In this document: positions 1-55,292 of the stretch, piece by piece | How positions within the stretch are numbered: the first letter of the stretch is position 1 | Layout: each line of letters opens with the position of its first letter | From: Pelagibacterium luteolum | GTDB lineage: Bacteria > Pseudomonadota > Alphaproteobacteria > Rhizobiales > Devosiaceae | Assembly: GCF_900100665.1 (NCBI RefSeq) | Contig: NZ_FNCS01000019.1 | Location: 1 to 55,292 of the forward strand | Direction of reading: 5' to 3' | Length of the DNA: 55,292 bases | Translations under genes and position numbers: made by a program | The notes under the pieces: generated by a model | Database searches by the model: none | Told to the model about the DNA's origin: nothing | What the model saw: only the letters and a program-made list of their open reading frames with translations

Positions 1-235
1 GCGTCTCCTCGAGCAGCGATAGGATCAAAACCTTGCAGGCGTCGATGCGTCCAGATCGACGATCACCTCCCAAGGCCTTGGGAAGAGGCGCTCCCTGATC
101 ACGCTGGCGCGCCCTCCAGCGGCTCACACTTGCCGCACTGACACCAAAGCGTTCAGCTGCCTGGCGATGGCTGAGCCCGCTGGCCACGGCGGCAAGAACA
201 CGCGTCCGGAGATCGAGTGACAAAGCTTTCGACAT
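1..235 (-). CDS. IS630-family transposase, N-terminal part (cut by window edge)
   Basis: Read leftward from an ATG at 233-235, the frame stays open to the window edge (78 codons). The product begins MSKALSLDLRTRVLAAV and continues with SHRQAAERFGVSAASVSRW. This is the helix-turn-helix DNA-binding start typical of IS630-family transposases and of OrfA in split versions. The catalytic DDE part lies outside the window, so it is not known whether the element is intact. A purine-rich stretch precedes the ATG (GGAGG within 241-250 on the minus strand). Confidence 0.8.
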   Translation of the reverse strand, partial: MSKALSLDLRTRVLAAVASGLSHRQAAERFGVSAASVSRWRARQRDQGAPLPKALGGDRRSGRIDACKVLILSLLEET

Positions 236-326
236 GTCCGCCGGCCTCCTCACCCGGCAAACATGATGAATCAGAAACGCGTTGATTTGGGAACCCGCAC
301 CGATTCATTCAGCTCGGGTGCCGCTC
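1..326 (-). mobile_element. IS630-like insertion sequence, one end, running off the left edge
   Basis: The transposase start lies 91 bp inside the inferred element end. IS630-family elements insert at TA, and IS630 itself prefers CTAG. A CTAG lies at 326-329, within the last codons of the neighbouring binding-protein gene and just where that gene's homology seems to stop. I therefore place the element end at 326. The terminal inverted repeat would start GAGCGGCACCCGAGC on the minus strand. The boundary is inference, because the second end and its matching inverted repeat are outside the window. Confidence 0.5.
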
Positions 327-1223
327 TAGCGCATAGGGGATGGAGAGCACCGAGGCCTGCGAGAAGGCAAGGTCGGGCAGGAGGATCGCCCCGCCGGTTT
401 GAAACGCCTCGAGCGTATCGAGCGTCGGATTTGCGGCCAGTATCTCGTCTCGCGTGCTGCCGAACGGGTAGATCAGGAGGATATCGGCATCGGCCAGACG
501 CGCCTCTTCGGCGGTCACCGTCACATAGCTCTCGTCCGCCGGCATGTCGAGCACCGCCGGCACGGGCGAAAAGCCCAGATCGTAAAGCGTTTTGTTGATG
601 AACTGGGTCTGGGCGTAATAGGTCAGCCCGCCCGCATGGACGTCGAGATAATTGGCCGTGTGGCCCGCAAATTGGGGATTTTCGGCCTTGATCCCGGCCA
701 GATAGGTTTCGAGACCATCGATTAGCGCCTGCCCTTCGTCGCGACGGCCGAGCGCTTCGGCAATCAGAAGCGTCGTCGCCGTCGTTGTCGACCCCCACGG
801 CGATTCGCCCTTGGGCAACGACAGGGTAGGGGCGATCTGGCTTAGCCGCTCATATTCTGCGCGATCCCCGCCCGAACTCGCGAAAACGATCAGGTCGGGT
901 TCGGTCGCCGCTATGGCTTCGAAGTTGAGTTCCCGCCCGAGCCAGACTTCTGGGGAATGCCCCTCGAGCAGTGGCGCCGACCACGGGCCTGCCCCATCCT
1001 CGAAATTGTACCAGGACCGGATGCCGACCGGCACGACCCCAAGCGCCAGAAGCGTATCGACGTCGCGGTCCATCAGCGCCACGACGCGTTCGGGAACATC
1101 CTCGATCGTCGTCGTGCCCAGCGCGTGCTCGACGGTCACGGGGAACACGTCCTGGGCATGCCCGACATGTGTTGCCGATAACCCGACGCACAGCGCGAAA
1201 AGGATGCGAAAAACGATAGCCAT
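309..1223 (-). CDS. siderophore/iron ABC transporter substrate-binding protein (FecB/FhuD type), C-terminus probably truncated by an IS
   Basis: The product is 304 aa with a signal peptide (residues 1-23, cleavage after GHA). Family features follow: RVVALMDRDVDTLLALGV near the N-terminus, then EAIAATEPDLIVF, YERLSQIAPT, and a C-terminal lobe ending LSIPYAL. This is the layout of periplasmic binding proteins that deliver ferric siderophores to an inner-membrane ABC permease. No permease or ATPase gene is in view, so the partners must lie across the IS or elsewhere. After LSIPYAL only ERHPS remains, encoded by the presumed IS end. The usual last dozen or so residues of the family are missing. 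GGGGGA sits about 8 nt before the ATG as a ribosome site. The function may survive, since the lost tail is short. Confidence 0.75.
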   Translation of the reverse strand: MAIVFRILFALCVGLSATHVGHAQDVFPVTVEHALGTTTIEDVPERVVALMDRDVDTLLALGVVPVGIRSWYNFEDGAGPWSAPLLEGHSPEVWLGRELNFEAIAATEPDLIVFASSGGDRAEYERLSQIAPTLSLPKGESPWGSTTTATTLLIAEALGRRDEGQALIDGLETYLAGIKAENPQFAGHTANYLDVHAGGLTYYAQTQFINKTLYDLGFSPVPAVLDMPADESYVTVTAEEARLADADILLIYPFGSTRDEILAANPTLDTLEAFQTGGAILLPDLAFSQASVLSIPYALERHPS

Positions 1224-1266
1224 GACATTCCCCCGGATCGATAGACCGGAGGACGCTATTTTATTA

Positions 1267-1281
1267 TGACTTTTCGAGTCA
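1267..1281 (-). promoter_or_regulatory. 15-bp inverted repeat and TTGACT box upstream of the binding-protein gene
   Basis: TGACT-N5-AGTCA forms a perfect 5+5 inverted repeat 44 bp before the start codon. It overlaps a TTGACT that could be a -35 box, followed by an AT-rich stretch on the minus strand. Position and symmetry suggest an operator, and an iron regulator would fit the gene. It does not match a RirA, Irr or Fur consensus well enough for me to name one. Confidence 0.35.
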
Positions 1282-1287
1282 ACTTAG

Positions 1288-2079
1288 TTATTTGACCGCC
1301 TGCACGGCCTTGAGCAGTTCGGCCTGGATGATTTCATTGCCAGCCACCACTTCGCCCTTGGCTACGGCATCGTTGCCGCCGGCAAAGTCGGTCAGAAACC
1401 CGCCGGCTTCCTTGACCATCAACAGTCCCGGCGCCACGTCCCAGGGTTTCAGGCCCGCTTCCCACACGCCATCCAGCCGGCCCGAGGCCAGCCACGCCAG
1501 ATCGATCGAGATCGAGCCCGTGCGGCGAATGCCGACAACGGCAGGGGTGATGTGCGCCAACTGCCGCAATTGCAGCGCATCGAGCGCGCGGCCTTGCGAA
1601 TTGATGCCGGTGGAAATCAGCGCCTCGGCCATGTGCTTGCGCCCCGCCACCCGCAGACGGCGGTTGTTGAGCCAGGCGCCATTGCCTTTTTCGGCGGTAT
1701 AGAGCTCGTCCATGATCGGATTGTAGATCACCGAGGAGACGATTTCGTCGTTGCGCTCGAGCGCAATCGCCACGGCAAACATGGGAATGGCGTGCATGAA
1801 GTTCGTGGTGCCGTCGATGGGATCGATGATCCAGCGGTGCATCCCGTCGGTGCCCTTGATCTCCCCGCCTTCCTCCATGAGGAAGGAATAGGTGGGGCGC
1901 GCCTTCATCAGCTCGTCCATCACCACCTTTTCGGCGCGCTTGTCGGAAACGGTCACGAAATCGGCCGGCCCTTTTCGCGACACCTGCAAATTCTCGACCT
2001 CGCCAAAATCGCGGATCAGGCCCTTGCCGGCCTTCATCGCGGCATTGACCATTACGTTCATCAGCGCTGAGCGAGCCAT
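1288..2079 (-). CDS. suhB: inositol monophosphatase family protein
   Basis: The product is 263 aa, normal length for the family. Metal-binding motifs are all present: EEGG at 69-72, DPIDGTTNF at 86-94 and WDVAPG at 213-218. These coordinate the Mg2+ ions that hydrolyse inositol-1-phosphate and related sugar phosphates such as histidinol phosphate or 3'-phosphoadenosine phosphates. SuhB-like members also act as accessory factors in rRNA transcription, which sequence cannot decide. The gene lies downstream of efp on the same strand, but a 243-bp gap with a large inverted repeat separates them, so co-transcription is uncertain. Confidence 0.85.
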   Translation of the reverse strand: MARSALMNVMVNAAMKAGKGLIRDFGEVENLQVSRKGPADFVTVSDKRAEKVVMDELMKARPTYSFLMEEGGEIKGTDGMHRWIIDPIDGTTNFMHAIPMFAVAIALERNDEIVSSVIYNPIMDELYTAEKGNGAWLNNRRLRVAGRKHMAEALISTGINSQGRALDALQLRQLAHITPAVVGIRRTGSISIDLAWLASGRLDGVWEAGLKPWDVAPGLLMVKEAGGFLTDFAGGNDAVAKGEVVAGNEIIQAELLKAVQAVK

Positions 2080-2143
2080 GGGGATATCCTGTTCGGTATG
2101 CGATCGGGTTCAAATCAGTATGCGATGGATGGTAGCGCGACCG

Positions 2144-2292
2144 CTGCGCACCCCTCATCCGACCGCTTCGCGGCCACCTTCTCCCTCAAGGGGGGAAGGA
2201 AGGTCATTCACCAGCGCTCGCGTGTGTCCGCCTGCGCTGCCTTGAGAGCCCCCTCTCCCTTGAGGGGAGAGGGCCGGGGTGAGGGTGCGCTG
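2144..2292. repeat. inverted pair of CACCCCTCATCC-type palindromic repeats
   Basis: Between suhB and efp, 2144-2206 reads GCGCACCCCTCATCC and then CCACCTTCTCCCTCAAGG. 2247-2292 is the same unit in reverse orientation (GCGCACCCTCACCCC and then CCTCTCCCCTCAAGGG on the minus strand). The two arms can fold into one long hairpin. A third copy lies at 44337-44396. It looks like a REP-type intergenic repeat and holds no plausible gene. Confidence 0.7.
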
Positions 2293-2322
2293 AGCCTGCG
2301 CCAATCGCACCCGCTCGTTTTA

Positions 2323-2886
2323 TCAATCCGCGCGGCGGATATAGGTCACTTCGGTCGTATCGACGATGATCTTCTGCCCGATGCCGACAAAGGGCGGGAC
2401 CATGGTCTTGACACCGTTTTCAAGCACTGCAGGCTTGAACGAGTTGGCCGCCGTCTGGCCCTTGACCACGGGCTCGGTGTCGGTCACTTCCAGCGTCACC
2501 TGCGCGGGCAGCTGTACGCCGAGCGGGGTGTCTTCGTACATTTCGACGGTCACCATCATGCCGTCCTGCAGAAACGCTGCGCGCTCGCCGACGAAATCGG
2601 TGGCCAGTTCGATCTGCTCGTAGGTTTCGGTGTTCATGAACACCAGCGCGTCGCCCTGTGCGTAAAGGTACTGGAAGTCGCGCTGCTCGAGCGTCACCTT
2701 CTCGACGGTTTCCGCCGAGCGGAAGCGTTCGTTGAGCTTGGTCGTGCCCTGGATGGCTTTCAGTTCCACCTGGGCATAGGCGCCGCCCTTGCCGGGCTTG
2801 ACGTGATCGACCTTCACCGCCACCCAAAGGCGGTCCTGGTGCATGATCACATTGCCGGGGCGAATTTCGTTACCGTTGATTTTCAT
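2323..2886 (-). CDS. efp: elongation factor P
   Basis: The product is 187 aa, the expected length for EF-P, which enters the ribosomal E site and relieves stalling at polyproline stretches. The protein starts [14 protein letters not shown]. The conserved loop PGKGGA places the lysine normally modified with beta-lysine at K33. The three beta-barrel domains are recognisable to the C-terminal [15 protein letters not shown]. The frame is open further upstream to 2991, but only the start at 2886 fits the family. The Pro-rich TolA encoded in this window would be a natural client (inference). No modification enzyme gene (epmA) is seen here. Confidence 0.95.
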
Positions 2887-3044
2887 CGTTTCTGGTCTTT
2901 TGCGATTGAGCGCCCGCCGGCGGTGCGCGCTCGGGGCCTTGTTTGGATTGGTGGCTGGCTTTTGCCCCAGAACGGGCTGGCTTTCAAGCATTTCCGCATC
3001 CGACGAGTCTCCGCCCGGATCGGAAGCATGACCAAAACAGAGAC

Positions 3045-3088
3045 CTAGAGCCCCTGTCTCGATGCCATCGAAGTTGGAATTGCTCTAG
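3045..3088 (-). terminator. nested hairpin at the end of the Sel1-repeat gene
   Basis: CTAGAGC (3045-3051) pairs with GCTCTAG (3082-3088), and inside it TCGAT-GCC-ATCGA forms a second stem. The outer arm overlaps the stop codon of the leftward Sel1-repeat gene. No long T-run follows, so it may be a weak terminator, an RNA stability element or a small dispersed palindrome. Confidence 0.35.
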
Positions 3089-4161
3089 TCCTCGCCCCCC
3101 ATCATCTCGCTGATTTCAGGCGGCAGCGTATCGAGCATATCAGGCAGGGGTTGATCGAGCGTGTCGTCTTCCTCGCTGGTCGGGGCCGTCGGCGCCGGTT
3201 CCTGGCTGGGCGGCACGCCCGGCCAATAACGCGCCCGTTCCTCGCCGCGCGCCCGCACGTCGGGGTCGGCGCCTCTTATGACGTTGTCGAGATTGCTGTC
3301 GGAGAGGCCCTGCCGGCGCGCGAGATCGCGATACATGGCCGCGGTTTCGATATCGGCGGGCACGCCTTCACCCGCCGCCAGCATCATGGCGTAGCGGGCC
3401 TGGCCCACGGGGTTGCCCTGCTCGGCAGCGCGGGCATACCACCCGGCTGCTGCGGTTGCGTCGCGCTCGCCCAAGGCCCCCATATAGAGCAGCGTCGCAT
3501 ATTCCACCTGCGCATCGGCCAGCCCTTCGCTTGCCGACAACGCCAGAAGCTCCAGCGCGCGCTCGGTGTCGGGCGCAACGCCCGCACCCTCGAGCAGCAT
3601 CACGGCAAAATCATATTGCGCTTCGGGCAGACCCGCTTCCGCCGCCTCGCCGATCAGCTGCGCGGCACGCACCAGATTGGGCTCGGCAAATTCGCCCTCG
3701 ACGTGCAGCAGGCCCATATTGTATTTGGCCGCCGCGTGCCCGGCCTCGGCCGCCTTCTGGAACAATCTCGCGGCGCGCTGGCGGTTCTGCGTCACGCCTG
3801 TGCCCGACTGATAGATCAGCGCAAGCTGAAACGTCGCCTGCACGTCCCCGTTCTGGTCAGCCTGATTGTACCAGCTTATGGCGCGCGGAATGTCCTGCGC
3901 GACACCCAGCCCATTGGCATAGATTTCCGCGATCAACGTTTGCGCCACGGCGTCGCCTTGCCCGGCGCGGCGCTCGGCCAGCCGCAACGCCGTCAGGTAA
4001 TAGCCGCGCTGGAACGCGCCATAGGCGAGGTCCACGCCTTCGGGCGGATTGAGCAGCATGCGTGAAATATCGATGGCTTCGTCCATCTGCTCGGACTGCG
4101 CGACAGCCGGCAGCGGCCCGAGCACGAGCAGCGCGACCAACAATGCTGCCTTTGCCCTCAT
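3085..4161 (-). CDS. secreted Sel1-like (TPR) repeat protein
   Basis: The product is 358 aa with a signal peptide (about residues 1-21, hydrophobic LLVALLVLGPL, cleavage after AVA). Sel1-like repeats of about 36 residues follow, recognisable from AQTLIAEIYANGLGV, ATFQLALIYQSGTGV, AAKYNMGLLHVEG, AQYDFAVMLLEGAGV and AQYATLLYMGA-like periods. Such solenoids bind other proteins, often in the periplasm. The tail of about 60 residues is rich in Pro, Glu and Asp. Its ATG overlaps the stop of the ThiE-like gene by 4 bp, so the two are translationally coupled. A specific partner cannot be read from the sequence. Confidence 0.8.
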   Translation of the reverse strand: MRAKAALLVALLVLGPLPAVAQSEQMDEAIDISRMLLNPPEGVDLAYGAFQRGYYLTALRLAERRAGQGDAVAQTLIAEIYANGLGVAQDIPRAISWYNQADQNGDVQATFQLALIYQSGTGVTQNRQRAARLFQKAAEAGHAAAKYNMGLLHVEGEFAEPNLVRAAQLIGEAAEAGLPEAQYDFAVMLLEGAGVAPDTERALELLALSASEGLADAQVEYATLLYMGALGERDATAAAGWYARAAEQGNPVGQARYAMMLAAGEGVPADIETAAMYRDLARRQGLSDSNLDNVIRGADPDVRARGEERARYWPGVPPSQEPAPTAPTSEEDDTLDQPLPDMLDTLPPEISEMMGGED

Positions 4162-4700
4162 CGATCGTCACCCGAAGGGATCTGGTCCCAATCGGTTTGC
4201 GGATAGGCGACGAATTCGTTGGCGACCCCTGCAAGATCGTCGCCCGCGCCGGGACAATAGACCGATGGCACCTCGAACGTTTCCGCCCACCAATCGGCCA
4301 TCTCGCGCCCGTCGATGTCGGTCCGGTCGCCAAACATCAGATAGTCGACGTCCAGTTCCCCGCGCAGCATGGCCTCATGGCGCGAACCGATATCTCCGGT
4401 GCCGACGATGAAATCGGGCTTTAACGCCTCGATCGCCTCGTGCACCGCCTTGATGCCACCCGAAATATGCACGCCATCGGCATAGGCCTTGCGTACGAGG
4501 TCGGGCCGGTTGTCGAGCAGCACGGCGCAATTGTGCTTCTGGACCGATTTGGCCAGCGCTTTTACGCGCGCGCCATAGGTGAGGTCGTCTTCGTCACCGG
4601 CCTTGAGCAACAGCGCCGCCGCCGGCACGCGCGTCAATATCGCATCGAGCCGTTCGGCAGAGATATCGGGTTCGGCGATGAGGAAAATTTCAAATGCCAT
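4158..4700 (-). CDS. ThiE/TenI-like TIM-barrel protein, divergent thiamine phosphate synthase homologue
   Basis: The product is 180 aa, shorter than a typical ThiE (about 205-215). The fold signature is visible: LIAEPD first strand, AALLLKAGD, AVLLDNRPDLVRKAYADGVHIS, FIVGTGDIGSRHEAML, VDYLMFGD. Canonical ThiE has HLGQ.D after ADGVH and a GVSxH or G[VI]S motif at the next strand, both binding pyrimidine and phosphate. Here these are HISGG and VGTGDI, and the TK-containing active-site loop is not evident. I read it as a ThiE-like paralogue of unknown activity rather than proven thiamine phosphate synthase. It sits between fba and the Sel1 gene, with its own terminator-separated unit. Confidence 0.6.
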   Translation of the reverse strand: MAFEIFLIAEPDISAERLDAILTRVPAAALLLKAGDEDDLTYGARVKALAKSVQKHNCAVLLDNRPDLVRKAYADGVHISGGIKAVHEAIEALKPDFIVGTGDIGSRHEAMLRGELDVDYLMFGDRTDIDGREMADWWAETFEVPSVYCPGAGDDLAGVANEFVAYPQTDWDQIPSGDDR

Positions 4701-4742
4701 GGGGCCCCACTGTCATGGTTCCCTTGCCGTCAAACCATGACG

Positions 4743-4777
4743 AAAAAAGGGACGCGGGCGTTCCTACCGCGTCCCTT
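4743..4777 (-). terminator. Rho-independent terminator downstream of fba
   Basis: A perfect 11-bp stem (AAGGGACGCGG, loop of 9, CCGCGTCCCTT) is followed on the minus strand by TTTTTTCG. It ends the leftward fba transcript about 390 bp after the stop, past two palindromic repeats, and insulates the ThiE-like gene. Confidence 0.75.
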
Positions 4778-4845
4778 CGATCTTGAAAAGGGCGTGCCCG
4801 GTGGCGTCGTCGCTACAGACCCGCAGCTTCGCCCCACCCAGCACC

Positions 4846-4950
4846 GTCATCCCGGCCCTGAGCCGGGACCCAGTATGCTCCGCTCCGGTGATCTACCCAC
4901 ACTCGCCGAGGATACTAGGCCCCGGGTCTTCGCCCGGGGTGACAGCGGCG
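4846..4950. repeat. GTCATCCCGG-type intergenic palindromic repeat, copy 1
   Basis: The unit starts GTCATCCCGGCCCTGAGCC, has CCAGTATGCTCCGC in the middle and ends CCCGGGTCTTCGCCCGGGG then TGACAGC. Both ends can form strong GC hairpins. It shares the same order of blocks with 5033-5142. It lies in the 463-bp gap between the ThiE-like gene and fba, which otherwise holds only the fba terminator. Confidence 0.7.
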
Positions 4951-5032
4951 GGATGAATTTACGGCAACGACAAACTTGGGGCTGACCGCAACGGCGCAGG
5001 TGCTGCGACACAACCGCCGCCCTACCCCAACG

Positions 5033-5142
5033 GTCATCCCGGACTTGATCCGGGACCTAGTATGCTCCGCGCATGCGATCAATCCTCCGCCGCCAAGGAT
5101 ACTGCGCCCCGGGTCTCTTCGCCCGGGGTGACAGCGGTGGAA
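5033..5142. repeat. GTCATCCCGG-type intergenic palindromic repeat, copy 2
   Basis: This is the same unit as 4846-4950 in the same orientation. It reads GTCATCCCGGACTTGATCC, AGTATGCTCCGC, AAGGATACTG, GGGTCTCTTCGCCCGGGG, TGACAGC. The conserved ends and variable middle point to a structured repeat and not to a gene. It lies just after the fba stop codon. Confidence 0.7.
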
Positions 5143-5163
5143 TGATTTCCGCTCTGACGCCGC

Positions 5164-6186
5164 TTACGCCGCCCGGTCGAGTTCTGCGGCCCACTGGCCC
5201 TGCGAGGCCAGAGAATTCATCTTGGCGCGGTGGATGAAGGCGCGGCGTGCGGCTTCGACATTTTCGGGCTTGCCGGCCCATGCCGCAAGCGCATCGGCCT
5301 GCAGCGCGCGGCCATAGGAGAAGGTCAGACCCCAGGGCAATTTGCCCAAATTGTGCATGGCGGAGAGATTGGCGCTGGCCTGTTCACAGGTCTGGCCGCC
5401 CGAAAGGAACGCGATGCCGGGGACGATTGCAGGCACCGTGGCCTTCAACGTCCGCACCGTGCGCTCTGCGACTTCCTCGACCGAAACCTTGGGTCCGTTG
5501 ACGCCGGGGATCACCATGTTTGGCTTTAGAATGATGCCATCGAGTTCGACGCCGGCGAGGCGCAGTTCCTCGAACACTTCGGCCAGCGTATCGGTCGTCA
5601 CCCGTTCGCAGACCTCGATCGTGTGGTCGCCCGGCTTGCCATCGGCCAGAACTTCCGGCTCGACGATCGGCACGATGCCGGCTTCCTGGCACAGCGCCGC
5701 ATAGCGGGCCAGCGCATGGGCGTTGGCATGGATCGAACCGCGCGTCGGCTTATTCTCGCCAATGGCGATAACACCGCGCCATTTGGCAAAGGTCGCACCA
5801 AGCGCCGCATATTCGTTCAGGCGGTCGCGCAGCCCGTCGAGGCCTTCAGTCACGGTTTCGTCGGCAAAGCCCGACATGGGCTTGGCGCCGGTATCGACCT
5901 TAATCCCGGCCAAAGCGTTGTTGGCGCGCAGCATCTCGACAAAGGGCGTGCCGTCGGATGCCGACTGGCGGATGGTTTCATCAAACAGAATCACGCCCGA
6001 AATGTACTGGCTCATCGCCTCGTCGGCGCCAAACAGCATCTCGCGATAATCGCGGCGGCTGGTCTCTGTCGACGCGAGCCCGATCGTATCGAACCGCTTC
6101 TTGATGGTGCCGGTCGATTCATCGGCGGCCAGAATGCCCTTGCCGGGTGCAACAAGCTGATTGGCGATATCGCTCAGTCGAGACAT
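5164..6186 (-). CDS. class I fructose-bisphosphate aldolase
   Basis: The product is 340 aa, the standard class I length. It starts MSRLSDIANQLVAPGKGILA and continues with ADESTGTIKKRF. ILKPNMV places the Schiff-base lysine at K221. It cleaves or forms fructose-1,6-bisphosphate in glycolysis and gluconeogenesis without a metal. The frame is open to 6249, but homology starts at the ATG at 6184-6186. It belongs with pgk, gap and tkt upstream on the same strand, although a toxin-antitoxin pair now lies between it and pgk. Confidence 0.93.
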   Translation of the reverse strand: MSRLSDIANQLVAPGKGILAADESTGTIKKRFDTIGLASTETSRRDYREMLFGADEAMSQYISGVILFDETIRQSASDGTPFVEMLRANNALAGIKVDTGAKPMSGFADETVTEGLDGLRDRLNEYAALGATFAKWRGVIAIGENKPTRGSIHANAHALARYAALCQEAGIVPIVEPEVLADGKPGDHTIEVCERVTTDTLAEVFEELRLAGVELDGIILKPNMVIPGVNGPKVSVEEVAERTVRTLKATVPAIVPGIAFLSGGQTCEQASANLSAMHNLGKLPWGLTFSYGRALQADALAAWAGKPENVEAARRAFIHRAKMNSLASQGQWAAELDRAA

Positions 6187-6306
6187 CGGACGCAAAACCC
6201 CATGAGTGTGTGGACTATTGCGCCCAAAATACCCCACCACCCCGCCCACAATCGAGTTAGACGTTCGGGTATTGGACGAAGGGATGATGCGGAGGAGGGG
6301 AACCCG

Positions 6307-6588
6307 CTAGAGCCCGAGTTCTGAGTGCGAGCCCAACCGAACCAGTTGCAGAGTTTCAGGGTCGGGCTTGCGATAGATCAGAACGAGGTCGGGCCGGACA
6401 TGGCAGTCGCGGTGGTCGTTCCAATCGCCTGTCAGTGCATGGTCGCGATGCCGGGGCTCCAGATCGCGATCTTCGATCAAATGTTCGAGCACTGCCACCA
6501 ACTCGGCTTCGAGCGTCTTGGCGTAGCGGCCGCGCTTTTCGCGCTTGAAGTCTTTCTTGAAGGCTGTCGTGCGCTCAATCGTCCGCAT
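6307..6588 (-). CDS. YafQ-family type II toxin (mRNA interferase)
   Basis: The product is 93 aa, the usual YafQ length. YafQ cuts mRNA on the ribosome. Residues corresponding to the E. coli active site are present: H50 in RHRDH, H63 and D67 in DCHVRPD, R84 and H88 near the end (RLGSHSEL). The tryptophan that follows D67 in E. coli YafQ is leucine here. The start overlaps the end of the antitoxin gene by 14 bp, the standard arrangement. It should be active when the antitoxin is lost (family knowledge). Confidence 0.88.
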   Translation of the reverse strand: MRTIERTTAFKKDFKREKRGRYAKTLEAELVAVLEHLIEDRDLEPRHRDHALTGDWNDHRDCHVRPDLVLIYRKPDPETLQLVRLGSHSELGL

Positions 6589-6838
6589 TCAGGTCAGCCA
6601 TCAAGTCCTCGATGGAACCGATTTTCTTGGCTTTGCCCTCGCGGGCGTCCCGCATCGCTGCCACCGTCTCTGCGTTGGGCGTCAATGGTTCAAAGGGCAG
6701 AGCCTTTTCATTGGCCACGCGTATCAGCATCAAGCGCACGGCATCGGATACGGTAAGGCCCATCGTTTCGAGCACTGCAGCAGCTTCCTGCTTGATTTCG
6801 CTGTCGATCCTGGCCTGGACGAGCGCATTGGCAGCCAT
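6575..6838 (-). CDS. RelB/DinJ-family antitoxin
   Basis: The product is 87 aa. The N-terminal half (ALVQARIDSEIKQEAAAVL, then LTVSDAVRLMLIRVANEKALPF) is a ribbon-helix-helix DNA-binding and dimerisation domain of the DinJ type. The acidic C-terminal half (ending EDLMADLNADD) would wrap the toxin. It is first in a two-gene operon with its own promoter and operator just upstream, so the pair is autonomous within the glycolytic cluster. Confidence 0.88.
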   Translation of the reverse strand: MAANALVQARIDSEIKQEAAAVLETMGLTVSDAVRLMLIRVANEKALPFEPLTPNAETVAAMRDAREGKAKKIGSIEDLMADLNADD

Positions 6839-6850
6839 CGGTTTCTACTC

Positions 6851-6895
6851 CATTGTCGTGAATGACAATGTAATGCACGTTCATTGGGGTTACAA
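6851..6895 (-). promoter_or_regulatory. toxin-antitoxin promoter with overlapping palindromic operator
   Basis: Minus-strand reading gives TTGTAA (6890-6895), a 17-bp spacer and TACATT (6867-6872), a good sigma-70-type promoter. The inverted repeat CATTGTC-N6-GACAATG (6851-6870) overlaps the -10 box and lies just before the antitoxin ATG. This is where a DinJ-YafQ complex would bind to repress its own operon. Confidence 0.65.
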
Positions 6896-6897
6896 CC

Positions 6898-8100
6898 TCA
6901 CCGCGACAGCGCATCCACCCCCGGGAGCGGTTTGCCTTCCATCCACTCGAGAAACGCGCCGCCTGCCGTCGAGACATAGGTGAACTCGTCCTTCACCCCG
7001 GCATGGGCCAGTGCCGCCACCGTGTCGCCACCGCCGGCGACCGAGGTCAGCAGCCCTTTGCGCGTGCGCTCGGCGGCGTGCTTGGCGACTTCCACGGTCG
7101 CCTTATCGAAAGGCTCCATTTCGAACGCACCGAGCGGGCCATTCCAGACAACGGTTTTCGCCTCGTTGATCGCGGTCTTGATCTTTTCGATCGACTGCGG
7201 CCCGGCGTCGAGCACCATGCCGTCCTTGTCGATCGCGTCGAGCCCATAGGTGCGGCTGGGGGTGTTGGCTTCGAAATGCCACGCCACGACGCCATCAATA
7301 GGCAGGATGATCGCGCAGCGCGCGTCCTCGGCCTTGTCCATGATGCGCAGCGCGGTTTCCTTCAAATCGCGTTCGCACAGCGATTTGCCCACGTCATAGC
7401 CCAGCGCATAGATGAACGTATTGGCCATGCCCCCGCCGATCACCAGCGCCTCCACCTTGGTGACGAGGTTTTCCAAGAGGTCGATCTTGGAAGACACTTT
7501 CGCCCCGCCGACAATCGCGATCACCGGCTTTTTGGGATTGCCCAGCCCGGCTTCGAGCGCCCGGAGCTCGGCTTCCATGGCGCGCCCGGCGCCCGATGGC
7601 AGCTTATGCGCCAATCCGGCCGTCGAAGCGTGCGCGCGGTGGGCAGCGGAGAACGCATCGTTGATATAAAGATCGCCGAGCGAGGCCATCGTCTCGACAA
7701 GCGCGGGATCGTTCTTTTCCTCGCCGGGATGGAAACGGGTGTTTTCCAGCAACACCACCGATCCGCTCTCGGCGCCGTCGATCACCTTTTTCGCTTCGGT
7801 GACATCCGTCCAGTCGGTCCTGGCGAAATGGACGGGCTTGCCCACGATGCGGTGCAGATCCTTGACCACCACCTCAAGGCTCATGGTCGCATCGACCTTG
7901 CCCTTGGGGCGTCCGAAATGGGCGAGAAGGATCGGCAGCCCGCCTTTGTTGGCGATTTCCTGAATGGTGTGCGCCACGCGATCGATGCGCGTCGTGTCGG
8001 TCACCTTGCCGTCTTTCACCGGCACGTTGAGGTCGACGCGGACCAGCACGCGCTTGCCGTCGAGATCGAAATCATCAAGGGTCTTGAACGCTGCCGTCAT
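6898..8100 (-). CDS. pgk: phosphoglycerate kinase
   Basis: The product is 400 aa, normal length. RVDLNVP is at 21-27. Substrate residues lie in AHFGRPKG and in SAAHRAHAS, and the nucleotide-binding GGGDTVAAL is near the C-terminus. It transfers phosphate from 1,3-bisphosphoglycerate to ADP. It is part of the leftward cluster tkt-gap-(glycolipid-binding)-pgk-fba. The stop lies just beyond the toxin-antitoxin promoter, so read-through from pgk could also reach that pair and fba. Confidence 0.96.
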   Translation of the reverse strand: MTAAFKTLDDFDLDGKRVLVRVDLNVPVKDGKVTDTTRIDRVAHTIQEIANKGGLPILLAHFGRPKGKVDATMSLEVVVKDLHRIVGKPVHFARTDWTDVTEAKKVIDGAESGSVVLLENTRFHPGEEKNDPALVETMASLGDLYINDAFSAAHRAHASTAGLAHKLPSGAGRAMEAELRALEAGLGNPKKPVIAIVGGAKVSSKIDLLENLVTKVEALVIGGGMANTFIYALGYDVGKSLCERDLKETALRIMDKAEDARCAIILPIDGVVAWHFEANTPSRTYGLDAIDKDGMVLDAGPQSIEKIKTAINEAKTVVWNGPLGAFEMEPFDKATVEVAKHAAERTRKGLLTSVAGGGDTVAALAHAGVKDEFTYVSTAGGAFLEWMEGKPLPGVDALSR

Positions 8101-8195
8101 CGCACGTCTCCCGCCGATAGGCCCAGTCCCGGCCGCCTTGGCCGGGTTGGACTTGCGGTAGCAGAACTGGCCCTCAAGGAAAAGGGCGCACCGCT

Positions 8196-8744
8196 CTAGA
8201 CGCGCGCGAAAAGCGTCGGATAGTCGATGACGAACCCGTCCTCATCGACGCTCAATTGCGCCTCGAACGACCCGTCGGCGTTCTGGTATCGGAACCGGTC
8301 GGCACCGAGTTTTGTATAGATCTGCTCATGGCGCGAAACCATGAGTCCGGGCAGGGCAATATAGGCCATGGCAAACCGGCGCGGCTCGCCCACCACCCAA
8401 TCGCGTATCCGCCGGATCGGCAGGGTATTGGTGGTCGGCGATCCGGAAATATCGATATCGATACAGCCCGCGAGATCCTCGCGCGGCCCATCTCCATCCG
8501 CCCATCGCCCCGCGCCATCGCGGGTGAGCGCAACCGTCAGTCCGCTATCGCTCTCGAGCGTCACCGCGCGAAACCCCCAATCCGCATCGAGCGTGATTGC
8601 ATAGGACACCGCGCAATCGGCGTCATCGCGATCGGCGATCACCACGCCGCGCAGCACGATCGCCCCGTCGCGTTCGACAACCCTTAAATGTTCGAGGCCG
8701 CTCGATCCGAGCGGCCTCCAGCGTAGTGTGCGATCTTGCAGCAA
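8196..8744 (-). CDS. putative glycolipid-binding family protein (PF06475 type)
   Basis: The product is 182 aa with no signal peptide or membrane segment. It resembles the 'putative glycolipid-binding' family: an N-terminal RTLRWRPLGSSGLEHLRV, a central ADWGFRAVTLES, CIDIDISGSPTTNTLPIRR, and a C-terminal YPTLFARV. The family is named from weak evidence and its true role is not established. It starts 3 bp after the gap stop codon and ends about 95 bp before pgk, so it is almost certainly co-transcribed with these glycolytic genes. Confidence 0.65.
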   Translation of the reverse strand: MLQDRTLRWRPLGSSGLEHLRVVERDGAIVLRGVVIADRDDADCAVSYAITLDADWGFRAVTLESDSGLTVALTRDGAGRWADGDGPREDLAGCIDIDISGSPTTNTLPIRRIRDWVVGEPRRFAMAYIALPGLMVSRHEQIYTKLGADRFRYQNADGSFEAQLSVDEDGFVIDYPTLFARV

Positions 8745-8747
8745 GGC

Positions 8748-9752
<1,005 letters not shown>

Positions 9753-9841
9753 GAAATGCTCCTTGAGAGAAGATCTAACGGAAAAAAGACTGGTCTTTGT
9801 GCCCTGTCATCGGACGCTGTTGCCCGTCGCCAGTGCCGCTG

Positions 9842-9937
9842 CTGGATCCCGGGAACACGCCCCGGGATGACATCTGAATTGGTCCCGCGCCCGCCACCCC
9901 CACAATCGTCACCCCGGGGATTTATGCCCGGGGTCCC
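9842..9937. repeat. GC palindromes related to the GTCATCCCGG repeats
   Basis: TGGATCCCGGGAACACGCC with CCCGGGATGACA (9842-9872) is an inverted version of the GTCATCCCGG end. GTCACCCCGGGGATTTATG with CCCGGGGTCCC (9908-9937) matches the other end. They fill the tkt-gap gap. Either hairpin could also trim or stabilise the tkt-gap transcript, but no T-run marks a classical terminator. Confidence 0.5.
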
Positions 9938-9970
9938 ATGGGCGCCGGCCAGGCGCGACATCGCTCGTCC

Positions 9971-11950
9971 TTAAAGCTGCGCCCGAGCGGCTTCAACAAT
10001 GGCTTTAGTCGTAATCCCAAAGTGCTTGTAGAGATCGTTGATCTCGCCCGATGCACCAAAGCCGGTCATGCCGACAAAGCGTCCGGTATCGCCGAGGAAT
10101 TTCGACCAGCCCATTTCGATGCCGGCTTCGACCGCAACACGGGCCTTGGCCTTGCCGAACACTGTGCGCTTGTAGTCGTCGGACTGGGCCGCGAACAATT
10201 CCATCGAGGGCACCGATACGGCGCGGGCCGAAATGCCCTCATTGGTGAGTTCCTTGGCCGCTTCCACGGCAAGCTGGGTTTCCGAACCCGTGCCGAAGAT
10301 CACGACGTCGGCGTCCTTTTCGCCCCAGATCGTATAGGCGCCGCGCAGGCACATATTCTCGCTGGAGTATTCGGTGCGCAGGGCCGGCAGGTTCTGGCGC
10401 GACAGGGCCAGAAGCGATGGCTGCTTGTGGCGTTCGAGCGCGATTTCCCAGCATTCGGCGGCTTCCATGGCGTCGGCCGGGCGGAAGACCAGAAGGTTGG
10501 GAATGGCGCGCATCGCGGCCATGTGCTCCACCGGCTGGTGGGTCGGGCCGTCTTCGCCCAGACCGATCGAATCGTGGGTCATGACATAACCGACGCGAAT
10601 GCCCATCAGCGCCGAAAGGCGGATCGAGGGGCGGCAGTAATCGGTAAAGCACATGAATGTGCCGCCATAGGGATAAAGCCCGCCATGCAGCGCAATCCCG
10701 TTCATGGCCGCAGCCATGCCGTGCTCGCGAATACCGTAATGGATATAACGCCCGGAATAATCGTCGGCGGAATAGGGCTTGGTCTGGCTGGTATTGGTGT
10801 TGTTCGATCCGGTCAGATCGGCGGAACCGCCGATGGTCTCGGGCACCGCGCCATTGAGCACTTCGAGCGCATCCTGCGATGAGGCGCGGGTTGCCTTTTT
10901 GGGCTTGTCCTCGGCGAGTTTCTTTTTGTAGCTCGCCATCGCGCCCTTGAGCGCCTCGGGCAGATCGCCGCGCATACGGCGTTCGAACTCGCCCTTTGTT
11001 TCAGGCCCGGCGGCGTTCAGCCGCTCGGTCCAGGCCGAGCGCTCCTTGGTGCCGCGATTGCCCGCCAGGCGCCAATTGTCCATGATTTCGGTTGGCACTT
11101 CGAACGGACCGTATGCCCAGCCAAGCTGCTTTTTGGCGGCGGCCAGTTCCTCGTCACCGAGCGGAGAACCATGCACCTTGTTGGTGCCTGCCTTGTTGGG
11201 CGAACCGAAACCGATCGTGGTCTTGGCCGAGATCAGGGTCGGTTTGTCGGAGGTCTGTGCGTCCTTGAACGCCTTTTCGATTTGCTCGGGATCGTGCCCG
11301 TCGATCTCGATCGTGTTCCAGCCCGACGCTTCGAAGCGCTTGCGCTGGTCGGTCGAGTCCGCCATCGAGACCTTGCCGTCGATGGTGATGTCGTTGTTGT
11401 CCCAGACGACGATCAGCTTTGAAAGCTTCAGATGACCGGCCAGCGAGATCGCCTCCTGGGAGATGCCTTCCATAAGGCACCCGTCACCGGCGAAGACGTA
11501 AGTAAAGTGGTTGACGAGGTCGTCGCCATATTCGGCGTTGAGCTTGGCTTCGGCGATCGCCATGCCCACGGCATTGCCCAGACCCTGACCGAGCGGGCCG
11601 GTGGTCGTTTCGATGCCGTCGGCGTGGCCGTATTCGGGATGGCCGGCAGTCTTGTAGCCCAGCTGGCGGAAATTCTTGATGTCCTCGAGCGTCATGTCCT
11701 CATAGCCGAGGAGATAGAGCGAGGAATACAGCAGCATCGAGCCATGGCCCGCCGAGAGCACGAACCGGTCACGGTCCGGCCAATGCGGCGCCTTGGGATC
11801 GAACTTCATGATCTTTGTAAACAGCACCGTCGCGATGTCGGCGCCGCCCATCGGAAGGCCGGGATGGCCCGAATTGGCGGCCTGCACCGCATCCATGGAA
11901 AGGGCGCGGATGGCATTCGCCATTGCATCGTGTTTGGCTCTGTCTGTCAT
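9971..11950 (-). CDS. tkt: transketolase
   Basis: The product is 659 aa, full length. It begins with the [19 protein letters not shown] substrate loop. The thiamine diphosphate motif runs from [13 protein letters not shown] to [10 protein letters not shown]. The pyrimidine-binding domain has [19 protein letters not shown]. It moves two-carbon units between pentose and triose/hexose phosphates. It is the first gene of the leftward central-carbon cluster and diverges from the zapA group. It depends on thiamine diphosphate, whose uptake system also lies in this window. Confidence 0.96.
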
Positions 11951-12192
11951 GATAACCCGTAGCTTTCGACATCAGGAAAGGCGACACCCAGACCCCCTCC
12001 GGCCCGGCTCGCTGGCGCGTGCAGACACATAACAGGTCCGGATATCGAGTCAATGTCAGGGGGCGGGGCGTTGTGCCTCCTGTGGAGCCAGTATGGCCCC
12101 CACCGCAGGACACCCCAGCGCCCACACCGCAACAAATTCCGCCTCCTCACGCAATCTTGCCATTTCCGCCACTTTTAAGGTTATGGTGGGGC

Positions 12193-12522
12193 ATGGACGT
12201 GACGGATTCGAAGGATGCGCAAGCTGTGACAACGCCACCGCCCGGAGAGAGTTTTGCCACCGCCATCGAGCGGCTGGATCGCTCGCTCAATCGGCTCGAT
12301 ACCTCGGTCCGTTCGCTGTCCTCGCGACTGCGGTCGTCCGGTCAGCTCCAGACCGACAACCAGCGCCTCGCTGCCGATCGCACCCGGCTCGCCGGCGATC
12401 TCGATCGCGCTACGGCACGCGCCGATCGGCTCGATTCCGCAACCGAAGAGGTTTCCCGCCGGATTGCGGAAGCCATGGACACGGTCAAATCCGTCCTCGA
12501 ACAAGGAGAAGCGCGTGGCTGA
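12193..12522 (+). CDS. DUF4164-family coiled-coil protein upstream of zapA
   Basis: The product is 109 aa. After a short flexible start it is one long coiled coil (ATAIERLDRSLNRLDTSVRS, then alternating DNQRLAADRTRLAGDLDRAT). This gene commonly precedes zapA in Hyphomicrobiales and is assigned DUF4164, with no known function. An upstream open frame is Pro-rich and crosses the tkt promoter region, so the ATG at 12193 is preferred. The zapA start lies inside its last codons, which implies coupled translation and perhaps a role near ZapA in division (inference). Confidence 0.7.
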   Translation: MDVTDSKDAQAVTTPPPGESFATAIERLDRSLNRLDTSVRSLSSRLRSSGQLQTDNQRLAADRTRLAGDLDRATARADRLDSATEEVSRRIAEAMDTVKSVLEQGEARG

Positions 12523-12898
12523 AGTCAGCGTCGAAATCAATGGCCGCAAGTTCCGCATGGCCTGCGAGGATGGGCAGGAAACGCATCTGTCGTCCCTCGC
12601 GACGCGGTTCAACCGCTATATCGACGAGTACAAGGGCACGTTCGGTGAAATCGGCGACAACCGCCTCGTCGTGATGGCCGGCATTGCTGTCGTCGACGAA
12701 CTTGTCGAAGCCGAGCGCAAGATCCAGCAACTCAGCAGCGAATTGGCAACGGTCACACGGGCCGGCAGCGACGTCGCGGCGGAAGCTGAATCGATGGAAG
12801 CCAAATTTGCCGCCAAGCTCTCCGATGTCGCCCGCCGCATCGAATCCATCGCCACCGCCGTCGACAATGCCGGTCAGGACCAGCCGCAGCCCAATTGA
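12515..12898 (+). CDS. zapA: cell division protein ZapA
   Basis: The product is 127 aa. It begins VAEVSVEINGRKFRMACEDG, the beta-hairpin start of ZapA, followed by the dimer helix (LATRFNRYIDEYKG) and a long coiled coil. ZapA cross-links FtsZ filaments at mid-cell. The GTG start is set by AAGGAG at 12502-12508 and overlaps the end of the DUF4164 gene. The order zapA, 6S RNA, fau is a long-conserved synteny that supports the call. Confidence 0.85.
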   Translation: MAEVSVEINGRKFRMACEDGQETHLSSLATRFNRYIDEYKGTFGEIGDNRLVVMAGIAVVDELVEAERKIQQLSSELATVTRAGSDVAAEAESMEAKFAAKLSDVARRIESIATAVDNAGQDQPQPN

Positions 12899-12912
12899 AC
12901 GCAGGTGAGCCG

Positions 12913-13473
12913 TTGTCGGACGTCATCGAGAGTGTGAAGGCTTGCGTTAGCGCCGTACACGCATCCCCGGTCCATGGCTTTTCCAAGTCCAGCGTGGAGT
13001 CCATCGAAATCCTCGATGGGCTCGGCGTTTCCGGCGACGCCCATTCGGGCGTTACGGTCAAGCACCGATCGCGAGTCAAGGCCGATCCCACCCAGCCCAA
13101 TCTGCGCCAAGTCCACCTCATCGCCACCGAACTGCTCGACGAGGTCAACGCATTGGGGTTCGACGTGGCGCCGGGTGCACTCGGCGAAAATATCACCACA
13201 CGGGGCATCGACCTCATCGATCTGCCACGCGGCACGATCCTCGCCATTGGCGACGTGCGCCTCGAAGTCACCGGGCTGCGCAATCCCTGCAGCCAGATCG
13301 AAAACTTTCGACCCGGACTTTTAAAGCAGATGATCGGCAAGCGCGATGACGGCACGCCATTGCTTCGGACAGGCATCATGACGGTGGTTGTCGCCGGTGG
13401 CGTGGTGCGGAGTGGGGACGAGATCGCGGTGATTTTACCGCCCGAACCTCACGTTCGGCTCGAGCGCGTTTAG
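12913..13473 (+). CDS. MOSC domain-containing protein
   Basis: The product is about 186 aa. MOSC features: GDAHSGVTVKHRS, ALGENITTRG, LEVTGLRNPCSQIE with the conserved cysteine at about C126, and a C-terminal VRSGDEIAV. MOSC domains carry sulfur or act on molybdenum-cofactor-linked substrates, and small single-domain members have unknown substrates. The start is uncertain. TTG at 12913 has AGGTGA just upstream, while TTG at 12895 would overlap the zapA stop. It interrupts the usual zapA-6S RNA adjacency. Confidence 0.75.
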   Translation: MSDVIESVKACVSAVHASPVHGFSKSSVESIEILDGLGVSGDAHSGVTVKHRSRVKADPTQPNLRQVHLIATELLDEVNALGFDVAPGALGENITTRGIDLIDLPRGTILAIGDVRLEVTGLRNPCSQIENFRPGLLKQMIGKRDDGTPLLRTGIMTVVVAGGVVRSGDEIAVILPPEPHVRLERV

Positions 13474-13638
13474 CCGCTTAAGGGCTTTTCGCACGACCCT
13501 GTCGCCAACTGACGCATAGCCCTGTCGATCATGCGCACAATCGCCGATCTCGCGCCATATATGCGTGGTTGTGGGCGGGGTCTTCACAAAAGCGCAAGCA
13601 CCCTCTTTGCCGATGCAGCAATAGAGCCTATATCAATC

Positions 13639-13795
13639 GGGCTGCCCGGTTCGTGTAGGACTCTGCATCCCCGGGGCCTTATCGATCCTTAAGGGAGCTA
13701 TCCCTGTCCAGGCCCGTGGGCTTGGGTATATGGCGCCCACCTACATGAGTAGGTTTCCCGGGATCGACACGTCCCACGGCCAGGGCGGCACTTTA
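13639..13795 (+). ncRNA. ssrS: 6S RNA (RNA polymerase-binding regulatory RNA)
   Basis: Position is the main evidence: the conserved alphaproteobacterial slot directly upstream of the 5-formyltetrahydrofolate cyclo-ligase gene and downstream of zapA. The sequence folds as expected. GCTGCCC (13641-13647) pairs with GGGCGGC (13783-13789), TCGATCC pairs with GGATCGA further in, and an open central region and an apical GC arm lie between. TATATC at 13629-13634 fits a -10 box with TTGCCG 16 bp upstream, and a T-rich stretch (TTTATTTGTT) follows. 6S RNA mimics an open promoter and sequesters housekeeping RNA polymerase in stationary phase. The ends are approximate. The 165 nt between the MOSC stop and this RNA shows nothing else. 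Confidence 0.75.
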
Positions 13796-13817
13796 TTTGT
13801 TAGGAGAAATCAACGGC

Positions 13818-14408
13818 TTGACGGACGAAGAGGCTCAGCTCGAAGAGCAAAAGGCAAGGCTGCGCGAAGAGGCATTCGCCCGCCGAACGGGGGTGCCGCA
13901 GGCCGATCGCCAGGACGCGTCCAAGGCCGCTGCCGACCATTTTCTCGATGGCATTGCGCTGCAAAAGAACCAGATCGTCGCGCTTTACTGGCCGATCCGG
14001 GACGAAATCGATTGCAAGCCGCTCTTGACCAAGCTCATGGATTCCGGTCAACCCGTTGCTTTACCTGTGGTTTTGAGCGAGGACGAACCGCTCGAACTTC
14101 GGCTCTGGGAAGATGGCCAGCCGCTTTACCCATCCGGATTCGGCACGCTAGCCCCCTCTGAAACCGCGCCCGTCGTCGTCCCCGACATCGTCGTTATCCC
14201 CTTGCTCGCGTTCGATAAAACCGGAACGCGCCTCGGCTATGGCAAGGGCTATTATGACCGCACGCTGGCTCACATGGGCACCAGGCCGCTGCTTGTCGGC
14301 TACGCGTTTTCAGCCCAGGAACTCGATTTCATCCCCCGCCTCGCCCACGACCTGCCGCTCGACGTGCTGGTCACCGAAGCCGGTGTCAGGCGGTTCGAAA
14401 ACGCATGA
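13818..14408 (+). CDS. fau: 5-formyltetrahydrofolate cyclo-ligase
   Basis: The product is 196 aa. The signature GTRLGYGKGYYDRTL marks the ATP- and substrate-binding loop. An N-terminal RLREEA-type basic helix and IVALYWPIRDEID match the family. It converts 5-formyl-THF to 5,10-methenyl-THF with ATP. The start is TTG at 13818, 11 nt after AGGAG at 13802-13806, and a TTG at 13797 would sit in front of that ribosome site. It overlaps the next gene by 4 bp and follows 6S RNA, as in many proteobacteria. Confidence 0.88.
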   Translation: MTDEEAQLEEQKARLREEAFARRTGVPQADRQDASKAAADHFLDGIALQKNQIVALYWPIRDEIDCKPLLTKLMDSGQPVALPVVLSEDEPLELRLWEDGQPLYPSGFGTLAPSETAPVVVPDIVVIPLLAFDKTGTRLGYGKGYYDRTLAHMGTRPLLVGYAFSAQELDFIPRLAHDLPLDVLVTEAGVRRFENA

Positions 14409-15223
14409 GGCTGCTGTTTCTGGGCGACGTGATGGGGCGGGCGGGCCGCGATGCGATCACCGATCGGCTGCCGGGTATCATCGAGCGATATCACTTTGAT
14501 TTCGTTGTCATAAATGGCGAGAACGCCAGTCATGGACGCGGTATCACCGAGGCGCATTTCGAGCTGTTGCGCGATGCCGGCGCCGATGTCGTGACGCTCG
14601 GCGACCACGCATTCGACCAGCGCGAATTGATGACCGCCATCGCGCGCCATCCGACCCTCATCCGTCCCATCAACTTCCCGCCCGGCGCACCGGGGCGCGG
14701 GGCCGCAATGGTCACGGGCCGCAACGGCCATCAGGTATTGGTCGTGCAGGCTCTGGGCCGCGTGTTCATGCCCCCTATGGATGACCCGTTCCGGGCCGTC
14801 GATGCAGCGATTGCCGCGTGTCCGCTTGGCGAGCAAGTCGATGCAATCATTGTCGATTTTCACGCCGAGGCGACCTCGGAAATGCAGGGCATGGGCCATT
14901 ATCTCGACGGCCGCGTGTCGCTCGTTGTGGGCACCCACACTCACATCCCGACCTCCGATCACCGCATTTTGCGCTCGGGCACGGGGCTGATGTCGGACGC
15001 CGGCATGTGCGGCGATTACGACAGCGTCATTGGCATGGAGATCGACGAACCGATCAACCGTTTCGTCACCGGCCTCGCCTCGGCACGGTTCACACCATCA
15101 GAAGGTGAAGCGACCCTTTCGGGCGTGGCGATCGAAACCGACCCGAAAACCGGGCTTTGCACGCAAATTCTCCCCGTCCGCATCGGCGGCACGCTGGCCC
15201 AAGCCTATCCCGATTTCGCCTGA
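14405..15223 (+). CDS. TIGR00282/YmdB-family metallophosphoesterase
   Basis: The product is 272 aa. Metal-binding motifs: LFLGDVMGRAGRDAI, INGENASHGRGI, LGDHAFDQ, IIVDFHAEATSE and VGTHTHIPTSD. The family hydrolyses cyclic nucleotides (2',3'-cAMP/cGMP) in Bacillus YmdB, and the substrate in alphaproteobacteria is not established. Its ATG overlaps the fau stop (ATGA), so it is translationally coupled and probably in one transcript with fau. Confidence 0.85.
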   Translation: MRLLFLGDVMGRAGRDAITDRLPGIIERYHFDFVVINGENASHGRGITEAHFELLRDAGADVVTLGDHAFDQRELMTAIARHPTLIRPINFPPGAPGRGAAMVTGRNGHQVLVVQALGRVFMPPMDDPFRAVDAAIAACPLGEQVDAIIVDFHAEATSEMQGMGHYLDGRVSLVVGTHTHIPTSDHRILRSGTGLMSDAGMCGDYDSVIGMEIDEPINRFVTGLASARFTPSEGEATLSGVAIETDPKTGLCTQILPVRIGGTLAQAYPDFA

Positions 15224-15324
15224 CCGTGACGCGCTAAACTTCATCCACTGTCTTTATTTTCGCGCCTCGGGCGACTATAAGCCGCCCATTCCAATTCGTT
15301 TTTAGCCAAGGGAACTGTCCGACT

Positions 15325-16071
15325 ATGGCCGGCCATTCACAGTTCAAGAACATCATGCACCGCAAGGGCCGCCAAGACGCGGTGCGGTCAAAAATCTTCT
15401 CCAAACTGGCGCGCGAAATCACCGTCGCCGCCAAGTCGGGCATGCCCGATCCGGCGATGAATCCCCGCCTGCGCCTGGCCGTGAATAACGCCAAGGCCCA
15501 GTCCATGCCCAAGGACAACATCGAACGCGCCATCAAGAAGGCGCAGGGCGGTGAAGGCGATAATTACGAAGAAGTGCGCTATGAAGGCTACGGCCCCGGC
15601 GGCGTCGCGGTGATCGTCGAAGCTCTGACCGACAATCGCAATCGCACCGCGTCCAATGTCCGCGCCATCTTCTCCAAGGCCGGCGGCGCCATGGGCGAAA
15701 CAGGGTCGGTCGCCTTCATGTTCGACCGGGTTGGCGAAATCTACTATCCCGCCAAGGTCGGCGACGCCGATACGGTCATGGAAGCGGCGATCGAGGCTGG
15801 GGCTGAAGACGTTCAGTCCGACGAAGACGGCCACACCATCTATTGCGCCTTCGAAGATATTGGCGACGTCTCTTCGGCGCTCGAAGCCGCGCTGGGCGAA
15901 GCCGAAAGCGTCAAGGCCGTTTTCAAGCCGCAGAACAACACGCCTGTCGATGCCGACAAGGGCGCGAGCCTGATGCGGATGATCGACAATCTAGACGACG
16001 ATGACGACGTTCAGAACGTCTATTCGAACTTCGAGATGAGCGATGAGGACATGGCCAAGCTTTCGGCCTGA
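15325..16071 (+). CDS. yebC: YebC/PmpR-family regulatory protein
   Basis: The product is 248 aa. It starts [19 protein letters not shown], then the long basic domain ([20 protein letters not shown]), then [19 protein letters not shown]. These are the defining YebC blocks. Members act as transcription regulators, and some are reported to help ribosomes at polyproline stretches. The latter is notable next to efp and a Pro-rich TolA in this window. A strong terminator follows directly. Confidence 0.92.
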
Positions 16072-16095
16072 TCTGGCGCAACTTGTAGAATATCT

Positions 16096-16119
16096 GGGCG
16101 GCTGTTGCCGCCCTTTTTT
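16096..16119 (+). terminator. terminator after yebC
   Basis: GGGCGGC-TGTT-GCCGCCC is followed by TTTTTT. It lies between the converging yebC and GGDEF genes and reaches the stop codon of the latter, so it also bounds that gene from the other side, with a poorer T-run in that direction. Confidence 0.85.
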
Positions 16120-16939
16120 ATGCCTTGCGAACCTTTTGGCCGCGATAGAGCAAATGGCGCGTCTGGTCGGGTACAATCGCTTCGTTGGCCGGGCGCTTGG
16201 GGATTACCACGATGTCGGTGTTGTTGCGTCCGGTTTTCTTGACCTTGTAGAGGCGCTCGTCGGCCGCCCGGAACAGATCATTAAAACCCATCTTCTCGCT
16301 GCACACCGCGCCGCCGACGCTGACTGAAAGCGTACAGATTTCATCGCCTGCCTCGAACTCTATTGTTCGCACGGCGAGGCGTATCCGGTCGGCTATGATG
16401 CGCGTGGTCTCGCGGCTTGCGTTGGGCAGGAAGACTCCGAATTCCTCCCCGCCGAGGCGCCCTACAATCTCAAGCTCGGTGAGTGGCGCACGTATGGCGG
16501 CCACAATGAGCTTAAGGGCCGTGTCGCCACTGGCATGGCCAAAGCGGTCATTGATCGATTTGAAATGATCGGCGTCAATCACCAGGAGCGCTCCGCCAGC
16601 GCCGTCGGGCGCGTCGAGAACAACGGTGACCGCTTCAACAAAAGCGCCATGGTTGAGGCAATTGGTCAGGCTGTCGCGCGCTGCCGCTTCCTCAAGCCGT
16701 TGATAGGCGAATTTCAATTCCTGATGCTTGAGCGAGAGGTAGAACACCATCGGTCCGCCGAGCACGAGCGGTGCGATAAACGCGGCCGCAAGCCCGGTTT
16801 CATTGATGCCCTGAGAGAAGATGTTGAGGATGAGATAGGATAGGACCACCGACGCCATAACGGATACGGCCATAAGATTGGCCGTGCGTATGGCAATGGC
16901 TGCCCATGCCTGGCGGGGCAGCAAGAGAGTGCGCGCCAT
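16118..16939 (-). CDS. membrane-bound GGDEF diguanylate cyclase
   Basis: The product is 273 aa. Two membrane helices (about residues 19-42 and 50-70) are followed by a short helix and a GGDEF domain. The active site reads GGEEF at 163-167, and the metal/substrate strand LLVIDADHFKSINDRFGH is at about 118-135, so it should make c-di-GMP. There is no RxxD inhibitory site in front of GGEEF, which suggests no product feedback. No periplasmic sensor domain is seen. The open frame extends upstream to 17605 across ruvC, but the start at 16939 gives the membrane domain and is preferred. Confidence 0.82.
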   Translation of the reverse strand: MARTLLLPRQAWAAIAIRTANLMAVSVMASVVLSYLILNIFSQGINETGLAAAFIAPLVLGGPMVFYLSLKHQELKFAYQRLEEAAARDSLTNCLNHGAFVEAVTVVLDAPDGAGGALLVIDADHFKSINDRFGHASGDTALKLIVAAIRAPLTELEIVGRLGGEEFGVFLPNASRETTRIIADRIRLAVRTIEFEAGDEICTLSVSVGGAVCSEKMGFNDLFRAADERLYKVKKTGRNNTDIVVIPKRPANEAIVPDQTRHLLYRGQKVRKA

Positions 16940-17125
16940 TGCGAATTGAGATCCTGAAGTTTGCGTCCAACGCCACTCTAGCGCCGCGAGAATGAATGCA
17001 AGGTTGCGCAAATCGCGAAAAAGCGGACTTTTCCCGACACGCGGGACGGGTTGTTTCAACAGCAATGTTTTTGCTTTGTTCACTTTATGCTTGGTAGGCT
17101 GGCCGCGATTGGTTAGCCTTGGAGC

Positions 17126-17629
17126 ATGTTGGAATTGGTGCGAATCATGGGGATCGATCCGGGGCTTCGGCGTACCGGATGGGGGATCATCGAGAGCGAG
17201 GGAAACCGGCTGCGCTTTATCGCGTGCGGAGTCCTGACCCCCGCCGTCGATCAGGAACTGGCGCTGCGGCTCGTCCATCTGCACGAAGGGCTGATGCGGC
17301 TGATCGCCGAACATCACCCGACCGAGGCGGCGGTGGAAGAAACCTTCGTCAATGCCGGCGCCCGCTCGACGCTCCTCTTGGGGCAGGCACGCGGCATTGC
17401 CGTCATGACGCCCGCATCTATGGGGCTTCCGGTGGGCGAATATTCCGCCAATCTCGTCAAGAAGTCGGTGGTCGGCACCGGCCACGCCGACAAGAAACAG
17501 ATCGAATTGATGGTCAAGACGCTGATGCCGGCGGCTAATTTCAAATCGGCTGACGCCGCTGATGCCCTGGCCATCGCCATTTGCCATGCTCACCACCGTC
17601 AACACCGCAAGCTGGCGAAGTCCGCATGA
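17126..17629 (+). CDS. ruvC: Holliday junction endonuclease RuvC
   Basis: The product is 167 aa. Four acidic catalytic residues are recognisable in the usual places: D11 in [11 protein letters not shown], the glutamate in AVEETFVN, and the aspartates in [16 protein letters not shown]. It cuts Holliday junctions symmetrically. The stop overlaps the ruvA ATG (ATGA), so ruvC and ruvA are translated together. An internal ATG at 17147 (MGIDPG) is an alternative start. Confidence 0.94.
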
Positions 17630-18243
17630 TCGGAAAGCTCAAGGGAGTGATCGACGCGCTGGGCGACGACACGGCGCTGCTCGACGTCAATGGCGTGTGC
17701 TACGAGGCCCATTGCTCGGGGCGGACGCTGCAAGCGCTGCCGTCGGTCGGCGAAGCGGCGACACTCCATATCGAGATGATCGTGCGTGAAGACATGATCC
17801 GGCTCTATGGCTTTGCCACGCAGGGCGAAAAGAACTGGTTCAAGCTGTTGATGACCGTGCAGGGCGTGGGCTCACGCGTTGCGCTGGCGATCCTCTCCAC
17901 ACTCTCGCCGTCAGACCTGTCCTCGGCCATCGCCTTGCAGGACAAGGCCATGGTTGGCCGCGCGCCGGGCGTAGGCCCCAAGCTGGCGCAGCGCCTAGTG
18001 CTCGAACTCAAGGGCAAGGTGCCCGCACTGGGCAGTATCGATGCGGGAACAATCGGCCTTCAGACGGCGCTGGGTGAGGGCGTTGCCAGCGGCAATGTGG
18101 CGGACGCCGTTTCCGCCTTGGTCAATCTCGGCTACGCGCAGGCCCAGGCATCAGGCGCGGTCGCGCGGGTGGTGGCAAAAGAGGGCGAGGACGTCGCAAC
18201 TGAAAAACTGATCCGGCTGGGCCTGCGGGAGTTGAGTTCGTGA
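17626..18243 (+). CDS. ruvA: Holliday junction DNA helicase subunit RuvA
   Basis: The product is 205 aa and begins [15 protein letters not shown]. The OB-fold is followed by two helix-hairpin-helix units ([38 protein letters not shown]) and a small C-terminal RuvB-contact domain ([18 protein letters not shown]). RuvA holds the four-way junction and loads RuvB. The frame is open upstream inside ruvC, but homology and the ATGA overlap fix the start at 17626. Confidence 0.95.
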
Positions 18244-18284
18244 GCGCCGTTGCATTCGGACGCCGGGAGCAATAGCAAACTCTC

Positions 18285-19328
18285 ATGACCGATCTCACAA
18301 ACGCCGCCACGGGCCGCGACGATAGTCTCGATGTTTCCCTCCGTCCCTCGGGGTTTTCCGAGTTTGTGGGGCAGGAGGCCGCGCGGGCCAATCTGCAGGT
18401 GTTCATCGAGGCGGCCCGGCAACGCCAGGCGGCGCTTGATCACGTCCTGTTCGTCGGCCCTCCCGGCCTGGGCAAGACGACGCTGGCTCAGATCATTTCG
18501 CGCGAACTGGGCGTCGGATTTCGCGCAACGTCCGGCCCGGTCATCGCCAAGGCGGGCGATCTCGCCGCGCTTCTGACCAATCTAGAAGAACGCGACGTCT
18601 TGTTCATCGACGAGATCCACCGGCTCAATCCGGCAGTCGAGGAAATTCTCTATCCGGCGATGGAAGATTTTCAGCTCGATCTCATCATCGGCGAGGGCCC
18701 GGCGGCCCGCTCGGTGCGGATCGATCTTGCCAAGTTCACGCTGGTCGGCGCGACGACCCGCGCCGGGCTCTTGACGACGCCCCTGCGCGATCGCTTTGGC
18801 ATTCCGGTGCGGCTGAACTTTTACACCCCCGAGGAACTGGTCAAGATCGTCGAGCGCGGATCGCGGCTGATGGGCATGGCCATGACTCAGGATGGGGCGA
18901 TGGAAGTCGCCCGCCGCTCGCGGGGAACGCCACGTATCGCCGGACGCCTTTTGCGACGGGTGACCGATTTCGCGCTGGTCGAGGGTGCAACGACCATCGA
19001 TCGGGTGGTCGCCGACCGAGCTCTCCTACGCCTCGATGTCGATGCAAGAGGCCTCGATCAGCTTGATCGGCGCTACCTCAAGACCATCGCCGAGTTCTAT
19101 GGCGGTGGACCCGTGGGCATCGAAACCATGTCGGCGGCGCTCAGCGAGCCACGCGACGCGATCGAGGAAATCGTCGAGCCCTATCTCATCCAGCAGGGGT
19201 TCATTCAACGCACGCCGCGCGGGCGTATGATGACAGCGCTCTCGTTCCAGCACATGGGCTATGCGGTGCCGCAGGGCTTCGTCGGCATGCAGGCGCGGTT
19301 GTTCGAAGACGAAGAGGGCGAGCCGTGA
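18285..19328 (+). CDS. ruvB: Holliday junction branch migration ATPase RuvB
   Basis: The product is 347 aa. Walker A is GPPGLGKT at 58-65, Walker B is [12 protein letters not shown], followed by sensor 1 in LVGATTRAG and the arginine finger region in TPLRDRFG. A winged-helix domain ([15 protein letters not shown]) closes the protein. It drives branch migration as a hexameric ring on RuvA-bound junctions. Its stop overlaps the GTG of the thioesterase gene, linking the ruv and tol groups in one transcript. Confidence 0.96.
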
Positions 19329-19753
19329 GCCACACATTCGGTGGCGAGATCGGTGCCGATGGCCTGCACCGCTTCCCGGTGCGGGTCTATTTCGAAGACA
19401 CCGACTTCTCCACCAATGTCTATCACGCGGCGTATCTGAAATTTTTCGAGCGGGCGCGAACCGAATATCTACGCGCCCACGACATCCATCACTCCGAATT
19501 GATCGCCGACGGGCTGGCCTTCGCAGTGCGCGAAATGACCATCTCGTACGACCGCGCCGCCCATATCGATGACCTCTTGGTAGTCGAGACGAAAATGGCG
19601 CAAACCGCCGGTGCGCGGTTTATTTTGGAGCAAACCATCCGTCGCGAGGACGAGATCGTCTGTCGCGCGAATGTGGTTGCCGTGCTTCTCAACGACAAAG
19701 GACGGCCCGTCCGTCTTCCGGAAAGCCTCCGCGCGCTTCTTTTGCCGCGTTGA
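19325..19753 (+). CDS. ybgC: Tol-Pal-associated acyl-CoA thioesterase YbgC
   Basis: The product is 142 aa with a hot-dog fold. [20 protein letters not shown] carries the catalytic aspartate (D in FEDTD) and the tyrosine/histidine typical of YbgC. It hydrolyses acyl-CoA or acyl-ACP at the inner membrane and is thought to serve envelope phospholipid handling alongside Tol-Pal. The GTG start overlaps the ruvB stop by 4 bp. The gap of 173 bp to tolQ holds a possible TTGACA promoter box at 19841. Confidence 0.88.
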
Positions 19754-19926
19754 GCGCTTCTTAACCTTTCCTTGACCATAAATGGGGCAAGCGGCACTGC
19801 TGCGCTGCATTGACCGGGTCGCGGGGATTTGTCTCTCACTTTTGACAAATTTGACCGCCATCGCATCAAGGTATTGCTGGCGGCGGGGCACCCATCGGCA
19901 AGGACTATTCTCCGAGGAAGTTTGAT

Positions 19927-20640
19927 ATGGAAGCTATGGACGCTGTGGGCACTGCGGCCGCGCATACCGATTTTTCGCCGCTTGGCCTGTTCCTTATGGC
20001 CGATATCGTCGTCAAGATCGTTATGCTCGGCCTTTTGGGCGCCTCCATCTGGTGCTGGGCGATCATCATCGACAAGTCGTTGATGTTTAATCGCGCACGC
20101 TCGGAGATGAACCAGTTCGAAAAGACCTTCTGGTCAGGACAGTCGCTTGAAGAGCTCTACCAGACGCTCTCCCAGCGCCCGACCAGTGGCCTTGCCGCGG
20201 TGTTTGTCGCCGCGATGAAGGAATGGAAGCGGAGCCACGAGCAGAACGCCTCGAGCTATGTCGGGGTGCAGGCACGGCTCGACAAAGTGCTCGACGTCGC
20301 GATATCTCGCGAAACCGAAGTGTATGAAAAGCGCCTCTCGGTTCTGGCCACTGTCGGCTCGGCCGCTCCGTTCATCGGTCTGTTCGGCACGGTCTGGGGC
20401 ATTATGAACGCATTTACAGCGATCGCCGCCTCGCAAAGCGCCAGCCTTGGTGTGGTCGCCGGTCCGATCGCCGAAGCGCTGTTTGCGACGGCCATCGGCC
20501 TTGTCGCGGCTATTCCCGCGGTTATCGCCTATAACAAGCTCTCGGGCGACGCCAACAAGCTCATCGGCCGGCTCGAAGGCTTTGCCGATGAATTCTCGGC
20601 CATTCTCGGGCGTCAGCTCGAAGCCCGGAGCCGTAAGTAA
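19927..20640 (+). CDS. tolQ: Tol-Pal system proton channel subunit TolQ
   Basis: The product is 237 aa with three membrane segments: one near residues 17-45 and a long pair around SVLATVGSAAPFIGLFGTVW and ALFATAIGLVAAIPAVIAYN. With TolR it converts proton-motive force to pull TolA. ATG at 19927 follows GAGGAAG. It shares one base with the tolR start (TAATG), so translation is coupled. This is the first gene of tolQRAB-pal-cpoB. Confidence 0.95.
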   Translation: MEAMDAVGTAAAHTDFSPLGLFLMADIVVKIVMLGLLGASIWCWAIIIDKSLMFNRARSEMNQFEKTFWSGQSLEELYQTLSQRPTSGLAAVFVAAMKEWKRSHEQNASSYVGVQARLDKVLDVAISRETEVYEKRLSVLATVGSAAPFIGLFGTVWGIMNAFTAIAASQSASLGVVAGPIAEALFATAIGLVAAIPAVIAYNKLSGDANKLIGRLEGFADEFSAILGRQLEARSRK

Positions 20641-21101
20641 TGGGTATGGGTGTTGCAGGCGGAGGCGGGGGCGGCGGACGCCGTCGTCGCGGCGGCTCGC
20701 GCAATAAGATGATGAGCGAGATCAACGTCACGCCCTTCGTGGACGTGGTCCTCGTGCTGCTTATCGTTTTCATGGTGGCCGCACCAATGATGACGGCAGG
20801 TGTCGCGATCGATCTGCCGCAATCGTCGGCGGGCGAACTTGAGACCCCACGCACGCCGATCACCGTTTCGGTCAATCCTGCAGGCGAAATCTACCTTGGC
20901 GAGGACCTCATAACGGCAGGCGAACTCGTCGCAGCCGTGGGCGCCCAGGCCGAAAGCACCGAAGACCGCATCTATGTCCGCGGCGATACCGCCGCCAATT
21001 ACGGCACCGTGATGCAGGTCATGGGGACATTGTCGTCTGCCGGATATTCGCGCATCGGACTGATCACCCAGCAGCCGACCGCAGAAGCTGCGGGGCAGTA
21101 G
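20640..21101 (+). CDS. tolR: Tol-Pal system proton channel subunit TolR
   Basis: The product is 153 aa. A Gly/Arg-rich cytoplasmic start is followed by INVTPFVDVVLVLLIVFMV, with the essential membrane aspartate in PFVDV. A periplasmic domain (VSVNPAGEIYLGEDLI) follows. It pairs with TolQ to form the stator. Three bases separate it from tolA. The poly-Gly and poly-Arg start is longer than in E. coli. Confidence 0.94.
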   Translation: MGMGVAGGGGGGGRRRRGGSRNKMMSEINVTPFVDVVLVLLIVFMVAAPMMTAGVAIDLPQSSAGELETPRTPITVSVNPAGEIYLGEDLITAGELVAAVGAQAESTEDRIYVRGDTAANYGTVMQVMGTLSSAGYSRIGLITQQPTAEAAGQ

Positions 21102-21104
21102 CCC

Positions 21105-22250
21105 ATGCGTATCGGATCTGCCGTATCGGTGATAGGCCACACCGCCATTCTGGCGTTTAGCCTCGTGCACCTGTCCAACGCCGAGCGCATGAATCCGAGC
21201 ATGGAGATGGCCATCTCGGTCGATCTCGTTCCAATTTCGGAATTTTCCAACATCACCGCCGGCGTCGAGACCAGCGAAGTCGTCAATACCGAGACGCCGT
21301 CTGCTGTCGAAACCGAAACGGAAGTCGATATCGCAGATCGTACGGGGGCGACCGAAGAGGATCAGCCCACGCCCGAAATCACAAATACGCCGTCGCCGGC
21401 GCCCTCGATCGAATCCGCACCCGCTCCAGAGCCTGAACCCGAGCCCGAGCCACTGCCTGAACCCGAGCCAGAGCCGGAACCCGCGCCAGCACCGACGCCT
21501 CCGCCCACGCCGGCGCCGCGGCCTGAACCCGTGCCCGAGCCTGAGCCGGCGCCTGAACCCGAGCCTGCACCTGCTCCAGAGCCTGCTCCGGCCCCAGAGC
21601 CTGAACCTATGCCCGAACCCGAGCCTGAGCCGGAACCAACGCCCGAGCCGCCACAACCGGCGGCCCCGGTGCCGCCGCAGGTGACCGCTAGCGTCAACCA
21701 GTTGCGTCAGCAATTCGCCCAGCAGCAGGAAGCTGCCGAGCGCGCTGCGGAACAGGCCGCTCAGCAGCAACAGCAGGAACAAGCGCGCCCGACACCACCG
21801 ACACCACAGAACCAGCCGACAAGTCCGGTCAGTGACGATCTTGCCGATCGCATCGCCGATCTCATCAATGACGAAACGTCACGCGGCTCCACGACCGGCG
21901 CAGGCGGACAGCAATCGCTCGGTGCGCCGACGGGGCAGTCTGCAACCTTGACCCAGTCCGAGCAGTCGGCGCTGGCCGCGGCCATGCGCCGATGCTGGAC
22001 GCCGCCGATCGCCGCCCAGACGACGCCGGGCCTGACTGTAACCATCAACGTCGCGTTCAATCAGGACGGGTCGCTTTCGGCCACGCCGCAAATCGTCTCA
22101 GCCTTGTCGGATGATCTGGTGCGGGCGACGGCACTCTCCGCACAGCGCGCGGTTCAGAACTGTGCGCCCTACAATATGCTGCCAGTCGAAAAATACGAGA
22201 GCTGGCGGAGCGTCGAAGTGACGTTCGATCCACGAGACGTTGCGATGTAA
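21105..22250 (+). CDS. tolA: TolA, with a long Pro-Glu repeat linker
   Basis: The product is 381 aa. The N-terminal membrane helix is about residues 5-23. Roughly residues 85-185 are (Pro-Glu)n and Ala-Pro repeats in place of the Ala/Lys helix of E. coli TolA. Next come a Gln/Ala-rich helix ([19 protein letters not shown]) and a C-terminal domain with MRRCWTPPI and a second cysteine near QNCAPYN, the TolA domain III that contacts TolB, Pal and OmpA-type proteins. It spans the periplasm and transmits force from TolQR. The repeat is also visible in DNA (cctgaacccgagcc units, 21420-21660), so its length may vary between strains. Confidence 0.88.
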
Positions 22251-22410
22251 CAGTGATGGAAAAGCCATAGTCTGACTGCAAAATCGCCACGCACCGATAT
22301 TCGGACATGATTTGAGGTTAAGTGGCGCAACTGAAATTTGCCTCTTGGGGTTTAAGTCCCCGATCGCAGGCCGGCGTTAGCAGCGCCGTACACCAAGGAG
22401 AGACCAGCGT

Positions 22411-23721
22411 ATGAACGTTTTGACCCGCAGAGCCGCGCTCAAGATGGGACTGTCCGGAGCGGCAATGCTGGCCGCGGGCCCGGCATTAGCCCAGTTGCGG
22501 ATTACCGTGACGGGCGGCAATTTTACGCCGATGCCTATCGCCGTGCCCAATTTCTCGTCCGGCGACCCCGCCTTCGGTGCAGAAGTGGCGCAGGTCGTGC
22601 GCAACAATTTGACCGGCTCGGGCCTGTTCCGTTTGATCGATCCTGCCGGATATCCGCAACAGGTCGGCGATCCCAACGCTACGCCGGCCTTTGACGCCTG
22701 GCGCACCACCGGTGCAGACGCCGTGGTGATGGCGGACGTCAATCGTTCGGGTCAAATCCAGTCGAGCCTGCGGCTCTGGGATACGTCGGCGGGCCAGCAG
22801 GTCACCGGCAAATCCTACGGCACCGATGCCAGCGCCTGGCGCCGCATCGCGCATATGGCATCCGATGCCGTCTATACCGGTTTGACCGGCGAGACGGGAT
22901 ATTTCGATTCCCGCGTCGTGTTCGTGGCCGAAAGCGGCCCGCGCGCCAATCGCGTCAAGCGGCTGGCCATCATGGACCAGGATGGCGCCAATGTTCAGTA
23001 TCTGACCGATGGTCAGTTGCCGGCCATCACGCCGCGCCTGTCGCCGAACGGCCAGTTGTGCGCATACATGGTGTTCGACGGTCCGCAGTCCTCGGGCATT
23101 TACGTACTCAATCTTGCCAATGGCCAGACCCAGTCGCTCGGGCGCTTCGGCCAGATGAGCTTTGCACCGCGCTTTTCGCCTGACGGGCGCCGCATCGCCT
23201 TCTCGGTGACCACCGGCGCAACGACCAATATCTACGCTATGGATACCGCTGGCGGACAGCCGCAGCAGATCACGACGGGTTCGGCCATCGATACGTCGCC
23301 GTCCTATTCCGCCGATGGTTCGCGGCTTGTTTTCGAATCCGATCGCGGCGGCCGTCCACAAATTTACGTGATGGCATCGGGCGGCGGCGGGGCGGAACGC
23401 ATCTCTTATGGCGACGGCTCGTACTCCACACCGGTCTGGTCGCCCAAGGGCGACCTCATCGCCTTTACCCGCCAGTCGGGTGGCGAGTTCCAGATCGGCA
23501 TCATGGCGCCGGACGGATCGGGCGAACGCATTCTAGCCAGCTCCTACCACGCGGAAGGCCCGACCTGGGCGCCAAATGGCCGTGTGCTCATGTATTTCCG
23601 CGATCCGGGCGGAAACGAGGGTCCGTCGCTCTATTCGATCGACATCTGGGGTCGTAACGAGCGCCGCATCGGAACGCAGGGCTTTGCGTCCGACCCCGCA
23701 TGGGGCCCATTGCTCTCCTAA
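22411..23721 (+). CDS. tolB: Tol-Pal system beta-propeller protein TolB
   Basis: The product is 436 aa. It has an N-terminal alpha/beta domain and then a six-bladed propeller with repeating FSPDGRRIAF, YSADGSRLVFESDRGG and WSPKGDLIAFTR blades. It binds Pal in the periplasm. The signal peptide (to about residue 27, GPALAQ) contains TRRAALK ahead of the hydrophobic core, resembling a Tat signal. AAGGAGAG lies before the ATG. The 160 bp between tolA and tolB contains no gene and could hold a minor promoter. Confidence 0.95.
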   Translation: MNVLTRRAALKMGLSGAAMLAAGPALAQLRITVTGGNFTPMPIAVPNFSSGDPAFGAEVAQVVRNNLTGSGLFRLIDPAGYPQQVGDPNATPAFDAWRTTGADAVVMADVNRSGQIQSSLRLWDTSAGQQVTGKSYGTDASAWRRIAHMASDAVYTGLTGETGYFDSRVVFVAESGPRANRVKRLAIMDQDGANVQYLTDGQLPAITPRLSPNGQLCAYMVFDGPQSSGIYVLNLANGQTQSLGRFGQMSFAPRFSPDGRRIAFSVTTGATTNIYAMDTAGGQPQQITTGSAIDTSPSYSADGSRLVFESDRGGRPQIYVMASGGGGAERISYGDGSYSTPVWSPKGDLIAFTRQSGGEFQIGIMAPDGSGERILASSYHAEGPTWAPNGRVLMYFRDPGGNEGPSLYSIDIWGRNERRIGTQGFASDPAWGPLLS

Positions 23722-23746
23722 AGTATCGCTTTTGCGCAACACTCTC

Positions 23747-23772
23747 AGGCGTCCCGAATGGGGCGCCTTTTT
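23747..23772 (+). terminator. terminator between tolB and pal
   Basis: GGCGTCCC-GAAT-GGGGCGCC (one G-T pair) is followed by TTTTT. It implies that pal is at least partly expressed from its own promoter in the 23773-23890 gap. Confidence 0.75.
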
Positions 23773-23893
23773 GCTGCCCATACGCCGCATTTGCGCCCGA
23801 TTAGGCACTGATTAACCATCATCGCATACGCGGCATTAAGATAACGCGCTGTAAAACCGTTCACTACGTTTTTTCCTATTTTGGAGCTTCACC

Positions 23894-24400
23894 ATGGGTT
23901 CGACCATGCCCCTTCTTCGTTTCGGCAAAGGCCTCCTCATGGTGGCGATGCTTATTGTTCTGGCCGCTTGTGCCCGCACGCCGACCACCGGTGTCGGCAA
24001 TATCGGAGCGGGCCCCGATGGTATGGGTGGCGGCGGCGCGCCCGGCAGCCAGCAGGAATTCCTGGTGTCGGTCGGCGACCGCGTGTTCTTCGAAACCGAC
24101 TCCTCGACACTCACTTCCGACGCGCAGGCTACGCTGCAAAAGCAGAGCCAGTGGCTGCAGCAGTATTCCCAGTACCGCATCGTGATCGAAGGCCATGCCG
24201 ACGAACGCGGCACCCGCGAGTACAACATCGCCCTCGGCGCCCGTCGCGCCACGGCGGTCGTCAACTATCTCGTTTCCCTGGGCATCCCGCAAAGCCGGCT
24301 GTCCACTGTGTCCTACGGCAAGGAACGACCTGTCGCGATCTGTAACGATATCTCCTGCTGGAGCCAGAATCGTCGCGCTGTCACAGTCCTGACAAACTAA
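23894..24400 (+). CDS. pal: peptidoglycan-associated lipoprotein Pal
   Basis: The product is 168 aa. The lipobox LAAC places the lipidated cysteine at C26. A Gly-rich spacer and an OmpA-like domain follow, with IEGHADERGTREYNIALGARR binding diaminopimelate of peptidoglycan. It anchors the outer membrane to the wall and accumulates at the septum through TolB. GGAG precedes ATG 23894, and an in-frame ATG at 23906 is also possible. Confidence 0.94.
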   Translation: MGSTMPLLRFGKGLLMVAMLIVLAACARTPTTGVGNIGAGPDGMGGGGAPGSQQEFLVSVGDRVFFETDSSTLTSDAQATLQKQSQWLQQYSQYRIVIEGHADERGTREYNIALGARRATAVVNYLVSLGIPQSRLSTVSYGKERPVAICNDISCWSQNRRAVTVLTN

Positions 24401-24435
24401 GCCGTCACAGACCGAAATTGCCATCTGGAGGCATA

Positions 24436-24474
24436 GCGTCGGGACCGCGTATATGGTCCCGGCGCTTCTTTTTT
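24436..24474 (+). terminator. terminator after pal
   Basis: The 11-bp stem GCGTCGGGACC / GGTCCCGGCGC (one G-T pair) has an 8-nt loop and is followed by TTCTTTTTT. Confidence 0.85.
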
Positions 24475-24561
24475 GCCAAAATCCTGCTTTAATCGCGCAT
24501 CTTTGAAAGACGGTTGTGCGTTGGCTCGCGTAAGAGAGGAGCCAACAGTAAGGAGATTGCC

Positions 24562-25524
24562 GTGAATGTGTTGAGTTCAATGGCGGCGCGCTGGCGGCAG
24601 GGTGCCGCTGTCGTTGCGACCGCCGGATTGCTGACGGTTGCAATGACCGTCGCAGGGCAGGGGCAGGGCAATGACCTTGCGACCTTGCAGGTGCGTCTTG
24701 ATGCCTTGGAAGAACAGGTGCGCGTGAATTCGGGGCAGATCGAAGGCCTGCAGTTCCAGCTTACCCAGCTCCAGAGCCTGCTCGAACGCCAGCAGGAAGA
24801 CAATGAATTCCGCTTCCAGCAGCTCGAAGGCGGTGATCTGGGGGAAACTGATGCGGTGACCCAATCCGGCGGCGATACGCCTGCCGGGGTGTCGCCGCAG
24901 GACACAACCTCGCAAACCGTGCCCCAGAGCAGCCCTGCCACCGTCATCGATCCGCTCGTTGGCGATTCGGACCTTATCGAAGGGCCGGAGCAGTTGGGTA
25001 GCGAAGACGATCTCTATGCCAGCGACGTCTTCGGTCGGGATGGGGTCATTCTCGGCGCGCCGGCGGGCGAGCTGGGATCGACCCCACCATCCGCACCGCT
25101 GGATCTGACGTTCGATCCGAATGCGACCCCGCTCAATGACGGCAACGCCAACGCACAATACCAGGCCGGCTATGAAGCTGTGGTGTCGGGCGACTACGCA
25201 TTCGCGGAAAACCAGTTCCGCCAGTTCATCGAGGAATTTCCCGACCATCAACAGGCGCCCGATGCGACCTATTGGCTGGGCGAAACCCTCATCCAGCGCG
25301 GCGCGCATGGGCAGGCGGCAGAGGTGTTGCTGAGCGGGTTCGAGCGTTACCCGACTTCGGCGCGTGCGCCCGATCTCCTGCTCAATCTGGGCATCGCTCT
25401 GCACGGCGCCGGCGAGTTCGATACGGCGTGCCGGACCTATGGCGAAGTGCTGCGTCGCTATGCGGACTCCACGCAGGCCTTCCGGGACCGCGTCACGGAA
25501 GAGCAGGCGCGGGCAGGGTGCTGA
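24562..25524 (+). CDS. cpoB: cell division coordinator CpoB (YbgF)
   Basis: The product is 320 aa. A signal peptide is followed by a trimerising coiled coil (LQVRLDALEEQVRVNSGQIE to about residue 85), a disordered acidic middle and C-terminal TPR repeats (YQAGYEAVVSGDYAFAENQF, ATYWLGETLIQRG, LLNLGIALHGAGE). CpoB links PBP1B activity to Tol function at the septum. The GTG start is fixed by AAGGAG at 24550-24555, and an ATG further upstream lacks this support. The end overlaps the tilS start. Confidence 0.87.
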   Translation: MNVLSSMAARWRQGAAVVATAGLLTVAMTVAGQGQGNDLATLQVRLDALEEQVRVNSGQIEGLQFQLTQLQSLLERQQEDNEFRFQQLEGGDLGETDAVTQSGGDTPAGVSPQDTTSQTVPQSSPATVIDPLVGDSDLIEGPEQLGSEDDLYASDVFGRDGVILGAPAGELGSTPPSAPLDLTFDPNATPLNDGNANAQYQAGYEAVVSGDYAFAENQFRQFIEEFPDHQQAPDATYWLGETLIQRGAHGQAAEVLLSGFERYPTSARAPDLLLNLGIALHGAGEFDTACRTYGEVLRRYADSTQAFRDRVTEEQARAGC

Positions 25525-26777
25525 CCGATCCGGGCGATCCCCTTTCCGGGCTCGATCCGGCAAGGCTGTTCGCTTCGATCGCAGATGAGAAGACCATCGG
25601 CCTCGCCGTTTCCGGCGGGGCCGATTCACTTGCGCTCATGCTGCTGGTGGCTGGCTGGGCCGAGCGCCCCAGAGCGATCGTTTATACCCTCGACCACGCC
25701 CTGCGACCCGAGGCCGCGGCCGAGGCAGCGATGGTCGTCTCGTTGGCCGACCAACTCGGCCTCGAGGCTCGGTGCCTGCGTTGGACGGGTGAAAAGCCCA
25801 GCTCCGGCAAGCAGGAGGCCGCCCGGACCGCTCGCTACCGCCTCCTCGGGGAAGCAATGACCGCCGACGGGGCCACCGTGCTCCTCACAGCGCATCACCA
25901 GCGTGACCAGGCCGAGACGGTCCTCATGCGCTTAGCCCATGGGAGCGGAATTTCCGGTCTTGGCAGCATGACCGTGCGGGCCGAGGTGATGGGCGTTTCG
26001 ATCGTTCGGCCGCTGCTTGAGGTTGCGCCCGAAACCCTCGCGGCCATCGTCGCGCGTGCCGGGCTTATGCCGGCCAATGATCCATCCAACGCCGATCCCA
26101 CCTATGAACGCACCCGCTGGCGGCAGGCCCTGCCGGGGCTTGCAGCCCTCGGACTTACCGATGCGCGCCTCGCTCAGTTCGCCAGCCGGCTCCGACGCAT
26201 GGACGCTCTTGCCGATAGCGCCACTGACGGTTTTCTTTCGCAACACGCACGAATCGATCGTCTCGGGGTCGTCCATCTGTCCCGCACCCCGTTTGCCGAC
26301 GCCCAGCCCGAACTCGCCATCAGGGCGCTGACCCGCGCCATCGAGACGGTTTCTGGCCAGCCTTGCGCCGCGCTCGGTCAGGTCGAGCGATTGTACGACG
26401 CCCTGCTGTCCGACCGCGCGACGCCCGAAACGTTATCGGGCGCCGTCGTCCATCCCCGTGACGATGGTCTGCTTGTCTATCGCGAGATCGGCCGCATGCC
26501 AGTGTTGCAACAGGCGCTGATTGCGGGGCGTGAGATCATCTTCGATAATCGCTTCACCATAATGTCTGCCCGTCCTGGCCTTATGGTTTCGCCCGGCCAG
26601 GGCTGGACGCGCGAGCGGTTTAAAGCGTGGGCCGGAGACGCGCTCGATGTGCCTGTCGCCGCCCTCGCCGCGTGCCCGATCGTCACCGCCGAGGATGGCC
26701 GCGTCGTCGCTATCGGCGCTTGGGTAAAAGGCGACGATATCGCCATTCACGTGCGCCCGTTAACCGATCGGCGCTGA
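25518..26777 (+). CDS. tilS: tRNA(Ile)-lysidine synthase
   Basis: The product is 419 aa. The PP-loop ATP motif is AVSGGADSLALML, followed by YTLDHALRPEA and TAHHQRDQAETVLMRLAHGSG, both characteristic. TilS puts lysidine on C34 of tRNA-Ile(CAU), changing its specificity from Met to Ile, and is essential. GTG at 25518 lies inside the last codons of cpoB. A longer frame upstream reads through cpoB and is not credible. pal-cpoB-tilS-ftsH is the usual alphaproteobacterial order. Confidence 0.92.
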   Translation: MLTDPGDPLSGLDPARLFASIADEKTIGLAVSGGADSLALMLLVAGWAERPRAIVYTLDHALRPEAAAEAAMVVSLADQLGLEARCLRWTGEKPSSGKQEAARTARYRLLGEAMTADGATVLLTAHHQRDQAETVLMRLAHGSGISGLGSMTVRAEVMGVSIVRPLLEVAPETLAAIVARAGLMPANDPSNADPTYERTRWRQALPGLAALGLTDARLAQFASRLRRMDALADSATDGFLSQHARIDRLGVVHLSRTPFADAQPELAIRALTRAIETVSGQPCAALGQVERLYDALLSDRATPETLSGAVVHPRDDGLLVYREIGRMPVLQQALIAGREIIFDNRFTIMSARPGLMVSPGQGWTRERFKAWAGDALDVPVAALAACPIVTAEDGRVVAIGAWVKGDDIAIHVRPLTDRR

Positions 26778-26811
26778 AACTGCGGCAATCGGCCACCTGA
26801 GCCGTCTCGCG

Positions 26812-26842
26812 CCCTTGTATCGCCTGGGCGACGGCCTTACAT
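26812..26842 (+). promoter_or_regulatory. candidate heat-shock (sigma-32) promoter of ftsH
   Basis: CCCTTGTA (26812-26819) and CCTTACAT (26835-26842) resemble the sigma-32 pattern CCCTTGAA and CCCCATNT, with a 15-bp spacer. They sit about 90 bp before ftsH, a gene under heat-shock control in many bacteria. Confidence 0.45.
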
Positions 26843-26932
26843 TCGGCCACAATCTCTCGGCATCATCATGCCGGACCGCCGGCGCGTCCGGTGCGCAACA
26901 CACGGGCGAAACGGCCCGACAGGACAGGATTG

Positions 26933-28870
<1,938 letters not shown>

Positions 28871-28873
28871 TTT

Positions 28874-28904
28874 AAAGGGCCGCTCTCTGAGCGGCCCTTT
28901 TTAT
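28874..28904 (+). terminator. terminator after ftsH
   Basis: A perfect 9-bp stem GGGCCGCTC-TCT-GAGCGGCCC is followed by TTTTTATT. Confidence 0.92.
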
Positions 28905-28940
28905 TGGCGTGTTGAGTGCTTGCCTCTCCGCCTGAGTTTC

Positions 28941-29354
28941 CTCGACCACCCTCGCTCACGAAATAACTTATCCCCGCCCTCTCAACCGCCCCCATACTCC
29001 CCGAACGAACCCGCGCATATGGACGCAAGCGCAACGAACGTTTGGGCGGGTTTGGTTCGGGTTCCTTGTGGGTCGCTGCAGGGAAGGCCTAAACGTCACA
29101 AGTGCCGGTCGTCGGTACCCATACGACGGCTTACCGGGGAAACCCGGCGGCGAGTTTGAAGCGGTTTGGCCGTGGCCAAAGCCGAAGGTCCGGTGGACCT
29201 TTGGCAGCGCCCAAACGCCCGGAGACCTATGGTCGGAGGGCCAAACCCCAGCCTTCTGAAGGGCGAGTAAGCCAAAAATCCCGAGCGCCTGGGGCGATGA
29301 TCGCTTCATACTACTAAATAAACCGCGGAGCGCTCATCGCCCCATGCCGTCTTC
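28941..29354 (+). repeat. large structured non-coding repeat, copy A (long form)
   Basis: This 414-bp segment recurs in inverted orientation at 42617-42941. Shared blocks are almost identical: GGACGCAAGCGCAACGAACG, GGGCGGGTTTGGTTCGGG, GGGAAGGCCTAAACGTCAC, a hairpin with GTCGT/ACGAC arms, CCGGG-GAAA-CCCGG, CCTTCTGAAGGGCGAGTAAG, and a terminal stem GGGGCGATGATCGCT / AGCGCTCATCGCCCC. The hairpin loops differ between copies while the stems are kept. Short open frames exist, but a 1-nt length difference between copies breaks them, so it is not coding. Copy A has about 90 extra nt (29155-29245) made of three small hairpins. It may be a RIME-like repeat or a multi-copy structured RNA, and the direction is arbitrary. 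The rest of the 651-bp ftsH-chemoreceptor gap shows only the hairpin at 29454-29497. Confidence 0.8.
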
Positions 29355-29453
29355 GACTACCGCTTAATCCGAGGCGATATCGCCGTCGGCAGTACAAGCG
29401 CGTCTGGGCTAGGGGAATAAACCTACTGGATTCCTAAACCGCCATTTAACCGA

Positions 29454-29497
29454 GGATGGTGTCATGGCTTGGCAGCGCCAAGGTCGAAAGACCATCC
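29454..29497 (+). other. two-tier stem-loop in the leader of the chemoreceptor gene
   Basis: GGATGGT (29454-29460) pairs with ACCATCC (29491-29497), and CTTGGC-AGC-GCCAAG (29468-29482) pairs inside it. The structure ends 13 nt before GAGGG, the likely ribosome site, so it could affect translation or mRNA stability. No T-run is present. Confidence 0.4.
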
Positions 29498-29521
29498 TGC
29501 GGGTGAACTGAGGGCCTGAAT

Positions 29522-31276
29522 ATGTTCACGAAATTTGGTCGCAAGACCGGCGACGACGCCGCAACCAAACTCGATGCCATCAACCGCTCGCAAGCGGTGA
29601 TCGAATTTAATCTCGATGGCACGATCATCGATGCCAACGACAATTTCCTGTCCGCGCTCGGCTACGGCCTCGAGGAAATCCGCGGGCAACACCACAGAAT
29701 GTTCGTCGAACCCGACTATGGCCGCAGCGGCGACTACGCAGCGTTTTGGCAGGGGTTGGGGCAGGGGCTGTATCAGGCCGGAGAATTTCGTCGGTTCGCC
29801 AAGGGCGGGCGCGAGGTGTGGATTCAGGCGAGCTACAATCCCGTGCTCGACAAGGCTGGCAACCCAGTCAAAGTCATCAAATTCGCATCCGATATAACCG
29901 AGCAAAAGCGCCGTGCCGCCGATCATGTCGCGCAGATCGCGGCGATCCACCGGGTTCAGGCGGTGATCGAATTCACGCTCGACGGCACTGTGCTCACCGC
30001 CAATGAGAATTTCCTGTCCACCGTCGGCTATGCACTCGCGGAGATAAAAGGCCGCCATCACGGCATGTTCTGCGATCCAATACTCGTCAAAACTGCCGAC
30101 TACGCCAATTTCTGGCAACGGCTGCGGAGTGGCGAATTTGTCGCCGGCGAATTCGAGCGCCGGGGTAAGGGCGGCGCTGAAATCTGGATCCAGGCGAGCT
30201 ACAACCCGGTTCTCGACCCCACGGGAAAACCGATCAAGATCATCAAGTTCGCGACCGATATCACCGAACGCAAGCGCGCCGAAGCCGTCATCGATCTCAT
30301 GAGCATGAGCCTCGAACGCATGGCGCAGGGCGATTTGTCGGGCCGCATCGAGCAGCAATTTTCCGGCCAGTACGAGACGCTGCGGAGCGCTTACAATAAG
30401 ACACTCGACACGTTCTCAGGGATCGTCTCGCGCCTGAAAGACACATCACGCACCGTAAAGACCGCGACCAGCGAATTGCTGACCGGTGCCAACGATCTCT
30501 CGGAACGCACGACGCGTCAGGCGGCAACGAGCGAGGAAACCTCGGCCACAATGGAGCAATTGGCCGGTGCGGTTATCGCTAGCGCCAACGATGCCCGGAC
30601 GGCGGCGGAAAACACAGGCGCCCTGTCGCACTCGGCTACAGAGGGTGGCGAGGTGATGGCGAAAGCCAGCGCGGCCATGCAGCGCATCTCCGCGTCTTCA
30701 GCCAGAATTTCCAACATCATTGGGATGATCGATGACATCGCGTTCCAGACCAATCTTCTGGCTCTGAACGCATCGGTAGAAGCGGCGCGGGCGGGCGAGG
30801 CCGGCAAGGGGTTTGCCGTTGTTGCCATCGAGGTGCGGCGCCTGGCGCAGTCGGCTGCCGACGCGTCGGCGGAGATCAAGACGTTGATCGAAGCCAGCGC
30901 CAATGAGGTCAACGGCGGCACGCGGTTGGTCGAACAGGCGGCAGATCGCCTCAATGCCATCCTCAACTCGGCGCAGAAAAGCTCGTCGCTGGTCGCAGCC
31001 ATCGCCAAGGCAAGTGCCGAACAGTCGTCGGCCATCGAAGAAATCAATGTCGCCGTGCGTCAGCTTGACGAAATGACCCAGCACAATGCGGCTCTCGTCG
31101 AACAGACAAATGCCGCCGTCGAACAGACTGAGAGCCAGGCCATCGAACTCGACGGCATCGTCGCTGTGTTCAAGCTTGCTGGAACCGAGGCCGAGACGCA
31201 AAAGGATATGCGCCCGCGCGTGCGATTTGCATCCCGAGGCAATACGGCAATCGCCCAGGATTGGAGCGAATTCTGA
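29522..31276 (+). CDS. soluble methyl-accepting chemotaxis protein with two PAS domains
   Basis: The product is 584 aa with no signal peptide or membrane helix, so it is a cytoplasmic receptor. PAS1 (about 20-130) and PAS2 (about 142-255) are near-duplicates: both end [11 protein letters not shown], then KFA[ST]DITE[QR]KR. A HAMP-like linker ([18 protein letters not shown]) follows, then the signalling domain with the CheA/CheW-contact tip [20 protein letters not shown] at about 405-430. PAS domains may hold haem, flavin or nothing, and sequence alone does not decide. No che genes are in the window. It lies between ftsH and glmM, a pair that is usually closer together. Confidence 0.9.
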
Positions 31277-31348
31277 CGCCAGCCGTAAGCAATCTTGTTT
31301 TTGCCGATGTGCTTGTTTACCGAGAGGTCAAACGGAGACACATCAATA

Positions 31349-32200
31349 GTGGCAAAGATCGACACCAAAACCGAAGGCCTCGACCTTTACGTCTATGTGG
31401 CCAAGACCTTCGCCGACAGCCCATGGCTCCACTACGGGCTCTGGGAGCCCGGCGAGCGGCCCAATATCCCGCAATTGCGGATGGCCCAGGAGCGCTATGT
31501 CGACAAGCTCCTCTCGCTCATCCCACCCGCCCCGGGCCGCTTGCTCGACATTGGCGGGGGCACCGGCGAAATGGCCAAGGTGCTGCTCGACAAGGGTTAT
31601 AGTGTCGAAATGATCACGCCTAGCCATTTGCAGGCCGAAGTCGCCGCCGAAAAACTAGGGCCCAACGCCAAGGTGCATGAAACAAAGTTCGAGACGTTTT
31701 CCGGCACGGGCCCCTTCGATATCTGCATGTTCTCCGAGAGCTTCCAATACGTCAAACTCGACGTCAGTCTTGAAAAGCTCAAAGCGCTTCTCGTGCCGGG
31801 TGGACATGTCGTCATCGCCGACTGTTTCCGCTCAGAAGGCTATGAGGGTGGACGCCAGCCCGGTGGCGGGCATCGCTATACTGAATTTCTGACCGCCATC
31901 GAACGTCATGGGTTCGAACTTGTGGAAAGCCATGACGTGACCAAAGCGGCGGCCCAGACCATGGCTGTCGACCAGCAGGTCTATCGCGGGTTCGTAGCCC
32001 CGACCGTGGAACAGGTCACCGCGCTGCTTTCTGCAAAGCGCCCGATCCTTTTTCGCATCGGCTCCTGGCTCTACAAGATTTTCGTCCCGAAAAAGGAGCG
32101 CCAAAACATCGTCGAGCGTCTCAAGGCCGATTATCGCTCGCCCGAGGCGTTCGAGAGGGTCAACACCTACCGCTTCTTGTTGCTCAAAAGCCTCGGGTAA
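31349..32200 (+). CDS. class I SAM-dependent methyltransferase
   Basis: The product is 283 aa. The SAM-binding motif is LLDIGGGTGEM at about 66-76, followed by VEMITPS, FDICMFSESFQYV and LVPGGHVVIAD. The start LYVYVAKTFADSPWLHYGLW and the PGGGHRYTEF segment recall small-molecule methyltransferases, but the substrate is unknown. GTG at 31349 is preceded by CGGAGA. The ATG further upstream has no such site. It follows the chemoreceptor by 72 bp and may be co-transcribed. Confidence 0.8.
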   Translation: MAKIDTKTEGLDLYVYVAKTFADSPWLHYGLWEPGERPNIPQLRMAQERYVDKLLSLIPPAPGRLLDIGGGTGEMAKVLLDKGYSVEMITPSHLQAEVAAEKLGPNAKVHETKFETFSGTGPFDICMFSESFQYVKLDVSLEKLKALLVPGGHVVIADCFRSEGYEGGRQPGGGHRYTEFLTAIERHGFELVESHDVTKAAAQTMAVDQQVYRGFVAPTVEQVTALLSAKRPILFRIGSWLYKIFVPKKERQNIVERLKADYRSPEAFERVNTYRFLLLKSLG

Positions 32201-32296
32201 GGCGAGGCATTTACCGCAGACTCAACTCTGCCTTTTTCTTCACCACTGTGGCGGTATATAACTGGGCTGCTTTGGGCAAACGGGATTCATCCTATC

Positions 32297-33640
32297 ATGG
32301 CACGGAAATACTTCGGCACCGACGGTATCCGCGGGCTTGCGAATGGCGCAAAGCTGACCCCCGACCTTGCATTGCGCGTCGGCATGGCCACCGGCCTTGC
32401 CTTCAAGCGCGGCGATTACGCGCACCGGGTCGTGATCGGCAAGGACACGCGGCGCTCGGGCTATATGATCGAGAACGCGCTAACAGCCGGATTTACCGCC
32501 GTGGGCATGGATGTCCTGCTGCTTGGCCCAATGCCGACCCCGGCTGTCGCCATGCTGACACGCTCCATGCGCGCTGACGTGGGCGTAATGATTTCCGCAT
32601 CGCACAATCCGTTCGAGGACAATGGCATCAAGCTCTTTCGCCCCGACGGATACAAGCTATCGGACGGCTTTGAAGCCGAGATCGAAAAGCTGATCGATTC
32701 CGATCTCACCGAGCGCTTGGCGCGCGGCACCCACATCGGACGCGCCCGTCGCGTCGAAGAGGCGCGCGTGCGTTACGTTGAATATGCGAAGCGCACCCTG
32801 CCGCGCGATATTGACTTTACCGGCCTGCGTGTCGTCGTCGATTGCGCCAATGGCGCTGCCTACAAGACCGCGCCGGAAGTCCTCTGGGAACTGGGCGCCG
32901 AAGTCATTTCCATTGGCGTTACGCCCGATGGCTACAACATCAACGACAATTGCGGGTCGACCGCGCCGGGTGCGTTGATCCAGAAGGTCAAGGATCTGCG
33001 CGCCGACATCGGCATTGCGCTCGATGGCGATGCCGATCGCGTGCTGATCGTCGATGAAAAGGGCAATGAGGTCGATGGGGACCAGTTGATGGCCGTCATC
33101 GGTTCGTCCTGGCACCAGCGCGGGCAACTGGTGGGCGGCGGTATCGTTGCAACGGTCATGTCCAATCTCGGGCTGCAGCGCTATCTCGAAGGGCAGGGGC
33201 TGCTGCTCGAGCGCACCAGCGTGGGCGACCGCTATGTTCTCGAAGCCATGCGCGGCAAGGGCTACAATGTCGGCGGTGAACAGTCCGGGCACATCATTCT
33301 CTCCGATTTCACCACAACTGGCGACGGCCTCGTCGCGGCGCTTCAGCTTCTGGCTGTGGTCAAGCAGGAGGGCAAGCCGGTCTCCGAAGTGTGCCACCGC
33401 TTCGAACCCGTGCCGCAATTGCTCCAGAACATCCGCTACCGCAGCGGCAAGCCTTTGGAGGACAAATCGGTGAAGGATTTGATCGCCGAAGCGGAAATCC
33501 GGCTTGGGAAAAGCGGGCGTCTGATTATCCGCGAATCGGGAACCGAGCCGGTGATTCGTGTCATGGGCGAGGGCGACGACGCCAAGCTCGTCTCCCAAGT
33601 GGTCAGTGAAATTGCGAGTGCCATTGGCAAAGTAGCGTAA
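32297..33640 (+). CDS. glmM: phosphoglucosamine mutase
   Basis: The product is 447 aa. The catalytic serine is S102 in [15 protein letters not shown]. The metal loop DGDADR is at about residue 243, and the sugar-binding GGEQSGH and phosphate-binding [12 protein letters not shown] follow. It converts glucosamine-6-phosphate to glucosamine-1-phosphate for UDP-GlcNAc, feeding peptidoglycan and LPS. This fits the ftsH-glmM neighbourhood seen in many bacteria. Weak hairpins and a T-run at about 32215-32240 may end the preceding transcript. Confidence 0.96.
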
Positions 33641-33698
33641 GCACAGGTTAAAAATTACGGTTAATCGCGCTTTAACAAAGTCACTCTAAGGTTGATTG

Positions 33699-33712
33699 AA
33701 ATCACGTGATTT
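33699..33712 (+). promoter_or_regulatory. perfect 14-bp palindrome upstream of the outer-membrane protein gene
   Basis: AAATCACGTGATTT is perfectly self-complementary and ends 22 bp before the ATG of the barrel protein. The position suits a repressor or activator site near the transcription start. No family is assigned. Confidence 0.45.
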
Positions 33713-33734
33713 GTCTCGCTTAGGGAAAGCGCTC

Positions 33735-34454
33735 ATGAATAAGCTGGTGGCTCCGATTGCCTTTGCAACTGCGGCAATCTTTTCGACTGCGGCATTTGCT
33801 GCAGACCCCGTAACATTCGACTATCCGGTCTTTAAAGACTACGTGCCGCCCGTTGACGAAGGGCTGATGGGCTCGTTCTACCTGCGCGGCAGTGCGGCGG
33901 GAAATTATGCCTGGGGCCGTGAGGCACGGCATCCTGAGACGGGCGAGATTTTCGAGATCACCGAAGGTGGCTGGGGATATAGCGCCGGTATCGGCGCTGG
34001 TTACGAAACAGGCACCGGCCTTCGCTTTGATGCGACCGTTGATTATCTCCTCAACAATGACATGACGGCGGATGTGCCCGACGGTCTCGGCGACCGCTCA
34101 CTGGAACTGCGTTCGACCATCGCGTTGGCTAACGTTTACTATGATTTCGGCCTTGGCGGTGACGGTCTCACAGCAGCGGGTGGCACGTTCGGTTACGTCG
34201 GTGCAGGTGCCGGTGTGGCGTTCAACGAATCTCGGGTGACAGACAATGTGGGGCCAGGCGAGTGGGGCTCCAATACCAGCTTTGCTGCAGCCGGTATGGC
34301 TGGTGTGGGCTATGATTTCGGCGCGGTCGTTGCCGACCTTGGCTACCGTGCCCTCTACATCAACAGCATCGAAAACGATAACTCGACTCCTCCGTACGCG
34401 ATCGACGACACGCTGATCCATGAAATCCGCGCTACGGTCCGGTATCGGTTCTAA
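33735..34454 (+). CDS. outer-membrane beta-barrel protein (Omp25/OmpA-barrel-like)
   Basis: The product is 239 aa. A signal peptide (cleavage after AFA, residue 22) is followed by alternating hydrophobic strands such as GWGYSAGIGAGYETGTGLRF, STIALANVYYDFGL and AAAGMAGVGYDFGAVVADLG. The C-terminal strand ends RATVRYRF, with the terminal phenylalanine recognised by the BAM complex. An 8-stranded barrel is likely. AGGGA precedes ATG 33735, and the open frame upstream of this has no signal-peptide logic. A terminator follows. Confidence 0.85.
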   Translation: MNKLVAPIAFATAAIFSTAAFAADPVTFDYPVFKDYVPPVDEGLMGSFYLRGSAAGNYAWGREARHPETGEIFEITEGGWGYSAGIGAGYETGTGLRFDATVDYLLNNDMTADVPDGLGDRSLELRSTIALANVYYDFGLGGDGLTAAGGTFGYVGAGAGVAFNESRVTDNVGPGEWGSNTSFAAAGMAGVGYDFGAVVADLGYRALYINSIENDNSTPPYAIDDTLIHEIRATVRYRF

Positions 34455-34456
34455 GG

Positions 34457-35680
34457 TCACCGGTCTTTCATGCTTTCATCTGGGCGGTCCTTGGGGCCGC
34501 CCGTTTTCGTTTGGGCGCCGTCGAGTACAAGCATCATGGCTCCACCGACCAAAAGTCCCCAGAAGGCGGCGCCGATGCCGAAAAGGGTCAGGCCCGAAGC
34601 TGCGGTGATGAAGGTGAGTATGGCCGGCAGCCGCAAGCGCTCGCCTTCGAGCGCGCCGATGAGGGCCGAGGCAAGGCTGCCCACCAGGGCGAGCCCCGCG
34701 ACCGTCTGGATCAACAACGGTGGTGCTGCGGTGACAAGGGCTGCAGCCAGGCCAGCGCCGAGTGCAAGAACGACGTAAAAGGCTCCGCCGGCAACTGCCG
34801 CGATGTAGCGTTTGGCTGGGTCGGGATGGGCATCGGGGCCTGCGCAGAGTGCCGCGGTGATTGCGGCGAGGTTGATCATCTGCCCGCCGATCGCAGCGCC
34901 GATGCCGCTCACGAGGCCAGTCGAGATAAAGATGGGGCCAACCGCCGGTCGATAGCCGTTGGTATTCAGAACGGCGAGGCCCGGAATATTCTGAGATGCC
35001 ATGGTGACCACAAAGAGCGGTATGGCGATGCCGATTATGGCGTCGAAGGTCAGGGACGGCATGACTAGGATAGGTGTAGGGGATGCGGTCAGAAGTCCAG
35101 AGGGCAAGTCGGTGGAGAGCGCTATTACAATCACCGTTACAAGGACTGCGGCGGGCACTGCCCAGATGCGCGCGAATTTCAGTGTCAGCGCCCAGACGAT
35201 GACGACGGGCAGCGCCAGCATCGGCATCTCAGCCACCGCCTGAACAGGCGCAAGGCAGAGGTTAAACAGGATTCCTGCCAGCATTGCCGCGGCGAGTGGC
35301 ATGGGAATCGAGGCCACAGCCCGTCCGAATGGCCGCCAGAGGCCCGCCAGCACCGTCAGCATTGCAGCGACCATAAAGGCACCGACAGCGGCGGAAAATC
35401 CGCCTTCTACGGTGCCCGTGGCGATCAACAGCGCTGCGCCCGGTGTGGACCAGGCGATGGCGATGGGCATTTTCCAGACCAGACTGAGAACGATGCCCAG
35501 AAGGCCCATGCCCAATGTCAGCGCAAAGAGACCCGAGGCGGCCTGATCGGGCGTGGCCCCTACTGCGTCAAAGCCCTGCAACACAATGGCAAAGGAACTG
35601 GCAAAACCGACGACCGACGCGAGGAGCCCGGAAAAAACCGGCTGTACCCATGTGGGCGATCGGGATGCGGCCAAGCTCAT
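34457..35680 (-). CDS. benzoate/H+ symporter BenE-family transporter
   Basis: The product is about 407 aa with 11-12 hydrophobic helices. BenE features: the first helix SGLLASVVGFASSFAIVLQG, then MPIAIAWSTPGAALL, then IPLFVVTMASQNIPGLAVLN. It would import an aromatic acid or similar anion with protons, but no degradation genes are nearby. The start is uncertain: GTG at 35719, ATG at 35695 or ATG at 35680, all with weak ribosome sites. It converges on the barrel protein gene. The 288-bp gap to the next gene holds its promoter region and shows nothing distinctive. Confidence 0.82.
   Translation of the reverse strand: MSLAASRSPTWVQPVFSGLLASVVGFASSFAIVLQGFDAVGATPDQAASGLFALTLGMGLLGIVLSLVWKMPIAIAWSTPGAALLIATGTVEGGFSAAVGAFMVAAMLTVLAGLWRPFGRAVASIPMPLAAAMLAGILFNLCLAPVQAVAEMPMLALPVVIVWALTLKFARIWAVPAAVLVTVIVIALSTDLPSGLLTASPTPILVMPSLTFDAIIGIAIPLFVVTMASQNIPGLAVLNTNGYRPAVGPIFISTGLVSGIGAAIGGQMINLAAITAALCAGPDAHPDPAKRYIAAVAGGAFYVVLALGAGLAAALVTAAPPLLIQTVAGLALVGSLASALIGALEGERLRLPAILTFITAASGLTLFGIGAAFWGLLVGGAMMLVLDGAQTKTGGPKDRPDESMKDR
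34482..34512 (+). terminator. terminator after the outer-membrane protein gene
   Basis: GGGCGGTCC-TTG-GGGCCGCCC (one G-T pair) is followed by GTTTTCGTTT. It lies inside the 3' end of the converging transporter gene. Confidence 0.7.
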
Positions 35681-35968
35681 GTCTGGACTTACCATTGGGG
35701 AATCGAGGATTGAGCTCACTTATAGAGCGAGGGACAGGAGATGGCCACGCACGGGGCGAAAGTGCCGCCTTGTCGCCTATTTTTGCCTCCGTGAGATCGG
35801 ATGCGCCCAGGGTTCTAGATGCAAGTTTTTGATTACTAAAGGGAAATTCACATATCACATTTTCGTCATCCTGACTCGCGATGGTTCTCCGGCCGGTGGC
35901 CGCAGGCGACCGGTAAGTGAGTGTTCGTCTCTGAGAGGCGTTCCGTAACGAACGGAAAAGGACCAGAT

Positions 35969-36376
35969 ATGACCCTTCGCATCAACCTCGCGGCGACGCT
36001 TTCCGGCGTGGCGCTTCTGGCAGCAAGCTTCGGACCGGCCATTGCGCAAGATGCGGGTACGACGGCCGCGCCTGAGCAGCCGGCAATGGTCGCTCCAGCA
36101 ACTGATTTCAGCGATGCCCAGATCGGTGCGTTCGCAGTCGCGTATGTAGAAGTTATGGAAATCGGCATGGCGTTCGAGCAGCAAATGCAAACAGCCGAGA
36201 CCGATGAAGATTTGACCAGCCTTCAATTTGAGGCGCAGCAGCAAATGGTTGCAGCCGTTGAAGGAATCGATGGTTTGTCCGTTGACGAATACAACGCCGT
36301 GCTGACCGCAGCACAGGCAGATCCCGCTTTGGCTGAACAAATACAGGATGAAGTTGACACTTTGCTGGCCGAATAG
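35969..36376 (+). CDS. secreted DUF4168-domain protein
   Basis: The product is 135 aa. A signal peptide (about residues 1-27, ending PAIAQ) and a low-complexity Ala/Pro stretch precede a helical DUF4168 domain (FSDAQIGAFAVAYVEVMEIG, then DGLSVDEYNAVLTAAQADPA). The function is unknown. AAAAGGA precedes ATG 35969, and the open frame before it is unlikely to be translated. It shares a transcript with the small lipoprotein gene that follows, before a strong terminator. Confidence 0.8.
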   Translation: MTLRINLAATLSGVALLAASFGPAIAQDAGTTAAPEQPAMVAPATDFSDAQIGAFAVAYVEVMEIGMAFEQQMQTAETDEDLTSLQFEAQQQMVAAVEGIDGLSVDEYNAVLTAAQADPALAEQIQDEVDTLLAE

Positions 36377-36430
36377 GGAACCCAAACCGGTTCTGATCAT
36401 TTTAACCACGGAAGACAAAGGAGAACTGAA

Positions 36431-36583
36431 ATGCGTAAGTTTCTTGCCCTTCTCGCCTTGCCCTTGATGCTCGCGGTTGCAGCGTGCGACGCCCCTCCAG
36501 GCGATGGTACCGTTCCGCCGGCTGATCCTGCGGCGACAACAACTCCGGCTGATCCGACGACCACCACTACGCCGGGTATGTAA
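36431..36583 (+). CDS. very small predicted lipoprotein
   Basis: The product is 50 aa, found by reading between larger genes. It starts MRKFLALLALPLMLAVAAC with a lipobox AVAAC (lipidated C19). The mature peptide is only about 32 residues of Asp, Pro and Thr repeats (PADPAATTTPADPTTTTTP). AAAGGAG lies 7 nt before the ATG, and a terminator follows 23 nt after the stop. Ribosome site, lipobox and terminator together make it a credible gene, though it has no known family. Confidence 0.65.
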   Translation: MRKFLALLALPLMLAVAACDAPPGDGTVPPADPAATTTPADPTTTTTPGM

Positions 36584-36606
36584 GCCAGACCGAATTTTAT
36601 GTTTTC

Positions 36607-36638
36607 GGGGCGTTCCTAACGGAGCGCCCCTTTCGTTT
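36607..36638 (+). terminator. terminator after the small lipoprotein gene
   Basis: The 10-bp stem GGGGCGTTCC-TAAC-GGAGCGCCCC (one G-T pair) is followed by TTTCGTTT. Confidence 0.85.
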
Positions 36639-36658
36639 GTGGTAAATGATGTGCCGAA

Positions 36659-37759
36659 TTGACAACTGATATAGCCGACAATTATCGCTCCTTTTCCGGC
36701 CGGCTGATGGGTGTCGACGCCGCACGCGGGCTTTCGGTCATCGGCATGACAATGGTCCATGTCGGACCCAACAGCGCCGAAGGTCTGGGCGGTGCAATAT
36801 ATGGTTTCCCGCACGGACGGGCCTCGGTGCTCTTTGTACTTGTGGCCGGGATTGGTGCCGCGCTGTTGTCTCGAACGGACGAGCGCCGCTGGGACGCGCG
36901 GCTCCGGCTGTTCTGGATTGCCGCGCTGTTCTTGTTGATCGGGCTGGGGCTTCAAAGTCTCGACCATGGCGTCGCGGTTATCCTGCAGCATTACACAGCG
37001 TTCTATCTTCTGGCGCTTCTTTTGATCCCGGCATCCCCTTCGCTGCTGTTTGGATTGGGCATCGCCACCGCGCTTGTCGGACCGATTGCGTACTTCGTCC
37101 TTCGCCGCCTTTTGAGTGATGTCGTCGAGCGGGAAACCGTCGGATGGGGCGATGGCTTGGGAGATGTCCTCGCCGGGCTGGTCCTGACAGGGCCGTATCC
37201 AGTCCTTGTCTGGGGCGCGATTGTCATATGGGGCATGTGGATTGGTCGCCAAAAGCTGACATATGCGTCCGTGCAATGGATTTTGATTGCGAGCGGCATC
37301 GTCGTAGCGATATCGGCGGAAGCCATTTCCTGGTTGGCGCTTGGTCAATACGGGCGACCCGATGACAGTACCGACTGGCGAAATTTGCTGATTGCCGATG
37401 GCCATAGCCAGATGCCGCTTTGGTTGATTTCGAGTATCGGCTCGGCAACGGCTCTCGTGGGCATCGGGCTGGCGATCGGGCGGCGTTGGCCATCGGCGAT
37501 CTGGCCTCTGGCAGCTCTAGGGCAGGTGGCGCTGACATATTATATCGCCCATCTGGTCGCGCTTCATTTCCTGGAGGACCGTCTGCGGTTTTCCGATGTT
37601 CGCCATGCTGCCCCATCGGCGATGATGCTGGCAGTATTGGGTATCGGTTTTGCCATTGCCTGGAGGCGGTATCTCCGGCGCGGACCTGTCGAATGGATCA
37701 TGGCCCGACCGTTCGACCGGCATCGCAGGCGAGAGGCATCACAAAACCCTCGCCCATGA
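36659..37759 (+). CDS. DUF1624/DUF418-like multi-pass membrane protein (heparan-alpha-glucosaminide N-acetyltransferase-like)
   Basis: The product is 366 aa with about 10 hydrophobic helices. The N-terminal GVDAARGLSVIGMTMVHVGP and FPHGRASVLFVLVAGIGAAL match the heparan-acetyltransferase/DUF1624 start. The C-terminal ALGQVALTYYIAHL matches the DUF418 end. These proteins are thought to move acyl groups across membranes, but the substrate is not known. The likely start is TTG at 36659. An in-frame ATG (MGVDAARG) 16 codons later is the alternative. Confidence 0.7.
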   Translation: MTTDIADNYRSFSGRLMGVDAARGLSVIGMTMVHVGPNSAEGLGGAIYGFPHGRASVLFVLVAGIGAALLSRTDERRWDARLRLFWIAALFLLIGLGLQSLDHGVAVILQHYTAFYLLALLLIPASPSLLFGLGIATALVGPIAYFVLRRLLSDVVERETVGWGDGLGDVLAGLVLTGPYPVLVWGAIVIWGMWIGRQKLTYASVQWILIASGIVVAISAEAISWLALGQYGRPDDSTDWRNLLIADGHSQMPLWLISSIGSATALVGIGLAIGRRWPSAIWPLAALGQVALTYYIAHLVALHFLEDRLRFSDVRHAAPSAMMLAVLGIGFAIAWRRYLRRGPVEWIMARPFDRHRRREASQNPRP

Positions 37760-37784
37760 GACGCCTTCGGTCTAATGAGGCGCG

Positions 37785-38897
37785 ATGAACATGCCAGAGA
37801 CATTTGAAATCTTCCTTGTCGCTATGCCGGGGCTCGAGGTGCCGCTGTTGGCGGAGGCGCAATCCGTCGGCTTTACGAGCGCACGGATCGAACCGGGTGG
37901 CGTCGCCTTCAACGGCACATGGCATGACGTCTGGAGGGCCAATCTGCAGATGCGCGGCGCCGGTCGGGTGCTCGTGCGCTTTGCGCACTTCCGCGTGACC
38001 CATCTTGCGCAACTGGATAAGAAGGCGCGCGGTCTCGACTGGAGCGCTATCCTGCGCGCCGACGTGCCTGTCCGGGTCGAAGCCACCTGCCGCAAGTCCA
38101 AGATTTATCATTCGGGTGCCGCCGCTCAGCGCGTTGAAACCGCGATCGCCGAGGAACTGGGCGCGCCTGTCTCATCGGACGCAATCGTCCGCGTCCTGGT
38201 GCGGATCGATAATGATGAATGCACAGTCAGCGTCGATACCTCGGGCGAGGGCCTGCACAAGCGCGGGCACAAGCAGGCCGTCAACAAAGCGCCCATGCGT
38301 GAGACGCTCGCGGCGTTGTTTTTGCGCCAATGTGGATATGAGGGGCAGGAACCGGTCGTTGATCCCATGTGCGGGTCTGGAACTTTTGTCATTGAAGCTG
38401 CCGAAATTGCAGTGGGTCTCCCCGCCGGGCGGGCGCGTCATTTTGCGTTCGAAAAGTTGGCAGGTTTCGATCCGACAAGGTGGGATAATCTGCGGTCCCA
38501 ATATAAGCCATCATCAACCGACCTCACCTTCTATGGCAGTGACAGGGATGCCGGCGCCATTGCGATGAGCATAGCCAATGCCGAGCGTGCGGGGATAAGT
38601 GAACGGACGCAGTTTTCCCAAAAGCCGGTCGAAGCGCTTGAGCGGCCCGATAGCCCGACTGGGCTGGTGATAGTCAACCCGCCGTATGGGCTGCGCATCG
38701 GGGACCGAAAAAAGCTCTACCCAGTTTATGGAGCGCTCGGACAGGTGCTGCAAAGTCGATTTAGCGGCTGGCGTGTGGGATTGATCACGGCTGATCCCTC
38801 GCTTGCCCGAGCGACCGGTCTGCCGTTCGAAAAGCCTGGGCGTACCGTCGACAACAATGGCATCCGCATTGCGCTCTATCGTACCAAGGCGCTTTAG
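37785..38897 (+). CDS. THUMP-domain RNA guanine-N2 methyltransferase (RlmL/TrmN-like)
   Basis: The product is 370 aa. The N-terminal ferredoxin-like and THUMP region (about 1-160, with RKSKIYHSGAAAQRVETAI) binds RNA. The catalytic domain has VVDPMCGSGTFVIEAAEIA, which binds SAM, and VIVNPPYGLRIGD, the NPPY motif that flips and methylates an exocyclic amine. The target could be rRNA (as in RlmL) or tRNA. ATG 37785 follows GAGGCGCG, and an in-frame ATG at 37791 is also possible. Confidence 0.85.
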   Translation: MNMPETFEIFLVAMPGLEVPLLAEAQSVGFTSARIEPGGVAFNGTWHDVWRANLQMRGAGRVLVRFAHFRVTHLAQLDKKARGLDWSAILRADVPVRVEATCRKSKIYHSGAAAQRVETAIAEELGAPVSSDAIVRVLVRIDNDECTVSVDTSGEGLHKRGHKQAVNKAPMRETLAALFLRQCGYEGQEPVVDPMCGSGTFVIEAAEIAVGLPAGRARHFAFEKLAGFDPTRWDNLRSQYKPSSTDLTFYGSDRDAGAIAMSIANAERAGISERTQFSQKPVEALERPDSPTGLVIVNPPYGLRIGDRKKLYPVYGALGQVLQSRFSGWRVGLITADPSLARATGLPFEKPGRTVDNNGIRIALYRTKAL

Positions 38898-38957
38898 GCG
38901 GCAACCTTTGGTCCTGCAGCTGGGTTTGTGCAGCGGAACAGCAATGGAGACAGTGGT

Positions 38958-39635
<678 letters not shown>

Positions 39636-39685
39636 TCGCACCGTCTTGCAAGTGTCGCCGTGAAGTGATTTACGGCGCTCAGAAT

Positions 39686-39715
39686 GGCCGCTCCGGTTGG
39701 GGCGGCCTTGTCTTT
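39686..39715 (+). terminator. terminator between the SDR and ABC-F genes
   Basis: GGCCGCTCC-GGTT-GGGGCGGCC is followed by TTGTCTTT. It overlaps the upstream extension of the ABC-F frame and so argues for the downstream start at 39729. Confidence 0.75.
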
Positions 39716-39728
39716 GAAGGTGCCCTCC

Positions 39729-41351
<1,623 letters not shown>

Positions 41352-41430
41352 GGGGGTGACTATCCGAAAGAGCATAAACCCGATATAGCTCGCGCTCGGG
41401 GGCACCGAAAAACTTTAGTACGGAGCTTGC

Positions 41431-42534
41431 ATGCAAGCCAGACCACACCCCTTGCAGGCGGAACGGCTCCAGGCGCTGTACTCCTACGAGGTTCTGGACA
41501 CGGATCGCGAGAAGGATTTTGACGACATCGTCGAACTCGCCTCGGCCATCTGCGGCACCGCGATTTCGGTGGTGAACCTGATCGACGTGGACCGGCAATG
41601 GTTCAAGGCCGAGACCGGGCTGGGCGTACGGGAAACGCCGCTGGCCACTTCGATCTGCTCGCATGCCATTCTCGAGAGCAGGTTCGTGGAAATCCACGAT
41701 ACGCTGGCCGATCCACGCATGCAGGATAATCCGCTGTGTACCGGAGAGCCCGGATTGCGGTTTTATGCCGGAGCGCAGCTGTTGACTCAGGACGGGTTGC
41801 CGCTCGGAACGCTGTGCGTGCTGGACTACGAGCCCAAATCGCTGACGCCGTTGCAGCGGGACACGCTGCGGGTTCTGGCGCGTCAGGTGATGGCGCAGCT
41901 CGAGATGCGCAAGGCGCTCAGGGCGACGACATTGCTGCGCCAGGAAGTCGATCACCGGGTCAAAAACTCGCTGCAATCGCTTTCGGCCTATGTCCGGCTG
42001 CAGGCGCGCGGGGCGAAGTCCGATGATACGCGGGACGCGCTGGCAGCAACCGGCAACCGGATCTCGGCGGTGGCGACGCTGCACGAACAGCTCTATCTCG
42101 CCGACGCCGGGCCGACCGTGGCGCTGGACCGGTATGTGGCGAGCCTTTGCGATCATCTTCTGACCGGTGCGCCGGAGAACGTGACGCTCGACGTGGCGGT
42201 GGTCCCCGTTACGGTGGGCTCGCGACAGGCGGTGGCGGTCGGCACGCTGATCAACGAATTTGTGACCAATTCCTACAAGCACGCTTTTCCGGACGGGAAG
42301 GGCGGTTCGGTTTCGATCGCCATCACCCGAGGCGCCGACGGGCTGGTCCATGTGACCTGCCGCGACGACGGGGTGGGGCTTGGCGAAAATGCCGACACCC
42401 GCTCGGGCGGGCTGGGCATGCAGATTGCGCGGGTGATCTGCGCGGAGTTGCAGTGCGATCTCGTGTTCGAACCCGGAGAGCAGGGCGTTGTTCTCAAGAT
42501 CGCTTTTGCTGCTGAAGAATTTCACGGCGCCTGA
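41431..42534 (+). CDS. GAF-domain HWE/HisKA_2-type sensor histidine kinase
   Basis: The product is 367 aa. A GAF sensor domain (about 25-155, LYSYEVLDTDREKDFDDIV onward) is followed by the dimerisation helix with phospho-acceptor H175 in QEVDHRVKNSLQSL. The ATPase domain has EFVTNSYKHAF, DDGVGL and GGLGMQI. It is soluble with no membrane helix. This family is common in Hyphomicrobiales and includes general-stress and light sensors. No response regulator gene is adjacent, so it is an orphan. A repeat copy begins 83 bp downstream. Confidence 0.9.
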   Translation: MQARPHPLQAERLQALYSYEVLDTDREKDFDDIVELASAICGTAISVVNLIDVDRQWFKAETGLGVRETPLATSICSHAILESRFVEIHDTLADPRMQDNPLCTGEPGLRFYAGAQLLTQDGLPLGTLCVLDYEPKSLTPLQRDTLRVLARQVMAQLEMRKALRATTLLRQEVDHRVKNSLQSLSAYVRLQARGAKSDDTRDALAATGNRISAVATLHEQLYLADAGPTVALDRYVASLCDHLLTGAPENVTLDVAVVPVTVGSRQAVAVGTLINEFVTNSYKHAFPDGKGGSVSIAITRGADGLVHVTCRDDGVGLGENADTRSGGLGMQIARVICAELQCDLVFEPGEQGVVLKIAFAAEEFHGA

Positions 42535-42616
42535 TCGCCCGGTTCGCTCCTTGGGTTCATTCCCATAGGCATGCGGATGTGCCCGCTGGCGCTACCATCG
42601 GGTCGCTGCAATTTCA

Positions 42617-42941
42617 AAGACGGCATGGGGCGATGAGCGCTCCGCACTGTATTTGTTTTATATGAAGCGATCATCGCCCCAGGCGCTCGGGATTTTTGGC
42701 TTACTCGCCCTTCAGAAGGCTGGGGTCAATCCCCGCCGGGTTTCCCCGGTAAGCCGTCGTATGGGGGCGACGACCGGCACTTGTGACGTTTAGGCCTTCC
42801 CTGCGGCGACCCGCAAGGAACCCGAACCAAACCCGCCCAAACGTTCGTTGCGCTTGCGTCCATCAACGCGGGTTCGTGAGAGCAGTATGGATGCGGTTTG
42901 GCGCGCGGGGATAAGTTTTTCGCTGGCGAGGGTGGTCGGGG
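42617..42941 (-). repeat. large structured non-coding repeat, copy B (short form)
   Basis: This is the inverted copy of 28941-29354. On the minus strand it has the same blocks in the same order and the same 15-position terminal stem (GGGGCGATGAGCGCT / AGCGATCATCGCCCC on plus), with a different loop. It lacks the module of about 90 nt present in copy A and joins directly from CCCGGCGGGG to CCCCAGCCTTC. It occupies most of the 604-bp gap between the kinase gene and serC. The remainder of that gap shows only the serC leader structure. Confidence 0.8.
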
Positions 42942-43036
42942 GCACAGGGGCACAGAGACGCGGAACCTGGAGGACGGTGAATTAGGACTACAAGCGCGAA
43001 GGTCAGTGGGGCGCTAGGTTCGCAACCTATTTGAAC

Positions 43037-43138
43037 TCCCTAAAACTCACCCTTGCCAACTGCCCCCATCCTCCCCTATACGGGCTGCGGGCCATCCCTC
43101 CCCAACGAGGGACGACCCATCTGTAAGGATGGAGCAAC
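43037..43138 (+). promoter_or_regulatory. candidate serC leader with competing hairpins over the ribosome site
   Basis: TCCCTC (43095-43100) can pair with GAGGGA (43107-43112). CCATCC (43092-43097) can pair with GGATGG (43127-43132), which covers the ribosome site of serC. The two helices share 43095-43097 and exclude each other, as in a switch. A 'serC RNA motif' is known upstream of serC in alphaproteobacteria. I cannot confirm that this matches its consensus. Confidence 0.4.
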
Positions 43139-44329
43139 ATGACAGATATTTCAGCGGCCAACGCCGCCCTTCCGGACGTGCGTCCGGCCAATCCCAATTT
43201 TTCGTCAGGTCCTTGTGCGAAGCGTCCCGGGTGGACGATCGAAGCGCTTTCGGGTGCGCTGGTGGGGCGGTCCCATCGGGCCAAGCCGGCCAAGGCCCGC
43301 ATTCAGCGCGCGATCGATCTGACGCGTGAATTGCTCGAAGTTCCAGACGATTACCTGATCGGCATCGTGCCGGCATCGGACACGGGCGCCGTCGAGATGG
43401 CGCTGTGGGGCATGCTTGGCGCGCGTGGCGTCGATATGCTGACCTGGGAATCGTTTGGCGCGGGCTGGGTCACCGACGTGCAAAAGCAGTTGAAGCTCGA
43501 CGATGTGCGGGTGCTCAAGGCCGAATATGGCGAACTGCCCGATCTCGATCAGGTCGATTTTTCCCGCGACGTGGTATTCACCTGGAACGGCACGACGTCG
43601 GGCGTGCGGGTGCCCAATGGCGACTGGATCCCTTCCGACCGCGAAGGGCTGACGATTTGCGACGCGACCTCGGCTGCGTTTGCGCAGAACCTCGATTTCT
43701 CCAAGCTCGATGTGGTGACGTTTTCCTGGCAGAAGGCGCTGGGCGGTGAAGCCGCCCATGGTATCCTGATCCTTTCACCGCGCGCCGTCGAACGGCTGGA
43801 AACCTTTACTCCCGCCAACCGTCCAATGCCGAAAATTTTCCGGCTGACCAAGGGCGGCAAGCTTATGGCCGACGTCTTTGAAGGCGCTACCATCAACACG
43901 GTCTCGATGATCTGCGTCGAAGACGCCGTCGATGCTATGGAATGGGGGCAGAAGGTCGGTGGCCTCAAGGCGCTGCAGGCGCGTGCCGATGCCAATGCCA
44001 AGGCGATTTCGGACTGGGTGGAAAAGACCGCCTGGGTCGATTTCCTTGCCACCGATCCCGCTGTGCGGTCCAACACTTCGGTGTGTTTGAAGATCGTCGA
44101 CCCGGACGTCACGGCTTTGCCGGACGACGTTCAGGCGAAGCTGGCCAAGGCTGTGGTTTCGCGTCTCGACAAGGAAGCCGTTGCCTATGACATCGGCGGT
44201 TATCGCGATGCGCCCACGGGCTTTCGCATCTGGTGCGGATCGACGGTTGAAACGGCCGATCTTGAAAAGCTGACACCATGGCTCGACTGGGCGTTTGCCC
44301 AGGAAAAGAAGGCGGCGTTGGCGTCCTGA
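43139..44329 (+). CDS. serC: phosphoserine aminotransferase
   Basis: The product is 396 aa, of the longer alphaproteobacterial SerC type. It begins with the substrate region [33 protein letters not shown] carries the pyridoxal-phosphate lysine. It makes phosphoserine from 3-phosphohydroxypyruvate and glutamate, and also acts in pyridoxal phosphate synthesis in many bacteria. AAGGATGGAG precedes the ATG. serA follows 119 bp downstream, across one palindromic repeat. Confidence 0.95.
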
Positions 44330-44336
44330 TCGGGCG

Positions 44337-44396
44337 CTGCGCACCCCTCATCCAACCCGGCTTCGCCGGCCCACCTTCTCCCGCAAGGGGAGAAGG
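44337..44396. repeat. CACCCCTCATCC-type palindromic repeat, single copy
   Basis: CTGCGCACCCCTCATCC, CCGGCTTCGCCGG, CCACCTTCTCCC and GCAAGGGGAGAAGG form two hairpins. This is the same family as 2144-2292. It lies between serC and serA and could tune the ratio of the two products by blocking decay or slowing transcription (inference). Confidence 0.65.
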
Positions 44397-44448
44397 GAAA
44401 CGGGCCCCGGGGCCGGCACTTTAGACCATTCACTTTCAGGAGGGCGCT

Positions 44449-46038
44449 ATGCCCAAGGTACTCGTTTCGGACAAGATCAGCCCGGCGGCGATCGAGATTT
44501 TCAAGAGCAATGGGGTCGAGGTCGATTATCTTCCCGATGTTGGCAAGGACAAGGACAAGCTGGCCGAAATCATCGGGCAGTATGACGGGCTGGCCATTCG
44601 CTCGGCGACCAAGGTGACGGAAAAGATTTTGGCTTCGGCCAACAATCTCAAGGTGATCGGGCGCGCAGGGATCGGGGTCGACAATGTCGACATTCCGGCA
44701 GCGACCGCCAAGGGCGTGATCGTCATGAACACCCCATTCGGCAATTCGATCACTACGGCAGAACACGCCATTTCGCTGATGCTGGCGCTGGCGCGGCAAA
44801 TCCCGGAGGCCGATGCCTCGACGCGCGCGTCCAAGTGGGAAAAGAACCGCTTCATGGGTGTCGAAGTCACATCCAAGACGCTGGGCCTGATCGGGGCGGG
44901 CAATATCGGTTCGATCGTGGCCGACCGCGCGCAGGGGCTCAAGATGAAGGTCGTGGCTTACGACCCATTCCTGACGCCGGAACGTGCCGTCGACATCGGG
45001 GTGGAAAAGGTCGAGCTGGACGAGCTGCTGGCGCGCGCCGATTTCATTACGCTGCACACGCCGCTGATCGATGCGACGCGTAACATCATCAACGCAGACG
45101 CCTTTGCCAAGATGAAAGACGGTGTGCGGATCGTGAACTGCGCGCGTGGTGGGCTGATCGACGAAGCGGCGCTGAAAGATGCGCTGGAGAGCGGCAAGGT
45201 TGCGGGGGCGGCGCTCGACGTGTTCCTCGAAGAGCCGGCCAAGGAGAACCCGCTGTTCGGCGTGCCAAACGTCATCTGCACGCCGCATCTGGGTGCATCG
45301 ACGACCGAAGCTCAGGAAAATGTTGCGCTGCAGGTTGCCGAGCAAATCTCGGCCTACCTGATGACGGGCGAGATCACCAATGCACTTAACTTCCCGTCGA
45401 TTTCGGCTGAAGAAGCGCCACGGCTGACGCCGTTCGTCAAGCTGGCGGAGCATCTTGGTTCGTTCGCGGGTCAACTGACCGAAACGGCGATCAGCGGCAT
45501 CAGGATCGAGTTCGAAGGGGACGTTGCGGCGCTCAATACCAAGCCGATGGTGGCTGCGGTGCTCAACGGTGTTCTGACGCCGTTGCTGGGCGATGTGAAC
45601 ATGGTGTCCGCACCGGCACTGGCCAAGGATCGCGGCATTGCCGTCGAGACGACGACGCGCGAGCAGGTCGGGGCGTATGACAATCTCATCCGCCTGACGG
45701 TCGTTACCGAGCGGCAGGAACGCAGCGTTGCGGGCACTGTGTATGGCTCGAAGGCACCGCGTATCGTGGAAGTGAAGGGCATCGCGCTTGAAGCCGAGCT
45801 CACCTCGCACATGCTTTACATCACCAATGAGGACAAGCCCGGCTTTATCGGTCGTCTGGGCACTCTGATGGGCATGTTGGGGATCAATATCGCCAACTTC
45901 AATCTGGGGCGTGTGGAGCAGGGCAAGGATGCGATCGCGCTTGTGTCGATCGATAGCGATTTGACGGCCGGGGAATTGGGCCAGATCGCGGGCCTCGAAG
46001 GCGTGAAGCAAGCCAAGCGGCTTGATTTCAACGTCTGA
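44449..46038 (+). CDS. serA: D-3-phosphoglycerate dehydrogenase
   Basis: The product is 529 aa, the long type 1 form. It has a catalytic domain with GLAIRSATKVT, the NAD fold LGLIGAGNIGSIVADRAQGL, the catalytic His region in CTPHLGAST, then an intervening domain and a C-terminal ACT domain (about 455-529, YITNEDKPGFIGRLGTLMG). It commits 3-phosphoglycerate to serine. The ACT domain suggests serine control. AGGAGGG precedes the ATG. Confidence 0.96.
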   Translation: MPKVLVSDKISPAAIEIFKSNGVEVDYLPDVGKDKDKLAEIIGQYDGLAIRSATKVTEKILASANNLKVIGRAGIGVDNVDIPAATAKGVIVMNTPFGNSITTAEHAISLMLALARQIPEADASTRASKWEKNRFMGVEVTSKTLGLIGAGNIGSIVADRAQGLKMKVVAYDPFLTPERAVDIGVEKVELDELLARADFITLHTPLIDATRNIINADAFAKMKDGVRIVNCARGGLIDEAALKDALESGKVAGAALDVFLEEPAKENPLFGVPNVICTPHLGASTTEAQENVALQVAEQISAYLMTGEITNALNFPSISAEEAPRLTPFVKLAEHLGSFAGQLTETAISGIRIEFEGDVAALNTKPMVAAVLNGVLTPLLGDVNMVSAPALAKDRGIAVETTTREQVGAYDNLIRLTVVTERQERSVAGTVYGSKAPRIVEVKGIALEAELTSHMLYITNEDKPGFIGRLGTLMGMLGINIANFNLGRVEQGKDAIALVSIDSDLTAGELGQIAGLEGVKQAKRLDFNV

Positions 46039-46063
46039 GACGAGCGCCTGAAAATTCAAAAGG

Positions 46064-46090
46064 GGCCGGCAGCGATGCCGGCCTTGTTTA
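46064..46090 (+). terminator. terminator after serA
   Basis: GGCCGGCA-GCGA-TGCCGGCC with a GNRA loop is followed by TTGTTT. It also touches the stop of the converging transporter gene. Confidence 0.85.
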
Positions 46091-47062
46091 TTGCGGTTTC
46101 AGCACATCCTTGAGATGGCGGCGGCCGGCATATTCCGCAATCGCGATGCCGGCGATGATGAACAGCGCGGCGATCATGTGGAAGGGTTCGAGCGATTCTC
46201 CGAGGAGGCCGACGGCCAATAGAGCGCCGAACACGGGGATCAGGTTGATGAACAGGCTGCCGCGATTGGGGCCGATCAATTCGACGCCGCGCGCGTAGGT
46301 CATCTGAGCAACGATCGAGGGCAGAAGGGCGACATAGAGAACGACGCCCCAGCCGCGCCAGCTCATGGCCGCGACATCGGCGACGAGCGCAGCGGGACCG
46401 GTCGAAAACATCGCCTGATAGAGGCAGGCCGAAACGGCGGCGAAAAAGCTGGTGACGGCGATAAAGCTCATCCAGCCGATCTTGGGCTTGTAGCGCAGCA
46501 TCAGGGAATGAAGGGCATAAAGCGCGCCGGCCAACAGCATCAGAGCGTCGCCGAGATTGACGTCGAGCCCGACGAGGCGGAGCGGGGCGCCGTGGGTCGC
46601 GACGTGGATGACGCCATAGATGGTGAGGGTCACGCCCACGATGTGGAGCGCCGAGGCGCGAACGCGGAAGATCGCGAAATTGCCGACCATGACCAGGACG
46701 GGGATCGCGGCCTGAATCATGGCAACGTTGACCGCAGCGGTGTAGGTCGTTGCGGCGTAAAGCAGCACGTTGAAGCTGACAAAGCCTACGACGCCATAAA
46801 ACGCCAGCCAGAAGATGCCGCGCCGGATTTCGGCCCACTCGGCGCGCACCGCGGACCAGGCGAAGGGGGCGATGACGAGGAAGGCGACGAGCCAGCGCAT
46901 GGCGGAAAGCTCGAGGGGTGCCAACTCGCCTATGGCCAGTTTTCCGGCAATGATATTGCCGCCCCAGAACAGCGCGGAGAGCACAAGCAGGAGATAGGGT
47001 TGGTTCGCGATCGTGGCGAAGAGTGAGTGGCTGGACCCGGTGGGGTGGTTGGACTTTGTCAT
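46088..47062 (-). CDS. DMT-superfamily (EamA) transporter
   Basis: The product is 324 aa with ten hydrophobic helices in two EamA repeats. The first repeat starts [19 protein letters not shown], and the second contains [20 protein letters not shown] and [20 protein letters not shown]. It is probably an exporter of metabolites or amino acids. Its place between serA and purA hints at nothing specific. It is read leftward and diverges from purA, and its ATG at 47062 follows AAGG by about 8 nt. Confidence 0.85.
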
Positions 47063-47202
47063 ATCGGGCCTTGTGCTTTATAGAACCCGGACTTATCAGC
47101 GTTTCGTCTTCACTTGAATGCGAAATCTGTCATCGCGTTACCGACTTGGCACGGGCAGTGCGCGGACATCTCGGACGAAAAATCAAAGGACGATTGGCAC
47201 AA

Positions 47203-48492
47203 ATGGCGAATGTGGTTGTGGTCGGCTCGCAATGGGGCGACGAGGGCAAGGGCAAGATTGTCGACTGGCTCTCGGAGCGCGCGGATGTGGTGGTGCGCTA
47301 TCAGGGCGGTCACAATGCCGGTCACACGCTGGTCATCGATGGGGTGAGCTACAAGCTCTCGCTGCTGCCTTCAGGGCTGGTGCGGGGCAAGTTTTCGGTG
47401 ATCGGCAATGGCGTGGTCGTCGATCCGCACCATTTCGTCGCCGAGATCGCCAAGATCGCGGCGCAGGGGATTTCGGTGACCCCGGACGTGTTGCGGATTG
47501 CGGAGAACGCGCCACTGATCCTGTCGCTGCACCGCGAACTCGACGCGCTGCGCGAGGATTCCAATTCAGGGCTCAAGATCGGAACGACCCGTCGCGGCAT
47601 TGGGCCGGCTTATGAGGACAAGGTTGGTCGGCGCGCCATCCGCGTGTGCGACCTGGGCGAGCCTGAGACGCTTATGGACAAGATCGAGCGGCTGTTGACG
47701 CATCACAATGCGTTGAGGCGCGGGATGGGTGCTGCCGAGGTCGAGGCGCAGGTCATTCACGATGAGCTGATGGCGGTGGCCGACCAGATCCTGCCGTTCA
47801 TGGATCGGGTGTGGGAACTGCTCGACGAACGCCGCAAGCGCGGGGAGCGCATCTTGTTCGAGGGCGCGCAGGGCGCGTTGCTCGACAACGACCATGGGAC
47901 TTATCCGTTCGTCACCTCATCCAATACGGTGGCCGGGCAGGCCGCGCCGGGTTCAGGGCTGGGGCCGACGGCTGTCGATTACGTGCTAGGGATCACCAAG
48001 GCGTATACGACGCGGGTGGGCGAAGGGCCGTTCCCGACCGAGCAGGATAACGAAACCGGGCAATTCCTGGGCGAGCGCGGCCATGAATTTGGCACCGTCA
48101 CCGGGCGCAAGCGTCGGTGTGGGTGGTTCGACGCGGTGATCGTCAAGCAGACGGTCCGCACCTCGGGAATCCATGGGATCGCGTTGACCAAACTCGACGT
48201 GCTCGATGGGCTCGATGAGATCAAGGTTTGCGTCGGTTATGAGCTCGATGGCGAGCGCATCGACCATCTGCCTGCCTCAATGGGGGCACAAAGTCGAGTC
48301 AAGCCAATCTATGAAACGCTCGAAGGCTGGAAAGAGACCACTGCCGGCGCGCGCAGTTGGGCCGAGCTTCCCGCTCAAGCGATCAAATATGTGCGTCGCG
48401 TCGAAGAGCTGATTGGGGCAACTGTGGCGCTTTTGTCCACCAGTCCTGAACGGGAAGACACGATTTTAGTGCAGGACCCGTTTCAAGATTGA
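47203..48492 (+). CDS. purA: adenylosuccinate synthetase
   Basis: The product is 429 aa, standard length. It starts [20 protein letters not shown] with the GTP-binding P-loop and continues with [10 protein letters not shown]. Later markers are [15 protein letters not shown] and [14 protein letters not shown]. It joins IMP and aspartate in AMP synthesis. The frame is open upstream into the divergent gene's promoter, but AAAGGA at 47185-47190 and homology fix the start at 47203. Confidence 0.96.
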
Positions 48493-48551
48493 GATTTCTT
48501 GTTTAGAAACAATTTTGTCACAACGCCGGCAAAAACGATGTTGAGTAAATA

Positions 48552-50798
48552 ATGGCCGACTATCGCGAACTGTTGCGCAAGGCGCTTGATGCCCTGCCGG
48601 AAAATACCGGGGCCAATCGTCGGGCCGTGTACGAGAAAGCGCGTACCGCTCTCGTTGCTCAGTTGCGTGCCATCGAGCCGCCGCTGCCGGCGCGCGAGAT
48701 CACCACGCACCGGTTGGCGCTGGAAGACTGCATTCGCGAAGTCGAGCACGAAGCGACCGAGAAACTGCTCGGCCGCTTCCGCGCTGTCGAAGACGCACCG
48801 GTGGAAGAGTACGCGCCCGAGCCGGCCGCTCCTGTGGTCGAGGAGCCTGCTCCATTCGAACGGTTCGAGCCGGAAATCGAGGATGTGGCGGAAAGCGAAG
48901 ACGAACCGGCTTTCGAGCCTGTCGTCATCGCCGAAGAGCCACAACAAGACCTATCGGAGGATGCGGACGATCGGATCGCAAGCGCCGAGGTCGTCGATAC
49001 CTGGCCGGTTACCGAATTCGAGCCCGAGCCGCGTGGCGATGAAAACATTGCCGAGCCTGTTGCCGACTGGTCGCCGGAAGATACGCAAGATGCTGTCGAT
49101 GCTAACGAGCCGGTGTTCAGCGAGCCCGTGGTTGATGAACCCGGGACCGATGCGACCGATATGGTTTCGAGCACGCCGGAGGAAGACCGCATCGCGCGGC
49201 TGATTTCGGGCGAGGCAGATTTTGGGGCCTCAACGGCCGACGATGCTCCAGAGGACACCACACCCAAAGGTGGGGATACCTCCTACGCCATGGGTTCGAT
49301 CGAGGATATCATCGCCTCGGCGGAGCGCGCGACGCCAAAAGCCGATGAGCCGTCGAGCATGAGCGATGACGATGACCACAGGGTCATCCCGTTCGTCTCA
49401 CCGGCGCGCATGTCGGATGCGGCCGAGACCGCGGCGAGCGAAAAACATTTTCTCTTGAGCGAGGCGGACGCCAGTAAGACCAGCCCAACGCCCCTCGTGG
49501 ACGTTCATGGCCGGCCGCTGGTCGGCGCAACGTTGAGCGCCGCACCGGGAACGGCGATGTCGAGCGTTCGGGAAGTGGACCTCGAGCCGGGCATTCTCAA
49601 CGCGCCGGAAGTGTCCGATGCGCAAGTGGCAATCGACCGCGCCATCGCTGCCCTCGATCGCGAAGCACAGGGCGAGCACAGCGAGGATAGTGCCAAGGAA
49701 ACTGCTGCTCAGGCAGATGCCGCGCCCGCAGCAGCCGAGACTGATGTTCCCGCGCAGGACACGCCTTCGGGCAGTGGCCCCGGGGCGCTGACCATATTTC
49801 TCGTTATTTCCGTCCTGCTGCTCGGCGGTGGCGGTGTGGCTGGCTTCTGGGCTTGGCGCGAGGGATATATCGATCTCAATACCGTGTTCGCCCAGGGCGA
49901 TACACAACCGGCCACCGAAGTCGCCGTGGCCGATCCCGGTACGGACACTTTCGAAGATGCCGTTCCGCCAGCGGGTCAGACGACCGCGCCGGCCACCAAT
50001 ACAACGCCTGACGTGCCGGCCACATCAGATGGGGTCCCTGCGACGCTTCCAGGCGAACAGACACCGTCCACCGAGACCGTAACACCGTCGACAACGCCGA
50101 CCGAACCCGAGGTGGCATTCGAGGATCGACTGCCGGCCGAAGCGGACACCAACGGTGCGCCGAGCGAAGAGATGCTTGAAGAACCCAGCGTCGCGCTGGC
50201 CACCGAGGGGGCGCAGTCCTTGCTGCTCGAGGAGCAATCGGGCCAGACGACCGGTGCAGTGCCGTATTCGGGCAGTGTCGAGTGGTCGCGTGGCACTGAT
50301 GAATTGGGCAATCCGACGATCGTTGCGGATGCGTCGATCCCGGCGCGAAACCTTGATGTCGAGGTTCTGATCCGTCGCAATGCGGATGCTAATCTTCCGG
50401 CAAGCCATCTGATGGAGGTCAATTTTACCGTGGCGGAGACCTTCGTCGGGGGATCCATCGCCAATCTGCCCGGCGTGCTGCTCAAGGACCAGGAACTGGT
50501 CCAAGGTCAGCCCCTGACCGGCGCTTCGGCCAGGATTGTCGGCAATTCCTTCCTTTTCGCACTGTCGAGTGCCAGCGATATCGATGTCGAAAACAACATC
50601 GCGCTTCTGAGCGATCGCGGCTGGCTCGATCTGGCGATGGTCTATGGCACCGGACGCCGGGCCATCATGACGCTGGAAAAGGGTGAAGAGGGACAGGCGA
50701 TCTTTGAAGACGTGATGGCAGCGTGGTCGGAACTCGATGCGGCTGCAGCAGGTGGTGTCGACTCGAACGCTGCAGAGGCTTCTGACGCCGGGGCGTGA
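48552..50798 (+). CDS. large acidic single-pass membrane protein of unknown function
   Basis: The product is 748 aa. A helical N-terminal domain (DYRELLRKALDALPENTGAN, RRAVYEKARTALVAQL, about 1-75) is followed by about 330 residues of Glu/Pro/Asp/Val-rich disordered sequence. One membrane helix (about 412-435, LTIFLVISVLLLGGGGVAGF) comes next, then a Thr/Pro/Glu-rich linker and a folded C-terminal domain (about 575-735, SVEWSRGTDELGNPTIVADA to IFEDVMAAWSELD). The topology suggests a cytoplasmic acidic arm and a periplasmic domain. I do not recognise a named family, although similar genes follow purA in related genomes as far as I recall. It has its own terminator. Confidence 0.7.
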   Translation: MADYRELLRKALDALPENTGANRRAVYEKARTALVAQLRAIEPPLPAREITTHRLALEDCIREVEHEATEKLLGRFRAVEDAPVEEYAPEPAAPVVEEPAPFERFEPEIEDVAESEDEPAFEPVVIAEEPQQDLSEDADDRIASAEVVDTWPVTEFEPEPRGDENIAEPVADWSPEDTQDAVDANEPVFSEPVVDEPGTDATDMVSSTPEEDRIARLISGEADFGASTADDAPEDTTPKGGDTSYAMGSIEDIIASAERATPKADEPSSMSDDDDHRVIPFVSPARMSDAAETAASEKHFLLSEADASKTSPTPLVDVHGRPLVGATLSAAPGTAMSSVREVDLEPGILNAPEVSDAQVAIDRAIAALDREAQGEHSEDSAKETAAQADAAPAAAETDVPAQDTPSGSGPGALTIFLVISVLLLGGGGVAGFWAWREGYIDLNTVFAQGDTQPATEVAVADPGTDTFEDAVPPAGQTTAPATNTTPDVPATSDGVPATLPGEQTPSTETVTPSTTPTEPEVAFEDRLPAEADTNGAPSEEMLEEPSVALATEGAQSLLLEEQSGQTTGAVPYSGSVEWSRGTDELGNPTIVADASIPARNLDVEVLIRRNADANLPASHLMEVNFTVAETFVGGSIANLPGVLLKDQELVQGQPLTGASARIVGNSFLFALSSASDIDVENNIALLSDRGWLDLAMVYGTGRRAIMTLEKGEEGQAIFEDVMAAWSELDAAAAGGVDSNAAEASDAGA

Positions 50799-50813
50799 CG
50801 GTCAATCAATTCG

Positions 50814-51467
50814 TCAATGATTTGAGCCCGCTTCGGTAACGAGGCGGGCTTTTCCGTTTTCGATTGCGTACACACGCGCGCACATCGTCGCGATTTCCTC
50901 GGCCTGATGTGAAACGAGGATGGCGTGCCAGCCGCGCTCAACGACCAATCGGGCGATGTCCCTGCGAATGGGCTGTGCCGTGGCGTCGTCGAGGCCGTTG
51001 AATGGCTCGTCGAGCAAAAGGATTGGGCGGTTGCGCAAGAGCGTGCGGGCCAGCGCCACGCGCTGTTTCTGGCCGCCAGAGAGGTTGGCGGCGCGACGGC
51101 TCGCGAGGCCCGGCAGTTCCATTGCGTCGAGGGCATCAGCGACGCGCGGATCGTCGGCGCGGATCGCATTGCCGAGGCCCAGGGCAACATTGGTGCCGGC
51201 CGAAAGGTGCTCGAAGAGATTATCGGTCTGAAACAGGATCGAAACTGGACGTCGTTCCGGGGGCAGCGGCAGGATCGAGCGGTCATCAAGTGAAATGGTG
51301 CCGGAGTTTGGGGTGAGGAAGCCGGCGATGAGATCGAACAGGGTGGATTTACCCGAACCTGACGGCCCGGTGAGGCCGACGATTTCGCCTGCGGCAATAG
51401 TGAGGTCGAAGTGAAATGCGGTCGTCGCGCCGGGATATGAGAATTCGAGCCGGTCAATCGTGAGCAT
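50814..51467 (-). CDS. thiQ: thiamine ABC transporter ATP-binding protein
   Basis: The product is 217 aa. Walker A is GPSGSGKST, the signature is LSGGQKQRVALARTL, Walker B is ILLLDEPFNGLDD, and the switch histidine is in ILVSHQAEE. It starts MLTIDRLEFSYPG. It powers uptake of thiamine or its phosphates through ThiP. It overlaps thiP by 14 bp and is the last gene of the riboswitch-controlled unit. Confidence 0.92.
   Translation of the reverse strand: MLTIDRLEFSYPGATTAFHFDLTIAAGEIVGLTGPSGSGKSTLFDLIAGFLTPNSGTISLDDRSILPLPPERRPVSILFQTDNLFEHLSAGTNVALGLGNAIRADDPRVADALDAMELPGLASRRAANLSGGQKQRVALARTLLRNRPILLLDEPFNGLDDATAQPIRRDIARLVVERGWHAILVSHQAEEIATMCARVYAIENGKARLVTEAGSNH
50824..50860 (+). terminator. 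terminator after the 748-aa membrane protein gene
   Basis: GCCCGC-T-TCG-GTAA-CGA-G-GCGGGC is followed by TTTTCCGTTTT. It lies within the 3' coding end of the converging thiQ. Confidence 0.75.
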
Positions 51468-53058
51468 GGGTCAGCCAGTCGAAGAGTTTGGGAATGAGGA
51501 TGAAGGTGGAGACGCTCAGGACGAGAAGGATCGCGGCGATAGCTTCGGCGTCGTTGGTGCGGTAGGCGCCGAAGGCACGATACATCAACCATGGCAGCGT
51601 CGAAAACTCGGACGTTCCAAACAGCGAGATGACGCCGAGATCGCCCAGCGAAAAAACGAAGGCAACCGCCAGGGCATAGCCGATCGGGCGTCCCATTAAG
51701 GGCCATTCAATGTGGCGCCATTGGGCAAAGCTTGAGAGCCCCAAAGATCGAATAAGTTTTTCGTGCCGCGCCGACAGGGCTTCAAGCGGGGGTGCAATGG
51801 CGGCGAAAACGAACGGCAGGGCCAAGAGCGCGTTGGCTATGACGAGCACGAATGGAGCGGCGTTGCTCGGGGGCAAGCCCAATTGCCGGGCCAGAAGGAA
51901 AAAGCCGAGCGACAGTACAACGGCAGGGACGGTGAGATAGGTAAAGACCGGCAGGCCCAAAAGCGCGCGCGGCAGTTTTGAGGTGCTTAGAAGCCCACGT
52001 GCCATTGCGAGCCCCAGAGCCAAAGCGAGGGCAAGGCCAGCCGAAGCGACGCCGATCCAGAGGCTTGTGGCACTGGCCGCCCAGAACGCGGGTTGATTGA
52101 GAACGGCGAGCAGGGCTGGTCCCATGCCTTCGGCGAGCACTGCCGCTAATGGCGCGATGAAGGCAAAGAGCAGGGCGGCGAGAAGTGCGGCCTGGAGAAC
52201 GGTCAGCCAACCGGGCTCGGGCCAATGGAGTGTGGAGCGGCGCCCGAACAGGGTTGCGGGTGGCGAAAGCGTGGTGGCTGGAATGATGATCACTGCGCAG
52301 ACCAGCAATTGCACGAGCGCCAGATTGACCGCGGCGCCGAGATCGAAATCGAGGCGCACGGCCTGATAGATGGCCACTTCGAGCGTCTGGTTAGCCGGGC
52401 CGCCGCCCAAGGTCAGGACGATGGCGAAGCTGGTGAAGCAGAGAAGAAACACCGTCGCTGCGACGCCAGGGATAGAGCTGACGAGGGCGGATGCATCGAT
52501 GATGGCGAACCGGCGCCAACTAGAAAGACCGAGGCTGCGGCCGAGCTTTATCTTTTCAGACGGAATGGCGGCCAGCCGATCGATGAATATGCGGCCGGCA
52601 AAAGCGCCGTTTAGGATCACGTGGGCGGTTATGATGCCCCAAAAGCCAAAGATGGATGAGCCGGTGGGAAGGCCCAGCGGGCCCAAGAAGAGGTTTGCCC
52701 AGCCGTTTCGGCCCCAGATGGCAAGAAGGCCAGAGACAATGACCAGGGAGGGCAGCACCAGTGCTGTCGAGAGCAGGCCGACGACGAGGCCGCGGCCCGG
52801 AAAGCGCAGCCTATCCAGCATCCAGGCGATAATGACGCCTGTGAAGATCGAAAGCGCTGTCGACAGCCCGGCCTGAATGGCCGACATGCGCACAAGATGG
52901 CCGATGTTGGCCACAGATGACCCGGTTGTGGGCATGGAGCGGCCGGTGGTCCAGAGGACCGTCAGCAGCGCCGCGATGAGGATGGCGATGGCCAGCGCGA
53001 TGGTTGCGCCGGACATGACGCGGCCGGGCCGCCACATGAAAGTGGGCCCGGCCGGCAT
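51454..53058 (-). CDS. thiP: thiamine ABC transporter permease
   Basis: The product is 534 aa with about 12 membrane helices in two homologous halves, each with an EAA-type loop contacting the ATPase (RLAAIPSEKIKLGRSLGLSS in half 1; LSARHEKLIRSLGLSSFAQW in half 2). This fused double permease is the normal ThiP form. Only 2 nt separate it from thiB. An alternative start (MWRPGRVMSG) is 7 codons in. Confidence 0.92.
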   Translation of the reverse strand: MPAGPTFMWRPGRVMSGATIALAIAILIAALLTVLWTTGRSMPTTGSSVANIGHLVRMSAIQAGLSTALSIFTGVIIAWMLDRLRFPGRGLVVGLLSTALVLPSLVIVSGLLAIWGRNGWANLFLGPLGLPTGSSIFGFWGIITAHVILNGAFAGRIFIDRLAAIPSEKIKLGRSLGLSSWRRFAIIDASALVSSIPGVAATVFLLCFTSFAIVLTLGGGPANQTLEVAIYQAVRLDFDLGAAVNLALVQLLVCAVIIIPATTLSPPATLFGRRSTLHWPEPGWLTVLQAALLAALLFAFIAPLAAVLAEGMGPALLAVLNQPAFWAASATSLWIGVASAGLALALALGLAMARGLLSTSKLPRALLGLPVFTYLTVPAVVLSLGFFLLARQLGLPPSNAAPFVLVIANALLALPFVFAAIAPPLEALSARHEKLIRSLGLSSFAQWRHIEWPLMGRPIGYALAVAFVFSLGDLGVISLFGTSEFSTLPWLMYRAFGAYRTNDAEAIAAILLVLSVSTFILIPKLFDWLTHAHD

Positions 53059-53060
53059 TT

Positions 53061-54068
53061 TTATTGCAGCGCCGCGAAGGCTTCGTTGATCCAGACACGG
53101 GTATTGGCCGTGACTTCGTCGGCGTCGAGCAGCAGCGCGGGTTCGGGATCGATCATGGCTTCAAAGCCAGGGTTCAGCCCGCCGGCCGGTTCGAGGACCG
53201 GGTACATCCAGTTGGTTTCGGGCAGGATGGCCTGGGCTCCGGGGGTCACGAGATAGGCGAGGAACTCGCGCGCCAGTTCCTGCTCCGGGCTGGAGGCCAG
53301 AATGCCGGCAACTTCGATCTGGGTGTAATGTCCCGCGTCGAAACGGGCGGCCTGATAGCGGTCTTCGTCCTCGGCAATGACGTGGTAGGCCGGGGAGGTG
53401 GTGTAGGACAAAACCATGTCCGCTTCGCCCGAAAGGAACAGATCGTAAGATTCGGACCAGCCTGAGGTTACCGTCAGAACGTGCGGTGCGAGTCCTTGCC
53501 AGATCTCGGCGGCATCATCGCCATAGAGCGCCTTGACCCAGAGGATGAGGCCCAGGCCGGGCGTCGACGAGCGGGGGTCCTGGATAACGATCTGGAAGTC
53601 CTCGGGCAGGGCGATGAGATCTTCAAAGCTCGCCGGGGGCGTATCGAGGGCCTCGGTGTCATAGACGAAAGCGAAATAGCCGTAGTCGAAGGGCACGAAG
53701 ACCTCGTCGGTCCATTCGAGGGGGATATCGAAATCGGGCAGGTCGATGCCGTGCTCGGTAAAGAGGCCGGTGGCGAGGCCTTCGCCGATGGTCGCAGTGT
53801 CAAGACCCAGGACGATGTCGGCGTCGGTCGCTTCGCCCTCAAGCTGGACGCGGCGCAGGGCTGAGATGGAATCCTCGGCGGAAACGAAGTTCACGGTGCA
53901 GCCGCACTGGGCTTCAAAGCCTTCCTTGAGGCCGGGGCCGGGGCCCCAATCGGCGGCGAATGCGTCGTAGGTGTAGATGGTGAGGGTTGGCGTTGCCTGG
54001 GCGACAGCCGGGAGCGCAAGGGCTCCGATGGCAACCGCACACAGGCTCGATTTGATCATGGGGACCAT
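53061..54068 (-). CDS. thiB: thiamine-binding periplasmic protein
   Basis: The product is 335 aa. A signal peptide (to about residue 26, VAQATP) is followed by the ThiB start LTIYTYDAFAADWGPGPGLK, the conserved VNFVSAEDSISALRRVQLEG, and a C-terminal NWMYPVLE. It captures thiamine, TMP or TPP. AAAGGAC before ATG 54068 supports this start over a longer frame. It is the first gene of thiBPQ, with a 110-nt leader that contains the TPP riboswitch. Confidence 0.93.
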   Translation of the reverse strand: MVPMIKSSLCAVAIGALALPAVAQATPTLTIYTYDAFAADWGPGPGLKEGFEAQCGCTVNFVSAEDSISALRRVQLEGEATDADIVLGLDTATIGEGLATGLFTEHGIDLPDFDIPLEWTDEVFVPFDYGYFAFVYDTEALDTPPASFEDLIALPEDFQIVIQDPRSSTPGLGLILWVKALYGDDAAEIWQGLAPHVLTVTSGWSESYDLFLSGEADMVLSYTTSPAYHVIAEDEDRYQAARFDAGHYTQIEVAGILASSPEQELAREFLAYLVTPGAQAILPETNWMYPVLEPAGGLNPGFEAMIDPEPALLLDADEVTANTRVWINEAFAALQ

Positions 54069-54183
54069 GGTTCGTCCTTTTGAAGCGCGTGAGTACAATC
54101 ACGCGACAAGCCAAGCGTTGCGGTCAGTGATGGACGAGGGGAAAGTTGGCATGGCACAAGGCACGCGAAGCGGCCCTTGCCAT

Positions 54184-54272
54184 CTCGTGCTTCCTCCGCC
54201 AGCATGACCTGGTTCAGGTTCTATGGGTGTTTCTCAGCCCATCCTTGCGGATGGGCACCCCAGCGAGACGAG
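54184..54272 (-). promoter_or_regulatory. TPP riboswitch (THI element) controlling thiBPQ
   Basis: On the minus strand the order is diagnostic: CTCGT P1 arm, GCTGGGGTGCCC, a P3-type hairpin (CCCATCC-GCAA-GGATGGG), CTGAGAAACACCC, GAACCTGAACCAGGTCATGC, GGCGGAGGAAGC, ACGAG P1 arm. The two invariant cores (CTGAGA and the ACCTGA/GG[AC]GGA region) are both present. Binding of thiamine diphosphate should shut down expression of the uptake operon when the cofactor is plentiful. Confidence 0.95.
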
Positions 54273-54277
54273 GCGAC

Positions 54278-54304
54278 ACTATAGAGGTGACAGTTCCAGT
54301 GCAA
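54278..54304 (-). promoter_or_regulatory. thiBPQ promoter overlapping the start of the thiamine pyrophosphokinase gene
   Basis: The minus strand reads TTGCAC (54299-54304), 15 bp, TATAGT (54278-54283). A transcript starting about 7 nt later would begin at the riboswitch P1 arm (54272), which supports the call. The boxes lie across the GTG and first codons of the divergent gene. Confidence 0.55.
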
Positions 54305-54982
54305 GGCCTCGGCGAAGCGCCATCATCGCCCCTCGCTTTCGAAGGAGCGCTGCTTATCGTGGGGGGTGGGCAGGTGGCGCCAGCGCTGTTGAGGGCGCTC
54401 GCGGCGCAGGCCAGCGGATTGATCGGTGCCGATAGCGGGGGCGATGCGATCGTCGCGGCGGGGCTGGTGCCCGATGCCGTAATCGGGGACATGGATTCGG
54501 TTCGGGACACACGGCGGTTTCCCGCCAGAACGCGCATCCTGACGATCGCTGAACAAGATACGACTGATTTCGAGAAATGCCTTTATTCCACGTCCGCCCC
54601 GGTAACGATTGCGATCGGCATGACGGGTGGGCGGTTCGATCACACGCTGGCAGCGCTCCACGCCGTGGCGCGACATGGCAAAGACCGCTGGATCATTTTG
54701 GTCGATGAGCACGATCTGGCGCTGGTGGTCGGTGGTTCGGTCGCGATTTCGGTGGGAGAGGGCGAGCGTGTGTCCCTTTACCCGTTGGGTCGGACGCGGT
54801 TCAGGTCGTCGCGTGGGCTGGTCTATCGGCTCGATGGGCTGACGCTAGAGCAGGGCAGGGCGATCGGGACGTCAAACCGTGCCACCGAGGACATTATCGA
54901 ACTCGTGACGGAGCCTGATGGGGCGCCCTATCTCTTGATTGTGGGGCGCGATCATCTTGCGGCGATCGTTGGGCAGTTGTAA
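54287..54982 (+). CDS. thiamine pyrophosphokinase
   Basis: The product is about 231 aa. Family motifs: LLIVGGGQV, IGADSGGDAIVAAGLVPDAV, IGDMDSV, QDTTDFEKCL, GMTGGRFDHTLAAL. A C-terminal beta domain (VSLYPLGRTRFRSSRGLVY, TSNRAT) binds thiamine. It converts thiamine and ATP to thiamine diphosphate, using what ThiBPQ imports. The frame is open to 54146 through the antisense of the riboswitch, so the start is placed at GTG 54287, although no good ribosome site is seen. The stop TAA at 54980-54982 is part of the GTAA end of the adjoining IS66-like element, so the natural C-terminus may have been longer. The usual symbol varies (thiN in some genomes). Confidence 0.82.
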   Translation: MTVPVQGLGEAPSSPLAFEGALLIVGGGQVAPALLRALAAQASGLIGADSGGDAIVAAGLVPDAVIGDMDSVRDTRRFPARTRILTIAEQDTTDFEKCLYSTSAPVTIAIGMTGGRFDHTLAALHAVARHGKDRWIILVDEHDLALVVGGSVAISVGEGERVSLYPLGRTRFRSSRGLVYRLDGLTLEQGRAIGTSNRATEDIIELVTEPDGAPYLLIVGRDHLAAIVGQL

Positions 54983-55292
54983 GCGCGAAGGTCACCCCGT
55001 CTGTTGCCGTCTTTCCTGGGGCGCTATTGGCACCTGAGAGTTTGTGATGGGTGTCATGTTCTATGTCTGCGACTATGCCTGGGGATAGAAGTTTCCATCT
55101 GATCGAGGCGGTGCCTGATCGGCTGGAAGGCGCACCGATGGCACGACGGCGTCGATGGTCTGATGCGTTCAAGGCAGAGGTAGTGGCGCGGAGCTTTGAA
55201 CCGGGGACGAACGTTTCGGCCCTGGCGCGCGAGATCGGGATACAGGCCTCTCAGTTGTTTGGCTGGCGAGCGGAAGCCCTCAGGCGGGGTGA
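54979..55292 (+). mobile_element. IS66-family insertion sequence, left end, running off the right edge
   Basis: It starts GTAAGCGCGAAGGTCACC. IS66-family ends usually begin GTAA, and the first gene starts 84 bp inside, as is normal. An 8-bp target duplication would be GGGCAGTT (54971-54978). The other end is outside the window, so this cannot be checked here. Confidence 0.6.
55063..55292 (+). CDS. tnpA: IS66-family accessory protein TnpA, N-terminal part (cut by window edge)
   Basis: Seventy-six codons are visible from ATG 55063. An in-frame GTG at 55051 is an alternative. ARRRRWSDAFKAEVVARSFE, then GTNVSALAREIGIQASQLFG and WRAEALRRG form the helix-turn-helix of the small first protein of IS66 elements (IS66 Orf1/TnpA). 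tnpB and the DDE transposase tnpC would follow outside the window. Confidence 0.82.
   Translation, partial: MSATMPGDRSFHLIEAVPDRLEGAPMARRRRWSDAFKAEVVARSFEPGTNVSALAREIGIQASQLFGWRAEALRRG

Follow-up and report, generated by a model that had tools for sequence, protein, structure and literature searches.

The window analysed here, a stretch of 55,292 nucleotides of Pelagibacterium luteolum (contig NZ_FNCS01000019.1), contains two long, hairpin-rich segments that resemble each other and run in opposite directions. The question they raise is what kind of element this is: a gene for a structured RNA, a mobile sequence, or a site on the DNA itself. An earlier note had described shared blocks, in the same order and opposite orientation, at 28941-29354 and 42617-42941. 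This arrangement is confirmed at those positions, with BLAST aligning the two copies in pieces of 89% identity over 214 nt and 92% over 113 nt. The element is indeed present in both intervals, but the boundaries of the unit are somewhat shifted. It starts with a CTTATCCCCG motif, at 28967 on the forward strand in copy 1 and at 42915 on the reverse strand in copy 2, and it ends after an extra 3′ hairpin, H9, which the first interval lacked, at about 29389 in copy 1 and about 42582 in copy 2.

Copy 1 (28967..29389, +) lies between ftsH and a PAS/MCP chemoreceptor gene. Its promoter-like block, CTTATCCCCG-N16-CATACT, is predicted at 28967..28998 by motif search. The structured core, corresponding to positions 1-161 of model R1, spans 29034..29283 (151.7 bits), and within it the near-invariant closing helix has its 5′ arm, CGGG, at 29058..29061, pairing with CCCG at 29280-29283 (positions read from the sequence). 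The long terminal hairpin H8, with an A/T-rich loop, occupies 29287..29347, and a terminator-like H9 (CCGAGGCGATATCGCCGTCGG, with a bulged G) is recognised by pattern search at 29369..29389. Copy 2 (42582..42915, −) is flanked by a divergent serC and a convergent histidine kinase gene. Its candidate promoter-like block, also CTTATCCCCG-N16-CATACT by motif search, is at 42884..42915, its core (R1 1-161; 184.3 bits) at 42688..42848, its H8 at 42623..42684, and a variant H9 (CCCGATGGTAGCGCCAGCGGG, from sequence and pattern search) at 42582..42602. The core measures 250 nt in copy 1 and 161 nt in copy 2, a surplus of 89 nt for copy 1. The 1-nt difference in loop length and the CCGGG-GAAA-CCCGG hairpin reported for the two copies are both as claimed. 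The minimum free energy z-scores of the window copies are −3.5 and −5.0.

Of the neighbours of copy 2, the kinase was named by Pfam and serC through the Rfam serC leader at 43085-43137 (+), the serC protein itself having no Pfam match at 1e-5. Rfam also matches 6S RNA (RF00013) at 13636-13795 (+) and a TPP riboswitch at 54174-54272 (−) in the window. A palindrome-rich extra insert is seen in copy 1 at about 29151-29245 (+), in its GGGG/CCCC hairpin, and a comparable one within H8 of a copy in genome G007 (L166). In lying within loops or stems of the element RNA, these palindrome-rich inserts are like rRNA intervening sequences.

The aligned copies have a common plan: the CTTATCCCCGC motif is followed by a TATnnT-like hexamer, a 5′ hairpin, the core, H8, a variable linker and H9. 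In the core, the CGGG/CCCG helix closes a multi-branched junction that holds a hairpin with a GTCG loop, a GGC/GCC helix, a strongly covarying four-pair helix and a variable hairpin with inserts. The junction further contains a GAAA-capped hairpin, whose stem is swapped among copies (CCGGG, CTCCC, CTGGC and others), and a GGGG/CCCC hairpin in which inserts are optional. Two further ideas, a GAAA receptor and pairing between ACGTTTGGGC and GCCTAAACGT, were dropped, since by eye the divergent copies retain neither.

Is this plan maintained by selection on pairing? The terminal stem had been offered as evidence of structure, and on this point the two window copies are uninformative about covariation because the stem is identical in both. 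Beyond them the argument holds, as different sequences, likewise able to pair, take the place of the stem in two copies of the same genome (L007, L021) and in many copies of other genomes. In an alignment of 27 copies (A1), in all rows of which the GTCG loop is invariant, RNAalifold gives 39 pairs, and 22 of these show compensated double changes; the uncompensated stem changes that would have argued against a conserved fold are thus not what is seen. Pairing is retained in 98.8% of 1046 cells, against 84.8% in shuffled alignments and 40-53% when the partners are slid. A larger alignment (A2; 101 distinct rows from 100 loci, 102 matches) has 98.1% paired against 79.7% shuffled, with rows that were fitted to the model and hence are biased towards it; in 14 of 500 shuffles, at least as many pairs had a change on both sides. 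For H8, aligned with MAFFT in 50 rows that take in 50 of the 100 distinct 3′ domains, the values are 96.7% and 80.2%; 14 of 20 pairs are changed on both sides, a number equalled in 2 of 500 shuffles, and the count of further pair types is unexceptional (74 of 500 shuffles equally high). The shuffles ignore relatedness among copies; the slid controls retain it and score far lower.

The non-Watson-Crick pairs tell on which strand the constraint acts. G-U pairs outnumber A-C pairs by 301 to 7 in A2 and by 93 to 1 in A1, and so the sense strand is constrained as RNA. Together with the covariation, this strand-specific pairing strongly supports one of the options named in the earlier note, a multi-copy structured RNA: the element has a conserved, covarying secondary structure on one strand and is strongly supported as a large structured noncoding RNA. 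A protein-coding repeat is made less likely by the compensated changes in stems and by length differences of a single base; open reading frames of 10-119 amino acids, with their frames uncompared, are present in the copies.

The same bias bears on another of the options, a nucleoid or replication site. Here the copies would be DNA sites for chromosome organisation or replication, with TTATCCCC as a possible box for DnaA or another protein, and the sites are in fact dispersed and fixed, the motif is almost exclusive to the elements, and 10 of the 13 copies of genome G022 lie on one strand. The constraint, however, is one-stranded, and counts by strand, taken irrespective of the origin, are balanced in G008 (9 and 7) and G001 (8 and 11). 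The option finds no support in these data, and we regard a DNA site as very improbable.

Does the RNA belong to a known family? No Rfam 15 family reaches its gathering threshold over the element. A permissive Rfam scan over copy 1 gave just PreQ1-III (E 6.2) and, on the other strand, WLE3 (E 9.9), both at chance level, and the two matches of another permissive scan both lie outside the elements. A literature search of titles and the starts of abstracts found no description of the element among the matches listed. The element is a structured RNA family for which no known family was found, and it is apparently undescribed.

Several known systems resemble it in part. OLE, GOLLD and ROOL are elaborately folded noncoding RNAs that have a conserved core and are not known to have an assigned function. 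They belong to the large ornate bacterial RNAs (see PMC12286853). The element is like them in its elaborate fold and conserved core; it differs in being shorter (300-400 nt), in having many chromosomal copies at shared intergenic sites, and in reaching no Rfam family and having no phage match. Another stand-alone, multicopy structured RNA is the HEARO or omega RNA of IscB-type elements, which the element likewise resembles in being multicopy and structured. The HEARO model has no match to copy 1 at E up to 10, and no copy-specific guide was noticed by eye next to the element in the aligned copies. Dispersed loci undergoing concerted evolution are also known from rRNA and tRNA genes, to which the element is similar in its dispersed loci, conserved positions and concerted evolution; in contrast, its sequence is unrelated to theirs, and it is not universal and was not found in several relatives. 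REP, BIME and RIME are dispersed intergenic repeats (see also a Sinorhizobium meliloti survey, PMC2873474). The element is also dispersed and intergenic, but unlike these repeats it has a long covarying RNA core, its own 5′ motif and strand-specific G-U pairing. Membership among such short, strand-symmetric palindromes was rejected, given 311 columns filled in 70% of the rows and the 301:7 ratio of G-U to A-C.

The suggestion that there would be many copies per genome is borne out: copy 1 finds 28 matching pieces in its own genome, in which R1 has 15 matches. BLAST with copy 2 found the element in 14 of 41 genomes, the own one included. In the family Devosiaceae, R1 matches (E up to 0.001) occur in 20 of 136 genomes and 8 of 16 genera, the best 19 candidates per genome having been scored, so that a count of 19 means at least 19. 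Among 397 genomes of the order, 6 matched, all of the same family, and among 299 of the phylum one did, the own genome; the best 6 and the best 8 candidates per genome, respectively, were scored, and divergent members may escape. A pattern scan of genome_contigs (84,980 species) returned 36 stretches, from Pelagibacterium (P. limicola, P. xiamenense, P. lentulum and isolate SP179), Cucumibacter marinus and the MAG UBA3584.

In other genera, divergent members retain the core and, by eye, H8. The element is multicopy there as well, with 7 and 9 pattern matches in G122 and G139, where a reversed-pattern control had no match among the genomes listed, and 5 and 3 R1 matches in G136 and G140. Most divergent copies with upstream sequence retain the 5′ motif or a variant: it can be clearly recognised in L042, L055, L075, L158 and L159 (L055 being from G010, of the same genus), varied in L077 and indistinct in L076 and L078; for L072 and L074 the upstream region would lie past the contig end. 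In three genomes of the same genus (G002, G004 and G010) a more sensitive search gave no R1 match at E 0.01, and the RNA therefore seems dispensable in the genus; G010 has weak traces of the element.

The comparisons that follow use a set of 134 copies, left from 136 profile hits after an E-value limit removed the weakest two (L118 and the second hit in L198). These are 134 of the 151 R1 matches of 13 genomes, with 8 of 19 in G016, 3 of 6 in G011 and 2 of 4 in G012. Identities and the tree use 131 of them (L154, L155 and L157 are cut by contig ends), the motif search 130 and the H9 search 133.

If the element specifies an RNA, is it a gene of its own or part of a neighbouring transcript? The 5′ motif was found in 124 of 130 copies and in 3 of 130 downstream control windows, and H9 in 108 of 133 copies and 18 of 133 controls, both searches having been chosen after the copies were viewed and thus being descriptive; a few of the hairpins look like chance. 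A TATnnT-like hexamer begins 19-20 nt after TTATCC in 104 of the 124 motif-bearing copies; in 4 of the 19 copies without a hexamer the search mistook later sequence for the motif. The −35-like motif differs from the standard sigma-70 hexamer. In the own genome, 13 of 14 matches to the 5′ motif are located at elements; the only other one, at G000:C37:289967-289996 (−), has a 14-nt spacer. The bulged base of H9 is a G in 93 of 108 (counted manually), and TTT follows within 12 nt in 54 of 108, a frequency that is weak evidence for an intrinsic terminator.

Neighbouring genes have no fixed orientation. In the 121 copies with both neighbours called, 42 lie between convergent genes, 41 are (+,+), 23 (−,−) and 15 divergent, according to calls from a simple in-house finder, with neighbour strands scored and some neighbours named. 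It follows that the element is not a leader, and a riboswitch or other mRNA leader was rejected. Five of the 134 cores overlap a gene call by more than 30 nt. With its own promoter-like motif and 3′ hairpin, the element looks like a gene of its own.

A role in cis, as terminator or insulator between convergent genes or as leader of the next gene, would make sense of the 42 convergent copies, of the terminator-like look of the 3′ hairpin, and of the 33 copies, among 70 with an opposing downstream gene, that end no more than 20 nt from that gene. Such closeness may point to a local function for the 3′ end. Against such a role for the whole element, just a third of the copies are convergent and 15 of 121 are divergent, a covarying multibranch core far exceeds what a terminator needs, and the element has its own promoter-like motif. 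We consider a cis-acting element improbable.

How, then, did so many copies arise, and how are they kept alike? Comparison of flanks places 65 of the 134 copies in 22 same-site groups that span different genomes, a same-site call requiring at least 100 bits in tblastx for both flanks, with repeats in the upstream flank possibly aiding some pairs. All 16 copies of G008 have a same-site counterpart in G007, as do 16 of the 17 copies of G007 in G008, and copy 2, beside serC, has counterparts in five other genomes. The sequences do not follow the sites. In 141 of 146 directed comparisons, a copy is closer to the most similar copy of its own genome than to its same-site counterpart, and that counterpart is the top match in the other genome in just 17 of 146. 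The 75 same-site pairs have a mean identity of 70.7%. Some site signal is left in the closest pair of genomes, G007 and G008, where same-site copies average 78.6% identity and all pairs 72.4%; the best same-genome copy averages 93.3%. When 131 copies are placed on a tree, the genome label changes 22 times, against 89-99 in 100 shuffles (mean 93.9); the site label, on 65 rows, changes 51 times, near the lower end of the shuffles (50-57, mean 54.4), so the site signal is at most weak, though not zero. The copy tree thus follows genome and hardly site, which argues for concerted evolution: as with rRNA genes, copies resemble those in the same genome more than their counterparts in related species. 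In pairwise views, modules are swapped between otherwise near-identical blocks. Conversion between loci is the simplest reading of the homogenisation, and repeated re-insertion at identical sites is less likely.

The last point touches the main rival, the option of a non-autonomous mobile element, in which the RNA fold would serve the element's own spread, for example with a trans-encoded protein, and repeated re-spreading would give the homogeneity. The numerous similar copies per genome, the lineage-specific subfamilies, the modules exchanged between copies and the presence of the element in some species and its absence from others all suit it. At the ftsH-MCP site of copy 1, the element is present in G000, G007 and G008 and absent from G002 and G005, in which the gap is about 190 bp, compared with about 650 bp in the window. 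In G012 a copy precedes the same MCP gene at the end of a contig. In G006 a copy follows ftsH, the MCP gene being outside the stretch examined, and in G010 ftsH and the MCP gene are separated by a further gene, with no element found there. A site without the element exists, as a mobile element would predict, but one absence elsewhere has another cause. The site in G008 that corresponds to that of L167 in G007 retains the first bases of the element, TTTTATCCCC, fused to the last, CGGAGGTTTTGG, between 1173 and 1501 of L306; here the absence is an internal deletion, and the fused ends are its scar.

Other evidence also goes against mobility. Copies share sites and orientation across species. The flanks carry no signal of target duplication: the longest word shared by the two flanks averages 4.92, against 4.96 when flanks are re-paired, with 69 of 100 re-pairings as high, in 103 copies with both ends found; these ends are estimated, so an outlying duplication could escape. 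A blastn search with copy 2 matched none of 50,697 phage or 72,556 plasmid records, and an exact pattern had no match in viral_contigs. We therefore hold a mobile element to be unlikely, although module swaps and inserts in loops would also fit a mobile or mosaic repeat.

We think it probable that the element is instead a family of free-standing genes for a trans-acting structured RNA, homogenised by gene conversion and sometimes lost by deletion. Each copy would have its own promoter-like block, the CTTATCCCCGC motif with the TATnnT-like hexamer, and would specify an RNA of about 300-400 nt, longer where modules are inserted, composed of a 5′ hairpin, the multi-branched core, the long A/T-loop hairpin and a 3′ hairpin in which one base, mostly G, is bulged. 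From the sequences we infer that the copies are transcribed and their transcripts terminated, and that the most likely action of the RNA is in trans, with a structural or catalytic role or as a component of an RNP, its dosage being supplied by many loci. Inheritance of these loci would mostly be at fixed positions, and within a genome the copies may be kept alike by gene conversion that runs across conserved blocks. It is tempting, if tentative, to propose a new class of large trans-acting bacterial RNA in marine Devosiaceae: a dispersed, rDNA-like multigene family with fixed loci, its own type of promoter, interchangeable domains and genome-wide gene conversion, the RNA forming the core of an RNP or a ribozyme.

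To our knowledge, few orphan structured RNAs are this complex, and the known ones are mostly single-copy or phage-borne. In the present case an elaborate RNA is kept at 10 to 20 copies, in shared places and homogenised within each genome, which makes it a clear case in which to study how a dispersed noncoding gene evolves in concert in bacteria. The culturable marine strains make the element accessible to expression, pull-down and structure work.

Some copies have further repeats around them. In L030 (G009), a module of about 85 nt lies between H8 and H9, at about 1410-1510, and it reappears upstream of the Cucumibacter copy L039, at about 1350-1440, in opposite orientation and diverged (by eye); the module may move on its own. 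Upstream repeats are common to many copies of G001 and G007. Beside two G001 copies (L128 and L136), the intergenic region upstream is packed with about 1 kb of mixed hairpin repeats; part of the hairpin repeats next to these and several other copies we take to be RIME-like.
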